From: Candidatus Abyssobacteria bacterium SURF_5
GTDB taxonomy: Bacteria; Abyssobacteria; SURF-5
Reading direction: 5' to 3'
DNA: 64,000 nt
NCBI GenBank assembly: GCA_003598085.1
Contig: QZKU01000127.1
Span: 1-64,000, forward strand
In this document: positions 1-64,000 of the stretch, one piece after another
Layout: every line of letters starts with the position of its first letter
How positions within the stretch are numbered: the stretch's first letter is position 1
The notes under the pieces: generated by a model
What the model saw: only the letters and a program-made list of their open reading frames with translations
Told to the model about the DNA's origin: nothing
Databases searched by the model: none
Translations under genes and position numbers: made by a program

Positions 1-181
1 CTCCTTTCTTAATGGCCAGATGCAGCGGAGTCCTGCCGTTTCCGTCTTTGATGTTTACGTTGGCGCCCTGCTGGACGAGCCTTTTGACCGCCTCGGCGTC
101 TCCGTTCTTCGCCGCGTCAAGCAGCGCTTGATCCTGCTTGGAAGGTTTTCCTTTTCTGAACAGGTCGTTGATTGGCGGCAT
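1..181 (-). CDS. Ankyrin-repeat protein, N-terminal part, cut by the window edge
   Basis: Reading the minus strand from an ATG at 181 gives about 60 residues that run off the left end of the window. After a short basic leader the peptide contains LLDAAKNGDAEAVKRLVQQG followed by ANVNIKDGNGRTPLHLAIKKG, a clear ankyrin repeat (the G-TPLH turn and the helix pair are visible). Ankyrin repeats mediate protein-protein contact, so no enzymatic role can be inferred. A purine-rich GAGGGAGA lies about 9 nt before the ATG. No signal peptide is visible. It sits on the side of the tRNA fragment at 907-952 that would belong to an integrated element. Confidence 0.75.
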   Translation of the reverse strand, partial: MPPINDLFRKGKPSKQDQALLDAAKNGDAEAVKRLVQQGANVNIKDGNGRTPLHLAIKKG

Positions 182-906
182 GTAAAAGGATCTCCCTCAG
201 GCCATGTACGACAGCCTTTCGATCATTCGAAGCAAGACGTAATCCCGCAATCCCTCATTCAAAATGCGTTTTCCGGAATGTGTCGCTCTCTGTTCAAACC
301 GTCAGAGATGCATATTCAAAAATCCCCGATTGAGGGGGAGACACTTGATCATGCCGAGATACACGAAATTACCGCCCGGACTTGCGTGGAGGCTTTGAAG
401 TGCAGTGAGATGACAAGCTGTCATTCCCGGTTTGCCCGAGCTCTGGAGGCCGGCTGTCTTGCAAGCGGCGACTTCGGCTTCGGCCAGTCGCTGGATCTCC
501 ATAGGCGAGCCGCCTTTGAGTTAATCGCGAAGAGCTAAAATAAAATGTAGGTAGTAAAAGTATATCAAAAACTGTCTTTTTTTCATAACAAAAGGGAAAA
601 TGGATACAATAAATTCTTCAACCAACTTTGAATTGGCAAAGAAGCCGCCATTGTTTTAAGGACAAGGCAGGCCTAAATTAACTGGCATTCGGTCTTTAGA
701 GGCAGTTTTGGCAGTGTAAGATTTCGTGTGCAAAGGGTTTTGCCCTTACTTGACAATCTTGCAACCTGTACCCTAAACTGTACCTTGGATTTTGAAAAAC
801 ATGGTGAATATGGGAACCATCATCACCGGAAGTTTGTGCGCGTAAGATCTTGAAGCCGCTGTAAGTTGCAGCCTTTGCAGTGTGTTGACGAACCGCAAAA
901 GAAACC
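182..906. other. Gene-poor stretch, probable end of an integrated element
   Basis: I see no convincing gene here. A 66-codon open frame on the minus strand (302-502) has no recognisable motif and no Shine-Dalgarno sequence. Positions 540-660 are markedly AT-rich compared with the rest of the window. No integrase is visible. The stretch lies between the ankyrin gene and a tRNA-fMet 3' fragment. Confidence 0.4.
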
Positions 907-952
907 GCTCATAACCCAAAGGCCGCTGGTTCAAATCCAGCCCCCGCAACTA
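907..952 (+). other. 3' fragment of a tRNA-fMet gene, probable attachment site
   Basis: The sequence reads as the 3' half of an initiator tRNA: anticodon loop CTCATAA (anticodon CAU at 910-912) with the 3' side of its stem, a variable region, a perfect T arm GCTGG-TTCAAAT-CCAGC, and the acceptor 3' strand CCCCCGCAAC. The acceptor 5' strand, the D arm and the 5' side of the anticodon stem are missing; the upstream bases do not fit a tRNA. Such 3' fragments are left at the far end of islands and prophages that integrate into tRNA genes. By that logic the element lies to the left (1-906) and the backbone begins on the right. Confidence 0.75.
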
Positions 953-964
953 AATAGAATACAT

Positions 965-996
965 AAGACCTGCAGTGATGGAGGTCTTTTTCTTTT
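965..996 (+). terminator. Rho-independent terminator after the tRNA fragment
   Basis: AAGACC (965-970) pairs with GGTCTT (983-988) around a 12-nt loop and is followed by a T-rich run to about 996. It fits the native terminator of the original tRNA-fMet gene, retained on the chromosomal side of the attachment site. Confidence 0.65.
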
Positions 997-1111
997 GTGG
1001 AAAAGGAGTTGACAGGCGAACCCGGCGCTATATTTGAATCATTGGATTTGTAGTGCGCGCGAATCTTTTTTGGCAAGATGACGGGTGAATTCAGAATTGG
1101 CCGAACATTCT

Positions 1112-2059
1112 CTATATTTTTTGGATTCTGCTTGTTTCACGTTCCTTTGTGATCCGGCCGTCTTTCCCGAAAGGATGTCCCCCGAAGCCGTGTCTCATAA
1201 GAGCAATGGCCTGGTATGTGAGGGAAGAGACATCTCTTGACTTGAACAATTCTATCACTGATTGTGTGATGACGGGAATGGGGATTTCCTTCTTCATCGC
1301 AATTTGCACCAACCAGTTCACTTCCCCGGTATCCTCAACGTGGCTTTCGATCTGTTCGAGGCTTTGTTCCTCAAGACCCTTCTGCATCAACTCTACAAGC
1401 CAGCATCTTATGACGGAGCCGTTTGACCAGTTCTTGAAGACCTTTTCCAGATTCAGCCGAAAATCGCACTTCGCAAGAAGCGTGGCTCCCTCGCCAATCG
1501 CCTGAAGCATGCCAAATTCTATGCCGTTATGGACCAACTTTACGTAATGTCCGCTTCCTGGAGGGCCGGTATGAAGGAAGCCATCTTTCACGGCCAATTT
1601 TTTCAGAATAGGCTCTGCCAATGCGATACCCTCTGCTTTGCCGCCGACCATAAAACATGCCCCATGACGAGCGCCGGTAAGTCCTCCACTCGTTCCACAA
1701 TCCAGGAACAGCAGGTTGTTTTCGCTCAGTTGTTTTTCCCTTCTGATGGAATCGAGATAAAAGGAATTGCCGCCGTCCATGAGGACATCGCCCGCACTCA
1801 AATGGGGAACAAGCTCTCCCACGACAGTATCAATTATCGGGCCGGCAGGCAGAGACAGATAAATCACTCTGGGCGGCTCCAGGAACGAGACGAATTCTTC
1901 ATATGTCCCGGCGATCTTTACCCCCCGTCTTCGGAGTTCGGGTTTCTCAGACTTTTCTTTTCCGACAACGGATATCCCCTTTTCCAGAGCCTGAAGGGCG
2001 AAGTTGCCCCCCATCTTCCCCAAGCCGACGATTCCCAACGTAAGCCTGTCCTCAGCCAT
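1112..2059 (-). CDS. gnd: 6-phosphogluconate dehydrogenase, short (GndA/YqeC-type) form
   Basis: This 315-residue enzyme would oxidatively decarboxylate 6-phosphogluconate to ribulose 5-phosphate in the cytoplasmic pentose phosphate pathway. The N-terminus carries the Rossmann loop GIVGLGKMGGNFA at about residue 9. The family's substrate signature is visible in DGGNSFY, DCGTSGGLTGARHG and FMVGG near residues 95-140, followed by the catalytic-lysine segment HYVKLVHNGIEFG near 171. The length fits the short, usually NAD-linked subfamily of about 300 residues rather than the 470-residue dimeric form; the cofactor assignment is inference. The neighbouring upstream gene on the same strand encodes a GH15 glycoside hydrolase, about 190 bp away, suggesting a shared role in storage-sugar use. 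Confidence 0.93.
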   Translation of the reverse strand: MAEDRLTLGIVGLGKMGGNFALQALEKGISVVGKEKSEKPELRRRGVKIAGTYEEFVSFLEPPRVIYLSLPAGPIIDTVVGELVPHLSAGDVLMDGGNSFYLDSIRREKQLSENNLLFLDCGTSGGLTGARHGACFMVGGKAEGIALAEPILKKLAVKDGFLHTGPPGSGHYVKLVHNGIEFGMLQAIGEGATLLAKCDFRLNLEKVFKNWSNGSVIRCWLVELMQKGLEEQSLEQIESHVEDTGEVNWLVQIAMKKEIPIPVITQSVIELFKSRDVSSLTYQAIALMRHGFGGHPFGKDGRITKERETSRIQKI

Positions 2060-2248
2060 TCCAACCTCCTTTCCTGATCATTTTCAGGGCGCCAATGTCA
2101 ATGCCCGGGCGATGGAAAGCGCCGGGAAAAGAGTTGCGTAATCTTTGCGTTTCCCTATCTGAAGACAGCGATATCGGGAAGTTTTCCCGGGCAAAGATGC
2201 ATCGGATGAAGTTGTTTACGCTCCACTTCATGCCTCTCAAAAAAATCA

Positions 2249-4903
2249 TCAGGTTCTATTCAATCTCCAATCATATCCCTGAAAATCGATTCTCAGTCGG
2301 CCTGCATGCCGCTCGAGATATTTCCGGTCTTCTTCGTTGTAGATGAATCCGGCGAGGAATGTGATCAATTGCTCATCCGATTCGCCGAAGTCTTTTCGAT
2401 ACCATTTGAAGACGAGAGAAAGCGAAACACGTGCGGCGTTGCGATCAATCGAGAGTCCGCCAGAATTCAGGAACGTTTGACCGGAAACAGTCAAATCTTC
2501 GTCAAGAATGTTCGGGTCATAGACATCAATCGGCGGACAGGAAGATGAGGCGCATACGAGAGCAAAATGGATGCGCGGGTCCATTGTTCGAAGGGAATAT
2601 TTCAATCGCGGGTCATCTGCTTTGAAGAGCGGGAACAGGGAGTGCGGCGGCTTTCGATTTCCGCGGAGGACCCCGTGCTCGATATCGTCGGGCGTAAAAC
2701 GCATGTCACCTATTTGGTATTGAATGCGTCTGAAGAAGTTTCGCACTTCTTTAACCGAGTCCCGTATTTCGAGTTCCACGACCCCATGAATCACCAGAAC
2801 GTTATAAAGGTTGATCCAGAACGCAGTCTTCTCTTCTCTCGACTTCAGCACATCGAGGTCCATCTTCTTGAGAAGGTAACTCAGACGCGCATAATCATCG
2901 TAGGCCTTCGAGTGGCGCATCTCTTCGTATGCCACTCTTCCTTCGGGCGTACGAAAGAAGGCGCCGCGCAAAATGTTCATCGATTTTTTCAGTTGCACCG
3001 CTAATTCGTGTGCGGGCGTCTCTTTTGGCAGTGGCCCGTTATTGAGAATCAATTGTTTTCCGAAGAGTCGTCGGGCCAGGGAAAGCTTCGTTTTTCTTTT
3101 CGGATATTCCTCTTGTTTCTTCTTTCTGGACAGGAGCGACAGAACGCTGTTTATGTACCCGATGTGCGTGAAGGCCTGAGGGAAATTCCCCAGCATCTCT
3201 CTCCATATTGGGTCGTACTCTTCCGAGAAAAGTCCGAGCGGATTGGCGGCGGCTTCCATCCGATTCAGAATCAGCTCGGCCTCCTCCAGGCGATTCAGTT
3301 CTATAAGGCAATCTACCAGCCAGAAGGTGCACAGGAGAAAGAACCCTTCGTCTCCGGGGAGACCGTCCTCGGTTTTGTAGCGGTAAAGGAACACGTCTTT
3401 GCCCAGTTCGCGTCTGATCGCTTCTATAGTCGAGATCATTTTCGGGTCATCGGCCGGGAGGAAATTGAGAAGGGGAAAGAGCAGGGCGCTTGCATCGAGG
3501 TCTTCAGTATCAAAATGCTGGACGAAAGCTTTTTTCGTCTCGCTCCAGCCTTTCGTATGAACGGCCTTCTGGATTTGTTCACGAGTCTTGTTCCACAAGT
3601 CCACATCAGCCGGAAAGCCGTACCTTTTCGCGATGGTGATTCCGCGGTCGAGCGCCACCCAGCACATCACTTTGGAATAGACGAAGTCGTACGGGCCGCA
3701 ACGCACTTCCCAGATACCTTGGTCCTTATCCTGCCAGTGCTCCACTATGTAGTCGCAGATTCGGCGCAGCGGAGCCCAGAGCTTCACATTGATCTTGCCG
3801 ACGTAATTGGAGAGCAAAAGGGCGGCGTCCATCAATTCGCCGTAGATATCGAGCTGTTTCTGCTGGGCGGCGGCATTGCCAATTCGCACCGGTTGGGAGC
3901 CTTTGTAGCCATTGAGGTGGTCCAGTTCGCTTTCCGGCAGGCACATCTCGCCGCGGACGCCGTACATGATCCGCATGTCTTCGGTTCCATACCGGGACAG
4001 CATGTCCGCGATCCATTTCAGGTATCCTTCGGTCTCCGAGAGATGGCCGAGACGGAAAAGCGCCTGGAGCGTGAAGGCGGTGTCGCGAATCCAGGAATAC
4101 CGGTAGTCCCAGTTCCGGACGCCTCCGATCTTTTCGGGCAGAGAGGTTGTTCCGGCTGCCGCAATCGCTCCCGTCGGATTGAAATACAGGAGCTTGAGGA
4201 CGAGGGCCGAGCGATTGATCATTTGGCGGTAGGGGCCGAAATCCAGCGTGAGTCCGGTTTCCTCTTTGCTCAGCCATTCCCGCCAATACGCTTCGGTTTC
4301 AGCCTGCAACCGTGTAATGCGATCAATATCAAGGCGTGCCGATTGCCGGGACAGATATTTCAGATGCAACCAATGGCGGTCGCCCGCCCGGATGTCCACT
4401 CGGCCGGCGGCGCGGTCACGTTCTATGGTCATATTGAAAGAGCTTGACAGAGTCAGAAACGAGCCGGCGCCGGCGGCGACGATTCCACCACCAATTTCTT
4501 CCAGGCAGGTATGTGCGCGCGCATAGTCGAATCTGGGTTCGAAAGTAATCGCCACCTCGACGCTGCCTTCCAATCCATGGAGAACCCTTAAGAGTTCAGG
4601 CCGCTCCTCCTGTTTGGCGGCCGGCGCGACCGGCATGAAATCTGTAAGTTGGAATATGCCGGAGCTCGTTCTGAAGCGGGTTATCAGGATGTTGGTATCG
4701 GGAACATATTCGGAGACAGAATCGCTTTCTTCGGCAGGGTAAACGCTGAATTTCCCACCCTTCTGGTCGTCCAGAAGAGCGCCAAACACACTGGGGGAAT
4801 CGATACAGGGAAGGCAAAGCCAGTCGATGGAACCCTCAAATCCCACGAGAGCTATGGTCTGCAGATTGCCAATCACCCCATAATCACTAATTTTTTTGTA
4901 CAT
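2249..4903 (-). CDS. GH15 glucoamylase/trehalase-like hydrolase fused to a DUF547 domain
   Basis: The ATG at 4903 gives 884 residues beginning MYKKISDYGVIGNLQTIALV, the usual N-terminus of bacterial GH15 glucoamylase/trehalase-like proteins; a 30-codon upstream extension is possible but not needed. The (alpha/alpha)6-barrel motifs GGVRNWDYRYSWIRD, GIWEVRCGPYDFVYSK and EEYDPIWREMLGNFPQAF are visible, the last carrying the expected catalytic Glu region. After about residue 640 the frame continues without interruption into a DUF547 domain, with EEKTAFWINLYNVLVIH, HFALVCASSSCPP and a WYRKDF segment. DUF547 normally stands alone or near thiol-dependent enzymes and its function is unknown. The join is in frame with no stop, so I read it as a real fusion. 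No signal peptide is seen. Confidence 0.88.
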   Translation of the reverse strand: MYKKISDYGVIGNLQTIALVGFEGSIDWLCLPCIDSPSVFGALLDDQKGGKFSVYPAEESDSVSEYVPDTNILITRFRTSSGIFQLTDFMPVAPAAKQEERPELLRVLHGLEGSVEVAITFEPRFDYARAHTCLEEIGGGIVAAGAGSFLTLSSSFNMTIERDRAAGRVDIRAGDRHWLHLKYLSRQSARLDIDRITRLQAETEAYWREWLSKEETGLTLDFGPYRQMINRSALVLKLLYFNPTGAIAAAGTTSLPEKIGGVRNWDYRYSWIRDTAFTLQALFRLGHLSETEGYLKWIADMLSRYGTEDMRIMYGVRGEMCLPESELDHLNGYKGSQPVRIGNAAAQQKQLDIYGELMDAALLLSNYVGKINVKLWAPLRRICDYIVEHWQDKDQGIWEVRCGPYDFVYSKVMCWVALDRGITIAKRYGFPADVDLWNKTREQIQKAVHTKGWSETKKAFVQHFDTEDLDASALLFPLLNFLPADDPKMISTIEAIRRELGKDVFLYRYKTEDGLPGDEGFFLLCTFWLVDCLIELNRLEEAELILNRMEAAANPLGLFSEEYDPIWREMLGNFPQAFTHIGYINSVLSLLSRKKKQEEYPKRKTKLSLARRLFGKQLILNNGPLPKETPAHELAVQLKKSMNILRGAFFRTPEGRVAYEEMRHSKAYDDYARLSYLLKKMDLDVLKSREEKTAFWINLYNVLVIHGVVELEIRDSVKEVRNFFRRIQYQIGDMRFTPDDIEHGVLRGNRKPPHSLFPLFKADDPRLKYSLRTMDPRIHFALVCASSSCPPIDVYDPNILDEDLTVSGQTFLNSGGLSIDRNAARVSLSLVFKWYRKDFGESDEQLITFLAGFIYNEEDRKYLERHAGRLRIDFQGYDWRLNRT

Positions 4904-5314
4904 GATCGAGTAAAGCGGAGAGAAGGTTTCCCTCGATTGTTCGGCCCATCTGAAGCAGCCGGTCCTTCTCGGCCGGTTTTCGTCGCGATTCAAGCAAGAA
5001 ACACGGAAGTTCTCTCACAACACTTGTGACAGCGGCAGTATTCAAAACCACCCCCCAGTTGCTCTTCCCGATCTTCTTAAATTTGTAACTGATTTTTCGA
5101 TTCAGCAATTGGGAGAGAGTGTTTCTTCCGATTAAGAGTTTCAGATTTGGCATTTGATGAGATTATTGGATTGCGGATTTAATAAGATTATGGACAAAAT
5201 AAGACAAACCAACGACTTCGGCTCGGGGACAGATATCGTTTCACAAATTCCAAAAAGGCGTAATTTCCGTTAGCGGTTTCAGTCCCCCTCGCCCTGGGAG
5301 ACGTGACTGAATAA

Positions 5315-5917
5315 ATGCAGGCCGAATTTCAGAACCGGAATGTACGGTTTGACCCTGACAGCTTGTTGGAGGAATACGGCGACTACCTGTTCCGCTATGC
5401 GCTGGTGCGGGTGAGGAACCGGGATGTAGCGGAAGACATGGTGCAGGAGACTCTGCTGGCCGCCGTACGAGGGAAAGAGCAGTACCGGGGGCAGGCGTCG
5501 GTGAGGACCTGGCTGGTCGGGATAGTAAAGCACAAGATATTGGATTATTTTCGCAAGAGACAGCGGGAACACTCGTTTGATGCAACTTCCTCCGAGGCTT
5601 CGGCCGGAAACGACCTGTTTGATTCGAGCGGCAAGTGGAAAACGTTCCCATCCCATTGGAGTGAAAGTCCGGCCAAGCTATTGGAAAAGAAGGAATTCTG
5701 GGAGAAATTTGAATCGTGTATGACGCAAATGCCGGAACGGCTGGCAAATATATTCGGCCTCCGCGAATTAGATGGACTGGAGACGGCGGAAATTTGTAAG
5801 ATTCTCGACATTTCAACGACAAATTTACATGTGATGCTGTATCGAGCTCGAATGCGGCTTGCCCGCTGTCTCGATGCGAACTGGTTTGAAAGAGAACAAA
5901 GGAAAAAGGGGAAATGA
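5315..5917 (+). CDS. ECF-type RNA polymerase sigma factor
   Basis: This 200-residue protein has sigma region 2 near the N-terminus (EEYGDYLFRYALVRVRN-RDVAEDMVQETLLAA, then RTWLVGIVKHKILDYFRKRQRE) and region 4 near residues 135-185 (MPERLANIFGLRELDGLETAEICKILDISTTNLHVMLYRARMRLA). There is no sigma region 1 or 3, as expected for extracytoplasmic-function sigma factors. Its stop overlaps the start of the zinc-finger gene by an ATGA, the standard sigma/anti-sigma arrangement. No autoregulated ECF promoter could be recognised upstream. The Shine-Dalgarno (GGGAG) is rather far, about 14 nt before the ATG, so translation may be weak. Confidence 0.9.
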   Translation: MQAEFQNRNVRFDPDSLLEEYGDYLFRYALVRVRNRDVAEDMVQETLLAAVRGKEQYRGQASVRTWLVGIVKHKILDYFRKRQREHSFDATSSEASAGNDLFDSSGKWKTFPSHWSESPAKLLEKKEFWEKFESCMTQMPERLANIFGLRELDGLETAEICKILDISTTNLHVMLYRARMRLARCLDANWFEREQRKKGK

Positions 5918-6219
5918 TCACCTGTAGAGAAGTCGCTTTCCTGGCATCGGAGCAACTGGACCGGAAGCTTCCGCTGCGCCAGCGCATTAGCTTGCAAATG
6001 CACCTGCTGATGTGTCGGTATTGCCCGAGGTTCAGGCGGCAACTGCTCTTCCTGAGAGCAGCGGCTGGCTATTACGGTGAAGAGACGGATGAGGGGATTC
6101 TCTTAAAAAGGGATTCTCTCTCCACCGAGGCCAAAAAGAAAATTCGACGTGCTTTGGCGGAATCCGCCCTGTCCCCCGATAAACCCGAAGACTCATCCCC
6201 ACCGAAAAAAGATCTGTAA
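5914..6219 (+). CDS. Zinc-finger (zf-HC2) anti-sigma factor
   Basis: The 101-residue product begins MITCREVAFLASEQLDRKL and carries the His30-x3-Cys34-x2-Cys37 pattern (HLLMCRYC) of the zf-HC2 anti-sigma domain. The acidic and lysine-rich C-terminal half has no membrane segment, so it is probably a soluble anti-sigma that holds the ECF factor encoded just upstream. The two genes overlap by four bases (ATGA), implying coupled translation. The stimulus that releases the sigma factor cannot be read from the sequence. Confidence 0.85.
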   Translation: MITCREVAFLASEQLDRKLPLRQRISLQMHLLMCRYCPRFRRQLLFLRAAAGYYGEETDEGILLKRDSLSTEAKKKIRRALAESALSPDKPEDSSPPKKDL

Positions 6220-6292
6220 GGTTTTCTCTCTCTGCCCGACAAATAACAAGGATAAGGAAGGATTCCTTGGTCGCAATAAAGGATTTCCCAGC

Positions 6293-6415
6293 ATGAGAAC
6301 GGGACGAATGGTCTCAAGGTCAAGTGCAGTGATGGTCGCGACGGCTCTCGCGATTTTGATTCTGTTTGTTTTGGGCCGGCAGCTCGATGTCACGATCGTG
6401 AGCTGCTTTTCCTGA
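6293..6415 (+). CDS. Possible 40-residue single-pass membrane peptide
   Basis: An ATG at 6293 opens a 40-codon frame (MRTGRMVSRSSAVMVATALA, then ILILFVLGRQLDVTIVSCFS) that is basic at the N-terminus with one hydrophobic segment at about residues 10-28. It follows the anti-sigma gene by 73 bp on the same strand. There is no strong ribosome binding site (a weak AAGGA lies about 11 nt upstream). It could be a real small membrane protein of the sigma-factor locus or chance. I do not recognise it. Confidence 0.3.
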   Translation: MRTGRMVSRSSAVMVATALAILILFVLGRQLDVTIVSCFS

Positions 6416-6508
6416 GGACGGGGATGAAAGCAGTGTGTCAATGCATGGAACCAGAAAATGCGGCACAGGAAAGAACAAGATCTAAGTTTGTTTTGATATT
6501 TAAGACTA

Positions 6509-7775
6509 AGTACTCATTGTCACAAATACGATGACGTATTAAAGTTGCAAATTTGATCGTGGTATGGCATAATCACTTTTAGAAAAAGGGAGGTGATTAT
6601 GCCAAGAAAGAGCCCATTTAGAATTCTTCTGACCGCTGATGAGAAAAAACAGTTACAGGCGACCGCGCGTAAATATACGTCACCGTTTTGCGAAGTCATG
6701 CGTGCCAAGATTGTCCTCCTTGCCGCCGAGGGGCTGTCAAACAAGCAAATCGCCCAGCAGCTTGATTTACCCAGGCAGATCGTTTCAAAATGGCGCAAAC
6801 GCTTCTTTGACCAACGTATGGCTGGCCTGCAAGAGAAGCCGCGGCGTGGAAGGCCCAGCGCTTTTTCCCCCTGACGTCGTGGTGGCGGTCAAAGCGCTTG
6901 CCTGCCAGTTGCCAAAGGTTCTGGGGCTGCCTTTTTCCAAACTGACTCATGGCGAAATCGCCCGGCAAGCTCAAAAGCAGGGAATTGTCGCCTCTATCAG
7001 CGGGAAAACAATCTGGCGATGGCTGAGCAAGGATGCTATCCGGCCCTGGTGCTATCGCAGTTGGATATGGCCGCGTGACCCAGATTTCAAAAGTAAGGCG
7101 GCCAGTGTTCTTGATTTGTACCAAGGGATCTGGAAGAGAAAACCTTTGGGATTCAATGATTTTGTCATATCCTCTGATGAAAAGACCAGTATCCAAGCCC
7201 GGCGCCGATTGGCCCCTATCAGCGCCCCTCGGCCTGGGCGCTCTGGCCGGGTCGAGCACGAATATGAACGTAAGGGCTCTTTGGCTTACTTGGCGGCTTG
7301 GGACGTTCACCGTGCCAAGCTTTTTGGCGTATGCCGCAATAGTGCCGGTATCGACAGCTTTCGTGATTTGCTCGACCTTGTCATGCGACAGGAGCCTTAT
7401 CGATCGGCACGTCGGGTCTTTTGGATAACCGACAACGGATCGGCGCACAGGGGAGAAAAATCTGTTGATCGACTGAAACATTGGTACCCCAATGCTATTC
7501 AAGTCCATACCCCCATCCACGCCAGTTGGCTTAATCAGATTGAGATTTACTTCTCCGTGCTGCAGAGAAAGGTATTAGTCCCAAACGATTTTGAGAGCCT
7601 TGAAGACCTCGAAAACAAAATCCTCAGTTTTCAGGAACTCTACGAAAAAATTGCCAGGCCGTTCGAATGGAAATTCACCCGAAAGGATCTATTACACCTA
7701 CTACAGAGATTTAATGAAATACAAGAATTAGCCGCATGAAAATAAATACGTCACCGAATTTTCGACCCAGAGCAC
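6509..7775. mobile_element. IS630-family insertion sequence with 32-bp imperfect terminal inverted repeats
   Basis: The left end, 6509-6540 (starting AGTACTC and ending ATGACGTATT), pairs with the right end, 7745-7776, matching at 24 of 32 positions. TA dinucleotides abut both ends (6507-6508 and 7776-7777), as expected for the TA target duplication of IS630/mariner elements. The element carries one transposase in two overlapping frames. It lies between the sigma/anti-sigma locus and the secreted-protein gene at 7837, so it may have separated a former operon. Confidence 0.88.
6599..7739 (+). CDS. IS630 transposase, two frames joined by a +1 shift at CCC-TGA
   Basis: Frame one starts at ATG 6599, about 6 nt after AGGGAGG, and encodes the helix-turn-helix region (LSNKQIAQQLDLPRQIVSKW) up to a TGA at 6872-6874. 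Frame two continues with DVVVAVKALACQLPK and carries the DDE residues: Asp in SSDEKTSIQ, Asp in ITDNGSAHR and Glu in WLNQIEIYFS. At 6866-6874 the codons are TCC-CCC-TGA. A +1 slip of the CCC-bound tRNA onto CCT yields GRPSAFSPDVVV, which matches the usual unbroken IS630 sequence at this point, for a 379-residue protein. All catalytic residues are intact, so I favour a programmed frameshift over a dead gene, though a simple one-base insertion cannot be excluded. Confidence 0.82.
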
Positions 7776-7836
7776 TAAGCTAAAGAGAAACAAATGCCAC
7801 TGTTTCCGGCTGGCATGAAACAAAAAGGAGGCTCAC

Positions 7837-8265
7837 ATGATTGCCAAAAGATTCCTGATGTTACTGATTGGTGTCAGTTTCATCATTCAAAGCCTTTTCA
7901 CTTCGGCATGGGCGGAAGAAGCTCAACTGCCCTTGAAAGCTGATAAGGCGCATCGTGATGCTGCGGGTATACTTTCCCTGGATCAGGATAGCATCCCCGT
8001 TAAGGCCGAAGGGCTCCGTCCAGATTCCGTCTACACCGTATGGTTTGTGAGCATGGGGCTGGTTAAACGTGAAGCCGGCGCGGGAGAAGCTCCCTACATG
8101 TTCAAGACAAATTCGGAAGGAGAGGGAACATATTCGTCCTCTCTCGACGAGTCACCGTTCGGGGAATGGGACATGGTGATGATTGTTCTCCATCCGGACG
8201 ACGACCCGACAAACATGAAAAACATGGTGGGAGCGCTTTCCGCGGATTTGCCGAAAGAAAGTTAG
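7837..8265 (+). CDS. Secreted protein of unknown function
   Basis: The 142-residue product has a strong Shine-Dalgarno (AAAAGGAGG) before the ATG and a typical signal peptide: basic MIAKR, a hydrophobic core to about residue 23, and a likely cleavage after AWA (SAWA-EEAQ). The mature part of about 115 residues is acidic, with no cysteines and no further membrane segments. The pattern (LPLKADKAHRDAAGILSLDQ, VYTVWFVSMGLV, FGEWDMVMIVLHPDDDP) looks like a small beta-rich periplasmic domain that I do not recognise. It lies downstream of the ECF sigma locus but is now separated from it by the IS630 insertion. Confidence 0.75.
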   Translation: MIAKRFLMLLIGVSFIIQSLFTSAWAEEAQLPLKADKAHRDAAGILSLDQDSIPVKAEGLRPDSVYTVWFVSMGLVKREAGAGEAPYMFKTNSEGEGTYSSSLDESPFGEWDMVMIVLHPDDDPTNMKNMVGALSADLPKES

Positions 8266-8544
8266 TCATTCTCCGGAGTCGGCTAATGGGAATGGGCCTG
8301 AGGGCTTTTCAAATTGTATCTCAGGCTCATCTTTCCCTCCTCATTTTTCCTTAAAAAGTCCACCACAAGACAGGGGCAATCCATGACATATGGCAAAATC
8401 CTTAGCATCCGGGAACTTAACATGACACCATATGCAAAAACAGGCGCTCACGCCTTAACCGACAGATGCTGCAAATCATAATCTGCGGATTTTCTCCTTC
8501 GGGAACCGTCCGCAGAAAAACCGAAAGCAAGCAAGGGAAAAAAG
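8266..8544. other. Intergenic region before the SDR gene
   Basis: No gene or clear hairpin terminator is seen. Two similar short segments around CATATGGCAAAA and CATATGCAAAAA occur at about 8388 and 8430. I cannot assign a promoter. Confidence 0.3.
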
Positions 8545-9399
8545 ATGGCGAACAAGAAAGAGGAAATCCCAGCGGTAGTCATGCCGGTCTGTCCGGCGAG
8601 GAAGATCGTCGAGGGGCAGAAGGCGCTGGTAACCGGCGCCAACTCCGGCATCGGAAAGGCGATAGCGTTTGCACTGGGGGAGGCTGGCGCCGACGTGGTG
8701 GTGAACTATGTAACAGGCGAAGAAGAAGCAGTCGGAGTAGTTGAAGAGATTTTAAAAACGGGCGCACGGGCGTATGCCGCGCGGGCCGACGTATCTCGCG
8801 AGGACGAGGTTCGGGCAATGTTCCAGAGAATGTTTCAGGAATTCGGAACCATCCATATCCTCGTCAACAACGCCGGCATCCAGAATGATGCGCCTATTGA
8901 TGAGATGACCGAGCAGCAGTGGAAGCAGGTTATCGATGTCAATCTTACCGGTCAATTCCTTTGTGCGCGGGAGGCAGTCAAGGAGTTCAAGCGGCGGGGG
9001 GTGGTGAGGGAGGTTTCCTGCTCGGCGGGCAAGATCATCTGCATGGGCTCCGTGCACGAGGTGATTCCGTGGGCGCGACACGTCAATTATTCGGCCTCCA
9101 AAGGAGGAGTGATGCTCATGATGAAGAGCATCGCACAGGAGGTTGCCCCCTACCGTATTCGCGTCACCGGCATCGCGCCCGGAGCGGTTCGCACGCCAAT
9201 CAACCGCGAAGCCTGGAGCACCCCGGAAGCATATGAACAGTTGATGAAGCTGATTCCCTACAAGCGGATTGGAGAGCCGGAGGACATCGCGCGAGCTGCC
9301 GTATGGCTGGCTTCCGACTACGCCGACTATGTCACTGGAGCAAGCATTGTTGTGGATGGGGGCATGACCCTTTATCCCGGGTTTGCGGAGGGTGGATAG
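8545..9399 (+). CDS. Short-chain dehydrogenase/reductase, glucose 1-dehydrogenase-like
   Basis: This 284-residue classical SDR has the cofactor loop TGANSGIG at about residue 31, the structural NNAG motif near 110, and the catalytic YSASK near 179, then IRVTGIAPGAVRTPIN and a C-terminal GASIVVDGGMTLYPGF, which is typical of glucose 1-dehydrogenases and related sugar or alcohol dehydrogenases. The sequence after the cofactor strand (VNYVTGEEEA) lacks the acidic residue typical of strict NAD use, so NADP is possible. An insertion around KEFKRRGVVREVSCSAGK lengthens the loop before the active site. AGGGA lies about 6 nt before the ATG. The substrate is not certain; the GH15 enzymes nearby make a sugar plausible. 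Confidence 0.88.
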   Translation: MANKKEEIPAVVMPVCPARKIVEGQKALVTGANSGIGKAIAFALGEAGADVVVNYVTGEEEAVGVVEEILKTGARAYAARADVSREDEVRAMFQRMFQEFGTIHILVNNAGIQNDAPIDEMTEQQWKQVIDVNLTGQFLCAREAVKEFKRRGVVREVSCSAGKIICMGSVHEVIPWARHVNYSASKGGVMLMMKSIAQEVAPYRIRVTGIAPGAVRTPINREAWSTPEAYEQLMKLIPYKRIGEPEDIARAAVWLASDYADYVTGASIVVDGGMTLYPGFAEGG

Positions 9400-9440
9400 C
9401 CGCTATAACGCTGAAAACGAAAATCAATTTGTTTTGAGTT

Positions 9441-10361
9441 TTATTCTTTTTGCGGCTCATAGACCAGGGTTTCAGGGTGAAAGGCTTGCCAGGCAAACCA
9501 ATAACTGTAGATGCCGGTGATTTGATTCCCTTGCACGTCACGAATATCCGTCACCTGCCCATCTTGAGAAATGACGATTTCGATTGACTTATCTCCGATG
9601 GTGTCGCTGAGAATTCCGGAATGTTTCTGCACGTCCTCCAGCGAGTAGGCCTTTGCTATGCCGTCCACCTCAATGCCGAGGACCCTTTGTTTCGTCGGCA
9701 GGTCTCTGCGCACCTTGCCGACGGGAAACATCAGGCTTCCGATCCGCAGGTAACCTTCATACGGGTCCACGAAATAGTTTCTTTCATACCCGGTTTCTGT
9801 TGACATGACCTCCGTTTCCGGATGCTTTTTCTTCCAATCCTTCCATTTTGTTTCGGTTGAAGGGATTTTCATCAGGCTCTTTCCGACAAGTGGTCCCGCT
9901 ATCGCCTTCTCCATAAGCTGGGACCAGAGCGTATCAGTCTGACGATCATAGAGGAGCAGATTGCTTTTATGCAACAGTCCAGATACCCCAAATGTGTAGG
10001 TCTTGTCATCGATAATGCGGGAGTAGACCACTCCCGTCTGGGTCAGCGGTCAAAAAGTGACAACGATGGGCTGCCCACTCAGCGTATCATTCACCACCTC
10101 ATGCCAGTTCATGATCTTGATTGGATACGCCTTTGCTTTGCCCTCTATTTCGACCCCGATCACGCGATCGTCGGGTTCCAGAAAATCGACGTCATCGGCG
10201 GAGACAAACTTCGGGGCCAGAAGCGACGGAATACCGTCTTTGGGCACGCCGCCGGAGACAATTTCTTCCTTCGGAACAATGGCGTTATCCAGGCTGAAAC
10301 CTGTTGTCGCGAGTAACGCGCAGGCTGTAAGGACAGAAATCAATACTCTCTTGACGGCCAA
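9441..10361 (-). CDS. DUF3179 selenoprotein (UGA-encoded selenocysteine)
   Basis: Two adjacent frame-matched segments form one 306-residue DUF3179 protein if the TGA at 10052-10050 is read as selenocysteine (residue 104). The first part begins at a TTG (10361), 9 nt after GGAGG, with a hydrophobic N-terminal export signal and the motif MNWHEVVNDTLSGQPIVVTF. Then comes the UGA, and the frame continues PLTQTGVVYSR and TFGVSGLLHKSNLLLYDRQT. In DUF3179 proteins this position is normally a conserved Cys (VT-Y/F-C-P-L), so UGA replaces Cys exactly. A hairpin of bacterial SECIS form follows at the right distance (see separate entry). There is no frameshift, only the UGA. The function of DUF3179 is unknown; a periplasmic redox role is inference. 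Confidence 0.9.
10018..10036 (-). promoter_or_regulatory. Bacterial SECIS element of the DUF3179 gene
   Basis: On the coding (minus) strand the UGA is followed by 13 nt, then CGGGAGU, loop GGUCU, then ACUCCCG: a perfect 7-bp stem (10036-10030 with 10024-10018). The loop begins 20 nt after the UGA. The E. coli fdhF SECIS presents the same GGUCU apical sequence 18 nt after its UGA, and SelB recognises the G-U of that loop. The stem lies inside the coding sequence, as bacterial SECIS elements must. Confidence 0.88.
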
Positions 10362-11143
10362 TCAGCATTCCCTCCTTTTTTCAGATACTCTGTCACGCCG
10401 AATGACTCAACGGCAAGCAAAGAAATTTCCGCCGTTTCTGCTGAAAGATGCAGCAAAGCCGCAACCAAAGCAAATCCTGCTATCCCGACTGTTTCAATTT
10501 ACGCCCGAATCACACGAATGAAGTTCCGCTGAGCGTGGCCAGCTTGTGCGCTAACGCTCAGTAAGAAGAGGAAGCTTGAGATGACCACGCGAGACGCGTG
10601 GCAGGCATGGCTGTGCCGCGTATTCTGGATTCCTGCTTTCGCAGGAATGACGAAAAGAAGGGACTTCCTTCGTGTAACTCGTCAAATTCGAAATTCGTGT
10701 TCCAAGAGGTTGGTTGCGGCTTTGTCGCGCTGTGGCCTCTGCGCCTTTGCGGTTCAATGAATTTTTCAGTATCCGCCGACAGTTTTCTCCGAAATGGACA
10801 AGCTACCTTGGAGAAGACTGATCAAACCTCAAGAATTTGAAATTGAATAGCATAGATAGGCGAGTCATAATGCGATCAATTCCCTCGAGCATGCACTTTC
10901 TCCGGCTAGCGGTTTTCCCGATCCGGGGTTATTTTTATTCACCTGGCCGGACGTTGGGGAAAGCTTCCTCTCCTTTTTCAATCCTGCTGGTTTTGAAGCC
11001 AAACACCAAGATTGGGATGGAACGATTTGAGCCATCAACCAGGTGGCCGACGACATAATCGAACCCGGCTGACGCCTTTCGTGAAAAAGCTTTTCGAGCG
11101 ATTCCTGGCGTGGCAGAGAAGATGACAAAGTGAGGACTGTGAT
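10362..11143. other. Long intergenic region with dispersed-repeat-like sequence
   Basis: About 780 bp without a convincing gene. It holds an inverted repeat CTGAGCG/CGCTCAG (10529-10535 and 10555-10561), a perfect 8-bp hairpin at 10629-10648, and low-complexity sequence of the type often scattered in genomes (CTCTGCGCCTTTGCGG near 10740). Several open frames of 70-98 codons cross it on both strands, but none has a known motif or a ribosome binding site. Confidence 0.45.
10629..10648. repeat. REP-like palindrome
   Basis: ATTCCTGC-TTTC-GCAGGAAT forms a perfect 8-bp hairpin inside GGATTCCTGCTTTCGCAGG. This is a very common dispersed intergenic repeat type in bacterial genomes. Only one copy is present in the window. 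Confidence 0.5.
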
Positions 11144-13570
11144 ATGACTGACAAACCGCAAAACGATTCAGCTATTGCGTTTGGTTCGCCTGGAATCCCT
11201 CCGAAATGGACATCGAGTCAGAAAGAAGGAGTGGGGACGGCCAACTCGGCGGCCAGCCGCATCTGGTTTACGCTGTCTCACGGCATTCTGAATGAAGTGT
11301 ACTATCCCACCATCGACCACCCCCAAATCCGAGATTTGCAGTTTCTCATTACGGACGGGAAGACTTTCTTTCATGAGGAAAAGAGGGACCTGAAGAGTGA
11401 GATAGAGTGCATAGAGCGCGACACGCTCGGATATCGAATCGTGAGCGATGATCTGCAGCGCCGATATCGGCTCGTCAAGGAGATCATCTCGGACCCCTGT
11501 AAGCCGTGTATCCTTGTTCATGTGCGAATCGAGGCTGAGAAGGACTGGCTCGATCGCCTGCAAATTTTCGCGCTCCTCGCGCCTCATCTCGAGGTGAGCG
11601 GGTGGGGTAACTCCGCCCGGCGGTTCCATGTTTCGGGCCAAACCCTGCTCATCGCTTGGAAGGAACAGACATATCTGGCCATGGGGACAACCGTCGGATT
11701 CACCGGAACGTCCTGCGGATATGTCGGCGCGAGCGACGGGTGGCAGGACCTCAGGGACAATTTGCGAATGGATTGGGAATTTGAGCGAGCAGAGGAGGGG
11801 AATATCGCAGTCATTGGCCGAATAGATACGTCGAAGTCCTCCGAATTCACGCTAGGCTTGGCATTCGGACAGGGGCGCCACGACGCGGTATGCACTCTCA
11901 TACAGTCGCTGAGCGTCCCCTTTCAATATCACTGGGAGGAATTCAAAAAACAGTGGCGCCGCGTCTGCTGCGATATACGCGACCTGGACCGATTTTCTCA
12001 AGATAATGGTCGCTTGTATCGGATCAGCCATAACTTGTTGCTTGCTCATGAAGACAAGACCTTCAACGGCGCGCTCATCGCTTCGGCGAGCATCCCCTGG
12101 GGGCAAAGCAAGGGAGACGAGGATATCGGCGGCTACCATCTGGTCTGGACGCGAGATATGGTCAACAGCGCAACCGGCCTTTTTGCCTGCGGGGATAACA
12201 TGACGCCCGCTCGAGCGCTGGTGTACCTGGCATGCTCGCAGCGGGATGACGGCGGATTTCCGCAGAATTTCTGGATAGACGGAACCCCCTATTGGAGCGG
12301 CATTCAACTCGATGAAGTCGCCTTCCCGGTGATGCTTGCCTGGCGACTCTGGAAAGCCGGGGCGTGTGGAGGCTTTGACCCGTATCACATGGTCAGGAGG
12401 GCCGCTTCCTATTTAATCCGTCAAGGCCCGATGACCCAACAGGAGCGCTGGGAGGAAAACAGCGGATACTCGCCTTCGACACTGGCGGCCTCAATCACGG
12501 CGCTCATTTGCGCGGCAGAATTCTGCAGGTCACGGGGCGATCAGGAATCGGCATCGTTCCTTGAAGACTATGCCGATTTCCTGGAGTCTCATCTTGAACT
12601 GTGGACAGTGACGACTGAAGGAACATTGCTGAAAGGCATTCCGAGGCATTATATCCGGATTCATCCGACGGACATTGGCAACCCGTCTCCCGACGAAGAC
12701 CCGAATAAGGGACTGCTGGCGATTCGAAATAGACCACCCGGGGAAGAATGGAGGTTTCCTGCGAAGGATATTGTGGATGCGGGCTTCCTCGAGTTGGTCC
12801 GTTACGGGATACGCAAACCGGGGGACAACCTCATCGAGGATTCACTGCAGGTGGTGGACGCCGTTCTCAAGGTGGATACCCCTTACGGCCCATGCTGGCG
12901 CCGGTACAACAATGATGGGTATGGGGAACGTCCAGACGGCGGCCCCTACGAAGGATGGGGAAAGGGGCGCGCATGGCCCCTTCTGACCGGAGAGAGAGGG
13001 CATTATGAATTTGCAGCGGGACGCGATCCGACGCCCTGCATCAGCGCCATGGAGAAATTCGCATCAAAAGGAGGAATGCTTCCCGAACAGATATGGGACG
13101 AAGACGATCGCCCGGAAGCAGGCATGTTCTTTGGACGGTTTGCGGGCTCGGCGATGCCTCTGATGTGGGCGCATGCAGAGTATATCAAGCTGCTCCGGTC
13201 TGCCGCAGACTCGCAGGTATTCGACCTAATTCCCATTGTGGCTGAACGGTACCTCGCTGGCAAGGGACGGAAGGACCTGGAGGTGTGGAAGCCGATTCGG
13301 AGAGTCAAATCGGTGGCAGGAGGGCATGTCTTGCGTGTTCAGGCGCCTGAGCCATTTCAACTTCTGTGGACCATGGACGAATGGAAGACGAAATTTCAGA
13401 CATCAAGCGCACCCACCGGGCTGGAAATCTGCTTCGTGGACATTGCGGTCCCCAAGGGACAAACTGCGCCCATACGCTTCACCTTCTTTTGGACTGATAC
13501 GGACAAGTGGGAAGGCAGAGATTATTGCGTTAATATAAGGGAGATCGATGGCAGTTTCAAAAAATGTTGA
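11144..13570 (+). CDS. GH15 glucoamylase / glucodextranase-type hydrolase
   Basis: The 808-residue protein has an N-terminal beta domain of the glucodextranase/glucoamylase type (residues 1-280; it opens with GIPPKWTSSQKEGVGTA and has SRIWFTLSHGILNEVYYPTID) followed by the GH15 catalytic barrel: YHLVWTRDMVNSATGL, DGGFPQNFWIDGTPYW, and MLPEQIWDEDDRPEAGM containing the expected catalytic Glu near residue 647. These enzymes release glucose from alpha-1,4 or alpha-1,6 glucans. No signal peptide is visible, so an intracellular role in glycogen or oligosaccharide breakdown is likely. It differs in architecture from the GH15-DUF547 protein at 2249-4903. GTGAGG precedes the ATG by about 9 nt. Confidence 0.92.
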   Translation: MTDKPQNDSAIAFGSPGIPPKWTSSQKEGVGTANSAASRIWFTLSHGILNEVYYPTIDHPQIRDLQFLITDGKTFFHEEKRDLKSEIECIERDTLGYRIVSDDLQRRYRLVKEIISDPCKPCILVHVRIEAEKDWLDRLQIFALLAPHLEVSGWGNSARRFHVSGQTLLIAWKEQTYLAMGTTVGFTGTSCGYVGASDGWQDLRDNLRMDWEFERAEEGNIAVIGRIDTSKSSEFTLGLAFGQGRHDAVCTLIQSLSVPFQYHWEEFKKQWRRVCCDIRDLDRFSQDNGRLYRISHNLLLAHEDKTFNGALIASASIPWGQSKGDEDIGGYHLVWTRDMVNSATGLFACGDNMTPARALVYLACSQRDDGGFPQNFWIDGTPYWSGIQLDEVAFPVMLAWRLWKAGACGGFDPYHMVRRAASYLIRQGPMTQQERWEENSGYSPSTLAASITALICAAEFCRSRGDQESASFLEDYADFLESHLELWTVTTEGTLLKGIPRHYIRIHPTDIGNPSPDEDPNKGLLAIRNRPPGEEWRFPAKDIVDAGFLELVRYGIRKPGDNLIEDSLQVVDAVLKVDTPYGPCWRRYNNDGYGERPDGGPYEGWGKGRAWPLLTGERGHYEFAAGRDPTPCISAMEKFASKGGMLPEQIWDEDDRPEAGMFFGRFAGSAMPLMWAHAEYIKLLRSAADSQVFDLIPIVAERYLAGKGRKDLEVWKPIRRVKSVAGGHVLRVQAPEPFQLLWTMDEWKTKFQTSSAPTGLEICFVDIAVPKGQTAPIRFTFFWTDTDKWEGRDYCVNIREIDGSFKKC

Positions 13571-13614
13571 TTGGCTAAGCTGATGATCTAGCGGACACAG
13601 ACGCTGAGCACTAT

Positions 13615-14493
13615 ATGGAAGGCTGGTCTCTTATAGTTGGGCACCTTCAAGCAGGTTTGTTGGCGGCGGTGTTCCTGCTCCTTTTAGGAGTGGAACGCGT
13701 TGCGCCGCTCCGCCGGTCAACCCGCCGGGCGTTGCCGCGCTTCTTCGTGAATTTTTCTTTCATGGCGCTGGCATTCATTGCGGGATCGTTCGCGGTGCGG
13801 CCGGTTTCGTTGTGGCTCGCCGATCAAACATCTCAGAAGTCTTTCGGACTGCTTTCCGTGCTCGGGCTGCCGGCCGGTGTGCACGGTGCGGCCGGCTTCC
13901 TGCTGATGGACCTCACATTTTACTACTGGCACCGGCTGAACCACACTGTTCCGCTGCTATGGCGTTTCCATAACGTGCATCATGTCGACCCGGACCTTGA
14001 TGTGACGACCTCGTTCCGGTTCCACTTCGGCGAGATTCTCTATTCGACTGGTTTCAGAGTGGTGCAGGTGGGGCTGCTGGGCGTCTCGGTTGTCACGTAC
14101 CTGGTCTACGAGTTCTTTTTTCAAGCCGGGACGATGTTTCACCACAGCAACATTATGCTGCCTATTCGTATCGAGAGACGGCTGAACAAGATAATCGTGA
14201 CGCCTCGCATGCACGGAATCCATCATTCGATCTTCAAAAACGAAACCAACTCGAATTATGGCGTCATTTTCCGATGGTGGGACGTCCTTCATAGAAGCAT
14301 GCGACTCAATATTCCTCAGGCCAGTATTGACATAGGAATTGCCGGTTACCGCAAGCCACATGACAACACGCTGCGGAATCTCCTGCTCCTTCCCTTCCGC
14401 ACACAAAGGGATTATTGGCGGCGGGAAGACGGAAGGCCGGCAGAGAGTCGTGAAATCGAAATGAAAGGCCGTCTCACAACCTTATCCGAGTGA
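13615..14493 (+). CDS. Sterol desaturase / fatty acid hydroxylase family membrane protein
   Basis: The 292-residue integral membrane protein has an N-terminal hydrophobic segment (residues 5-25), further membrane segments near 45-60, 80-105 and 155-170, and the eight-histidine di-iron motif of the family: HRLNH, HNVHH, HHSN and HGIHH. Members use oxygen to hydroxylate or desaturate lipids, which is notable beside the anaerobic enzymes elsewhere in the window. No ribosome binding site stands out at the ATG. It follows the GH15 gene by 44 bp on the same strand but has no obvious functional link with it. Confidence 0.88.
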   Translation: MEGWSLIVGHLQAGLLAAVFLLLLGVERVAPLRRSTRRALPRFFVNFSFMALAFIAGSFAVRPVSLWLADQTSQKSFGLLSVLGLPAGVHGAAGFLLMDLTFYYWHRLNHTVPLLWRFHNVHHVDPDLDVTTSFRFHFGEILYSTGFRVVQVGLLGVSVVTYLVYEFFFQAGTMFHHSNIMLPIRIERRLNKIIVTPRMHGIHHSIFKNETNSNYGVIFRWWDVLHRSMRLNIPQASIDIGIAGYRKPHDNTLRNLLLLPFRTQRDYWRREDGRPAESREIEMKGRLTTLSE

Positions 14494-14518
14494 GAACCAG
14501 AGGAAGTCGAACGGCGAC

Positions 14519-14748
14519 AGGATATGAAACAAAAGATGAGGGCCTCGTCGCCGGCAACGAATCTGAAGGGAGCGATAACCTTTCTCAGCAGATCAATGGG
14601 CGAGACAGTCAGCGGAACTTCCATCCGCCATTTCGAGGAGCGCCCGAATCGCTCCCCCCCACTGCTTCGCCGACCGATGGAGAAGCAGATAGTGCAGTTC
14701 CAGGAAGGTATCCAGATTCCACTCGGCGTCTTCAGGCTTTTCAGGTAT
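14519..14748 (-). pseudogene. Broken paralogue of the small unknown gene at 18754-19185
   Basis: The minus strand reads EDAEWNLDTFLELHYLL in one frame and then PLTVSPIDLLRKVIAPFRF in another. The intact gene 4 kb away reads DADWNLDTLLEVHYLF and PITVSPLDLLKNLVPSLAY at the same places. The frames are therefore shifted between the two halves, near LLEMADGS. The initiator is also lost: a perfect GGAGGTG is followed 5 nt later by ATA (14748-14746), where an ATG is expected. The homology ends at about 14519. Two independent lesions support a dead copy. Confidence 0.6.
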
Positions 14749-14799
14749 GGTTTCACCTCCGCATTGGACTCGAAAGAATCCCCTTTTTTAAATCCAGCA

Positions 14800-17361
14800 T
14801 CACTTCCCGCTCAGCTTGTAGAGGACGTCCGCGAGTTTCTTGAGTGTAGCGGCGGACGGGGCAGGCAATTTCAGATACGTCCTGCCGGCATCGTCTTTTT
14901 CGACGAAAGATTGGACTGCTTCAAGAAGCGAAGCATTTTGCCGGCTCATTCCTTTCGAGTCCGTTTGAAGTACTGGCGCTTCCGCCGGTCGCTTGGCGCC
15001 GACCTCGCCAGTCCGACTTGTTTGGGCCGCCGCTTCGGAGGCGCCTTCAGTTCCCACCGCAAGGATTTCGCCGAGCTTATCGAGGAAAGCGAGGCCGGCC
15101 GAGACGAGATCGGCAAACGGTTGGTGCGCCGGCGAAGCCGCGGGAGGCGCTTCGGCAACTTCAATCTCCTCGGATTCCAGCGCGCCCGCGGTCTCGTCGG
15201 TGATTGCGCCGGAGGGAAGTTGAGGTTCGCTAAGCGCGGCTTGCGGGATTGAGGCGGTCACACTTTCGACCGACTCCATAAAGCGTTTGAGTCTGGAGCC
15301 GCCGAGGAAGATTTCATTCTGCCCGCCGTCGAGCACGCCCGCAAACAGCGACTTTTTGAAGCTGAGGAGCGAGAGCATGCTGTGTTCGATTGTACCGCCG
15401 GCGACAAAATTGATCACGCGTACCGGGCGACGCTGACCAAGCCGATGAACGCGCCCAATGCGCTGTTCAAGTACGGCCGGGTTCCAGGGCAGGTCCATGT
15501 TGATAACAGCGGATGCGTGCTGGAGGTTCATGCCGACGCCGCCGGCTTCGGTCGAAAGGAAGAGGCGACAGCGTGAATCGTCGTTGAAACGCGCCACGAG
15601 GTCTTTTCGCTTCGAACTGGGGACGCCTCCATGGAGGAACGCGTAGTCCCAGCCGGCGGCTTCGAGCCTGCGCGCGATCAGCTCATGCGTTCCGATCCAC
15701 TGACTGAAGACGACGGCCTTGGCTTCGGGTTCCTCGAAGACATCCTGCAAAAGCGTCATAAGCTCGTCGCACTTGCGGCCGTGGTCGGTGTTCTTGTCCA
15801 GCAGGTACGTGCTGTTGCACGCCATGCGCATATTCTGAAGCGCCGTAGTGAGAATCCGCTGGTCGCTCTCCGAAAGGAATTTGAAGCGGCGCCATTTGGC
15901 CACGATCCGGGCGACCGTTTCGGCATTCTCGTCGTGGTGCTGCATCTGTTCTCTCGTCATTTCGACAAAGAAGGTCTTTTCGAGCCGCTCGGGCAGCTCG
16001 GCAAGCACTTCGCGTTTTTTCCTGCGTATCAGAATGGGCGAAAGTGTCCGGCCGATCTTCCCCAGTTCCTTGTACCCGACCACCATGCCGACATCATCGG
16101 TCACCTGATGCTCATGCAGAAAGAGGAAGCGCGGCCCGAGATGGAATCGATCGACAAATTCGACAATCGAATGAAGTTCTTCGAGCCGGTTCTCGAGAGG
16201 CGTTCCAGTGAGAACGATTGCATATGGCGACTCGAGCCGCTTTACGCTCCGCGCGAGTCGGGTTTTCCAGTTCTTGATGCGCTGGGCCTCGTCGAGGATG
16301 ATGAGGTCGGGAGACCATTTCATGACCTCATCGCGATCCCGAAAGATGACATCGTAATTGACGATTTTGAAAAAGGAGTCCGCCCGATAGAGCGCCTGGC
16401 GTGAAGCAAGCAAACCCTCGATAACCAGCGAGGTCCGGTCGACGAAACGCTCGATTTCACTCTTCCACTGGTATTTAAGGGAGGCCGGACACACGACGAG
16501 CACTCGCTCGATACCCACGAGCCGCGCAAGCACCTCACAGGCGACTACGGCCTGGACCGTTTTGCCGAGTCCCATTTCGTCGGCAATGATCGAGCGCCCT
16601 GCGCGCGCCGCAAAAAGCGCCCCCTTCCTCTGATATGGGTACAGTGAAACCTTGAGCATGCCGTCGAGGAGAGTCCCATTGATGTCATTGCCGAAAGCCA
16701 TATCCACGGCTTCGCGCAGTTTCAACTGATCTCTCACACGAGCGATATGCTGGAGAGCGTCATCATAACACCGAAGCTCGTGTGTGATTTTTGAGGCGCG
16801 CCGCAAGAACTCGTCGAAAAGCAAAAATTTGTCCGGTTTGAGAAAGCCGGTTTTGTCGAAATACTCTTCTGCTATCCTCTTCAACTCGGGCGGACATTCG
16901 GTTCCTGCACTGAACGCGATCGCCCGCTTCATACCATATCGAAGGGTTACTGACGAATGGAGCGACTTATGCCCCTCTTGAAACGCTTTCTTGGCGCCCC
17001 TCTTCTTCCCGAGACGGGCAAGAGCGAATTCAATGTGCTTGCACGTGCCGAGGGTGTTGGTGGAAAAATCGGCGCAGGAGCAATAATTTGGGCCGGGTCT
17101 GTCACTCCTGATGGCGACTCTGTACCTCCCACCCGTCTCGGGATTCTCGATCACAAAGTCAGAGAATATCGGCTCGCTTCCCACATTCTTCATCACAAAA
17201 TTCTGGGATGCGCCGAAGTCGCGCCGAAGCACGATCTGCCAATCTTCCACTGACATGCCGGCTGGCTTCCTTGTCCTCGAAATTCTGGATGCAGATCTGC
17301 CATGCTTTACATCCACGCCAGGACACAACGCCCCACTCACGCGTTTTCTGCTTTCGCTCAT
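14800..17361 (-). CDS. SNF2-family DEAD/DEAH helicase with N-terminal SWIM zinc finger
   Basis: From the ATG at 17361 the protein has 853 residues (a TTG 75 nt upstream is an alternative). A SWIM finger lies near residues 92-112 (CSCADFSTNTLGTCKHIEFA, C-x-C...C-x-H). The SNF2 ATPase follows: IIADEMGLGKTVQAVVACEV (motif I), VVCPASLKYQW (Ia), DEAQRIKNW (II), LTGTPLENR (III), GGVGMNLQHASAVINMDLPW (V) and QRIGRVHRLGQ (VI). The last 180 residues are low-complexity and end in a short conserved-looking tail. Bacterial SNF2 proteins are DNA- or RNAP-associated translocases such as RapA; the exact role is unknown. The HEAT-repeat gene upstream on the same strand may be functionally linked. Confidence 0.92.
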   Translation of the reverse strand: MSESRKRVSGALCPGVDVKHGRSASRISRTRKPAGMSVEDWQIVLRRDFGASQNFVMKNVGSEPIFSDFVIENPETGGRYRVAIRSDRPGPNYCSCADFSTNTLGTCKHIEFALARLGKKRGAKKAFQEGHKSLHSSVTLRYGMKRAIAFSAGTECPPELKRIAEEYFDKTGFLKPDKFLLFDEFLRRASKITHELRCYDDALQHIARVRDQLKLREAVDMAFGNDINGTLLDGMLKVSLYPYQRKGALFAARAGRSIIADEMGLGKTVQAVVACEVLARLVGIERVLVVCPASLKYQWKSEIERFVDRTSLVIEGLLASRQALYRADSFFKIVNYDVIFRDRDEVMKWSPDLIILDEAQRIKNWKTRLARSVKRLESPYAIVLTGTPLENRLEELHSIVEFVDRFHLGPRFLFLHEHQVTDDVGMVVGYKELGKIGRTLSPILIRRKKREVLAELPERLEKTFFVEMTREQMQHHDENAETVARIVAKWRRFKFLSESDQRILTTALQNMRMACNSTYLLDKNTDHGRKCDELMTLLQDVFEEPEAKAVVFSQWIGTHELIARRLEAAGWDYAFLHGGVPSSKRKDLVARFNDDSRCRLFLSTEAGGVGMNLQHASAVINMDLPWNPAVLEQRIGRVHRLGQRRPVRVINFVAGGTIEHSMLSLLSFKKSLFAGVLDGGQNEIFLGGSRLKRFMESVESVTASIPQAALSEPQLPSGAITDETAGALESEEIEVAEAPPAASPAHQPFADLVSAGLAFLDKLGEILAVGTEGASEAAAQTSRTGEVGAKRPAEAPVLQTDSKGMSRQNASLLEAVQSFVEKDDAGRTYLKLPAPSAATLKKLADVLYKLSGK

Positions 17362-17436
17362 GGATACTTTTCTTTCCCCCCGCACATTGTGCGCGCGCGT
17401 TCTCTGTTCCTGCGAATTGCCTGCCTTCGTTTTCAA

Positions 17437-17730
17437 TCGTCATTTGATCTCCAGAAGAAGCTCCTGTTCTAATGAGAATACCCTGATGTGTTCGGCTGCG
17501 CCGACACAACATTCTACCGTCCTGACTATTCGAGGTCAAGCTTTCATCAGCGGCAGTCAATCTGGCTCAAGCACGAGACTCATATATGATCTATGCCAAT
17601 AGCGTGTGTCAATTTTTTCATGAAGAAATGCTTGGAATAATGGCATGAGAATGAGGAAAAGAGGTATGTCGAAAAAAATCGAAAATAATGGGGCTACTAA
17701 GATAAAAGATTGGCCGGTCTTCTCCGCTCC
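17437..17730. other. Intergenic region between the SNF2 and HEAT-repeat genes
   Basis: About 290 bp with no supported gene, no clear hairpin terminator and no recognisable promoter motif. Confidence 0.3.
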
Positions 17731-18552
17731 TCAGTTGAAGAGGCCGTCCGTATTATCAAACTCGTCGGGAAACGGCTCGAGCGCGCTCACGATCTGGCTG
17801 GCGGCTTCCGCAATCTCATCATCCGGCGAATCAGTGAAGCCGGCGACGGCCTCGACCGCCTCTTCCGGTCGCACATACGGCGCAGCCTCGATGGCCGCGA
17901 GCAAAAGGGCTTTCTCCGTTTCCTTCGAACTGAGCAGAGTTGTGATGCGCGGCCACGAGGCCGGCGTCCCCCATCGACCAGCAGCGACAACGGCCTCATA
18001 CAAAATATCCGGATTATCGCTCTCGAGCGCTTCGACTATCTGGTCATCGAAGCCTCCAACAAAGCGCATGCAAAAAACGGCGCTCAGCTTCCACTTTTCG
18101 TCGGTGCTCGAATAGGCGGCTGAAACGGCCTCACGGTGCCACTCTTGCGGCGCATGCGCCGAAGCTTCCAGTACTCGCCGCTGGACTTCTTCCGGGACAA
18201 ACGCTCCCCTGTAAAGTTCTTCGAGCGACTTATTTATTTCGTGGAACATCGGCTCAGAGATCGACATTTCCTCGGGATCATCATAATCGCTGCAATCCGA
18301 ATCCTCGAGCGCAGGCCCTAAGGATGCCACCGCGGCCGCGCGCAGATCGTTCGGCTCATCGGGGCTGAGCACGATGAGGAGTAACTGCCGGGCGATCTCA
18401 TCGTTCAGCACGGCGCAGTCGCCGGCCAAATCGGCCGCGAGCACGCGTTTCGAAACATCGGCGTGAGCGTCACGCAAAATTTCCAGAAGTATCTCGTCTG
18501 CCTCTTCCGGCCACTCCCACGGAGGTATTTCATCCAACTCTTCAATATCCAT
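17731..18552 (-). CDS. HEAT-repeat protein
   Basis: The ATG at 18552, about 9 nt after GAGGAG, gives a 273-residue acidic protein beginning MDIEELDEIPPWEWPEEADE. It consists of helical pairs with the HEAT pattern, for example LRAAAVASLGPAL, KWKLSAVFCMRFVGG, PDILYEAVVAAGRWG and KALLLAAIEAAPYV. HEAT solenoids are interaction scaffolds, so no enzymatic role is implied. Two short tails are strongly acidic. It lies upstream of the SNF2 helicase on the same strand. A longer start at 18639 would add a basic stretch unlike the rest and is less likely. Confidence 0.78.
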   Translation of the reverse strand: MDIEELDEIPPWEWPEEADEILLEILRDAHADVSKRVLAADLAGDCAVLNDEIARQLLLIVLSPDEPNDLRAAAVASLGPALEDSDCSDYDDPEEMSISEPMFHEINKSLEELYRGAFVPEEVQRRVLEASAHAPQEWHREAVSAAYSSTDEKWKLSAVFCMRFVGGFDDQIVEALESDNPDILYEAVVAAGRWGTPASWPRITTLLSSKETEKALLLAAIEAAPYVRPEEAVEAVAGFTDSPDDEIAEAASQIVSALEPFPDEFDNTDGLFN

Positions 18553-18753
18553 TCTGCCCGCTCCTCGCTTTTCTCCGGTCAGCATCCTGTAACTTGCGAC
18601 CCCGGGCGTCCGCCGGCGAGATCGCAAAAGAAGCAACACATGCCGCCGATAATCTTATACGGGTTCGTGTGCGGCAGTCAATAACACGATTCATGCAGCG
18701 CAAACACCTTGTCCGCTTCTTTTCCTGAATCTGCGGGTTAACGCTTCATGATC

Positions 18754-19185
18754 TTATTCCTCGCTTCTGCTCATTGCATGACGAAGGGTTTTGGACTTTT
18801 GCTGCGAAAGCTTCAGTCCATCGAGCGCTTTTAGCAGATCGGATTTCCCTTCGGCAACAGCTATCTCCACAAATTTCTTGAAATCCTCGTTCCTGACCCT
18901 TTCCGATTCCCGCAGGATCGCCTTCAGCGCCTCATCAGCCGCCGGCGTGTTGAATTCGGCCAGCGAGTAGAAGAGGACCACCGCGTCCGGCTCGTACGCC
19001 AGCGAGGGAACGAGGTTTTTCAGGAGATCGAGGGGTGAGACGGTTATGGGTTTCAGGTTCCTGTCAGCAAGGTGCAGAAGCGCCGAGAGAGCCTGTTGCC
19101 GCCGCTTCCCCAGGCGCGAAAACAGATAATGCACTTCCAGAAGAGTATCCAGATTCCAGTCGGCATCCATCAATTCGTTCGACAT
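18754..19185 (-). CDS. Small helical protein of unknown family
   Basis: The 143-residue product (MSNELMDADWNLDTLLEVHY) is predicted to be mostly helical and soluble, with a conserved-looking TVSPLDLLKNLVPSL segment near residue 54 and a charged C-terminus. I do not recognise it. A frameshifted copy of the first 80 residues lies at 14519-14748, which supports it as a genuine gene that has been duplicated locally. It is followed by the HEAT-repeat gene and preceded by the ABC exporter operon, both on the same strand. A GGAAAG lies just before the ATG. Confidence 0.65.
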   Translation of the reverse strand: MSNELMDADWNLDTLLEVHYLFSRLGKRRQQALSALLHLADRNLKPITVSPLDLLKNLVPSLAYEPDAVVLFYSLAEFNTPAADEALKAILRESERVRNEDFKKFVEIAVAEGKSDLLKALDGLKLSQQKSKTLRHAMSRSEE

Positions 19186-19255
19186 CGCTTTCCTTCACCT
19201 TTCCGGCAGGGTGGAAGCCTGCGCCTGCGTGAAAGACAACCAAAGATCGATAGTG

Positions 19256-20446
19256 CTATTCCTGCCACGGCTTGATGCGGGCGCCGTCCTCGACGTCGCG
19301 ATTGGGATGGATAATCACCTCTTCGCCTTCGCTCAGACCGGAAAGCACCTGCGCCGTTACACCGTTCCTCTGGCCGATTTCAACCGGCCTGAGCGAAGCC
19401 CTGCCGCCTTCGACGACAAAGACGGCCCAGCCGCCTTCGTGCCGGAAAAGCGCGCTCTCCGGCACCCGGAGCACGTCTTCGCCTTCCCAGATCACGAACG
19501 AGGCGTCCACGCGGTACTCATCCCCCAGATTCTTCCAGACCTCGCGAGGCGAGGTAATATCGGATATAATAAGGACCCTCTGCTCTTCGACACCGAGTGC
19601 GGATATCTTCAAGAAACCCGATGGCTCAACCACACGCACCCTCCCCTCGAGCGGGTCGCCGCCGCCCCATCGCTCAAAAAAGACGCGCGTCCCCGGCTCC
19701 ACCTTTACCGCATCGTCGGACAAGAGGTCCACCTCGACCTCGAGGGCCGACGGATCGCCTATCTCCATGACTGCCTCGCCCGTCGATACGACGCCCTCAC
19801 TCTCGCGGAACACCTCAAAAACACTGCCTGTTACAGGGGATTTCAGTTCGATCGCCTCCGAAGGCGCCGCTTCAGCCGTATATCTCAGAGCGGTGCGGGC
19901 AGCCTCCAACTGGTGGCGCGCGACCTCGACCGCAAACCGTGCGGATTTGAGCGCCGCTTCGGCCGCACGAGCCTGCGCCTCCGCCCTGTCGAACTCGTCT
20001 TGCGAGACAATGCCCTCCTTGAACAAGCCCTGCTTTCTGCGATATTCAGCCTGGGCGTAGTCGGCCTCTGCGGCGACTCGCTCAACTTCCTCTTCCGCTC
20101 TTCTGAGCGCGGCCTCGGCGGCGTCCACGTCGGCTTGCGCCCTGGCGCGCGTCCTCGGATCGGGATTCTCCGGACGCAACGGCTCGAGCGTGGCCACGTC
20201 CTGGCCCGCTGAAACCGGATCGCCCTCATCCAAGCGTATGCGCCTGAGAAAACCGGCCACCGGCGCCGTGATCGTGTATCTGTCGATCACGCGCGTTTTG
20301 CCGTCTTCTTCAACCGAGACGGTCATGGGTCCGCGGCTCACGGCCTGCGTCTGCACCCGGACCGGCTTCTCCATCAATCCATATATGACCGCGATGACAA
20401 CAAGCGCCAGCGCCGCCGCCACGAGCATCTTCCTGTGCCTTCTCAC
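19256..20446 (-). CDS. Periplasmic adaptor (HlyD/RND membrane-fusion) subunit of an ABC exporter
   Basis: The 396-residue protein has an N-terminal membrane anchor (LVAAALALVVIAVIYGLM), a split lipoyl/barrel-sandwich region (TITAPVAGFLRRIRLDEGD and LKSPVTGSVFEVFRESEGV), and between them a long alanine/glutamate-rich coiled coil (about residues 90-185). C-terminal beta-barrel and membrane-proximal domains follow. Such adaptors join an inner-membrane transporter to an outer-membrane channel. It is the third gene of a three-gene operon, 7 bp after the permease gene, so it most likely serves that MacB-like ABC transporter. No outer-membrane TolC is present in the window. Confidence 0.9.
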   Translation of the reverse strand: MRRHRKMLVAAALALVVIAVIYGLMEKPVRVQTQAVSRGPMTVSVEEDGKTRVIDRYTITAPVAGFLRRIRLDEGDPVSAGQDVATLEPLRPENPDPRTRARAQADVDAAEAALRRAEEEVERVAAEADYAQAEYRRKQGLFKEGIVSQDEFDRAEAQARAAEAALKSARFAVEVARHQLEAARTALRYTAEAAPSEAIELKSPVTGSVFEVFRESEGVVSTGEAVMEIGDPSALEVEVDLLSDDAVKVEPGTRVFFERWGGGDPLEGRVRVVEPSGFLKISALGVEEQRVLIISDITSPREVWKNLGDEYRVDASFVIWEGEDVLRVPESALFRHEGGWAVFVVEGGRASLRPVEIGQRNGVTAQVLSGLSEGEEVIIHPNRDVEDGARIKPWQE

Positions 20447-20453
20447 CTGGTCG

Positions 20454-22817
20454 CTACTCCTTCGTCTTGAGTATCTCTACAAGCGCGAGCCGATCGAGCC
20501 GCATCTTTACGACTATGCCTGAAGCCACGGCTGCCACAAGCACCACGGCGGCGGCGAATGCGTACGTGTTTGCGCCTATTATCACGGGTAACCTGAAGAG
20601 GTCCGACTCCATTCCCACGAGCATGTACGTCGCCATCAGGCGCCCGAGCCCAAAGCCGATAGGTATCGACGCCAGCGTCAGTGCTGCAAGTTCTCCCAAC
20701 AGTATGAAAGAGACTTCGCCGCGCGTGAAGCCCAGCACGCGGAGGCTGCCGAGGTCGCGGCTCCGCTCCGAAAGAGATATCCGCGCGCTGTTGTACACCA
20801 CGCCGAACGCGATTGACATTGCCAACGCGGTCATAATCGTGGTGAATATCAGGACCTGCCCGCTCATGGTCTCGTAGAAGCTCTCGATAGCCAGCTTCCT
20901 CACTGTGGTGCCGGCTACTCGGGGCATCTCATGCAGCTCCCGATAGATGCGGCTGTCATAGGCCGAATCGGTGGATAGATAGGCGCCCGAAATCGCATGG
21001 CCCTCGCGCATCAGCCTGTTCAGGGCCGATATCTCCATGTATGCGGAAACGCCGATGAATTCATTGACCAGTCCCGCGACAGCTACCTGCCGTACCGGTC
21101 TTTCGCCCTCGAGCACCTCCACGGTTAACGTATCACCCGGCGAAATACCAAGTATTTCGGCCAGATAGTCGGTCAGCACCACGCCGCGGGACGGCAGGTC
21201 AACCTGCCGGAACTGCGTGTCCAGAAGCTGGTACAGGTCTCCCCCGTTCTGAATGCCCATGATGGACGTCCGGTAGCTTCGGTGGCCGAATCGGAGCGTG
21301 GCGGGCACAGACCTGAATGGCTCGACGCGCTCCACTCCCTGAAGACCTTGGAGCGAGTAGAGAGCCTCCCAGGACGTCGGTTCCACGAATGATACCGCAA
21401 GATCGTCGCGTTGCGCAAGTCCGAACTGCACCTCCACGATGTAATCCACCGCATCTCGAAAGAACATACCTGCCACCAGTACGGCGCATGCAAATGCAAT
21501 CCCGATCACCGTAAGCATTGATTTTACCGGCGTACGCTCGATATTCCTCGTTATCATGCGCGCCTGCGGCGACAAAAGCCGCCCCAGCCCCGCGCGCTCG
21601 ACAAGAGATACACGGTACACCGCGGGCGGGGCGGGTCTCATCGCTACGGCCGGCGGCAAAATGGCGGCTTTCCTTACGGCGAACAGCGCACCCGCCATGG
21701 CCGCGGCAATACTGATAAGGGCGCCTTCAAAGGCGGTGGACGCATCAAGCCCGTAGTCGATAAACGGGAAGCGATAGTAATCCATGTACATGTTGCTCAG
21801 GCCTTTGCCCAACCGCATTCCGACGCCTATTCCGCCGGTCACCCCAATGAGCGTGATTGCGAGAACCAGCGCCGCGTAGTGCAGCCCGATGTCGCGGTTT
21901 GTATATCCGAAAGCCTTGAGAACCGCTATCTGCTCGCGCTGGGTATCGACCAGGCGCGTCACAACAATGTTCAGGAGAAACGCGGCAACCCCAAGAAAAA
22001 TGACCGGAAACACCGTCGCCATGTTCGCGAGTTGTTTGAATTCTTCCGACAGGTATCTATGCGACACCTGGTCAATACGGCCGTATGCTCCCGTGCCGCC
22101 GTAAGGCTCGAGCAAGACGTCAAGCCGGTCTATCACGCTCTCCACGGCGGCGGCATGATTAACCGACAGCGCCACGTCGTTGAAAGCGCCGTCCATGTCG
22201 TATGCAGTGCCCAGCGGGGTCCGGGCCATCCACATCACGGCATACCGCTCGAAATCGGGAAAGATGGTCCCGGGCTTCAATTGGTACACGTATTCGGGTG
22301 AGAGAGCCACCCCAACCACAGCCAATTCCTTGAGCCTTCCATTGATTACCGCGGTAAACGTGAAGCCGGGTCTGATTCCATGAGCTTCGGCAAACGCCTC
22401 GCCCAGCACGACCTCGTCGTCCCGGCCCGGCTCGACCATTCGTCCCTCGGTAAGGTACAATTGATTCAATTCCGGCTCGCCGATATCCGGCACCGAGACA
22501 AGGCGTCCCGTTACCGGCTCGTCGTAATCGGGAATCTCAAGCTTGACCTCCGCGACCACCCTCGTCTCGACGCGGTCCACCCCCGGAATCTCAGCGATCC
22601 TGGCGGCAAGTCCGTCGGGCGCGCGCTTCAACGAGGCGAAAACGTCCGCAAAGCGGTAGTCTGCATAGAACCTCGCCTGAGTGCGCTTCAACGATTCCAT
22701 CGTGCTTACGGAGAGAATGAACGTGGCGACCCCGCTGACGATGACTATCGCGATCGCGAGAGCCTGCGCCTTCATCTCCCAAAGGTTCCTCAGCAGCTTC
22801 TTCTCAAGCGACCTCAT
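20454..22817 (-). CDS. FtsX-like ABC transporter permease
   Basis: The 787-residue protein has a first membrane helix at residues 17-38, a large periplasmic domain, three membrane segments near 265-385, and then a second half that repeats the plan (a helix near 430, a periplasmic domain, and three C-terminal helices). This is the duplicated FtsX/MacB-PCD permease architecture, about twice the size of MacB's single unit. Such permeases move lipoproteins, peptides or small molecules mechanically rather than through a channel. The gene lies 4 bp downstream of its ATPase gene and 7 bp upstream of the adaptor gene, indicating one operon. Confidence 0.9.
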   Translation of the reverse strand: MRSLEKKLLRNLWEMKAQALAIAIVIVSGVATFILSVSTMESLKRTQARFYADYRFADVFASLKRAPDGLAARIAEIPGVDRVETRVVAEVKLEIPDYDEPVTGRLVSVPDIGEPELNQLYLTEGRMVEPGRDDEVVLGEAFAEAHGIRPGFTFTAVINGRLKELAVVGVALSPEYVYQLKPGTIFPDFERYAVMWMARTPLGTAYDMDGAFNDVALSVNHAAAVESVIDRLDVLLEPYGGTGAYGRIDQVSHRYLSEEFKQLANMATVFPVIFLGVAAFLLNIVVTRLVDTQREQIAVLKAFGYTNRDIGLHYAALVLAITLIGVTGGIGVGMRLGKGLSNMYMDYYRFPFIDYGLDASTAFEGALISIAAAMAGALFAVRKAAILPPAVAMRPAPPAVYRVSLVERAGLGRLLSPQARMITRNIERTPVKSMLTVIGIAFACAVLVAGMFFRDAVDYIVEVQFGLAQRDDLAVSFVEPTSWEALYSLQGLQGVERVEPFRSVPATLRFGHRSYRTSIMGIQNGGDLYQLLDTQFRQVDLPSRGVVLTDYLAEILGISPGDTLTVEVLEGERPVRQVAVAGLVNEFIGVSAYMEISALNRLMREGHAISGAYLSTDSAYDSRIYRELHEMPRVAGTTVRKLAIESFYETMSGQVLIFTTIMTALAMSIAFGVVYNSARISLSERSRDLGSLRVLGFTRGEVSFILLGELAALTLASIPIGFGLGRLMATYMLVGMESDLFRLPVIIGANTYAFAAAVVLVAAVASGIVVKMRLDRLALVEILKTKE

Positions 22818-22821
22818 CGGC

Positions 22822-23559
22822 TCACCAATGAATCTCCCTCGGAGGTTTCCTTCGCTCGTTTATCGTGACCTCGGCAATGAGCCCGTCGTGCATCCTCATC
22901 ACGCGGTCGGCCATGGCCGCGATCTCGGAATTGTGGGTTATAACTGCCGTGGTGGTCCCCAGTTCCCGGTTTACCCTATCGAGCGCCTCGAGGACCAGGA
23001 CCCCGGTTGAGGAATCGAGCGCGCCCGTCGGCTCGTCGCACAGCAGCACAGAAGGGTTCTTTGCGATCGCCCGTGCAATTGCCACCCGCTGCTGCTCTCC
23101 GCCAGAAAGCTGCGCCGGGAAATGGCCGCTCCTCTCGCCAAGCCCGACGATCCGAAGCGCATCCATCGGATTCATCGATTTTTCGGCTATCTCGGTGACA
23201 ACCGCGACGTTTTCCAGCGCGGTCAGACTCGGAATGAGGTTGTAGAACTGAAAAACGAAGCCGACGTACGAGCGCCTGTATTCGGTCAATTCCTTATCGC
23301 TGGCGCTGGTCAATTCGAGCCCGTCATAAAGAACACGTCCGCCTGAGGCCGTGTCGAGACCTCCCAGGATATTGAGCAATGTCGATTTTCCGCTCCCCGA
23401 CGGGCCGAGCAGAACGACCATCTCTCCAGCATACAGCTTCATGTCCACGCCGCGAAGCGCCTGCACATCGACTTCGCCCATATGATAGACCTTTGTCAGT
23501 TTCTCCGCCTGAAAAACGATCTTTGGACTGGAGCCGCCCTCAGATAAATCTTTTTCCAT
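22822..23559 (-). CDS. ABC transporter ATP-binding protein, LolD/MacB type
   Basis: This 245-residue ATPase has Walker [10 protein letters not shown], signature [14 protein letters not shown], Walker [12 protein letters not shown] and the switch His in ITHNSE, and the [20 protein letters not shown] segment typical of the LolD/MacB family. It is the first gene of the exporter operon. Only a weak GGGA precedes the ATG. Substrate cannot be inferred. Confidence 0.93.
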
Positions 23560-23883
23560 CTAAAAAATCCCATATTGTCGATCTTTGCCTGACATATTCC
23601 CTATTTGCATTATAGCGCAATTCCGGCCCGCCGATGTATCGACTCCCAAAAAACCAGCAGGTTAAACAATCCTCTAATTAATAAGATCGGGGAGGGGCGA
23701 CAACTGTCACCTTGGGCTTCGTCCGAGGAGGGTTGACCGGAGGCCGATGGACAGTAGGTGCGAATTTACTCGCACAGCCTTCTTCCAAAAAAACATTTCG
23801 GGGGCAGACACCATTCTGATGAATTTCCAAACACGGAAATCCGCAAATGGTGTCGGCCCCCGTCGCGTTAATCCCTGAGGCCG
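23560..23883. other. Intergenic region carrying a long imperfect palindrome
   Basis: No gene is supported. The main feature is the inverted repeat at 23800-23861. The rest shows no further motif I can name. Confidence 0.4.
23800..23861. repeat. Large hairpin with nested stem, REP/terminator-like
   Basis: The arm 23800-23815 (GGGGGCAGACACCATT) pairs with 23846-23861 at 15 of 16 positions, and a second perfect stem ATTTCC/GGAAAT (23823-23828, 23835-23840) sits inside the loop. Sequences of the type ATGGTGTC-GCCCCC are frequent dispersed palindromes in bacteria, sometimes mobilised by IS200-like REP transposases. It lies just past the stop of the sulfatase-family gene and could also end its transcript, though there is no clean U run. 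Confidence 0.55.
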
Positions 23884-25290
23884 TTACGGGATATAACCGA
23901 GCGACCTCAGTATCTCCTTCTTCTCCTCTGAAATCTCCTGCTGTGAAGCGGTGGGTACGTAATAGGTCTCCCACCATTGGCTGAGCGCCGCCTGCAACTT
24001 CTGAACTACTTCGGCCTCTGTCTCAGCCAGGTCATTCCCCTCGAGGTCCTCACCCACCCGATACAACTCGATACCTTTGTATTTGTTATCTATCAACTTG
24101 TAATCGCTGGAGATGATGGCCAGTTCCCTGTATTTCAGGAACTCCGGAGGGGCGCCCTCAAAATTTGCCGGCAATTGATCGAATAGTCTCCGTTGCACGA
24201 ACAGGAATGATTTGGGCTGCTCCGCCTCGCCCAATAGAGGGCCTTCAAAACTGACTCCCGCGAACTGCTCGGGCTTCCCATCGAGCGCCACGTCGACGAT
24301 TGTAGGAGCGATATCAACAGACTCGATGAGAGAATCCACAGTTTTGCCTTCCGGCAACCTCCCTTTCCATGACATTATGAGAGGGACCTTCGTGATGTGA
24401 TCATGCAAAAAGGCGCCGTGGCCGAAGACAAAATTATACCGGCTTCGCAATTCGCCCAGTGTTTCGCCGTGGTCGCCGACCAGAATGATAAACGGCTGTG
24501 TTGGACTTTTGGAGAAACGCTGATCGAGATAATCCAACAGTTTTCCGATGTAACTGTCCATGTACGAGATTTCACCGTCATAAAGAGAGACAAAATGTTC
24601 TATCTCCTCTTCCTTCCACTGCACCGATTCGGGATGGAAGCCCACAGGCTTCTTTATCTTTGATCTGATCCCCGTTCCAAAGCGGGTTGCGTAGGGATTT
24701 GGAGGATCGTACGGATAGTGAGGGTCGAAAAAATGAACCCATAAAAACAGATCGTCTGCAACATGTTCGTCTATCAGTTTGACAGCTTCGCCGTAGATCT
24801 TATCGGCTCGTTTCTCCCTCCGTTTGGGCCCACTCGCATAATCGAACCCCTTAACCTTGAGAATCTCCGGCGATAAAGCTCTCCGCGCAACAATGGCGGC
24901 GGTGAAAAATCCTTTTTTCTTGAGAAATTCGGCGATGCTGACGACGTTCGGATTCGTTAATTCCATGCCGTTCTTCAGAACGCCGTGAGTGACCGGATAT
25001 GCGCTCGTCAAGATCGATACGTGGGCGGGATCGGTTGTGGGCATCGAGGTGTAACAATTTGTGAATTTCACCCCTCGCTCTGCCAGACGGTCTATATAAG
25101 GACTCGTTTCCCGTTTATATCCATAGCAGCTCAGATGGTCGCTCCGGGTGGTGTCGAGCGTTATCAGGATAATTCGGAGTCGGTCCGCAGCCGCAGCTTT
25201 CTGAACCCGTGCATTTTGTCGCACGCTGTAGGCGACCCAGCCACCGGCGACAATTAAGAGTATCGCCGCCGCCAAAACAATTTTGCGCAT
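23884..25290 (-). CDS. Sulfatase/alkaline-phosphatase superfamily hydrolase with Thr at the nucleophile position
   Basis: The 468-residue protein starts with a membrane anchor or signal (residues 4-22), so the catalytic domain should face the periplasm. Metal-site motifs are clear: ITLDTTRSDHLSCYGY near residue 46 and VGDHGETLGE near 300. At the position of the sulfatase CxPxR motif the sequence is T86-D-P-A-H90 (MPTTDPAHVSILTS). No Cys or Ser can become formylglycine, so it is probably not a true sulfatase; Thr nucleophiles are found in phospho-transferases of this superfamily such as LTA-synthase-like enzymes. The substrate is unknown. No sulfatase-maturing enzyme is nearby. Confidence 0.82.
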   Translation of the reverse strand: MRKIVLAAAILLIVAGGWVAYSVRQNARVQKAAAADRLRIILITLDTTRSDHLSCYGYKRETSPYIDRLAERGVKFTNCYTSMPTTDPAHVSILTSAYPVTHGVLKNGMELTNPNVVSIAEFLKKKGFFTAAIVARRALSPEILKVKGFDYASGPKRREKRADKIYGEAVKLIDEHVADDLFLWVHFFDPHYPYDPPNPYATRFGTGIRSKIKKPVGFHPESVQWKEEEIEHFVSLYDGEISYMDSYIGKLLDYLDQRFSKSPTQPFIILVGDHGETLGELRSRYNFVFGHGAFLHDHITKVPLIMSWKGRLPEGKTVDSLIESVDIAPTIVDVALDGKPEQFAGVSFEGPLLGEAEQPKSFLFVQRRLFDQLPANFEGAPPEFLKYRELAIISSDYKLIDNKYKGIELYRVGEDLEGNDLAETEAEVVQKLQAALSQWWETYYVPTASQQEISEEKKEILRSLGYIP

Positions 25291-25482
25291 GTTTCCCCCC
25301 GCCTCAGATCGCTCCGGTTGGAGTCACTGGAATGTCGAAGATGGATTCACCGAAGGAGCTTGCCTCGAAGATCAATTTGTTCAGAAAGCGAATTCAACGT
25401 ATCATACAACTGTTTAAAAATCAAATTTTAACCTCGCCTTTTAGAATCCGCTACATGTGCATCTTACAGGTTATGCCGGACC
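25291..25482. other. Intergenic region before the sulfatase-family gene
   Basis: About 190 bp, with an AT-rich core near 25405-25440 (TTTAAAAATCAAATTTTAAC) that could hold the minus-strand promoter of the sulfatase-family gene. No precise -35/-10 pair can be assigned. Confidence 0.3.
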
Positions 25483-28400
25483 TCAGGCATCAGGAGATGA
25501 TTGGCTGGAGATTTGCTTCTGCCATTCGAGGAAGGTGTTAACATATCGTTCGAGTTCGGAATGTTGCGCGTCGGGTCCTGATTCGGGAATGACGGGATCG
25601 ATGATATCGACGGCGCCGAGAAAGACTTCCCCGGAGTAGCCGTCAATACTGATGATGTCGCCGGGTCCCAGTTCGAGCGAGTCAATCCGCAGAAGTTGCG
25701 CCTCCTTGTCTATCCGCAGCATCTCGCAGCCTGTAATACAGGCCTTTGCCATTCGGCGAGAATTGATCGCTGCATGTGAAGTCATGCCGCCTTCCCTCGT
25801 CAGGACACCGCAGGCCGCGGAAATGCCGCCGATGTCGTTGGGAGTAGTGCGATCCGCCACCAGGATGAGATGCTCTCCTGAATGAGCCCGCTTGACGGCG
25901 TCTCTCGAAGTAAAGGCGAGACATCCTGTGGCCACCCCCGGCGAGGCCGGATTCCCTTTTGCAACAATCCGCTTCGGGGCGCTGGGGTCAAAAACCGGGA
26001 GGAACAACTGCCAGAGGCCGGCCTCCTCAAGTCTGGCGACTGCCGTCGGGACATCTATCACGCCTTCGGACACGAGGTCAACCGCTATTTTCAGTGCGGC
26101 ATGGTCCGTGCGTTTTGCGCGACGGGTCTGCAGGAGGAAGAGGTTCCCGTCTTCGACGGTAAATTCGATATCTTGCATGTCGCGCAGATGGAGCTCGAGC
26201 TTTTGGGCTGCGTCCTCAATTTGCTGATAAATAACCGGATCCCATTGTTCCAGTGCCCGCGCCGGATTCGAAGCATCCTGGTACAGGCTCAGCGGCAATG
26301 GGGTGCCGGTACCGCTGACTAATATCTCGCCTTGACAACATGGCAGGTATTCTCCGAAGATGCGGCGTTCGCCCGTAATAGGGTTGCGCGAGAAAACGAC
26401 ACCCGAGCACGACCTCGATCCGCGGTTGCCGAACACCATCTGCTGGACTGTTGCCGCCGTTCCTAGATGATGCGGTATATTGAATATCTGCCTGTAGGTG
26501 ACGGCGCTCTCACTGCGCCAGGAAGAGAAGATCGCCTTGAGTGAGCTGACAAGCTGTACGCGCGGGTCCTGCGGAAATGCAGCCCCGATTGCCTCCTTGA
26601 TACGTTCGAGCAGGAATCTCGCTTTTTCCTTCATCTCGGCGGCTGACGCGACGCCTTCCCGTCGCGGCTGATCAAACGCCGCAGTGTCTCCGTATCCCAT
26701 CACGGACGCGGCGAATTTAAAGATGAGCCTGCAGTAGCATTCATAGGCGAAAACGGGGTTCCCGGAGACCCGGCTCAATCCCTCAACCGTTTCGTCGTTC
26801 AGCCCGATGTTTAAGATCGTGTCCATCATCCCCGGCATCGAGACGCACGAGCCGGCGCGCACGGAAAGCAGCAACGGCCTTTCGGGGTCGCCAAAGATGC
26901 ACCCGGTAATCTCTTCGAGCTTTGATAGACACTGGAAGAGCGATTCCCTCGTCTCGGCCCGCAGGATCCTTCCATCTTGAAAGAACGTGTTGCATACGCG
27001 CGCCGGGATCACAAATCCGGGCGGCACCCGCACGCCCAGCTTCGCCATCTCGGTCAGGTAAGCCCCTTTCTCCCCAAGTATCGGATAATACGCGGCGCCG
27101 CCCTCGGCAAAACCGGGCCGGAAAAAATATGCAAATTTCGACGTGCTGGTCTTGGCGGAAAGAGATTTCAGGTCCTGTTTTATCTTCGTTATTTTCTTGG
27201 GCGATATCTCCCTCACCGACGGATGACGCACCCGCTTCATCAAATGCGCGATTCGGCTGCGGGAGAAGGTTAGCAGCTTGAGCGTCAATTCGGACAGGTG
27301 CTGCAGCGTCGTCTCCCGAAACAATCCGTCCACAAACGCGCTTGCGGCCTCATCGGCATTCGGTATCTGCCGAAGCCGGAAAATCTCTCGCGTCATGTCG
27401 TAATAGATACCCACCATTTTGTCGGTTACTACGCTTATTTCCGCGTCAATACGCTCGACGATCGAATAGATCGTATAGAAGTTCAACTCGCTTGAATGTT
27501 TCAGATCGAGCAGTTGCTGCGAGTCCTTCTCGAGATCGTCCGTTCCCTGCCCTTTGGCGCGAATGTTAAGCACCATCGAGTGGATAATATCGATCGTCAG
27601 CGGAAGCGCTTCTATCGTGATCTCAGCCAGCTTCATGTTGCAGATTTCTCCAAACAGAATGTAGCCGATGCGCTCGAGCGTGAGGTCCAGCCAGATCGCC
27701 TCGAGCGTCACCGGCAGCGTCTGCGACTGGAGGAACGGGTCCTTGATCTTGCTCCTCAACAGCATTCGGATGTTGCCGAGCATGATGGCCGCCCGGAGCG
27801 AATCACCGGCGCGCAAACGCTTGATGAATTCCTCCAGCGGGTCGACCAGTGAAGGGAAAAATAGGGTAACTGCGTCACGCCGCCACGCATCGATCACCTG
27901 AACAATGTCGTCGGGGTTTCTCTTCTCGGCTCTCTCAAGCGTTGCCTTCAAATTGATGAACAGCCTGCGATAGTTGCGGTTCTCCGCCCTCTCGATGTTC
28001 TCCTGCACCATTTGCAGCAGGATCTCGAGGTTCGTCTGGATCAGCGATTCATTACCCTTCTCGATGCTTCCCATGAGATATCGAAGATAGCTGTTCACCT
28101 GCGGCGACACTATCTCCGAGATATTGCTCATGAACTGGTAAATGTCGGTTATCCTGTCGTCGATGCTGCCCGGATGCGGCTCGAAAACATTCGCCAACTC
28201 GCGCTCGAGCTCTTGCAGGAGCTTCAGGATGCCCGCGAATTTTTCCGGCTGGTACTGGAATACTTTCTGATATTTGTTTATCTTCCGGAGCCCCTCCGAC
28301 TCGCCGGTCTGCGCGTAATCGATCAAGGCGCGAACGAGGTCGAGATTGCGGGGAGAGAGCTTGTTATGGATTTCCGCCCTGATGTCCTCCGTGATCGGGC

Positions 28401-28797
28401 ACGGGAAGGAGTATTCGATTTCTTCGGCGAGTCCTCGTATCGTTCGAATTTCGTCCTGGGACGCTCCGAAAAACGGAAGGCTTTTGACCAACTGCCGGAC
28501 CAACAGGTACATCTCGTCGGAAGACAGGTCGATCGTCATCAATGCCTCGACCTTTCCGCGCATCTGCTTGGAGAGAGCAACGCTATCGGCTCGCTCGGCA
28601 AAACCGCCGCCGCGATATCCGGGCAGGCTCCCGGTTTCCACGCGCAGATTTACAGTCAATAACTTGATCAGTTCCGTATTGACCTGAGGATTTGAGACGA
28701 TGTTGTCGATGCACTCGAAAACCTGGTCCCATGTCTTGATCGGCACGAGCCTGGATGCGTCCGTCCTCGCAGGCTCCGTTCTTTCCAGCCCCTGCAT
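25483..28797 (-). CDS. PPDK-like protein with a 560-residue N-terminal extension and no PEP barrel
   Basis: The ATG at 28797 follows the stop of the upstream gene by 4 bp and gives 1104 residues. Residues 1 to about 555 are helical and match no family I recognise. From about 558 the PPDK ATP-binding domain begins (FFRPGFAEGGAAYYPILGEK, GAYLTEMAKLGVRVPPGFVI, LLSVRAGSCVSMPGMMDTIL). The swivelling phosphohistidine domain follows, with GGMTSHAAI carrying the catalytic His at about 1008. Ordinary PPDK (about 880 residues) then has a C-terminal TIM barrel for PEP/pyruvate, but this protein ends some 95 residues after the His. It could phosphorylate the His from ATP and pass the phosphate to a partner protein. 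It sits directly after a GAPDH-PGK fusion, so a role in lower glycolysis or its control is plausible. Confidence 0.82.
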   Translation of the reverse strand: MQGLERTEPARTDASRLVPIKTWDQVFECIDNIVSNPQVNTELIKLLTVNLRVETGSLPGYRGGGFAERADSVALSKQMRGKVEALMTIDLSSDEMYLLVRQLVKSLPFFGASQDEIRTIRGLAEEIEYSFPCPITEDIRAEIHNKLSPRNLDLVRALIDYAQTGESEGLRKINKYQKVFQYQPEKFAGILKLLQELERELANVFEPHPGSIDDRITDIYQFMSNISEIVSPQVNSYLRYLMGSIEKGNESLIQTNLEILLQMVQENIERAENRNYRRLFINLKATLERAEKRNPDDIVQVIDAWRRDAVTLFFPSLVDPLEEFIKRLRAGDSLRAAIMLGNIRMLLRSKIKDPFLQSQTLPVTLEAIWLDLTLERIGYILFGEICNMKLAEITIEALPLTIDIIHSMVLNIRAKGQGTDDLEKDSQQLLDLKHSSELNFYTIYSIVERIDAEISVVTDKMVGIYYDMTREIFRLRQIPNADEAASAFVDGLFRETTLQHLSELTLKLLTFSRSRIAHLMKRVRHPSVREISPKKITKIKQDLKSLSAKTSTSKFAYFFRPGFAEGGAAYYPILGEKGAYLTEMAKLGVRVPPGFVIPARVCNTFFQDGRILRAETRESLFQCLSKLEEITGCIFGDPERPLLLSVRAGSCVSMPGMMDTILNIGLNDETVEGLSRVSGNPVFAYECYCRLIFKFAASVMGYGDTAAFDQPRREGVASAAEMKEKARFLLERIKEAIGAAFPQDPRVQLVSSLKAIFSSWRSESAVTYRQIFNIPHHLGTAATVQQMVFGNRGSRSCSGVVFSRNPITGERRIFGEYLPCCQGEILVSGTGTPLPLSLYQDASNPARALEQWDPVIYQQIEDAAQKLELHLRDMQDIEFTVEDGNLFLLQTRRAKRTDHAALKIAVDLVSEGVIDVPTAVARLEEAGLWQLFLPVFDPSAPKRIVAKGNPASPGVATGCLAFTSRDAVKRAHSGEHLILVADRTTPNDIGGISAACGVLTREGGMTSHAAINSRRMAKACITGCEMLRIDKEAQLLRIDSLELGPGDIISIDGYSGEVFLGAVDIIDPVIPESGPDAQHSELERYVNTFLEWQKQISSQSSPDA

Positions 28798-28801
28798 TTT
28801 C

Positions 28802-31800
28802 CTATTCTCGTTTATTATCGAGTCCGTCAAAAGCGGAAAGCGACTGTGTCGCAAGATACTTCAGGGCGGCGCCGCCGCCGGTGCACAAATCAAACGTTTT
28901 CTCGGCTTCCTGGATTCCGCCCATGCGGCGATTGACTGCGGCAACTCCGTCACCGCCCACCACAAGCTTCAGCTCGGCGCCGCAGTCGGCAATCGTGCGG
29001 ACAAGCCAGTCGTTACCGGCGGAAAATTGTTCGACTTCATATAGGCCTACGGTCCCGTTCAGGATGACGGTCGCCGCGCCTTCCAGTATCCCCTTGATGT
29101 CGTCACCTGTTCGCGTTTGCGCATGATTGTATTCGGGCAAGATATCGTACACGTATGCGCCAAACGGGATCTCATCTGCGCAGGCCGTTTTTGACGGCAC
29201 CCTCTTTTTTGGCCTGAACTTGTCGGGAACCGCCAGGCCGATGTGCAGGTCCGCCGCGATCTTCACCTCGACGTCGAATTCGGCTGCAAGTTCAAGCAAT
29301 CGATGGGCCGCTGAAACTTGAGATTCAACATCAAGGGGGTCGTATCCGGAAACGGAATTGCCCGACGGGAACCCGGAGGCAACAAGGAATGCCGGAGCTG
29401 CGGTGAAAAGGCGCTGGATCGATCCGTGACGTATCATCATTTCAACCGCGGGAATCTTCTCCGCCATTTTCATTCCGCTCACGAAGGCGGCAACCGGCTT
29501 TTTCGGGCTTTTCAGAATTTCATCGAGAAGGGAAAGCTCCTTTGCCGGAAGCAGGCCCATCACCTTGTATCCTCCGATAAGGTTCATGAGCGGCAGGAAA
29601 GACGCATGCAGCCCCCGATGTGAAGCCCCGAAGGCGCTGTTGACGTAGCTGACGCTCCGTTGCGCCGACGAGTCGAGGTGGCCGAAAAGCGTGTCGAAGA
29701 GCGCCTTCGCGAAATGCCGGCTCCCGGATTCCTCGCCATCATAGAAACGCAGGTTCTCGAGATACAGCACCTGCCCGGGCTTAAGCTCGCGCGAGAGCTT
29801 CGCGGTCTCCGCATCAATGAGACCCGAGGCCATACGAAAATCTTTCCCGGCATTCAGCGCCTTCCGCCGCTCGAGTATCTCCGCAAATCTTTCGCCGGCT
29901 ATCTTCAGGCTGAAGGGTTCGAGCACCTGCCCGTCTTCGGATTGGAGAAATTGAAAATCCTTCTTCCTCCCGTTATGCGAAAGCACGATGACCCGCGCGT
30001 TGTTCCGGATGAGGTACTCAACGTCCGCGGCGCTCGCCATTATGCGGTGGTCGTCGCTTATGAAAGGTCGCACCTTGTTTGTGTCGGGATCGTAAAGTGG
30101 ATCGACAACATTATGGTCGACTCTGATGAGCCAGTAGACTCCGTCAAAGGCCCGAGGCGGAAGATCGAGTACCGAGAGCTTGCCCTCGTACGGCCGTCTG
30201 TACGCCGTCAATCGCTCTGAAACGCCTGCAAATCCCGCTCCCTCCCCGGCCGAAAGAAATTTCTTCTCCGCCGGCAGCATGATTTCCTCGAGGAATTCGA
30301 CGTACATTTTCGAGGGACGCCATTCGTTCTCGTACCACCCGATGAGTTGGATGATCGTCATTGGTTCGCCGGTTGGCGAGGTGAAGTGAGCAATCTCGAT
30401 GCTATCCTTGCAGAGAGTCGCTCCAGCTTGCGCCAGTTCGCGCAGCAGCCTGATCTGGGTCGATCGGTCGATGTTCCTGGTCCTGAGAAACTGGAACCGC
30501 GTTTCCGCCCCGGCGCGGCATGCCTGTTCGAGCGAGGCGGCGGCGGCGTCAATGTGTTCCATCGTGTAATGGCCGCGCAACACATACGTCGGCGCCATTA
30601 TCGACACTGTCTCGATCGGAAATCGAATGGAATATACGGGTGTATGCGAGACGCCGGCCGCATCGACGAGCGCGGTGCTGGCGCTTGCGCCTGAACTTGT
30701 TTCGAAAATGTTTCCCGTTGCGTCGGTTCCGCGGCGGATGTCTTTCCTGTACTCGATCGGATCGATGATATCCGGACCGATATGCTCGCCAGTGAGGGAA
30801 TGATAGGTCGGGCCTATTCCCTCCAGCACCATCTTGGCGGCCTCATCAAAGAACTTCTCCCAGTCCATCTCCGCGTGTTTGCTCCGATACATTGCCAGTT
30901 CCACCAGCCGATTCAGGTTTGCAAGGCATCCTGTCGTGCACGAAGCAGGAGACAGAAAAAAGTGCGTGGCGGAATCGTATTTATGATCATTGATATGCCT
31001 GATGAAAGTCGCCTCGCGCCACTCGTCCTCCTTGCTCGAGCCGGGCGCGGTTATCATCGTACGGAGCGCCCCGGCGCGCCTGTGGCGGTTGACTCCGTCT
31101 ACATTATTGAAGCGGCCGGTGGCGTCTATGGCCACATGAATCGGAACACCTGCGAAAAGGAAACATTTCCAGGGATAATTGCCGGGGTCTCTGAACACAG
31201 GATGGCTGAACACCAGCATTCTGCGTCCGTCAAGTTCAATCCAGTCGACGCCGAAATCGACAGTGCCGGGAAAACGTCCCTGGACGTAGTCCTTCTCATT
31301 CAGCAGCTCGGCCAGGCGCCGAGCATCCGGTCCGCCGAGTGCGACCACGCGCAGTTTTTCACTTTTTGCGGCCAGTCGAAGCGTGCAGCTCCCCATGCGG
31401 CCGCCCGGCCCATTAATGACGATGTTATAGGTTTCAGGAGACGACGGGTGAATAATTGAATTTGGCCGGCTTATCGTCTGCCAGCGTTGCCGACTTTTAT
31501 CGTACTGGTCGACGGAAACAAACGTCACTCGCTCAAACAGCTCTTTCTTGTCGTTGTAGTCGAGATGGTGAACCCGCAATGTGGCGCGAAGCTTGTCGCC
31601 GTGCTCGTAGACATCGTGAATGAGAATCTCCCAATCGTATTCGCGGCTAAGATCGAGCGCATATCTGCGAAGCTGCGAATAATATCGTCCCATCACCTGG
31701 TGAATATTTTCGAGGGAAGCGGTCGTTAGTAGCGGCGTGGAGTATACTTTGTGCCGATTCTCGTGGAGGGCTACAATCGCCACCGCTTCCCCCGTTTCAT

Positions 31801-34054
31801 CCCGAAGTACTTCCTGACGAACGACCGGCTGCGACTCGAGGAACAACAGGCGCATCGCGTCATTCGCCAGAGTTGAATCCAGAATTGTGATATGACCGCT
31901 GCCCGGTTGAGCTGTCGAGTATTTTCGGGCGCGCCGCTTGGTCGCGACCGCCTCCGACTTCTGCGAGTATTTCTGCGCCAGGCGTGAAACGTGGCGCCGC
32001 GAAAATTCCGCCTGCTGGACCACGTCCAGCGAATCCCAGCAGCGACACGGCAGCGGCATTCCGGCCGCAAATTGGTCCGCCGCCTTCATGTATTCCCGCT
32101 GGACTGGAAATCCCGCAATCGAGCGGAGAGCCATATCGACGTCGGCCGCCGCTTCATCCACAAAGAACGCAATGCTCACCTGCGCGCCCGCGTCATTGTG
32201 GCTTACGTACACCTGGTTGGGATCAAAGATCAGCTTTGGGTTCCCGAAATTGAGATTCGATGTCAGTTGCACCCACCATTCCGGCAATTCAAGAATATCC
32301 AGTTCCTGTGCCTTGCTCCGAAAACGTGAGATGATTTTCTCCCGCGATACCTTCGAATCGAGAACCGCATTTATGCGGAGGAGCTTGCCGCGCGGAATAT
32401 TTGTCTTGAATTCATTTGTCGCCAGAACAATGGCAGACTCGTCAATTGCACCAACGAGCAAGGCCAGATTGCCGAATCGCGCCGGGTTCTTCTTGTGGAT
32501 CACCTGATAAACGCCCGCAACGCGATACGTCGGTTGGACCACCGCAGGATCATCATGCTTCTCGACGATATCGGCTCCGACAACCAGAATTCTGCCTAAC
32601 TCCGACAGAGTGGAGACGCCCAGCGCATATGCTATGCCTTCGGATGGGGCCGCGCCCAACATGCTTCCAATGGAAGAGTCGTCCTTGATGATCCGATGAG
32701 CGGCAACATCATGATCCGCTTCAGCCCTGGCCGCGACAACTTCAACACCGGATTGCCGCAGCCGGTCACGCACGTCGGCGGTAAGCCGGCCGGCCTGGCT
32801 CTCGCCGAGCATCACACAGGTAACGCCAAATGCTTGCCAGGAAACGTTCGTCAGGGCTGCAGACGGCTCCGCCAACCAGCCGTGATAGACGGCGGCGGCG
32901 GATTTCTGACATCCGAGATACAGGAAGCCACATTCATCCGCCCGAACGCTTTCAAAAACGCCCAACTGCGAATTGTATTTGATCCATTGCATGATATCCC
33001 GCGGCTTCTGGCCCAGAAAAACGACCACCTCCAGATTCTCAGCATACTCAGTCGTGATCTTGCGAAGTGCCGCAATGACATTCTGGTCATACCCGACGAC
33101 GCCGATTCTGCGGGGCGCGGCGCCGGGAGAAACGTGCGCCAGAACGCGCGAGCGCACCGCGGCAAGGATGCCGCGATCATGTATGGGCGATTGACCGTCT
33201 GCCATCCCGAACACATCGAAAAGTTTCTCGATGCCGGGAACCAGCTTCGTCAACTTCTCCCTTGCGGCGCCGCTCTCTTGACTTCGGCTCAACTGCTCGA
33301 TGAGCCTGTCCACTTCCCGGATTTCCGCCAAGCCGGCCACCCGCATCCCTCGCTTTTCAAGGAGCATGCGCATGGATGCAAATGGCCGTTCGTTGGTCTC
33401 TTCGAGAACATATGCTTCGGCGGGAATTTCCGGAATGCGCCTCTCAATTCGCTTATGAAATGAGCTGAGCAAATGCTCGCGGCTCATTGCGTCAAAAACG
33501 AATGAAGCGGCCTCCGAGAGGATGCCATCCGGGAGATGTCGATATAACCGCCTCTGGTAGTCCTCGCAGAATTCCGCAAAGAGGTGATATATGCCATCTT
33601 CGCCCGAATCGAAATCCTGACCGTACTCGGCTTTGAATTTTTTACCGAATTCTCCGGCCTCGATCTTTTGCCGCGAAAGAAACTCCTGAAATGCCGCATC
33701 GAACAGGGGAAACAAATGCAGCCGGCGGCACATCCATTCGATGCCTTCGTGAAAAAGCGTCCGGTTGAATACTTCAACCCGCCTGTGCCTGAAACTCTGA
33801 TACACGCCCTCGGATCGGCCGCTCAACCACTCCAGAAAAGCGTAAGCGTCCACCACATCGAAAAAGATGACTCCTTTGCCGTCGCGCACCTCCGCCAGAG
33901 GGTATTTCTCAAGTGCCGGGAGGAGATCGATCTCCTCAAGCGCCCCCTCAAGCGGAACGGCTTTCGCGAACAAGGAGCGGATATGGGACAAGGAGGGCCT
34001 GTGCGCGCAGTCTCTCACGGTTCGAGGAAAGGAACCATGCATTGGCATTTTCAT
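28802..34054 (-). CDS. Giant fusion: unknown region, GAPDH-like Rossmann domain, GAPDH, phosphoglycerate kinase
   Basis: This is one uninterrupted frame of 1750 residues. Residues 1-310 are of unknown type. Near 317 a Rossmann-like IGVVGYDQN begins and is followed at 357 by WIKYNSQLGVF, which resembles the KYDSxHGxF of GAPDH; this may be a degenerate first GAPDH copy to about 660. A second, clearer GAPDH starts near 876 (YNIVINGPGGRMG) with the active-site Cys1039 in SPASCTTGCLANLN and WYENEW near 1240. PGK follows from about 1290 to the end: LIRVDHNV, VLSHNGRKK, YLENLRFYDGEE, VNSAFGASHRG and CTGGGAALKYLA. Several PGK motifs differ from consensus, so activity is uncertain. Substrate passing of 1,3-bisphosphoglycerate between the two domains is inference. 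The PPDK-like gene follows at once. Confidence 0.85.
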   Translation of the reverse strand: MKMPMHGSFPRTVRDCAHRPSLSHIRSLFAKAVPLEGALEEIDLLPALEKYPLAEVRDGKGVIFFDVVDAYAFLEWLSGRSEGVYQSFRHRRVEVFNRTLFHEGIEWMCRRLHLFPLFDAAFQEFLSRQKIEAGEFGKKFKAEYGQDFDSGEDGIYHLFAEFCEDYQRRLYRHLPDGILSEAASFVFDAMSREHLLSSFHKRIERRIPEIPAEAYVLEETNERPFASMRMLLEKRGMRVAGLAEIREVDRLIEQLSRSQESGAAREKLTKLVPGIEKLFDVFGMADGQSPIHDRGILAAVRSRVLAHVSPGAAPRRIGVVGYDQNVIAALRKITTEYAENLEVVVFLGQKPRDIMQWIKYNSQLGVFESVRADECGFLYLGCQKSAAAVYHGWLAEPSAALTNVSWQAFGVTCVMLGESQAGRLTADVRDRLRQSGVEVVAARAEADHDVAAHRIIKDDSSIGSMLGAAPSEGIAYALGVSTLSELGRILVVGADIVEKHDDPAVVQPTYRVAGVYQVIHKKNPARFGNLALLVGAIDESAIVLATNEFKTNIPRGKLLRINAVLDSKVSREKIISRFRSKAQELDILELPEWWVQLTSNLNFGNPKLIFDPNQVYVSHNDAGAQVSIAFFVDEAAADVDMALRSIAGFPVQREYMKAADQFAAGMPLPCRCWDSLDVVQQAEFSRRHVSRLAQKYSQKSEAVATKRRARKYSTAQPGSGHITILDSTLANDAMRLLFLESQPVVRQEVLRDETGEAVAIVALHENRHKVYSTPLLTTASLENIHQVMGRYYSQLRRYALDLSREYDWEILIHDVYEHGDKLRATLRVHHLDYNDKKELFERVTFVSVDQYDKSRQRWQTISRPNSIIHPSSPETYNIVINGPGGRMGSCTLRLAAKSEKLRVVALGGPDARRLAELLNEKDYVQGRFPGTVDFGVDWIELDGRRMLVFSHPVFRDPGNYPWKCFLFAGVPIHVAIDATGRFNNVDGVNRHRRAGALRTMITAPGSSKEDEWREATFIRHINDHKYDSATHFFLSPASCTTGCLANLNRLVELAMYRSKHAEMDWEKFFDEAAKMVLEGIGPTYHSLTGEHIGPDIIDPIEYRKDIRRGTDATGNIFETSSGASASTALVDAAGVSHTPVYSIRFPIETVSIMAPTYVLRGHYTMEHIDAAAASLEQACRAGAETRFQFLRTRNIDRSTQIRLLRELAQAGATLCKDSIEIAHFTSPTGEPMTIIQLIGWYENEWRPSKMYVEFLEEIMLPAEKKFLSAGEGAGFAGVSERLTAYRRPYEGKLSVLDLPPRAFDGVYWLIRVDHNVVDPLYDPDTNKVRPFISDDHRIMASAADVEYLIRNNARVIVLSHNGRKKDFQFLQSEDGQVLEPFSLKIAGERFAEILERRKALNAGKDFRMASGLIDAETAKLSRELKPGQVLYLENLRFYDGEESGSRHFAKALFDTLFGHLDSSAQRSVSYVNSAFGASHRGLHASFLPLMNLIGGYKVMGLLPAKELSLLDEILKSPKKPVAAFVSGMKMAEKIPAVEMMIRHGSIQRLFTAAPAFLVASGFPSGNSVSGYDPLDVESQVSAAHRLLELAAEFDVEVKIAADLHIGLAVPDKFRPKKRVPSKTACADEIPFGAYVYDILPEYNHAQTRTGDDIKGILEGAATVILNGTVGLYEVEQFSAGNDWLVRTIADCGAELKLVVGGDGVAAVNRRMGGIQEAEKTFDLCTGGGAALKYLATQSLSAFDGLDNKRE

Positions 34055-34170
34055 GTCCCTTTTCTGCGGCGAGGAATCGGTTTATTCTCTACTGTCTCTG
34101 ATACCAGGTGAAAGGCGGGTGCTATATGCCTATGCCGCCCTTTGGATTGCGCGTAAGCGGGCGCCCGCGT

Positions 34171-34569
34171 TCAACCGCCGGATACAGGAAGAGTTTTTCC
34201 CTTCTCGTGGGCCTCCCGGATTCTCGCGGCCAGCATATCGAGATCACACGGCTTGGTCAGATAGTCAAAGGCGCCCGTGCGCAAGCAGTCAAGCGCAGAG
34301 GCGAATGTGCCAAAGCCAGTAAGCATGATGATCTGCATGCGGGGCCTGAGTTTCTTGATTTCGCGCAAGGTCGTGGCGCCGTCCATGCCGGGCATGCTTA
34401 GATCGAGGACAACGACATCGAAGGGAACGTTCACGATCTCCCGGAGGGCCTCGCCGCCATTGGCGACGGCGGTCGTCTCGAATCCGCGCTGGTTCAGAAC
34501 GGCTGCGGTATTCGTTCCGAACCGCAGTTCGTCATCTACGATCAGGACCCGGATTCTATCGGTCTCCAA
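34171..34569 (-). CDS. Receiver-only response regulator
   Basis: The 132-residue protein is a single CheY-like receiver: acidic pair IVDDEL near residue 11, phospho-acceptor Asp in VVVLDLSMPGMDG near residue 56, TGFG near 84, and the lysine in YLTKPCDLDML near 105. No output domain is present. Translation appears to start at a TTG (34569), with AAGGA about 11 nt upstream. It is 108 bp downstream of another receiver gene and upstream of the GAPDH-PGK fusion gene, all on the minus strand and probably co-transcribed from the sigma-54 promoter before the kinase. Confidence 0.9.
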   Translation of the reverse strand: METDRIRVLIVDDELRFGTNTAAVLNQRGFETTAVANGGEALREIVNVPFDVVVLDLSMPGMDGATTLREIKKLRPRMQIIMLTGFGTFASALDCLRTGAFDYLTKPCDLDMLAARIREAHEKGKTLPVSGG

Positions 34570-34677
34570 GATGGCTGCATCCTTTCAGGAACCGGTTTAA
34601 TCTCTTTGTAAGTTGCCCCAGCGGCATCTAAAGAAGGTATCTTCTGCGCCGGCCATCGCACCCGCTCTTGCTCTCGA

Positions 34678-35085
34678 TCATGACAACAAAGGCTCGCCCT
34701 CTCTCTTCACCTTGGCCTGTTTCTTGTAGAAGGCATCCTTTACCTTGAGATGCATCTCCTCGATCGAAATGGGCTTCATCAAATAGCCGGAAGCGCCAAG
34801 CTTCAACCCCTCGACTTCCGATTCAACCGAAACATGTCCGGTAAGCAGAATGACCTCGATATCGGGATGCTCCTCCTTGATTTTTCGGAGCGCTTCGATT
34901 CCGTCGATTCCCGGCATTTTGACGTCGAGCAGCACGACGTCGATGGGGGATTCTTTCAGGATCCTCAAGGCATCCAGTCCATTCGTGCAGGTGGACGTGC
35001 TGATTCCCCGCTTTTCCAGCAGCTTGCGGTACGTAGCCAGAAAGCGTTCCTCGTCGTCAACGATCAAGAGGTTAATGGCGCCCAT
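34678..35085 (-). CDS. Receiver-only response regulator
   Basis: A 135-residue single receiver with IVDDEERF, the acceptor Asp in VVLLDVKMPGIDG near residue 54, LLTGHVS and YLMKPISIEEM. AAGGAGAG lies about 9 nt before the ATG, and the start overlaps the end of the histidine kinase gene by 22 bp, so the pair is likely translationally coupled and the kinase is its probable partner. No DNA-binding output domain, so it would act by protein contact or phosphate relay. Confidence 0.92.
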   Translation of the reverse strand: MGAINLLIVDDEERFLATYRKLLEKRGISTSTCTNGLDALRILKESPIDVVLLDVKMPGIDGIEALRKIKEEHPDIEVILLTGHVSVESEVEGLKLGASGYLMKPISIEEMHLKVKDAFYKKQAKVKREGEPLLS

Positions 35086-36806
35086 TTCGGCGACTCTCCT
35101 TGCAATGTTTTCGTTCCTTTTTCGTCTCTTTCGGGCGGACCGGCAAGCGGAAGCCGGACGGTGAACACCGTGCCCACATTCAGTTCACTGCTTACCATGA
35201 TCTGCCCGCCCAACCGTTCAATAATTCCATAACAGGTGCTCAGCCCGAGGCCGGTGCCTTGCCCAACCGGTTTTGTCGTAAAGAATGGGAGAAAAATTTT
35301 TTCCATGTGTTCCGCGGGAATGCCGGTGCCGTTGTCGGTGACCGCGATTGACATCTCGTCATCGGCAGACGAAGCCGTTATGCGGATTTCTCCTCCGCGC
35401 TTGGGCTTCAACGCATCGATCGCATTATTGAGCAAGTTCAGAAACACCTGTTGCAGTTGAAGCTGATCGCTCAGGATGACCGGCAGAGATGCCTCATACT
35501 CCTGAACGATACGAATATTCTCAACCTGAGCCCGCCGCTCGATCATGCCCACCACATCCGATATCAGAGACCGGATGTCAAACGTGTCGATCTTGGTCTC
35601 GGTCTTGCGCGCGAATCCCAGCAGACCTTCGGTGATGAGTTTTCCCCGCTCCACCTGCAGTGCGATCTGGTCGATCGATTCGCGGAGCAGCCTCAGATTC
35701 TCAGCGTCCACAATTCCGCCGTTCCGCTCCGCCTCCAACAGGATGTCTTTGATGTAAGCTTCTTCTCCTTTGATCACCTGGAGCGGGTTGTTCATCTCGT
35801 GAGCGACGCCTGCGCTCATCTCGCCGACTTCCGCCAGTTTGCCTGCCATGATCAACTGGGTGCCCATCCTGCGCTTTTCCATGTCAGCCATGGCCAACTG
35901 GTTCGCGACGCCCGAGGCGAGCATGAACGCCATGAATACCGCCAATCCGCCGCCGGCAATGATCATGATAATAGCGATAACCACCGCCCGAATGAGTGGG
36001 GCGTAGGCGTCATTCAGCCCCTGCCTGACGATCAGGAACCAGTCCATCGGCTCTATTTTTCCGGCCGCGTATATGTGGCTTTCATCTTTATAATCGACCG
36101 CGGTAAAAGCGAAGATTGTTCTTTGGTCGAAACGGTAGATCGAATGATCCGGGTCCACCTCCAGCAGTTCGCCCCCCGACCGGCGACGGGTTTGGAAGAC
36201 GCCTTCCTCATTGACAATGTACGCCTCGCCGGTCTTGCCAACGCGCACGTTTTCCACAAGGTCATTGAAGTAAAACCAGTCGATCGTCGTCCGCAGATAC
36301 CACGTCCGGCTGCCCTCATCGCGGCGGACGGCAATAATGAAATGCGGCACATTTCTATACCCGAGAAACTGGTCGGATATATAAACGTCTTTCTGCTGCA
36401 CCTGAAGGAACCATGGCGCCTGCGCATACTTCCTGCCTTCAAGTTCGAACGGCCCGACATATGCCACATGGTCCCCATTCTCATTGAACAAACCAATATC
36501 GAAAAAGGCGCGCGATCTCATCTGGAGCTGCTCAAAGATCGTCGCCAGATGCTCTTTATTGCTCAATTCGTCGAAACTATTGGAGGCGGCCACATACTGA
36601 AGATCAAAACAACGCTCGCGCAGGAAACCTTCAATCATGTTGCGGTGCGCGTCGGCCACCCGAAGCAATTGCGTCTCCACCTGCGAGCGCAGGTTCGTGG
36701 CAAAATAGTAGACCAGCGTGCAGAAAACCAAGGCAAGCGTGACGAACGGCACAAGCAATACCCGTCTCAAAATGATCCGCCGGATATTCTTGAATTCACC
36801 AGCCAT
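35064..36806 (-). CDS. Membrane sensor histidine kinase with periplasmic Cache domain
   Basis: The ATG at 36806 gives 580 residues: a membrane helix (LLVPFVTLALVFCTLVYYFA), a periplasmic Cache-type sensor domain (about 40-275; SNKEHLATIFEQLQMRSRAF and RTWYLRTTIDWFYFNDLVEN), a second helix (IRAVVIAIIMIIAGGGLAVF), then a HisKA with the phospho-His336 in SAGVAHEMNNPLQVI, and an HATPase with the N box (FLNLLNNAIDALKP), DNGTGIPAE and GQGTGLGLS. Such Cache kinases commonly sense small organic acids. It is the first gene after a sigma-54 promoter and begins a group with two receiver proteins and the GAPDH-PGK gene. Confidence 0.92.
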   Translation of the reverse strand: MAGEFKNIRRIILRRVLLVPFVTLALVFCTLVYYFATNLRSQVETQLLRVADAHRNMIEGFLRERCFDLQYVAASNSFDELSNKEHLATIFEQLQMRSRAFFDIGLFNENGDHVAYVGPFELEGRKYAQAPWFLQVQQKDVYISDQFLGYRNVPHFIIAVRRDEGSRTWYLRTTIDWFYFNDLVENVRVGKTGEAYIVNEEGVFQTRRRSGGELLEVDPDHSIYRFDQRTIFAFTAVDYKDESHIYAAGKIEPMDWFLIVRQGLNDAYAPLIRAVVIAIIMIIAGGGLAVFMAFMLASGVANQLAMADMEKRRMGTQLIMAGKLAEVGEMSAGVAHEMNNPLQVIKGEEAYIKDILLEAERNGGIVDAENLRLLRESIDQIALQVERGKLITEGLLGFARKTETKIDTFDIRSLISDVVGMIERRAQVENIRIVQEYEASLPVILSDQLQLQQVFLNLLNNAIDALKPKRGGEIRITASSADDEMSIAVTDNGTGIPAEHMEKIFLPFFTTKPVGQGTGLGLSTCYGIIERLGGQIMVSSELNVGTVFTVRLPLAGPPERDEKGTKTLQGESPKWAPLTS

Positions 36807-36893
36807 TAACCGAACTCCCGCGTCTTGCCCGTCGGTTCGCCCGAAATTCCTGTGATCAAAAGCATGGTTCAACATCCTCTAAGAAAACTGATG

Positions 36894-36910
36894 AGCAAAT
36901 GTTATGCCGA
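36894..36910 (-). promoter_or_regulatory. Sigma-54 (-24/-12) promoter of the kinase operon
   Basis: On the minus strand the sequence is TCGGCATAACATTTGCT, with GG (36908-36907) and GC (36896-36895) separated by exactly 10 nt as sigma-54 requires (consensus TTGGCACG-N4-TTGCT). The predicted start near 36883 would leave a leader of about 77 nt before the ATG at 36806. An activator motif lies about 90 bp upstream. Confidence 0.7.
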
Positions 36911-36998
36911 TGCCATGGCTTCTCTGGGGGGGCGAAAACAGGCGTGAATTCGCTGCTTCAGCGGCCTGAAAAGGCAGGAAAATCTTCAATGATCCGCA

Positions 36999-37029
36999 GG
37001 AATCTTTTACATCTGTAAAGAAATCTGAC
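36999..37029 (-). promoter_or_regulatory. Upstream activator site, copy A
   Basis: One of three 31-bp related motifs in the window. In the plus orientation it ends TGTAAAGAAATCTGAC. It matches copy B (45927-45957) at 24 of 31 positions and places the binding site about 90 bp upstream of the sigma-54 -24 element, where an NtrC-type activator would bind. It also contains the near-palindrome TTTACA-TC-TGTAAA. Confidence 0.65.
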
Positions 37030-37143
37030 AAGCCGGCTTATGGAAACACGAGAGCGACCTTTTCATCTTGAATGTCCGTCGAGAGCCGGTGGATCAAGGA
37101 CAAAATTCGTGGCGGGGTTATTCGAAAAGAAGCGCGTTTTCAT

Positions 37144-39036
37144 CTAATCGAAATCCAGATCAAAGGTATAGATACCTTCGCTGAGCGTGCTTCTCATCTT
37201 CAGGCCGCTCTTTTGCAGCAATGACTGCGCCGGTTTGTTTTCTCGCAGAACCTCGGCCGTAAATCCGCTTATCCCGTTGCGCCGCGCGATCGTTACCAGA
37301 TACTTCAGCAGGAAACTCCCGATTCCACGCTTCTGCCAGCTATCGCGGACAAGCAGCGCGATTTCCGCCTTGTTGGTGCGTGGGTCCAGATAGTATCGGC
37401 CGATAGCGATGATTTCATCGCCGTGCGCCTCGGGGACCGTCCCCACGAGCGAAACATCGTTTCGACGGTTGATGTACGCGAAATCCTGCATCTGCCGCTG
37501 CGGGATGCGCTTCATATGGGACATGTAACGGTAGTACATCGCCTGCTGAGAAACCGCGTAAAACAAGTCCCTGATTCGCGGCTCGTCAGTCGGGTGTATC
37601 GGACGGAAGTTGATCTGAGTTCCGTCATCCAACAGCAGCGAGGTGCGCAAATCCTGGGGACCCAGCAGGAGCTTGCCGTCGGTATCACCCAACTCGCCCG
37701 CCAGCTCCGGACGGATATACTTCGCCTTTACCGCCTCCTGGAGCAGCTTTGCGCGAAAATCGGGATGCGAAATGCTGATCAGCGCAAGAGCGCGATCCTG
37801 AACGCTTTTCCCGTGAAGATATGCGATCCCGTATTCCGTCACGACGTAATGGACATCGCCCCGCGTTGTAACAACTCCCGCGCCCGCGCTCAAGTGAGTG
37901 ACAATCCTTGAAACTTTGCCTTCCTGCGCCGTTGAAGGAAGCGCGATAATCGCTTTCCCGCCGGGCGCCCTGGCGGCGCCTCGATTGAAGTCGACCTGCC
38001 CGCCGATCCCGGAGAAAAACTTGGTGCCCAGCGAATCCGAACAGACCTGGCCGGTCAGGTCAACCTCGAGCGCAACATTGATGGCCACCATCTTATGCTG
38101 CTGCCCGATGACAAAAACATCATTCACATATTCGGTCGGGTGAAATGAGAAGAAGGGATTGTTGTCGATGTAGTCATAAAGCTTCCGGCTCCCCATGCAG
38201 AAGCTGGCAACAATTTTCCCGCGGTCTATCGACTTGCGTTTGCCCGTGACCGCGCCCGCCTCGATAAGATCGATCAAGGCGTCGGAGAACATCTCCGTAT
38301 GAATTCCCAAATCCCTCTTCTCTCTGAGAAACTCGAGCACCGCCTGCGGAATCCGTCCGATCCCGAATTCGACCGTCGAGCCGTCCTCGATCAGAGCGGC
38401 GACGTATTCGCCGATCCTGCGCGTGACCTCGGTCGGCTGCGCCTGCGTGATCTCGTACAGCGGCTCGTCGACCGGCACCAGAATATCAAGATCATTAATA
38501 TGAATAAAGCTGTCTCCCAGCGTCCGCGGCATTTGCGGGTTCACCTGCGCAATCACCAGAGCGGCGTTCTCGGCCGCGCTCTTCACGATGTCAACCGATA
38601 TCCCCAGACTGCAGAGTCCCAGACGATCCGGCGGCGTCACCTGAATAAGCGCGGAATCAAGCGGCAATTGCCCCGATTTGAAAAGCTTCGGAATGTCGGA
38701 AAGGAATATCGGCGTGTAATCGCCCAGACCCTCCTGAATGATATTGCGCACGTTCTCGGCAATGAAGAAACTGTTCACCCGGAAATGCTCCGCCAGTTCT
38801 TTGTGCGCGTAGGGCGCTTCGCCAAAGGTGAGCAGGTGCACTATTTCCGTGTCGGCAAGCTCATTCGACCGGGCCGTCAGCGCGCGAACAAGCTCCTGCG
38901 GCGTCGCACAGCCCGTCCCGATAAACACTCGGTGACCGGGCATTATTTCAGCCACCGCTTCCTCGGCGGTGGCGATCATCGACCGGTACTTCTCCCGCCA
39001 ATCAGGATCAAATACATATTTCCGTTGTTCCGTCAT
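37144..39036 (-). CDS. Acetyl-CoA hydrolase/CoA-transferase fused to a GNAT acetyltransferase
   Basis: Residues 1 to about 440 form an acetyl-CoA hydrolase/4-hydroxybutyrate-type CoA-transferase (N-terminal EIMPGHRVFIGTGCATPQEL; GTKFFSGIGGQVDFNRGA near residue 340, the conserved oxyanion/acyl-CoA loop). From about 470 to 630 there is a GNAT domain, with VRDSWQKRGIGSFLLKYL as the acetyl-CoA binding loop. This two-domain architecture is known in bacteria. The first domain exchanges or hydrolyses acyl-CoA; the second could acetylate proteins, for instance acyl-CoA synthetases. The start overlaps the end of the ADP-forming ligase gene by 4 bp (ATGA), so the two are coupled and act in acyl-CoA/acetate interconversion. 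Confidence 0.9.
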   Translation of the reverse strand: MTEQRKYVFDPDWREKYRSMIATAEEAVAEIMPGHRVFIGTGCATPQELVRALTARSNELADTEIVHLLTFGEAPYAHKELAEHFRVNSFFIAENVRNIIQEGLGDYTPIFLSDIPKLFKSGQLPLDSALIQVTPPDRLGLCSLGISVDIVKSAAENAALVIAQVNPQMPRTLGDSFIHINDLDILVPVDEPLYEITQAQPTEVTRRIGEYVAALIEDGSTVEFGIGRIPQAVLEFLREKRDLGIHTEMFSDALIDLIEAGAVTGKRKSIDRGKIVASFCMGSRKLYDYIDNNPFFSFHPTEYVNDVFVIGQQHKMVAINVALEVDLTGQVCSDSLGTKFFSGIGGQVDFNRGAARAPGGKAIIALPSTAQEGKVSRIVTHLSAGAGVVTTRGDVHYVVTEYGIAYLHGKSVQDRALALISISHPDFRAKLLQEAVKAKYIRPELAGELGDTDGKLLLGPQDLRTSLLLDDGTQINFRPIHPTDEPRIRDLFYAVSQQAMYYRYMSHMKRIPQRQMQDFAYINRRNDVSLVGTVPEAHGDEIIAIGRYYLDPRTNKAEIALLVRDSWQKRGIGSFLLKYLVTIARRNGISGFTAEVLRENKPAQSLLQKSGLKMRSTLSEGIYTFDLDFD

Positions 39037-41138
39037 TGCCGAGCCTCTCTTTTCGATAAGATGATGCGCGCATCAGCAACAATGGGCTCAGTCCCGATCT
39101 CCCCGACGATCAGCGGGCTGATATCGAGCTCCTGTATCTGCGGGAAATCCGTCACCAGTTGACTTATCCGCTGAAGCCCGTTGGCGATGGCGCCCAGGTC
39201 TACGCCGGGCTGACCGCGCGTTCCTGTCAATAACGCATACGACCGGCTTTCCGACAGCATCTGCATCGCCTCCTGAGCCGTTATCGGAGCGAGATGAAAC
39301 GAGACGTCTTTCATCACCTCCACAAAGATGCCGCCGAGCCCGAACATCAGCATGGGGCCGAACTGAGGGTCGCGATTCATTCCAAGGATTACTTCGCGGC
39401 CGGGAGGACACATCTTCTCGACGTAAACGCCCTCGAGCTCCACATCGGGCATTCGCTCGCGCACGCGCAGCAACATCAGGTCGCACGCATCGCGAACGTC
39501 TTCGGGGTTCGATAGCCGCAGCTTGATCCCGCCGATATCGGATTTGTGCACGATGTGGGGCGACACGATCTTCAATGCAACGGGATAGCCCATCCGATTC
39601 GCTATCTCAACAGCTTCACTCGCGCTCATCACCATGTGCCCTTCGGGAACGGTAAATCCATATGCCCGCAGAATCTCTTTTGTCTTCACCTCTCCCACGT
39701 ACGTGCGGCCGGCTCGCAGCTGACGCGCAATAATCCGCTCCACCCGGCGCCGGTGAACCGGGAAACGCGTCACCACGCGAGGAGGACGCCGCCTCCAGGA
39801 CGCATACTCGCAGAGCGCGCGAAGCGCGGCGACCGCGCGCTCAGGAGAAGGATAGTCCGGCAAATTCGAATTGAGCATCTCGCTCCGACCCGGCAGCTGC
39901 GCATCACTGCCGATAAAAGCAGCCAGAACGGGTTTATTCCCGCGGATGCACCCGGCAACGACGCGCGCCGTTTCGGAACAATTCGTCATAACCTTCGGCG
40001 TCAGGATGATAATGACCGCGTCAACCGCTTCATTATCCAATGCGGCGTTCACCGCATCCTCATACCGATCGCAATCAGCGTCTCCCAAAACATCTATGGG
40101 ATTATCCGCGGTCACCGAATAAGGAGCCTTCCCGCGCAATGCGGTGGAAGAACCCCGTTGCGGAGAGGCCAGCGACAGGCCGCAATGCTCGACGGCGTCG
40201 GCCGCCAGAATGCCCGGGCCGTATGCATTACTGATAATTGCTATTCGATCACCTTTCGGGAGCGGCTGAGTGGCAAACGCGGCCGCATAATCAAGCAGTT
40301 TTTCAAAGCTGTCCGCCCGGATCACGCCCGAACGGTTAAACGCTGCGCCATATGCGATATCCGATCCGGCCAGACTGCCCGTGTGCGAGGAAGCGGCCTT
40401 CATTCCCGCGCGTGTAGTCCCTGCTTTCAGGATGACGACGGGCTTCATTGACGCAGCCGTCTCCGCCACTTTCACAAATTCATCGCCGGAACTGATGCTC
40501 TCAAGATATCCCACAATCACCCGGGTCTGCTCGTCCTCGGAGAATGCTTGAAGAAAATCGATTTCCGTCAGGTCCGCCCTGTTCCCGATCCCGACCATCT
40601 TCGCCAGCCCGAGATGGCTTCTCGATGCCCAATCCATTATGGCCGTGCACACTGCGCCGGATTGAGAGATAACCGATATCCCGCCTTCGTGAGGAAAATG
40701 GGGAATGATCGAAGCGTTCAGAGAGTTGCCCGTATTGATCAGGCCGGGACAGTTCGGCCCCAGAAGACGCACTTTTTTGGCGGCGCATATCTGCGCAATC
40801 CGGCTTTCAATCTCGGCGCCTTCAGGCGAGGCTTCTCGAAAACCGGCGGTTATCAGCGCTATCGCTTTGGCGCCCGCAAAAATCGCATCTTCAACCGCGG
40901 CCAGCACCGCGGGAACCGGAATTGCTATGACTGCAAGGTCTATGGGTATGCCGCACGTCCTGAGATTCTCACAGCACTTTATGCCCCGCACCCGATCGGC
41001 AAGCGGATTTACCGGCACGATGTTTCCCGCGTAACCGCAGTCGATCAGGTTCGCCAAAATGTCGTGACCGACTTTGCCGGGACTGCGCGAGGCGCCGATT
41101 ACGGCAACGCTCTTGGGATACAGCAACGGTTCCAGCAT
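39033..41138 (-). CDS. ADP-forming acetate-CoA ligase, fused alpha/beta subunits (first copy)
   Basis: The ATG at 41138 (MLEPLLYPKSVAVIGASRSP) gives 701 residues. The N-terminal CoA-binding Rossmann domain and two CoA-ligase domains (1-470) include the phospho-His loop SSHTGSLAGSD. An ATP-grasp domain follows (about 480-700; SPHIVHKSDIGGIKLRLSNP and MLMFGLGGIFVEVMKD). The enzyme interconverts acetyl-CoA + ADP + Pi with acetate + ATP + CoA, conserving energy as ATP in fermenting anaerobes. It is translationally coupled to the CoA-transferase-GNAT gene. A paralogue is at 58795-60975. Confidence 0.92.
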   Translation of the reverse strand: MLEPLLYPKSVAVIGASRSPGKVGHDILANLIDCGYAGNIVPVNPLADRVRGIKCCENLRTCGIPIDLAVIAIPVPAVLAAVEDAIFAGAKAIALITAGFREASPEGAEIESRIAQICAAKKVRLLGPNCPGLINTGNSLNASIIPHFPHEGGISVISQSGAVCTAIMDWASRSHLGLAKMVGIGNRADLTEIDFLQAFSEDEQTRVIVGYLESISSGDEFVKVAETAASMKPVVILKAGTTRAGMKAASSHTGSLAGSDIAYGAAFNRSGVIRADSFEKLLDYAAAFATQPLPKGDRIAIISNAYGPGILAADAVEHCGLSLASPQRGSSTALRGKAPYSVTADNPIDVLGDADCDRYEDAVNAALDNEAVDAVIIILTPKVMTNCSETARVVAGCIRGNKPVLAAFIGSDAQLPGRSEMLNSNLPDYPSPERAVAALRALCEYASWRRRPPRVVTRFPVHRRRVERIIARQLRAGRTYVGEVKTKEILRAYGFTVPEGHMVMSASEAVEIANRMGYPVALKIVSPHIVHKSDIGGIKLRLSNPEDVRDACDLMLLRVRERMPDVELEGVYVEKMCPPGREVILGMNRDPQFGPMLMFGLGGIFVEVMKDVSFHLAPITAQEAMQMLSESRSYALLTGTRGQPGVDLGAIANGLQRISQLVTDFPQIQELDISPLIVGEIGTEPIVADARIILSKREARQ

Positions 41139-41332
41139 ATTCGTAGAATCTTTGTACCGCGGTTCCCGGGTTTGGCCCAGAAAAAAACCACCTCTTCCCC
41201 CTCCGGTGAACCGCAAAAATGTTATTATCCAGCAGATACAGGCGCTCGCCGAACAACCGCTCGAATTGTCAGCGGGTTCTTTAAGCTAAAAAGAATATAT
41301 TCCGCCTTCCCACGCATGTCAAGCCAAGGGCA
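41139..41332. other. Intergenic region between the OFA transporter and the first acetate-CoA ligase
   Basis: About 194 bp. I searched it for GG-N10-GC sigma-54 sites and found none on the minus strand. The AT-rich TTAAGCTAAAAAGAATATAT near 41282 may be part of a promoter for the ligase gene. Confidence 0.3.
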
Positions 41333-42574
41333 TCACGCCGCCTTCAGACCCGGCGCCACCAGTTGTTCCTCATGCGGCGCTTTCGTTACGAAGGTCAGCG
41401 CGGCCGCAACAAGCATCACGAAACCGGCAATCACATAGGCCTGGTTAAACGAGCCGGTCGCGTCGAAAATCCTGCCGGATACGATCGGCAAAACGAGCCC
41501 GCCGACTCCCCACGCCGTGAAGACCAGGCCGTAGTTGACGCCGAAATTCTTCAGACCGTAATAGTCTTTTGTCGCCGACGGAAACAGCGACAGGCAGGCT
41601 CCGTAGTTGAAGCCGACGACCATCGAATAGGCGACCAGCATCGCCAACTGGTCCTGCAGGCGAAGCGTAAACATCAGGACCGCCTGCACCGCAAACACGA
41701 TGAGCATTGTCGCGGTTCGACCGATCCTGTCCGAGAGCACCCCGGCAATCACGCGGCCGCCCGCATTGCCCACCGCAAGCAGCGCCACCAGGACGAATCC
41801 CGCCGTGGAACCGCTCTGCAGCTCCACGATCTTCGCCAGCTTCCCGATGATCATCAGACCTGCGCCCGCCCCGCATGCGAACATGAACCAAAGCAAGTAG
41901 AACTGCGGAGTCCGCATCATTGACAGCCAATCGTATTCGTGGACGGGAGCCGCGGGTATTCCCCTATGCACCATCGAAGCCGACGAAGCCGGAACGTATT
42001 CCTTGGGCGGATTGCGCAAGAACTGCGCGAGAACCACCACGACCAGAAGAAAAGCGATGCCGAAAATCCTCATGGCGACCTGGACGCCGAATGCCGCGAT
42101 CAGATACCTGGCGAGAGGCGCCGCATACACTGACGCCAGACCGAATCCCGCCACCACAATCCCCGCTATCAGGCCCGTCCGCTCGCGCGGAAACCACTTG
42201 ACGGCGGGTGGTGTCGCCGAGGCATACCCGAACCCGATCCCTGCTCCTGCCAACAAACCAAACCCCAGCACAAATACCGTGAGCGAAGTGCTCGCGCTCG
42301 CGAGCAAAAAGCCCAATCCGGTCAAAACACCGCCCATGGTCGCCACCTTGCGCGGGCCGATCTTATCCTGCATCCGCCCGGCAACCACCATGACAAGAGC
42401 GAAAACGATGCATGCAATCGAATAAGGGAGCGCTCGCTGAGCCTCGTTCCACCCCCATTCCTGCGGAATCGCTTTCGAGATGACACTCCACGTATAAAGA
42501 ACCCCGAGAGCAAGGTTGATGCCTGTCCCGGAGAGAGCGACGGTCCATCCATAATTCCTGACGTTCTGATTCAT
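41333..42574 (-). CDS. Major facilitator transporter, oxalate/formate antiporter (OFA) family
   Basis: The 413-residue protein has about 12 membrane segments and begins NYGWTVALSGTGINLALGVL, YTWSVISKAIPQEWGWNEAQ, the hallmark N-terminus of OFA-family carriers. The motif GRMQDKIGPRKVATMGG after helix 2 is the MFS loop signature, and GVLSDRIGRT is its second-half counterpart. Members carry oxalate/formate or other small carboxylates. Its place between acs and the acetate-CoA ligase suggests acetate or another monocarboxylate, but that is inference. Confidence 0.9.
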   Translation of the reverse strand: MNQNVRNYGWTVALSGTGINLALGVLYTWSVISKAIPQEWGWNEAQRALPYSIACIVFALVMVVAGRMQDKIGPRKVATMGGVLTGLGFLLASASTSLTVFVLGFGLLAGAGIGFGYASATPPAVKWFPRERTGLIAGIVVAGFGLASVYAAPLARYLIAAFGVQVAMRIFGIAFLLVVVVLAQFLRNPPKEYVPASSASMVHRGIPAAPVHEYDWLSMMRTPQFYLLWFMFACGAGAGLMIIGKLAKIVELQSGSTAGFVLVALLAVGNAGGRVIAGVLSDRIGRTATMLIVFAVQAVLMFTLRLQDQLAMLVAYSMVVGFNYGACLSLFPSATKDYYGLKNFGVNYGLVFTAWGVGGLVLPIVSGRIFDATGSFNQAYVIAGFVMLVAAALTFVTKAPHEEQLVAPGLKAA

Positions 42575-42692
42575 GCCATCACCTCAAGACCGGCCCGTCG
42601 TCGGCCGGACTGGCGGCAATTGGTCGAATCCGCTTTCGCAACGGCAACCGCTGATTGCGCCGGTCCGCCACGACAGGAAAAAGCCGCTCCGG

Positions 42693-44693
42693 CTATTTTT
42701 TTTGCGCGGCTGCCTCGCCGCCTTTTTTTCCCTTCAGCAAGTTCTCCACAACCGAGGTGTCGGCCAGGGTCGTGGTATCACCGATCTGCTCACTGCCTTC
42801 GGCGATCTTGCGAAGGATTCGCCTCATGATCTTGCCGCTTCGCGTCTTCGGCAGACCCTCCGCGAACTGCAGTTCGTCGGGCGTCGCAATCGGACCGATC
42901 TCCTTCCTGACGTGCGCGATGAGCTGCTTCCTCATTGATTCCGAAGCTTCCACTCCCGCCTTCAACGTCACAAAAGCGTAAATACCCTGCCCCTTGATCT
43001 CATGCGGCATCGGGACAACGGCGGCCTCCGAGACGTTGGGGTGCGAGACCAGCGCGCTTTCAATCTCAGCGGTGCCCAGTCGATGTCCCGACACGTTGAT
43101 GACGTCGTCGATCCGGCCCATCAGCCAGAAGTCGCCGTCTTCATCCTTTCTCGCGCCGTCACCCGTAAAATACAAACCGGGATACAACGTGAAATAGGTT
43201 TCCTTGAACCGCTTCGGATCGCCATAGACGCCACGCATCATCCCGGGCCACGGCCGCTTGATTATGAGATAGCCGCCCTCATTCGGCTTCGCCGGCGAGC
43301 CATCCTCTCGTATCACCTCGGCTTCGACTCCGAAAAACGGCTTGTTTGCGGAGGCCGGTTTCAGCGTGAAGGCGCCGGGCAGCGGCGTAATCAAAATGCC
43401 GCCGGTCTCGGTTTGCCACCAGGTATCCACGATCGGACATTTCCCCTTGCCGATCAGGTTGTAATACCACATCCAGGCTTCCGGATTGATCGGTTCGCCG
43501 ACGGTTCCCAGCAGCCGCAAGCTGGACAGGTTGTTTCGCTTCGGCCACTCGTCGCCCTCCCTCATGATCGAGCGAATCGCCGTGGGGGCCGTATAGAAGA
43601 TGTTGACCTTGTACTTGTCTATGATCTGCCAGAACCTGTCTCTCTCGGGATAGAACGGCACTCCTTCGTACATCACCGACGTCACGCCCTCGCAGAGAGG
43701 CCCGTACACGATGTAGCTGTGACCGGTCACCCAGCCGATGTCGGCCGTGCACCAGAAAACATCTTCGTCGCGATAGTCGAAGATGTACCGAAACGTCTGG
43801 GCCGCATACAGCAAATAGCCGGCGGTGGTATGAAGCACTCCCTTCGGTTTTCCTGTGCTGCCGCTGGTATAGAGAATGAAGAGCGGGTCCTCCGCGTCCA
43901 TTATCTCCGGCTCGCATTCGTCTTTGATATCGGGCGCGTTCATCTCCTCGTGCCACCAGCTTTCCATTCCCGGCTTCATCGATACCTGTTTGAAGGTCCG
44001 ATTCACCACGATCACCTTTTCAACCGACGGGCATTTCGTCAGCGCCTCATCTGCCGCCTTTTTCAGTTCGATGATCTTGCCGTTCCGGAAGCTGGCGTCG
44101 ACGGTGATAAGCATCCTGGCGCCGCTGTCCTGGATGCGATCGCGCAACGCGTCGGCGCTGAACCCGCCGAATACCACGCTGTGAATCGCTCCAATCCGCG
44201 TGCACGCAAGCATCGCTATCGGGAGTTCCGGAATCATCGGCAAATAGATGCAGACGCGATCGCCCTTCTTTATCCCCTTCTTCTTCAGCACGTTCGCAAA
44301 CCTGCACACCTCCCGATACAGTTGCTCGTAGGTGTACGACTTGTCCTCGCCCAGCGGCTCGCCTTCCCATTGAAGAGCGATCTTGTTCCTTCGCTTTGTC
44401 TTCAGATGTCGATCCAGACAGTTGTAGGAGACATTCAGTTTTCCGCCCTCAAACCACCTGCATTCCGTCGTCTCTGCATTCCAATAGTGGACGCGGTCCC
44501 ATTTCCTGTACCAATCCAGACTCTCGGCCAGGCGGCCCCAGAACTGGTCCGGATTTTCCAGCGATTCCCGGTACAGCCGCTCATATTCCTCCTGCGATTT
44601 GATCCGCGCCTTCTCCTGGAATTCCTTTGGCGGCGGGAATTTCCGCTGCTCGTCCATCATCGAGGTGATGCCTTTTCCAGCTTTTGTATGCAT
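42693..44693 (-). CDS. acs: Acetyl-CoA synthetase, AMP-forming
   Basis: The 666-residue protein is a typical full-length Acs: N-terminal ACAS_N segment ([20 protein letters not shown]), the ATP/AMP loop [15 protein letters not shown] near residue 273, [16 protein letters not shown] near 420, the hinge [20 protein letters not shown], and the regulatory lysine region [16 protein letters not shown] near 612. It activates acetate to acetyl-CoA using ATP. The GNAT-fused protein at 37144-39036 could acetylate that lysine; this is inference. The gene lies 108 bp downstream of the receiver-CBS gene on the same strand and may share its sigma-54 promoter. Confidence 0.97.
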
Positions 44694-44801
44694 ATCCAGG
44701 CTCCTTGTGTATGTCTTTCCTTCAAAGAAACCGCTGCCACACTACATACAATATCATAACCACAAAAGAACCGCCTCACAAGGTTCAATAGCAGCCCCGT
44801 T

Positions 44802-45767
44802 TCAGCCGATGATATTGGCCATCTCAAACATCAGGTCCTTTTCGCGGATCACCCCGATTACCTTATCCTCGTCCATCACGAGCAGCCTCCTGACGTTCAG
44901 GGAAAGGAGCCGGTTTGTCGCCTCCAGCAGATCCGCGTCCGCATCGATCGAGGGCGGTTTATCCAGCATCAACTCGCGGACTTTCTTTTTGCCGAGCTCA
45001 TGCACCATGTTCGAAAATATCTGCCCGTGAGTCCGACCCGATTCCGAAACAATCAGCGAAGGCCGCTCCGACAGCAGGCGCAGATAGGTCGACTCGAGCC
45101 CCTGCAGAAAATCGGTAAAGCTGATTATCCCAATGATCTTGTCCGCCCGATCGCGGACCAGCACGCACCGGTGAACACCTTCATCTACGGTGGTCGTAAT
45201 CACTGTCTTGCTGCCGATCACCACTTCAATCGGCTCTTCCTCGACCGAATCGGTGACAATGGTTTTCTGTCCGAGCAGTATTGCAATAGCCTCGGCAATC
45301 GTCCAGTCGTCCCGCACAGACCCAAAGGAACTGAGAGAAACCATGATGTCTCTCACGCGGCGCTCCTTCTCATACGTTCCCTTCTTCTTGTGGTAGGCTT
45401 CTCTGATCTTCACCGCGATCAAGTCGATGTCGCAGGGCTTCACCAGGTAGGCAAACGCCCCATGGCGGAGGCCGAAGGTAACCGATTCCGACGAACCGTA
45501 TCCCGTGAGAATGATCACCTGGATATCGGGCCGTATCTTCTTCAGCGAATAAAGCACCTCATTCCCATCCATCCCCGGCATTTTCAGATCGAGAAGAATG
45601 ACGTCGAAGCTCTCTTTCTTCACCGCTGCAATGGCCTCTGAGCCGGATGCGGCCGTCTGAATATTGAACCCGCGCTTCCTGAAGAGAGACTTTGCGTTGG
45701 CTCGAAAGTTCTCCTCATCGTCCACCAGCAGGACATGTATTTCGTGGGTCTCCTGTGTCTTCTGCAT
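44802..45767 (-). CDS. Response regulator with receiver and CBS-domain pairs
   Basis: The ATG at 45767, about 8 nt after AAGGAG, gives 321 residues. Residues 10-125 form a receiver (LLVDDEENFRAN, acceptor Asp in VILLDLKMPGMDG, LTGYGS, YLVKPCDIDLI). After a linker come CBS motifs (DDWTIAEAIAILL, VGSKTVITTTVDEGVHRCVL, RADKIIGIISFTDFL; then ELMLDKPPSIDADADLLEAT, VRRLLVMDEDKVIGVIREKD). CBS pairs bind adenine nucleotides, so this protein may link a phosphorelay to energy charge. No DNA-binding domain is present. It precedes acs and lies divergently from the hydrogenase operon. Confidence 0.9.
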   Translation of the reverse strand: MQKTQETHEIHVLLVDDEENFRANAKSLFRKRGFNIQTAASGSEAIAAVKKESFDVILLDLKMPGMDGNEVLYSLKKIRPDIQVIILTGYGSSESVTFGLRHGAFAYLVKPCDIDLIAVKIREAYHKKKGTYEKERRVRDIMVSLSSFGSVRDDWTIAEAIAILLGQKTIVTDSVEEEPIEVVIGSKTVITTTVDEGVHRCVLVRDRADKIIGIISFTDFLQGLESTYLRLLSERPSLIVSESGRTHGQIFSNMVHELGKKKVRELMLDKPPSIDADADLLEATNRLLSLNVRRLLVMDEDKVIGVIREKDLMFEMANIIG

Positions 45768-45831
45768 GATGATGCTCCTTTCCGGCCTCCAGCGGCGCAT
45801 ATGAAGACCGTCAACCCATGCCCGTTTTGAC

Positions 45832-45848
45832 GGCAATTTCTGTGCCGA
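45832..45848 (-). promoter_or_regulatory. Sigma-54 promoter of the receiver-CBS/acs region
   Basis: The minus strand reads TCGGCACAGAAATTGCC, with GG (45846-45845) and GC (45834-45833) exactly 10 nt apart. The predicted leader is about 55 nt to the ATG at 45767. Activator copy B lies about 80 bp upstream. Confidence 0.72.
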
Positions 45849-45926
45849 GTTTTGCGAAAAGAAAAACCCCTTTCTTTTCGCACCTCAATCCCGGCGGATC
45901 GAAGAACTCCCGCGCTCCCGGTTGAC

Positions 45927-45957
45927 GGGAATCTTTACATTTGTAAAGAAAACCGAC
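45927..45957. promoter_or_regulatory. Upstream activator site, copy B, between divergent sigma-54 promoters
   Basis: This copy contains the perfect palindrome CTTTACA-TT-TGTAAAG and ends TGTAAAGAAAACCGAC in the plus orientation. It lies about 80 bp from the minus-strand sigma-54 promoter (45832-45848) and about 150 bp from the plus-strand one (46103-46120), so one activator site may serve both the receiver-CBS/acs and the hydrogenase transcripts. Confidence 0.65.
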
Positions 45958-46102
45958 GATTTCGCGCCGCCCCGCGGCGACGGTGATGCAATCTCTGCTT
46001 TCCCGATCTGGCGACATCGATAATCGCGCACTTGTCTGAGTTTGCTTATCGTTTCACCGCACGCGGCGCCGCCGCTTCCGACCACTGCCGCCCGTGATTT
46101 GA

Positions 46103-46120
46103 TTCGGCATAGTTGTTGCT
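46103..46120 (+). promoter_or_regulatory. Sigma-54 promoter of the [FeFe]-hydrogenase operon
   Basis: TTCGGCATAGTTGTTGCT has GG (46106-46107) and GC (46118-46119) with 10 nt between them, and the TTGCT box is perfect. Transcription would start near 46131, leaving a leader of about 97 nt before hydC. The leader contains a small hairpin ACAACC-CTTTCC-GGTTGT at 46163-46180 of unknown role. Confidence 0.68.
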
Positions 46121-46227
46121 CCTAGATTGTTTAACGCATTGTGTCATAACGGGATTGTCGAAACAACCCTTTCCGGTTGTCCCAAAAGAGGGTATGTTGC
46201 TTCTGCTGACCTCTAAGGAGATAAACC

Positions 46228-46752
46228 ATGAAGTGCGAATGTGCTTGCGAAATGATACCCGATGAATTTACCGAGGAGCAATGGAAACGTGTCGATGAGG
46301 TTATCGCACGTTACCGCAACAAACCCGGCGCCCTGATTCCTGTGCTCGAAACGGTGCAGGGAATCACGGGTTACCTCCCGGAGTCCGTGCAGCGGCGCGT
46401 GGCAAGAGGCCTGAACATCCCGCTCTCACAAGTATATGGCGTCGTCACATTCTACTCGTTCTTCACCATGAAGCCCCGCGGCAGACACCAGGTGCGCGTG
46501 TGCCTGGGAACCGCCTGCCATGTCAGGGGATCCCACAGGGTGCTCCGCGATATGGAGCAAAAACTGGGAATCGAGCCAGGCGAATGCACCGACGACAGGG
46601 AATTCAGCCTCGATATAGTCCGCTGCGTGGGCGCGTGCGGCTTGGCGCCCGTCATGGTTGTTGACGATGACACGCATAAACAGGTAAAGGTGGCCAGGCT
46701 CGATCAGATTCTGGATAAGTACCGCCGGCCCGCCGAGGAGCAGAAACCATGA
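46228..46752 (+). CDS. hydC: [FeFe]-hydrogenase gamma subunit, NuoE-like [2Fe-2S] protein
   Basis: The 174-residue subunit has the NuoE-type helical N-terminus (PGALIPVLETVQGITGYLPE) and a thioredoxin-like [2Fe-2S] domain with its four ligands in CLGTACHVRG (near residue 92) and CVGACGLAPVMVV (near residue 133). It carries electrons between the flavin subunit and the other clusters in trimeric electron-bifurcating or NAD-linked hydrogenases. AAGGAG precedes the ATG by about 8 nt. Its stop overlaps the start of the next gene by ATGA. It is the first gene after the predicted sigma-54 promoter. Confidence 0.93.
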   Translation: MKCECACEMIPDEFTEEQWKRVDEVIARYRNKPGALIPVLETVQGITGYLPESVQRRVARGLNIPLSQVYGVVTFYSFFTMKPRGRHQVRVCLGTACHVRGSHRVLRDMEQKLGIEPGECTDDREFSLDIVRCVGACGLAPVMVVDDDTHKQVKVARLDQILDKYRRPAEEQKP

Positions 46753-49700
46753 CAAAGAAGAACATCACCACTACCGATCTGATACGCATAAAAGACGAGG
46801 TCGCGAAAGAAAGAAAAAAATATCGCCTCAGCGCCATGGTGTGCGGAGGCACCGGATGCCACGCCGGCGGGAGCAAAGCAGTCATCAGCGCCCTCCAGGA
46901 AGAAGTCCGGAAAAAGGGACTCGCTCAAGAAGTGATGGTGGTACAGACCGGGTGCAACGGCTTCTGCGCCATGGGGCCGGTCATGACCGTCCTTCCGGAA
47001 TCAATTTTTTATCAGAAGCTTGCCCCCGAAGACATGGCGGAAGTGGTCGAACAACATTTCCTGAAAGGGCGCCCCGTCAAGCGCCTCATGTACGTTGACC
47101 CGGTAACCGGAGCCATCATCCCGCGGCTCGACGACATTCCTTTCTTTGCCAATCAGCAATTGCGGGTGCTCCACAACAAGGGCATGATCGACCCCGAAAA
47201 GATTGAGGATTACATCTGGCGCGACGGCTACATTGCCGCCGCCAAAGCCCTGCTCGAAATGGGTCCCCGCGAGATAATCAACGAAGTGAAACTCTCGGCC
47301 ATCCGCGGGCGGGGAGGAGCCGGATTCCCCACAGGCGTTAAATGGGAATTTTGCGCTAATTCCAAGGGAGACATAAAGTACGTGCTCTGCAATGCGGACG
47401 AGGGCGATCCCGGCGCCTTCATGGACCGTAGCGTAATGGAGGCCGATCCCCATTCCATTCTGGAAGGAATGATCATCGCCGCAAAAGCGATCGGCTCGCA
47501 CCAGGGCTATATCTATTGCCGCGCCGAATATCCGCTTGCGGTGCGACGGCTCACTATCGCAATCGATCAGGCGCGCGAACTCGGCCTGTTGGGCAAAAAC
47601 ATTCTCGGATCGGCTTTCGATTTCGACGTCGAGATCTACCAGGGAGCCGGCGCATTTGTGTGCGGCGAAGAAACCGCCCTCATGACTTCCATCGAGGGAC
47701 GCCGCGGCATGCCGCGCCCGCGCCCCCCCTTCCCGGCCATTTCCGGACTGTGGAAAAAACCGACCATCCTGAATAACGTTGAAACCTTTGCCAATATCCC
47801 GCAGATCATCCTCGAGGGCGGCGACAAATACGCGAAAATCGGAACCGAATCCTCGAAGGGCACGAAGATATTCGCGTTGACCGGCAAAGTCAACAATATC
47901 GGATTAGTCGAGGTGCCTATGGGCACCTCCATCGGACAAATCATCTTCGACATCGGCGGAGGCATCCCCGGCGGCAAAAACTTCAAAGCCGCCCAGCTCG
48001 GTGGACCCTCCGGAGGATGCATCCCCGCCGAGCATCTGAACCTGCCGACGGATTATGAGGCCATCACCCGGGCCGGCGCTATCATGGGATCGGGCGGATT
48101 GATCGTCATGGACGAGGACAACTGCATGGTGGACATGGCCCGCTATTTCATGGATTTCTGTCAGGACGAATCCTGCGGCAAGTGCACCCCATGCAGGATA
48201 GGCACCAAGCGGATGCTCGAAATCCTCCAGCGCATCTGCAAGGGAGAAGGCCGGCAGGGCGACATCGAACTGCTCGAGGAACTCGCAGGCGCCATCAAGG
48301 ACACCGCCCTTTGCGGCCTCGGACAAACGGCTCCCAATCCCGTTCTGAGCACGATCAGGTATTTCCGCCATGAATATGAGGCTCATATCCGCGACAAACA
48401 CTGCGCCGCCGCCGTCTGCTCCGCCTTGTTCAAGAGCCCGTGCCAGCATACGTGCCCCATCGAGATGGACATCCCCGAGTACGTCGCTCTCGTCCGCGCC
48501 GAACGGATCGACGACGCCTATACGGTCCTCAAGCGAACCAACCCGTTCCCCAGCGTCTGCGGCCGCGTTTGCGGGCATCCGTGCCAGTCGAAATGCAGGC
48601 GCGGTCAGCTCGACGAACCTGTCGCAATCAAGTTCCTCAAGCGTTACGTAGCCGATAATGCCAGGAGGCCGGCCGTCGAACCGATTCCCGTAACCCAAAA
48701 GGAGCGCGTCGCAATCGTAGGGGCGGGACCGTCCGGCCTTACGGCCGCGCTCGAACTGAAGAAACGAGGATATGCCGTCACCGTCTTTGAAGAACTCCCG
48801 TACGCGGGCGGAATGCTCCGCTGGGGCATCCCGGCGTATCGCCTCCCCCGCGAAGTTCTTGACAGGGAAATCAAGGATATTATTGACACCGGCGTCCAGT
48901 TGCGGCTGAACACGCGAATCGGACGCGAAATCAGCTTCGAGGAACTGGAGCGCGAGTATGACATGATCTACCTCGCGATCGGGGCCCACAAGAGCCTCTC
49001 GCTCAATATTCCCGGAGAGGATACCGAGGGCGTATTCGGGGCGGTCGAACTGCTGAGAATTCACAACCTGGATCGACCGGTCAAGATCGGTAAACGCGCG
49101 GCGGTCATCGGCGGCGGCAACTCGGCCATCGACTCCGCCCGAACCGCGATCCGGCTGGGAGCCGAAAACGTAACCATTTACTATCGCCGTGAGCGAAAAG
49201 ACATGCCCGCTCAGGAGGCCGAAATAAGAGCCGCCGAGGAAGAGGGCGTCCACCTCGAGTATCTGGCGGCTCCCGTGGCCGTTAAGTCCAAGAACGGCAG
49301 AGTGTCCGGCCTCGAGCTTGCGCGCATGAAGCTGGGCCTCTTTGATCGCTCCGGGCGCAAACGTCCCGAGCCGATTAAAGGCTCCGAGTTTACCGCCGAA
49401 GTCGACACCGTCATCGCCGCAATCAGTCAATCCGTCGACCTCGATTTCGTTAATGGGGACAGCGCAATTCAAATCGAGCGAGGAGCAATCAAAATAAATT
49501 CGAATCTGCAGACCGGCAACCCAAAGGTATGGGCGGGCGGAGACGCAGTCACCGGACCCGCCATGGTGATCGACGCAATCCGGGCAGGGCGCGATGCGGC
49601 CATCCGCATCGACACCGCCCTCCGGACGGCAAACGGACAAAGACCGTGGGTCGCGCCGTCCGATGGAGCCATCGACATCCCGCTCCAGATCGATGAGGAA

Positions 49701-49847
49701 GTTGTCGAGAAGCCGCAGGCGGCAATGCCCGGGGAACCGGCTATCGAGCGGAAGAGAGATTTCCGCGAAGTCGAACTCGGCTACACCTCGAGGCTCGCTG
49801 TCGAAGAGGCGCGCCGCTGCATGCGGTGTGACGCCAAAATCGATTGA
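46749..49847 (+). CDS. hydB: Hydrogenase beta subunit (NuoF-like) fused to a GltD-like flavoprotein
   Basis: Over 1032 residues the order is: thioredoxin-like [2Fe-2S] domain (CGGTGCHAGG and QTGCNGFCAMGP), the NuoF FMN/NADH domain from about 150 (RGRGGAGFPTGVKWEF, VCGEETALMTSIEGRRG), SLBB, and a [4Fe-4S] helical domain (DESCGKCTPCRIGT). HydB of characterised trimeric enzymes then ends in a ferredoxin domain. Here, from about 555, a glutamate-synthase-small-subunit-like module takes over: cysteine clusters CQHTCPIEMDIPEY and CGRVCGHPCQSKC, an FAD loop VAIVGAGPSGLTAAL and a pyridine-nucleotide loop AAVIGGGNSAIDSA. Two flavins and two nucleotide sites in one chain suggest coupling of H2, NAD(H) and NADP(H) or ferredoxin; this is inference. 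Confidence 0.92.
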   Translation: MTKKNITTTDLIRIKDEVAKERKKYRLSAMVCGGTGCHAGGSKAVISALQEEVRKKGLAQEVMVVQTGCNGFCAMGPVMTVLPESIFYQKLAPEDMAEVVEQHFLKGRPVKRLMYVDPVTGAIIPRLDDIPFFANQQLRVLHNKGMIDPEKIEDYIWRDGYIAAAKALLEMGPREIINEVKLSAIRGRGGAGFPTGVKWEFCANSKGDIKYVLCNADEGDPGAFMDRSVMEADPHSILEGMIIAAKAIGSHQGYIYCRAEYPLAVRRLTIAIDQARELGLLGKNILGSAFDFDVEIYQGAGAFVCGEETALMTSIEGRRGMPRPRPPFPAISGLWKKPTILNNVETFANIPQIILEGGDKYAKIGTESSKGTKIFALTGKVNNIGLVEVPMGTSIGQIIFDIGGGIPGGKNFKAAQLGGPSGGCIPAEHLNLPTDYEAITRAGAIMGSGGLIVMDEDNCMVDMARYFMDFCQDESCGKCTPCRIGTKRMLEILQRICKGEGRQGDIELLEELAGAIKDTALCGLGQTAPNPVLSTIRYFRHEYEAHIRDKHCAAAVCSALFKSPCQHTCPIEMDIPEYVALVRAERIDDAYTVLKRTNPFPSVCGRVCGHPCQSKCRRGQLDEPVAIKFLKRYVADNARRPAVEPIPVTQKERVAIVGAGPSGLTAALELKKRGYAVTVFEELPYAGGMLRWGIPAYRLPREVLDREIKDIIDTGVQLRLNTRIGREISFEELEREYDMIYLAIGAHKSLSLNIPGEDTEGVFGAVELLRIHNLDRPVKIGKRAAVIGGGNSAIDSARTAIRLGAENVTIYYRRERKDMPAQEAEIRAAEEEGVHLEYLAAPVAVKSKNGRVSGLELARMKLGLFDRSGRKRPEPIKGSEFTAEVDTVIAAISQSVDLDFVNGDSAIQIERGAIKINSNLQTGNPKVWAGGDAVTGPAMVIDAIRAGRDAAIRIDTALRTANGQRPWVAPSDGAIDIPLQIDEEVVEKPQAAMPGEPAIERKRDFREVELGYTSRLAVEEARRCMRCDAKID

Positions 49848-49875
49848 ATGGCGATATCGATAAAGGAGATCAGGA

Positions 49876-51603
49876 ATGGTTACGCTGACAATAGATAATC
49901 GTGAGGTGAAGGTTCCCGAAGGGACCCCCATCCTCGAGGCGGCGCGCTCGATCGGTATTCGCATACCCACCCTGTGCGCGCTCCCCGAGATTAATCATAC
50001 GCCCGGCGCATGTCGCGTGTGCGTGGTCGAAGTCGATCGAAGCCGAACCCTCGTCGCCTCCTGCGTCTATCCGGTGGCCGAGGGCATGAAGGTGAAAACT
50101 AACTCGGAGCGCGTGCGCCGGGCGCGCCGGAGCGTGGTCGAATTCCTCCTGTCCGACCATCCCGCCGATTGCAACATCTGCCAGAAACACGAACACTGTG
50201 AGCTGCAGGCGGTGGCCGAGCTCGTCGGCGTGCGAACCATACGCGTCCCCCGTACCATATTCAATTCGCGCCAAGTCGACGACTCCTCTCCTTCGCTCGT
50301 TCGTGATTCCTCCAAATGCGTCAACTGTGTCAGGTGCGTCGCCGTCTGCGCGGAAGTGCAGGGAGTCAGCCTGCTGACTCCCGAGGGACGCGGATTTGAA
50401 TCGAAGGTCGTGCCCGCAATGAACGCTAACCTTGCGGATTCAGCGTGCACCTACTGCGGGCAATGCTCGGTCGTGTGCCCGACCGGCGCCATCATCGAAC
50501 ACGATGATACTGATAAAGTGTTCGCCGCGCTCGAAGACCCGTCAAAGCATGTGATCGTGCAGGAGGCGCCGGCGATACGAGCCGCGCTCGGCGAGGAATT
50601 CGGAATGCCGCCGGGAACGCTCGTCACCGGCAAAATGATAGCCGCTCTCCGAAGGCTCGGCTTCGACAGAATCTTCGATACCAACTTCACCGCCGATCTG
50701 ACTATTATCGAGGAGGGCAACGAGTTGCTCAAGCGGGTCAAGACCGGCGGAAAACTCCCGATGATAACGTCGTGCAGCCCCGGCTGGATCAAGTTCATCG
50801 AGCATTTCTATCCATCGCTCCTTCCGCATCTCAGCACCTGCAAGTCGCCCCAGCAAATGTTCGGAGCGTTGGCCAAAACGTATTACCCAAAACTCACCGG
50901 CATCGACCCGAAGGACATCTTTGTCGTCTCTATCATGCCCTGCACCGCAAAGAAATATGAGGCTTCGCGGCCGGAAATGTGCTCGTCGGGATATCGCGAC
51001 GTCGATGCCGTCCTTACCACGCGCGAACTCGGCCGCATGATCCGGCAGGCCGGAATCGATTTCGTGAATCTGCCGGACGAGCCGTACGATCCTCCCATGG
51101 GGCAATACACCGGCGCCGGCACCATTTTCGGCGCCACCGGCGGCGTCATGGAGGCCGCGCTGCGAACCGTCTACGCCGTCGTCTGCGGCCACAACATGCC
51201 GAGCCTCGACATCATGCCGGTCCGTGGCCTTGAGGGCGTGAAAGAAGCCGCCATGCAGGTCGGCCCTCTCGGCGAGGTCCGCGTCGCTGTCGCTCACGGC
51301 CTCGGCAATGCGCGCAAATTGCTGGATAAGGTGATGGACGGCTCCGCAAATTATCATTTCATAGAGATCATGGCCTGTCCCGGCGGGTGCGTCGGCGGCG
51401 GCGGACAGCCGCTTCCCGTGAGCAATGAAAAGCGCAGCCTGCGAGCGCAGGCGCTGTACGTCGACGACGCCGAAGTCCAGCAACTCCGGCAATCGCACGA
51501 GAATCCGGCCGTTAAAGAGCTGTATGAGAAATTTCTGAAAGAACCGCTCGGTGCAATGTCTCACAAACTGCTCCACACACACTACGTCGAGCGCGACTTT
51601 TAA
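49876..51603 (+). CDS. hydA: [FeFe]-hydrogenase catalytic subunit
   Basis: The 575-residue protein has an N-terminal [2Fe-2S] domain (CALPEINHTPGACRVC), a His-Cys-ligated [4Fe-4S] region (HPADCNICQKHEHCELQ), a two-cluster ferredoxin domain (CVNCVRCVAVC and CTYCGQCSVVCPTGA), then the H-cluster domain with its three signatures TSCSPGW (near 299), MPCTAKKYE (near 355) and MACPGGCVGGGGQP (near 500). All cluster ligands expected are present. TSCSPGW is the L1 form usual in trimeric NAD-linked enzymes. AAGGAGATC precedes the ATG. The maturases HydG, HydF and HydE follow in the same operon. Confidence 0.96.
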   Translation: MVTLTIDNREVKVPEGTPILEAARSIGIRIPTLCALPEINHTPGACRVCVVEVDRSRTLVASCVYPVAEGMKVKTNSERVRRARRSVVEFLLSDHPADCNICQKHEHCELQAVAELVGVRTIRVPRTIFNSRQVDDSSPSLVRDSSKCVNCVRCVAVCAEVQGVSLLTPEGRGFESKVVPAMNANLADSACTYCGQCSVVCPTGAIIEHDDTDKVFAALEDPSKHVIVQEAPAIRAALGEEFGMPPGTLVTGKMIAALRRLGFDRIFDTNFTADLTIIEEGNELLKRVKTGGKLPMITSCSPGWIKFIEHFYPSLLPHLSTCKSPQQMFGALAKTYYPKLTGIDPKDIFVVSIMPCTAKKYEASRPEMCSSGYRDVDAVLTTRELGRMIRQAGIDFVNLPDEPYDPPMGQYTGAGTIFGATGGVMEAALRTVYAVVCGHNMPSLDIMPVRGLEGVKEAAMQVGPLGEVRVAVAHGLGNARKLLDKVMDGSANYHFIEIMACPGGCVGGGGQPLPVSNEKRSLRAQALYVDDAEVQQLRQSHENPAVKELYEKFLKEPLGAMSHKLLHTHYVERDF

Positions 51604-51624
51604 GCTTCACAAAGGAGGGTACGC

Positions 51625-52032
51625 ATGGCTACCAATGGCAACATTCTCCTGGTCGACGACGACCGGGATATCCGGGACGCTATCCAGATCATCCTGGAGA
51701 AGCACGGCTACAAGGTTCAGACCGCTGCAAACGGACGCGAAGCGCTCGCGGCTCTGAAAGCCAAGCTCCCCGATCTCATGATCCTGGACATCATGATGAG
51801 CACCGACACCGAGGGATTCGACCTGGCATTCGAATTGAGGGGAAAACCCGAATACGAAAATCTGCCGATCATAATGCTGACCAGTTTCCTCGAAAAGGTC
51901 AGGGGCGAGGGCCCCGACAAGTTCCAGCACATCCTCGGTGAGGAGTGGCCGGCGAAGTGGCTGTTCGAGAAGCCCGTCGATACAAAAAAGCTTCTGGACA
52001 AGATACAGGCGATTTTGGCCGAGGCTTCCTGA
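51625..52032 (+). CDS. Receiver-only response regulator in the hydrogenase operon
   Basis: A 135-residue receiver (LVDDDRDIRDA, acceptor Asp in LMILDIMMSTDTEGFDLAF, MLTSF and LFEKPVDTKKLLDK). There is a small insertion after the acceptor Asp (STDTEGFD) compared with the usual PGMDG turn, as seen in some stand-alone receivers. AAAGGAGG lies about 7 nt before the ATG, 21 bp after hydA. The membrane histidine kinase gene two positions downstream is its likely partner. Confidence 0.9.
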   Translation: MATNGNILLVDDDRDIRDAIQIILEKHGYKVQTAANGREALAALKAKLPDLMILDIMMSTDTEGFDLAFELRGKPEYENLPIIMLTSFLEKVRGEGPDKFQHILGEEWPAKWLFEKPVDTKKLLDKIQAILAEAS

Positions 52033-52146
52033 GAACGACTGCGCTCAGAGTCCGTGGGCGGATCTAAAAACCGTTTCCGACCGCGAACGCTTGGCACGAA
52101 CTCTTTCGCTTCTCGAGGACAGCCTCCTGTAGAGGAGGCGAAACCT

Positions 52147-52810
52147 ATGAAAACCGTGACGTACGGCAAGAGAAAATATCAGGTGGATGAAGGCGGCTTC
52201 CTCCTGAACCGCGACGGGTGGGACGAATTCTTTTCCGAAGGCCTCGCGCCTGACCTCAAGATCCCGCTCCTCACAAAGGAGCATTGGCAGGTGATTCACT
52301 TCATCCGAAAAACGTGCAGACAGGAAGGCAGGTGCCCGCTGGTCTATGAAACCTGCAGGGCCAACGACCTGCGCCTCAAGGACCTCCAAAGACTTTTCCC
52401 AACCGGCTATCAAAGAGGAGCCTGCAAATTGGCGGGCATCACCTACAGGGATGCCTATCCGGAATACGTGCTTATCCCTGCGGGGGGGGTCCTCCCAAGC
52501 GCCTGTTTCAGAGATACCATCCACCAAAACGTATGAAGTGGACGTACACGGCTTCCTCGTCGACCCCGATCAATGGGACGAACGATATGCCTTCATCAAA
52601 TCTCTTGAAATGGGCTATGTGCGTGGACTGACAGAGCGGCATTGGGAAATCATCTACTTCATTCGCGACAGCTTCCGCAAAAATGGAGTGGTGCCGACGG
52701 TATATGAAGTCTGTGAAGCTAACCGTCTTGAACTGGAACAGCTCGAGAAGCTCTTTCCGCATGGATATCATCGAGGCGCGGTCAAGCTTGCAGGGCTGAA
52801 AATACCCTGA
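52147..52810 (+). CDS. Tandem DsrC/TusE-like protein interrupted at a G8 run
   Basis: ATG 52147 (after GAGGAGG) encodes a first DsrC-like domain: VDEGGFLLNRDGWDEFFSE, HWQVIHFIRKTCRQEG and LFPTGYQRGACKLAG; in the present frame it ends at 52536 (129 residues). A second DsrC-like domain follows in the +1 frame to 52810: KTYEVDVHGFLVDPDQWDER, HWEIIYFIRDSFRKNG and LFPHGYHRGAVKLAG. The frames meet at eight G's at 52482-52489; with seven the two domains form one 220-residue protein. Domain two starts before any start codon in its own frame, which favours fusion. Domain one keeps only the upstream C-terminal Cys (ACKLAG) of DsrC and domain two keeps neither, so they are regulatory or scaffold types rather than sulfur carriers. 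Confidence 0.78.
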
Positions 52811-52818
52811 GTCCCCCA

Positions 52819-54822
52819 GTGGGCAAGGTGGTTCGTGTGCTCTATACGATGCTGCTGAGAGCAATCAGCGTCCTTTCCTTTCGAACGTTCACCCAAGGGG
52901 TGCGAGAACTGGAGAGATTTCATCATCGGATCGAGACGACCACCTTGCCCATCCCCGAAGAACTCAACAAGCGCAAGCGGATCATCCTCGGTGAGCTGAG
53001 AGAACGAACATTGTGGTTCATCTCTCTGAGATGGTGGGTGCCTCCCAGCATAGCGGCGGCCTGCGCCGCAGGCTCGCTCGCGAAGGTGCAATTTGCCGCT
53101 CTGCCCGTTCTGGCTGTGGCCTTATTCATTCTCGCCTATAACGGCCTCTTCTATGCCCACAGCAAATTGATGCAACAACAACTGGAATGGCAGCCGGAGC
53201 TCGTGCAGCGCTTTACTCATTGTCAGGTTGCACTCGATTACACCGCCATGTTTCTGCTCATCCACTTCACGGGCGGCGCTTCGAGCCCTCTCATCTTCTT
53301 CTTTATTTTCCACATCATATTCGCTTCTATCCTGCTGCGCCCGCTGACCGCTTACGGCTTCGCCTCGCTTGCCGCCGTCGGTATGACGATAATATCCGCG
53401 GCCGAATACCAGGGCTGGCTGCGGCAGTATCCGGTGATATACCGCGAAAACTTTATCAATCTGATCGATTCGCCGTTCCACCTGCTGGTTACCCTCGGCT
53501 TTTTCAGCATGTCCGTCTTTATCACCGCTTTCCTGACCACCGCCATTATGATCATGCTGCGCAAGCGCATCGTGAGCCTGGCCGAACTTTCCGAAAGGTT
53601 GACCGACCTCAACAAGAAGCTCAACAGCCTGTACATGATGACCCAGACCATCCTCTCAACTCCTCGCCTCGATCAGGTGCTCGGCAAGGTCGTTACGGAA
53701 TTGGCGCAGGTCATGAACGTGCAGGGCAGTTCGGTGAAATTGCTCAGCGAGGACGGAAAACAGCTTCGATACGCGGCCGTCCACGGACTGCCCGTCGAAT
53801 GGACCAACAACAAAGTGGTGGAAGTCGACAAAAGCCCTTTGAACCGGCGCATCATTGAGGGAGAACCGTTCGTTACCGGACATGCAACCCAGCGCGAGAT
53901 GTTTCAGTTCGGCGAAGACCTCGTCGCCGCGCAGTTGCAATCCGTCCTTTTCGTGCCGCTCATGGTCGAAAAACGCGTCACCGGAATTCTCGGAGCATAC
54001 TGCAGGCTCCATGATCGCTTTCATGAGGAAGACGTGGAATTTTTCCGGCAGTCGGCCGGACTGGTGGCCGTCGCTCTCGAGAACGCCCGCGCCTACGAAG
54101 CTGTGGAAAAGCTTCTGCGGGATCGCTCCTGGTTCATGATGAGGGTCGCCCACAATCTGCGCGCGCCCGTGTCGGCCATCGCCAGCATCCTCGACGTCGT
54201 CAGGAGCGGCTACCTAGGCGAATTGAACCCCGATCAAAATGAATATCTGCGGCGCGTGGACCGCAGGGCCCGCACAATGCTCCAGATAATCGAAGAACTT
54301 ATGATCCTTGCCACCAGCTCCAGACAGGAGCGAGCGTTGGCGTTCGCTTCAATCGACGTGATTGAGCTCGCCCGGAGAATCCGGCGCACGTTTCAGGATG
54401 AGGCCGCGCAAAAAGGCCTCTCATTTGCCGTTACGGTCCCCGATCAGGCGCCGGCTATCCGCGGCGACTTCGAAATGATCGAGCAGATGCTCGAAAATCT
54501 CATCTCCAACGCGATCAAGTACTCGCCGGCCGGAGGAAATGTCAACGTCGTCTTCTCGCTCACGAATAACGACACGGTCAGGATCGAAGTCAGCGACAAT
54601 GGAATCGGAATTCCCAAAGCCGATATGCCGCGCCTGTTCTCCGAATTCTTTCGCGCCGAAAACGCGCGCTCCATTGAAGAACACGGCACCGGTCTCGGAC
54701 TCGCGATTGTCAAGGAGATCGTGGAACAACATGAAGGACGAATCCTTGTGGAGAGTGAAGAAGGATTTGGCACTATCTTTGTAGTGCATCTTCCTGTTGC
54801 TCGCAAGGAGGAAAAACAATGA
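52819..54822 (+). CDS. Membrane sensor histidine kinase with GAF domain, in the hydrogenase operon
   Basis: Up to 667 residues from a GTG at 52819 (a GTG at 52837 after AAGGTGG is as likely). After a cytoplasmic N-terminus come about six membrane segments (residues 65-250), then a coiled stretch, a GAF domain (about 275-430; RLDQVLGKVVTELAQVMNVQ), HisKA with MMRVAHNLRAPVSAIAS, and HATPase (ENLISNAIKYSP, DNGIGIPKAD, HGTGLGLAIVKEI). It could sense membrane redox state or, through GAF, a small ligand. Its last codon overlaps the hydG start (ATGA), so kinase and maturase are translated together, a striking link between signalling and H-cluster assembly. Confidence 0.92.
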   Translation: MGKVVRVLYTMLLRAISVLSFRTFTQGVRELERFHHRIETTTLPIPEELNKRKRIILGELRERTLWFISLRWWVPPSIAAACAAGSLAKVQFAALPVLAVALFILAYNGLFYAHSKLMQQQLEWQPELVQRFTHCQVALDYTAMFLLIHFTGGASSPLIFFFIFHIIFASILLRPLTAYGFASLAAVGMTIISAAEYQGWLRQYPVIYRENFINLIDSPFHLLVTLGFFSMSVFITAFLTTAIMIMLRKRIVSLAELSERLTDLNKKLNSLYMMTQTILSTPRLDQVLGKVVTELAQVMNVQGSSVKLLSEDGKQLRYAAVHGLPVEWTNNKVVEVDKSPLNRRIIEGEPFVTGHATQREMFQFGEDLVAAQLQSVLFVPLMVEKRVTGILGAYCRLHDRFHEEDVEFFRQSAGLVAVALENARAYEAVEKLLRDRSWFMMRVAHNLRAPVSAIASILDVVRSGYLGELNPDQNEYLRRVDRRARTMLQIIEELMILATSSRQERALAFASIDVIELARRIRRTFQDEAAQKGLSFAVTVPDQAPAIRGDFEMIEQMLENLISNAIKYSPAGGNVNVVFSLTNNDTVRIEVSDNGIGIPKADMPRLFSEFFRAENARSIEEHGTGLGLAIVKEIVEQHEGRILVESEEGFGTIFVVHLPVARKEEKQ

Positions 54823-56225
54823 TCACCAGCACTAAAACCACAAATGAGTCTTTCATAGACGAGGTCGCAATACTGGAAGGCCTCGAAGCCGGCGAGCGCT
54901 CAGACGCCGGCCGCGTTCGAGACGCCATCGATAAGGCGCTTGATTTGCATGGGCTGAACCTCGAAGAAGTCGCAACCCTGCTTCAATGCGAAGAGCCGGA
55001 ACTGTGCGAAGAGATGTTCGGCGCCGCCCGCAAAGCCAAGGAGTCAATATACGGCAAGCGTCTCGTCCTGTTCGCGCCGCTCTATATCTCGAATTTCTGC
55101 CAGAACAATTGCCTCTACTGCGCGTTTCGCTCAACGAATCTGAACGTGAGACGCAGGGCGCTGACACAGCAGGAGATTGCCGCCGAAATTCGCACCCTCG
55201 AGAAGATGGGACATAAACGGATCCTGCTCGTCTCCGGGGATGCGCCTTCCCGCAACAACCTGGACTATATCTGCGAGTCGATCCAGACCATATACGAAAC
55301 CCGGTGCGATCGCGGCGAGATCCGGCGAGTGAACGTAAACATCGCACCCCTGAGCGTCGAGGAATTCCGGAGGTTGCACGCTAGCAAAATAGGAACGTAC
55401 CAACTGTTCCAGGAAACCTACCACATCGGCGCCTATCGGAAAATGCACGTCTCCGGCTCGAAGACGGACTACCACTGGCGGCTCAATGCGGTCGGCCGCG
55501 CGTTTGAGGCGGGCATTAATGACGTCGGAGTCGGCGTCCTTTTCGGACTCTATGATTACCGCTTTGAGGTGCTCGCGCTGCTCCAGCACATTCGACACCT
55601 CGAACTCGTCTATGGAGTCGGGCCGCATACCATCAGCGTTCCCCGCATCGAGCCGGCCGAAGGCTCCACCGTGGCGTCCAATCCGCCGTATCCGGTTTCC
55701 GACGAAGCCTTCAAAAAAATCGTGGCGATACTTCGCCTTGCGGTTCCCTACACCGGAATGATCATGAGCACCCGCGAGACGCCCGAGATGCGAGCGATAA
55801 CCTTCGGGTTGGGCATTTCCCAAATCAGCGCCGCCAGCCGCACCGATCCCGGCGGCTATTCGGAAGGCGATCGGGTGACCGCGCAGTTCCAATTGGGTGA
55901 TCACCGCAGCGTCGATGAGGTTATCCATGACCTGGTGCAGATGGGATACATCCCTTCCTTCTGCACCGCCTGCTACAGGCTCGGACGGACCGGGCAGGAC
56001 TTCATGGACCTGGCCAAGCCCGGCCTCATCAAGCTGTATTGCCTGCCGAACGCCATTCTGACATTCAAGGAATACCTTGAAGATTATGCGAGTGAGACAA
56101 CACGGGCAGCCGGCCTCTCAGCCATAGAGAAACACCTCGAGGATATCCCGTCCAAGCAACGATATGCCGAAGCCCGCAAAAGGCTCCTGAGAATCGAACG
56201 GGGTGAACGAGATATCTATTTCTGA
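54819..56225 (+). CDS. hydG: [FeFe]-hydrogenase maturase HydG (radical SAM tyrosine lyase)
   Basis: At 468 residues this is the normal length. The radical SAM cluster motif is CQNNCLYC near residue 96, and the C-terminal second-cluster motif CTACYRLGRTGQDFM with the downstream Cys (KLYC) is intact; that cluster is specific to HydG and separates it from ThiH. HydG cleaves tyrosine to supply CO and CN- for the H-cluster. A strong hairpin lies between this gene and hydF. Confidence 0.96.
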   Translation: MITSTKTTNESFIDEVAILEGLEAGERSDAGRVRDAIDKALDLHGLNLEEVATLLQCEEPELCEEMFGAARKAKESIYGKRLVLFAPLYISNFCQNNCLYCAFRSTNLNVRRRALTQQEIAAEIRTLEKMGHKRILLVSGDAPSRNNLDYICESIQTIYETRCDRGEIRRVNVNIAPLSVEEFRRLHASKIGTYQLFQETYHIGAYRKMHVSGSKTDYHWRLNAVGRAFEAGINDVGVGVLFGLYDYRFEVLALLQHIRHLELVYGVGPHTISVPRIEPAEGSTVASNPPYPVSDEAFKKIVAILRLAVPYTGMIMSTRETPEMRAITFGLGISQISAASRTDPGGYSEGDRVTAQFQLGDHRSVDEVIHDLVQMGYIPSFCTACYRLGRTGQDFMDLAKPGLIKLYCLPNAILTFKEYLEDYASETTRAAGLSAIEKHLEDIPSKQRYAEARKRLLRIERGERDIYF

Positions 56226-56267
56226 TTCGATAACGCCTACGCCTTCCTCTTAGGCGGGTCACAGGGC

Positions 56268-56310
56268 CATCCCCCGCGCGCATCCCCCCCAATACCGCGC
56301 GCGGGGGATG
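56268..56310 (+). other. Strong GC-rich hairpin between hydG and hydF
   Basis: CATCCCCCGCGCGC (56268-56281) pairs perfectly over 14 bp with GCGCGCGGGGGATG (56297-56310) around a 15-nt loop. No U run follows and the operon continues, so it is more likely an mRNA-stability or processing element, or a partial attenuator, than a full terminator. Confidence 0.6.
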
Positions 56311-56348
56311 AGCCGGCTCGAGAACAGCATGAGCTGAAAAGGAAAACC

Positions 56349-57662
56349 ATGGGTCAACGCGCACCGAAGGGTATTAGGCTTCACATCGGTCTTTTCGGGC
56401 GGCGCAATGTGGGTAAATCCAGCCTGCTGAACGCCATCACCCGTCAACAGGTCTCTATAGTCTCCGAACAGGCCGGCACAACCACCGACCCCGTCGAAAA
56501 ACCGATGGAACTCCTGCCGCTCGGCCCCGTCCTGTTTATCGATACAGCCGGCATCGACGACGTGGGCGCCCTCGGGGAATTGCGCGTCAAGAGAACGCGC
56601 CAGGTGTTCGAGCGAACGGACCTCGGTGTCCTGATCACCGAGCCCAACACATGGGGCGCCTTCGAAGAACAACTCCTCGAGCAACTCCGGTCGCTGCATA
56701 TCCCGGTCCTTGTCGTCTTCAACAAGATCGACCTCGACCAGCCCAATCCTGCGATTTTGGAGCACCTCATTTCCTCCAAAATCCCCGTAGTCAAAACGGC
56801 GGCCTCTCAAAACGTCGGAATCCTGGATTTTCGGCAGGCCCTGCTCGATGCCGCCCCGCCTGAATTCATCAATAACCCCGCTATCCTTGCCGATCTCATC
56901 GGGCCGGGTGAGATGGCGGTGCTGGTGATCCCAATCGATAAAGAGGCGCCGAAGGGACGCTTGATTCTGCCGCAGGTGCAGGCCATCCGCGATCTGCTCG
57001 ATAACGACTCGTGCTGCGTGATCGTGAAGGAGCGCGAGCTTCGCGATGCGCTCGAAAGCCTGAAACGACCGCCAAGGCTGGTAGTGACCGACTCGCAAGT
57101 TTTTCTGAAAGTAGCCGCCGACACCCCGCGCTCCATCAAATTAACTTCGTTTTCAATCCTGTTCGCGCGCTACAAAGGAAATCTGCTCGAGCAGGTTCTG
57201 GGAGCGCTGGCTATCAAAAGGCTCAAACGCGGCGACCGAATTCTCATTGCCGAAGCCTGCTCACATCACCCGATCGCGGAGGATATCGGCCGCGTCAAAA
57301 TCCCGCGCTGGCTTACCCAGTTTGTCGGCGGAAAGCTTGAGTTCGATACGGTCCAAGGACACGACTTTCCCGAGAACTTGTCGATCTACAAGTTGATCGT
57401 TCATTGCGGCGCCTGCATGTTGAACCGCCGCGAGATGCTCAGTCGCCACATCAAGGCGCGACGGGCAGGCGTGCCGCTTACAAATTACGGGCTCGTCATC
57501 GCTTACTCGCTCGGCATCCTCGAGCGCGCCCTCGAGCCTTTCCCTTCCGCGCTTGACCTGTTGAATGAACACAAGGAATGCCCTCATGAACCACCAGGAA
57601 ATACTCGAATGGTTGAAGGAGAAAGACCGGCGAAATCTCCGGGAACTATGGCGGCAGGCTGA
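56349..57662 (+). CDS. hydF: [FeFe]-hydrogenase maturase HydF (GTPase scaffold)
   Basis: The 437-residue protein has an N-terminal GTPase domain: P-loop GRRNVGKSSLL near residue 16, DTAGIDD, and NKID. The C-terminal cluster-binding region has EACSHHP and HCGACMLNRREM, the C-x-H...C-x2-C ligands of HydF. It carries the 2Fe precursor to apo-HydA. AAGGA lies about 6 nt before the ATG. The last 25 codons extend over the hydE start. Confidence 0.95.
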   Translation: MGQRAPKGIRLHIGLFGRRNVGKSSLLNAITRQQVSIVSEQAGTTTDPVEKPMELLPLGPVLFIDTAGIDDVGALGELRVKRTRQVFERTDLGVLITEPNTWGAFEEQLLEQLRSLHIPVLVVFNKIDLDQPNPAILEHLISSKIPVVKTAASQNVGILDFRQALLDAAPPEFINNPAILADLIGPGEMAVLVIPIDKEAPKGRLILPQVQAIRDLLDNDSCCVIVKERELRDALESLKRPPRLVVTDSQVFLKVAADTPRSIKLTSFSILFARYKGNLLEQVLGALAIKRLKRGDRILIAEACSHHPIAEDIGRVKIPRWLTQFVGGKLEFDTVQGHDFPENLSIYKLIVHCGACMLNRREMLSRHIKARRAGVPLTNYGLVIAYSLGILERALEPFPSALDLLNEHKECPHEPPGNTRMVEGERPAKSPGTMAAG

Positions 57663-58635
57663 CGCAAGCAGGCGCCTGCACGTTGGCGACGAGGTGCACC
57701 TGCGCGGGCTGACCGAAATATCAAACCACTGCGTCCGCCAGTGCGGCTATTGCGGGCTGCGTGCCGGCAACTCCTACATCGAGCGCTACCGGATGAACAA
57801 GACCGAAATCATGGAGTGCGCCGGCGAATGCGTCCGGCGCGAATACGGCACGATTGTCTTGCAGGCCGGCGAAGATTACGGAATTAAAACTCCAGCCCTT
57901 TCGAACCTTATTCAAAGGATAAAAGCGGAGACCCCGCTTGCGGTCACATTGAGCATGGGCGAGCGCCCGCTTGCAGACCTCTCCGAATGGCGCAATGCGG
58001 GCGCCGACCGGTATCTGCTCCGCTTCGAGACTTCCGACCGCCACCTGTACGAGTTGATTCATCCCGCGTACAAAGGAAGAAAGTCCGACAGGATCGTGAC
58101 ACTGCGCGTGCTCAAATCGCTTGGCTATGAAATCGGCGGCGGAGTCATGGTTGGCATTCCAGGCCAGACATATGAAAGTCTGGCGCGCGACATCGAGATC
58201 TTCCGCGAACTCGACCTCGACATGATCGGGATCGGCCCCTATCTGCCGCATCCGCAAACGCCGCTCGGGCGCGGAGAATGGAAACGAAATATTTCCGAAG
58301 CTGAACAGGCGCCAAATGATGAAGAAACGACGCTCAAAATGTTCGCGCTCTCCCGTATCGCCTGTCCCGAAGCGAACATCCCCGCAACCACTGCCCTCGC
58401 GACTCTTAATCCGCAGTCAGGAATCGAGGCCGGCCTCATGAGGGGCGCCAACGTGCTTATGCCCGACCTCACTCCACAGCGGTTCAGAAACAATTATCAG
58501 ATATATCCCGACAGACAAGCCATCCACGACTCGCATGACCTGAGCTTGCGGCGACGCCTCGAAAACATCGACCGGCGGCCCGGCGTCGGGCCCGGCGGTC
58601 GCTTCGATCGGCTCTCCGAGATCATTGCCTTGTAG
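57586..58635 (+). CDS. hydE: [FeFe]-hydrogenase maturase HydE (radical SAM)
   Basis: The ATG at 57586, about 8 nt after AAGGAA, gives 349 residues, the usual HydE length; it overlaps hydF by 77 bp in another frame. The radical SAM motif is CVRQCGYC near residue 50, followed by EIMECAGECVRREYGTIVLQ, VMVGIPGQTYE and MIGIGPYLPHPQTPL. HydE acts on the iron precursor of the H-cluster together with HydG and HydF. It is the last gene of the operon; no clear terminator hairpin could be found before 58795. Confidence 0.95.
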   Translation: MNHQEILEWLKEKDRRNLRELWRQADASRRLHVGDEVHLRGLTEISNHCVRQCGYCGLRAGNSYIERYRMNKTEIMECAGECVRREYGTIVLQAGEDYGIKTPALSNLIQRIKAETPLAVTLSMGERPLADLSEWRNAGADRYLLRFETSDRHLYELIHPAYKGRKSDRIVTLRVLKSLGYEIGGGVMVGIPGQTYESLARDIEIFRELDLDMIGIGPYLPHPQTPLGRGEWKRNISEAEQAPNDEETTLKMFALSRIACPEANIPATTALATLNPQSGIEAGLMRGANVLMPDLTPQRFRNNYQIYPDRQAIHDSHDLSLRRRLENIDRRPGVGPGGRFDRLSEIIAL

Positions 58636-58794
58636 CAAAGGAAAGCCGCCTGTTGCCTTGGTGCAAATTGAAGGTCTACATCATTGTCATCCAGATAGAT
58701 TTCTGTCTTGCGGGAAATGGCTCAGCAGATCGCCGTGAAATGGCAAGAGCAGGAGGTAATAATACTGAGAGCGTGAACGGATAAGGGGAATTTC

Positions 58795-60975
58795 TTAGGA
58801 AACCTTCACCTTTTGAAGCTCTCCGGTCGGAATTTCCTTATCTGTGTTTTCTGTCGCGGCAACCCGCTTCAGCAGAATTCGGCTGTCCGCAACGACGCAT
58901 CCCTTGCCCGCAGGATACACGATGAGCGGGTTGATATCGAGTTCGGCGATCTCGGGATGATCGGTCACCATCTGAGAAAGCCGCAAAATGCAGTCCTTGA
59001 TCGCGTCAATGTCGGATGCCGGTATCCCGCGGATGCCGGTCAATATCCGATAGGATTTGATCGAGCGAATCATCAACTCTGCGCTGATCTCCCACATGGG
59101 CGCCAGGCGAAACGTGACGTCCTTCAGCGCCTCGACAAACGTGCCGCCCAGACCAAACATGCAGATGGGACCGAATTTTTCGTCCCTCGCAGCGCCCAGG
59201 ATCACCTCGACTCCGCCGCGCGCCATGCGCTCGATGAGAATCCCCTTGATCTCGGCTGCCGGATTCACCTTTCTTACATTAGCGAGAATCTCAGTGTATG
59301 CCTTTTGAGCCTGACGGACCGAATTGATCTTTAATTGCACGCCGCCCGCCTCAAATTTGTGCACGATATCGGGCGAACAAATTTTCACTGCGACCGGCAA
59401 ACCCACCTGATCGACCGCCGCCTCGATCTCCGATTCGTCTTTAATAAGCACGCTCTTCAGCACCGGAAAGCCGTAGCACTGGAGTATCTCATTCGCTTCC
59501 TTTTCCGGAAGAAACGCCCTCTCTTTGTTGCGGAGTTTCCCCGCGATAATCTGCGCCGCCGTCTCGGAGTCGGCGGCGACGCGCCTGATCTCACGCTTGC
59601 CGAGTGTCAGGCGATTGCCAAACCGCTCCATTGACGCCATCGCCCTGACGGCTTCCTCGGGGAACGCATAATTCGGAATCCCATGCTGCTCCAGATACCT
59701 CACTCCCTCGGATACGTCGACCACACCCATAAAAGAGCAAAGCACCGGTTTGTTGATTCCCTTCGTCACGCGCGGCACAATTTCAGCCGTGGCCATTATG
59801 TCCGTCATCGCCTGCGGAGTCAGAATGATGATCCCGCCGTCGACGGCCTCGTCCATCAGGATGTCGCGGATTGCAAGCTCGTACCGCTCGTGGGTCGCAT
59901 CTCCGATGATATCGACCGGGTTGTTGATACACGCTGTCACCGGCAGATGCTGCCTCAATTTTTCGCAGGTCTCGGGCGACAGGGACGCAAGCTTTAATCC
60001 GTGCCGAATAGCAGCGTCGGTGGCGATAATGCCCGGCCCGCCTGCATTCGTGATCACCGCTATCCTGTTGCCCTTCGGCATCGGCTGATTTGCGAATGCA
60101 GCCGCGGTATTAAACAATTCGCTCGTGCTCTCGACGCGCTGAATCCCGCTCTGCAGAAAGAGGGCGTCGTACGCCAGATCCGAGCCGGCAAGTGAACCCG
60201 TGTGCGAAGCAGCCGCGCGCGCACCCTCGGGAGAACGACCCGATTTCATCGCCAGGATCGGTTTGTGAGAGTCCCAGGTTATCTCACTGGCGATCTCAAT
60301 GAACCGCCGGCCGTCGCTGATGTCCTCGAGGTACATGAGGATCACATCCGTTTCCGGGTCGTCCTTGAGATACCTGAGCAGGTCCAATTCATTCACATCG
60401 GCCTTATTGCCGAAGCTGACAAACTTGGAGAATCCGATCCCTTCGCCCTCGGCAAAATCGAGGACAGCGGTCCCCAGCGCGCCCGATTGAGAGATAAAAG
60501 CAATGTTGCCCGGCCGGGGCATCTTGCGCGCAAAACTGGCGTTCATACAGACGCTCGGGTTTGTATTTATGATCCCGAGACAATTGGGGCCGATCAGGCG
60601 CAGCCCGCGTTTCCGGACCACTTCCTTCAGCCGCACCTCAAGCTCCGCCCCACGACCAAGGACCTCCTTAAAGCCGGAGCTGATGACCACCACCCCTTTT
60701 ACCCTTTTCTCGATGGCCTCCTCAACTACCGGAAGCACAGATTCGGCAGGAACAATGATAATCGCAACGTCGACTTCGTCGGGAGTATCCAGCAGGCGCG
60801 GATATGCTCTCACTCCGTGTACTGCCTTAGCCTTGGGATTTACCGGATAAAGAACGCCCTGATAACCCGCGAGCAAGTTGCTGAATATGGCGAGACCCAC
60901 GCTCCCCGCCCGGTTCGTTGCTCCAACCACCGCAATGGATTTCGGATTCAATATCTGTTCCAGATCATTGCTCAT
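58795..60975 (-). CDS. ADP-forming acetate-CoA ligase, fused subunits (second copy)
   Basis: The 726-residue paralogue of the 39033-41138 protein begins MSNDLEQILNPKSIAVVGAT with the CoA-binding Rossmann loop, has the phospho-His loop ASHTGSLAGSDLAYDALF near residue 255, and the ATP-grasp part with CSPDIVHKFEAGGVQLKINS and CMFGLGGTFVEALKDVTF. The two copies differ enough to expect different acyl preference or regulation. It has its own sigma-54 promoter and activator site upstream, unlike the first copy. It converges on the hydrogenase operon. Confidence 0.93.
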   Translation of the reverse strand: MSNDLEQILNPKSIAVVGATNRAGSVGLAIFSNLLAGYQGVLYPVNPKAKAVHGVRAYPRLLDTPDEVDVAIIIVPAESVLPVVEEAIEKRVKGVVVISSGFKEVLGRGAELEVRLKEVVRKRGLRLIGPNCLGIINTNPSVCMNASFARKMPRPGNIAFISQSGALGTAVLDFAEGEGIGFSKFVSFGNKADVNELDLLRYLKDDPETDVILMYLEDISDGRRFIEIASEITWDSHKPILAMKSGRSPEGARAAASHTGSLAGSDLAYDALFLQSGIQRVESTSELFNTAAAFANQPMPKGNRIAVITNAGGPGIIATDAAIRHGLKLASLSPETCEKLRQHLPVTACINNPVDIIGDATHERYELAIRDILMDEAVDGGIIILTPQAMTDIMATAEIVPRVTKGINKPVLCSFMGVVDVSEGVRYLEQHGIPNYAFPEEAVRAMASMERFGNRLTLGKREIRRVAADSETAAQIIAGKLRNKERAFLPEKEANEILQCYGFPVLKSVLIKDESEIEAAVDQVGLPVAVKICSPDIVHKFEAGGVQLKINSVRQAQKAYTEILANVRKVNPAAEIKGILIERMARGGVEVILGAARDEKFGPICMFGLGGTFVEALKDVTFRLAPMWEISAELMIRSIKSYRILTGIRGIPASDIDAIKDCILRLSQMVTDHPEIAELDINPLIVYPAGKGCVVADSRILLKRVAATENTDKEIPTGELQKVKVS

Positions 60976-61070
60976 CGGTTACTGATCCCCTTGCATTATG
61001 AAAAAACATCCACTGTACCATACACGTTGCGGCCCGGATGGTTTTGCACCCCCCAATTGTTCCTTCAAAG

Positions 61071-61088
61071 TGCAATAGCCGTGCCGAA
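61071..61088 (-). promoter_or_regulatory. Sigma-54 promoter of the second acetate-CoA ligase
   Basis: The minus strand reads TTCGGCACGGCTATTGCA, nearly the full consensus TTGGCACG-N4-TTGCA, with GG (61085-61084) and GC (61073-61072) 10 nt apart. The predicted leader is about 85 nt to the ATG at 60975. This is the best of the four sigma-54 sites in the window. Confidence 0.78.
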
Positions 61089-61184
61089 CTGATTTCGCTC
61101 TTTTTCCACTTAATTTTGACACAAAAACAGGCATCTTGTGGAGGAATCCGGTGATTTTCGCCGAAATCGGGTTGGAAACTGAAA

Positions 61185-61215
61185 GGCAATCCTTCAGTCT
61201 GTAAAAAAATCCGAC
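61185..61215 (-). promoter_or_regulatory. Upstream activator site, copy C
   Basis: The third related motif, ending TGTAAAAAAATCCGAC in the plus orientation, about 97 bp upstream of the sigma-54 promoter at 61071-61088. It matches copy B at about 23 of 31 positions; the TGTAAA half-site is intact and the other half (CTTCAG) is degenerate. Confidence 0.6.
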
Positions 61216-61322
61216 AGTGGCTCGGCCGGAGAACGAGCCCAGGGTCCGCCTCCAGCCTTTCGCTGCGCACCCCTCACGGGTTTAGCATGAACTTTCCCGC
61301 GACAGTTGACGCCCGCTTCTTT

Positions 61323-62525
61323 CTACCGTTTGGCTTCTTGGGCGTTCAGAGTCAGAGCCAGTTCCTGGTTTTTTTGCAACACCGTAATCGAGAAGCTTTC
61401 GCCCACCAGCGCGCTCCCGAATGCGGTAATTACATCATCGGCATTACGAATGGCCCTCGCATTCACGTGCGTAATAATGTCGCCCGCCCGCAATCCGGCT
61501 TGATCCGCGGGACTCCTCATTTCCACCGATCGCACGAGCGCCCCGCCGGCAGGCAATCCGAGAGCGCGGGCAGTTTCTTCATCCACCGTTGCAACCGTGA
61601 AACCGAGCCACACATCACGCACTCTGCCGTACCGCTCCACTTCATCCAGTATCTTCTTCACACGGTTGATCGGGATTGCAAATCCAATGCCGAGTGAGCC
61701 GCCGCTTCGGGTGAATATGAACGTGTTGATGCCGATCGCCTCACCTTTGTAATTCACCAGTGGACCGCCGCTGTTGCCCGGATTGATGGCCGCGTCCGTC
61801 TGGATCATATCAACATAGACTCGCCCGCTGGGATCCGGCTTGAACGATCGCATCTTGGCGCTTACCACCCCAAGCGTCACCGACGGGTGGGCGTCCTCAA
61901 GAAGATTACCGAAAGGATTTCCGATGGCGATAGCCCATTCACCCACCATCAGATCATCCGAGTCGCCCATCGCGACGTACGGCAGATTCTCCGCATCCAC
62001 TTTGATAATGGCAATATCCGAGGGCTCATGCACGCCCGCCAGTTCCCCCGTCAGCGTCAACCCATCGGGAGTCACAACGGTTATCTCCTCCGCGCCGTGG
62101 ACCACATGCTCATTCGTGACAACATATCCGTCCGGCGACACGATCACGCCGGAGCCGATATTCGGAATCGCCTGCCGATATCTGTACAGCCGGCTGGGCG
62201 GCATGATATCGCCAAAAAAGAAGTGGAAAAATTCGTCGTACTCCGGGAAGTGCCCCCGCACAACCTGAGTGGTAACCACACCGATGCTGACTACGGCCGG
62301 ACTCGCTTTACCGGCAGCATCCACAATCACCGTCCTCACTTCCTCCTGCGTGGGCGGCCGGCTCTGACCGGACGGTTGTGGCGGTTCAAGCGAATGCGAG
62401 TTGCGCGGCGCCTGAAGGATAAAGAGACCAGCCACCGCCAACATCAAGAACGCCAAAGCAATGCCGCTTATGGCTCGATGAGGCGCAATCCGGCGCTTTT
62501 TCCGAAATTCTATCTTCTCGCTCAT
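61323..62525 (-). CDS. HtrA/DegP-family serine protease with PDZ domain
   Basis: The 400-residue protein has a cytoplasmic basic N-terminus and one membrane anchor (about 20-37), so the protease faces the periplasm. The catalytic triad is His140 (VVTNEHVVHG), Asp170 (EPSDIAIIKVD) and Ser252 (INPGNSGGPLV). A single PDZ domain follows (about 300-395; GLPAGGALVRSVEMRSPADQ, AGLRAGDIITHVN), making it DegS-like in plan. It degrades or senses misfolded envelope proteins. Its start shares a base with the comB stop (TAATG), so the two are coupled. Confidence 0.94.
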   Translation of the reverse strand: MSEKIEFRKKRRIAPHRAISGIALAFLMLAVAGLFILQAPRNSHSLEPPQPSGQSRPPTQEEVRTVIVDAAGKASPAVVSIGVVTTQVVRGHFPEYDEFFHFFFGDIMPPSRLYRYRQAIPNIGSGVIVSPDGYVVTNEHVVHGAEEITVVTPDGLTLTGELAGVHEPSDIAIIKVDAENLPYVAMGDSDDLMVGEWAIAIGNPFGNLLEDAHPSVTLGVVSAKMRSFKPDPSGRVYVDMIQTDAAINPGNSGGPLVNYKGEAIGINTFIFTRSGGSLGIGFAIPINRVKKILDEVERYGRVRDVWLGFTVATVDEETARALGLPAGGALVRSVEMRSPADQAGLRAGDIITHVNARAIRNADDVITAFGSALVGESFSITVLQKNQELALTLNAQEAKR

Positions 62526-63256
62526 TACGACTTCCTCACTATCAGGCCGCCGTGCAAGACCGGAATAACAGAGAACTTATTGGCCTCGGCGGCGAATTCT
62601 ATATCCTTCTCAAATCCCAATTCGACCAGACCCCTTCCGTGGGCGCTCTCCCTTTTCATCATGCCCGCAACATCATGCTGGTGCGCCCTCCAAAGCGCCA
62701 CGGCTTCCTCGGCCCGCTCTGAAAGCTTGCGCTGCAGATCCTCAAGCAGCATTCCCGCACATGCGGTATCCTCGATGGAAGGTTCACCGCGGGTACCGGC
62801 ACATACCATAAGAATCGGTTTTTCCACCGTTTTCAAAAAATCCGCAACAGCTTTTCCGTTCACAAATGCAGCCATTAATACCGTATCGGCTCCGGCGCAG
62901 GATCGGATGGCGCGCGTGCCGTTGGTCGTCGTGAAAATGATAAAGCGCCCAAAAATATTTTCGCGACTGTACTCGAGCGGCGAATTACCGAAATGAAACC
63001 CCTCTATTTTCAATCCATTGCGCTCGCCGCCAAGAAGATATTGTTTTTCCGCCGCAACCCGCCGCGCCTCCTCCGGCGTCTCCACAGGCAATATTCCCGC
63101 GCATTGGTTGGCAAGTGCGGTAACAATCGTAGTTGTCGCCCGCAGAACGTCGACCACAACGCAAACCGCCTTTTCTACCTTCTCCAGCTTCACCTCTTCG
63201 GCCGTGAGAAGAACATCCGCTCCCAAAGCCTCGATTCCGCCTCTTGCTTTCTTCAT
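62525..63256 (-). CDS. comB: ComB-like 2-phosphosulfolactate phosphatase family protein
   Basis: The 243-residue protein has the ComB family motifs VVDVLRATTTIVTAL near residue 36, GERNGLKIEGFHFGNSP near 77, and FTTTNGTRAI near 107. The archetype dephosphorylates 2-phosphosulfolactate in coenzyme M synthesis; in bacteria without coenzyme M the same family occurs with unclear or sulfolactate-related roles. No other coenzyme M or sulfolactate gene is seen nearby. AGGA precedes the ATG. It is coupled to the HtrA gene. Confidence 0.88.
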   Translation of the reverse strand: MKKARGGIEALGADVLLTAEEVKLEKVEKAVCVVVDVLRATTTIVTALANQCAGILPVETPEEARRVAAEKQYLLGGERNGLKIEGFHFGNSPLEYSRENIFGRFIIFTTTNGTRAIRSCAGADTVLMAAFVNGKAVADFLKTVEKPILMVCAGTRGEPSIEDTACAGMLLEDLQRKLSERAEEAVALWRAHQHDVAGMMKRESAHGRGLVELGFEKDIEFAAEANKFSVIPVLHGGLIVRKS

Positions 63257-63265
63257 CCTATCTTC

Positions 63266-64000
63266 CTAAAGATTAACCGTTTGTCCCGAATATAGAATAC
63301 CACATCCTATGCCATGGCTTAACAGGCGCCGCCGAAAGCGCTCCAAAGAATTCTCAAGCTCAAGGTCATATTCCGTCACCCTCTTCCCGGCAATAAGATC
63401 CACATATTTGCCGGCACAATCAAAATGCATGGGAATCACGTATTTCGGACGAATAGCCTTAGCCAGTTCTTCTGCATAATTGACGTCCATGCCGTCGGCT
63501 CCATTCAACCATGGATAGAATGCGCAGGAAACCTGAAGGATCGCGACGTCGATCGCTCGATCCTTCAGAAATTCAACGATTCCCCAGTCAAAACGGGTGT
63601 CACCACTGAAGTAAATGCTCCTCTCCCCCTCAAGAAGGTAGCCCAGTGCATTCCTTGACAATGGATGAACGGCCGGAACTCCCGTTATTGTAATATCCCC
63701 TCTCTTTATGACACCTCCCGGACTCAGATCATGAACATGGGGAACGCGCGCCCTCCGGGCCCGCAGGATTATTCCGGGCGGCCCGATGACAAGAGAATTC
63801 AGCCGGCGAGCAACCGCAAAAGCTTCTTGACACACATGATCGATGTGCCCGTGAGAGACCAGCATCAGGTCGCACCGTTCAATCGATTTCGCCCTCACAC
63901 CGACCGGAAAAATGCGTCGGGCAAACAGCCGATTGACAAATCCCGACGTCCCAAACCAGGGATCGGTGAATATCACCTGCCCGTTAAGCTCAAGCTTAAA
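63266..64000 (-). CDS. Metallo-beta-lactamase-fold hydrolase, UlaG-like, N-terminus beyond the window
   Basis: The open frame runs off the right end; residues before the GTG at 63976 (FKLELNGQ) continue in frame, so the true start lies beyond 64000. The zinc motif SHGHIDHV is intact, with FTDPWFGTSGF near the visible start, IYFSGDTRFDWG as the later metal-ligand strand, and VIPMHFDCAGK near the C-terminus. This pattern is typical of UlaG-like/YtkL-type hydrolases of uncertain substrate. It is 9 bp upstream of comB and probably in the same operon. Confidence 0.88.
   Translation of the reverse strand, partial: FKLELNGQVIFTDPWFGTSGFVNRLFARRIFPVGVRAKSIERCDLMLVSHGHIDHVCQEAFAVARRLNSLVIGPPGIILRARRARVPHVHDLSPGGVIKRGDITITGVPAVHPLSRNALGYLLEGERSIYFSGDTRFDWGIVEFLKDRAIDVAILQVSCAFYPWLNGADGMDVNYAEELAKAIRPKYVIPMHFDCAGKYVDLIAGKRVTEYDLELENSLERFRRRLLSHGIGCGILYSGQTVNL

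Follow-up and report, generated by a model that had tools for sequence, protein, structure and literature searches.

The stretch of DNA analysed here, referred to as the window, comprises 64,000 nucleotides of contig QZKU01000127.1 from Candidatus Abyssobacteria bacterium SURF_5 and contains a DUF3179 gene whose reading frame is interrupted by an in-frame UGA, which raises the question of whether this codon marks a decayed gene or is decoded as selenocysteine (Sec). The first-pass annotation had proposed a selenoprotein gene in which the UGA is the only break and occupies the position of a conserved cysteine.

The in-frame UGA and the hairpin downstream of it

The 306-codon frame indeed contains a single stop, the TGA at codon 104, beyond which it remains open for 202 codons. 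The deduced protein matches the Pfam profile PF11376 (DUF3179) over residues 41 to 271 with 307 bits (E 1.9e-91), the curated cut-off being 27 bits, and yielded no match in NCBIfam. An alignment of 60 sequences, including the window protein, revealed that residues D42, Y79, H87, N91, G128 and D139 as well as a WFAWxAF motif are invariant. The N-terminus is probably a signal peptide as judged by eye, and residues 2 to 19 form a helix in the AlphaFold model. The column occupied by the UGA contains cysteine in 65 of the 68 non-UGA homologues in the tree described below and UGA in the closest relatives, so that both parts of the original proposal were confirmed. In the relatives L077, L079 and L093, serine or aspartate replaces Cys/Sec, and the presumed active residue is accordingly not kept by all members of the family. 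An open frame of 42 codons (window positions 10340 to 10468, minus strand), which is not known to represent a gene, overlaps the start of the DUF3179 gene by approximately 20 bases. The coordinates of the relevant features are compiled in Table 1.

Table 1. Location of the DUF3179 gene, its predicted recoding elements and associated genes (window positions unless a contig is given)
Feature	Position	Strand	Remarks
DUF3179 gene, predicted selenoprotein of 306 residues	9441..10361	minus	TTG start; Shine-Dalgarno-like AAAGGAGGG upstream, described as strong
In-frame UGA, predicted Sec104 (UPLT)	10050..10052	minus	column of the first Cys in CPLC, the motif of the family
Predicted bacterial SECIS hairpin, CGGGAGU-GGUCU-ACUCCCG	10018..10036	minus	loop bases 10029/10026 show pairwise covariation among relatives
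Core domain, residues 47-165, all-beta	9867..10223	minus	nearest solved folds Rieske-like (NirD), weak
ECF sigma factor (TIGR02943)	5315..5917	plus	neighbour common to two relatives; putative functional link
zf-HC2 anti-sigma factor	5914..6219	plus	neighbour common to two relatives; putative functional link
IS630-like DDE transposase gene	6639-7739		between anti-sigma gene and 142-aa gene
142-aa protein with N-terminal hydrophobic stretch, no known family	7837..8265	plus	neighbour common to two relatives; putative functional link
selD (L097), itself a Sec gene	G000:C42:20143-21069	minus	UGA in SGGUACK

The first-pass annotation had also specified a perfect 7-bp stem with a GGUCU loop located 13 nt past the UGA, and exactly this hairpin was found, the distance from the UGA to the loop being 20 nt. 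The isolated hairpin has a folding energy of -10.8 kcal/mol, and none of 200 shuffled sequences folded as well. The published model of bacterial SECIS elements (bSECIS) specifies a loop of 3 to 9 nt, a stem of 4 to 16 bp, a G within the first two loop positions, a spacing of 16 to 37 nt and a minimum free energy of -7.5 or lower (PMC13188914), and the window hairpin conforms to this model with its 5-nt loop, its stem length, its spacing and its folding energy. Among the 2152 TGA triplets on both strands of the whole window, the UGA of the DUF3179 gene is the only one with a 7-bp stem and GGTCT loop located 16 to 37 nt further on, and a looser rule (7 bp and a 5-nt loop of any sequence that has G at position one or two) yielded 20 sites among the window TGAs. 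A scan for further frames of the window that are interrupted by UGA and carry a SECIS-like hairpin resulted in 11 sites, none with an evident conserved context when inspected by eye, and a search with Rfam at the gathering threshold gave no match anywhere in the window, the SECIS included. When a 64-nt segment including the UGA is folded, another helix, GACCGCU with AGUGGUC (-14.3), is favoured over the SECIS hairpin. This alternative helix needs bases adjacent to the UGA, which are covered by the decoding ribosome, and it is disrupted in relatives with a CGUGU loop; in folds that begin at least 2 nt past the UGA, the SECIS hairpin is the centroid structure.

The absence of selA, selB and selC from the genome had been named as an observation that would speak against selenocysteine, but these genes and selD were all detected above the curated cut-offs in the 5.1-Mb host genome, a draft of 145 contigs that is 98.5% complete. 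The set comprises a tRNA-Sec with the anticodon tca (67.5 bits), adjoining selA (588 bits) and selB (381 bits) genes on one contig (G000:C41) and a selD gene (388 bits). The latter carries a UGA of its own within the motif SGGUACK, and the host genome therefore contains at least two Sec genes.

Conservation of the UGA and of the hairpin in related genes

A genome scan yielded 78 DUF3179 loci, 21 of which possess TGA at the equivalent codon in a UPLT context and encode proteins with 54 to 64% identity to the window protein; the more distant loci have nearly all cysteine at this position, mostly as CPLC. Additionally, DUF3179 was detected in 45 of 395 genomes sampled from the phylum of one relative, and the 42 loci read in this sample comprise 25 with TGA and 17 with Cys at the Sec column. 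Searches of the same family and the same phylum covered three genomes, among which DUF3179 was present only in the source genome. The motifs of the UGA forms include UPLT, UPLS/UPLA, UPLC, UPLV, UPSC and UAEC, and the UPLC, UPLV, UPSC and UAEC subclades with UGA are represented by the loci L112, L135, L136-L139, L140 and L141. A few UGA-form loci contain additional stops; these genes may be decayed, or their ends may be misaligned. In a Desulfosarcina relative, L090 (5040), the Sec codon is replaced by UGG, and a UGA follows a few codons further on; this gene looks decayed, although selA is present.

In a tree of 108 rows, the window protein falls into a clade of 21 rows that all carry Sec (support 99), and this clade is nested in an all-Sec group of 32 rows (support 91). 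The Sec label requires at least five changes across the whole tree, two of them forced by well-supported branches alone, a count that is approximate because the tree is a quick one with some long branches and that does not distinguish gain from loss of Sec. These sequence comparisons provide evidence for several Sec/Cys changes within the DUF3179 family. The gene selA was detected in 18 of 21 genomes with the UGA form, whereas only 7 of 25 genomes with the Cys form contain it (Fisher p 1e-4, a value that is only indicative because the genomes are related); the three UGA-form assemblies in which selA was not found are metagenome-assembled genomes and possibly incomplete.

The hairpin follows the distribution of the UGA. 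At least six of the seven stem pairs are formed in 34 of 40 UGA genes but in only 1 of 65 Cys genes, and the UPLV group contains the stem in a different register. Among the 22 UPLT genes, the covariation score of the SECIS structure is 0.230 as compared with 0.119 for shuffled alignments, with none of 500 shuffles reaching the observed value and every slid control remaining below it. Moreover, the loop positions 24 and 27, which are the third positions of two Val codons and both free to vary, are occupied in the UPLT genes by G-C (13), A-U (3), C-G (3) or G-U (2), with a single exception; in the wider set, this pair forms in 39 of 40 UGA genes versus 32 of 65 Cys genes. Since a pair between loop bases is already permitted by the published bSECIS model (PMC13188914), this observation agrees with the model and adds no new rule. 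Codons 108 to 114, at the hairpin, show the highest synonymous-codon identity of all 267 windows of seven codons (0.605, the mean being 0.383 with an sd of 0.068).

Recoding is well supported at the sequence level because the conserved UGA, the SECIS pairs with their covariation, the synonymous peak, the selenocysteine machinery and the unbroken AlphaFold model described below all point in the same direction. The window gene thus almost certainly encodes a selenocysteine protein by UGA recoding, as had been proposed initially. That the UGA is instead an ordinary nonsense mutation or a sequencing error in a pseudogene might be suspected from the draft state of the assembly with its 145 contigs and from the occurrence of decayed relatives, such as L090 and L035, the latter with an extra stop. 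This reading is, however, already contradicted because the UGA and the SECIS are conserved in relatives: the identical UGA is fixed in 21 of them and present in other subclades, the SECIS covaries and is under synonymous constraint, and the frame continues far beyond the UGA. We consider the probability of a pseudogene to be negligible. It is likewise very improbable that the UGA is read as an amino acid other than selenocysteine, since the homologous residue is cysteine, a SECIS with a GGUCU loop lies downstream of the UGA, and the genome encodes selA, selB and tRNA-Sec together with a selD of the Sec type.

Fold and predicted role of the protein

AlphaFold modelling with the 60 aligned sequences resulted in a structure with a pLDDT of 96.2 and a pTM of 0.91 that is unbroken across residue 104, Sec104 closing the strand formed by residues 97 to 104. 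The core domain alone was modelled at a pLDDT of 95, and the top four entries of a fold search with this domain are Rieske-fold proteins, namely 3c0d_C, 4aiv, 3c0d_B and 8hn2 (probabilities 0.98, 0.92, 0.85 and 0.77, respectively), all with E values of at least 0.25. The fold search with the whole protein gave no confident match (E of at least 0.04), and a sequence search of the PDB returned nothing meaningful. The CxH/CxxH motifs of Rieske clusters were not found; the alignment contains only the UPLT/CPLC motif and no second conserved Cys-His motif. Chances are about even that the DUF3179 core adopts a Rieske-like fold without Fe-S ligands. Sec104 represents the sole conserved Cys/Sec column in the 19 aligned UxxT proteins, none of which has cysteine at the second motif position, whereas 38 of the 41 other homologues do.

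In the proposed mechanism, SelB with Sec-tRNA-Sec would bind the hairpin just 3' of the UGA, and selenocysteine would be inserted at residue 104 to give a 306-residue and probably exported protein, whose selenol is the presumed redox-active group. Since the mature UxxT-clade proteins have no other conserved cysteine, the oxidised selenol would need an outside thiol for its reduction instead of a CxxC partner. Because cluster motifs are lacking and Sec104 is the only conserved Cys/Sec in the UxxT proteins, we infer that the members of this clade are exported selenol enzymes that depend on an outside thiol. A redox role of the DUF3179 selenol appears somewhat more probable than not. The protein might also be a selenoprotein as described whose selenol serves in the binding of metal or mercury instead of in redox catalysis, considering that the CxxC of the Cys form could bind metal and that MerA-like reductases are encoded nearby in relatives. 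We regard this as unlikely, as the second cysteine is missing from the UxxT clade, which is left with a single selenol, and the nearby reductases score below the MerA cut-off.

An ECF sigma gene, a zf-HC2 anti-sigma gene and the gene of the 142-residue protein are located near the DUF3179 gene in the window as well as in L019 (6410-9751) and L024 (6248-9333). Furthermore, a gene for a pyridine-nucleotide disulphide oxidoreductase (PRK06370/MerA-like) is present near the DUF3179 gene in L019, L023 and L024. Within the stretches read, the cassette is absent from most other relatives and was seen at few loci only. The sigma/anti-sigma pair and the disulphide reductase found nearby in some relatives hint at a stress-responsive redox role. 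A comprehensive picture, which we offer tentatively and regard as less likely than not, is that of a cluster-less Rieske-fold redox enzyme with a one-Sec mechanism and an external thiol, in which the selenol would occupy the place of a cluster-binding loop, together with several Sec/Cys switches, subclade-specific SECIS registers and an ECF-sigma-controlled redox cassette in some lineages.

Relation to known systems

The DUF3179 gene is prone to be mis-annotated as two proteins or as a pseudogene, although it displays all the hallmarks of a functional selenoprotein gene. With five or more state changes on the tree, the 40 UGA and 65 Cys genes constitute a natural set well suited for comparing Sec with Cys at the same active site, and the fold clue along with the single conserved selenol yields the first testable idea on the function of DUF3179.

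The doubt expressed in the first-pass annotation as to whether DUF3179 is an established family of selenoproteins was not borne out, as the family is listed with the motif UxxC/T among predicted selenoproteins (PMC9312934, PMC13188914), a listing that both reviews credit to Zhang and Gladyshev (2007, Nucleic Acids Res 35:4952). Like the known members, the window gene belongs to the Pfam family and has Sec at the motif, in the UxxT form, and a close homologue of its product (L034, 57%) occurs in an Olavius-associated Delta 1 MAG. It differs in being a new member from a phylum with three genomes in the search set. New are this family member, the evidence for several Sec/Cys changes, the weak Rieske-fold matches and the finding that Sec is the sole conserved Cys/Sec of the UxxT clade. 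The best structural matches of the core, the NirD/Rieske-fold proteins 3c0d and 4aiv, align with TM scores of 0.43 to 0.53 but share only 7 to 9% identity with it, and DUF3179 proteins carry Sec or CPLC in place of cluster motifs. The SECIS of E. coli fdhF, which follows closely on the UGA, consists of a stable stem capped by a GGUCU apical loop. The window hairpin shares this loop, its presentation on a stable stem and its position shortly after the UGA, whereas its uninterrupted 7-bp stem is unrelated in sequence and lies within a gene of another family.
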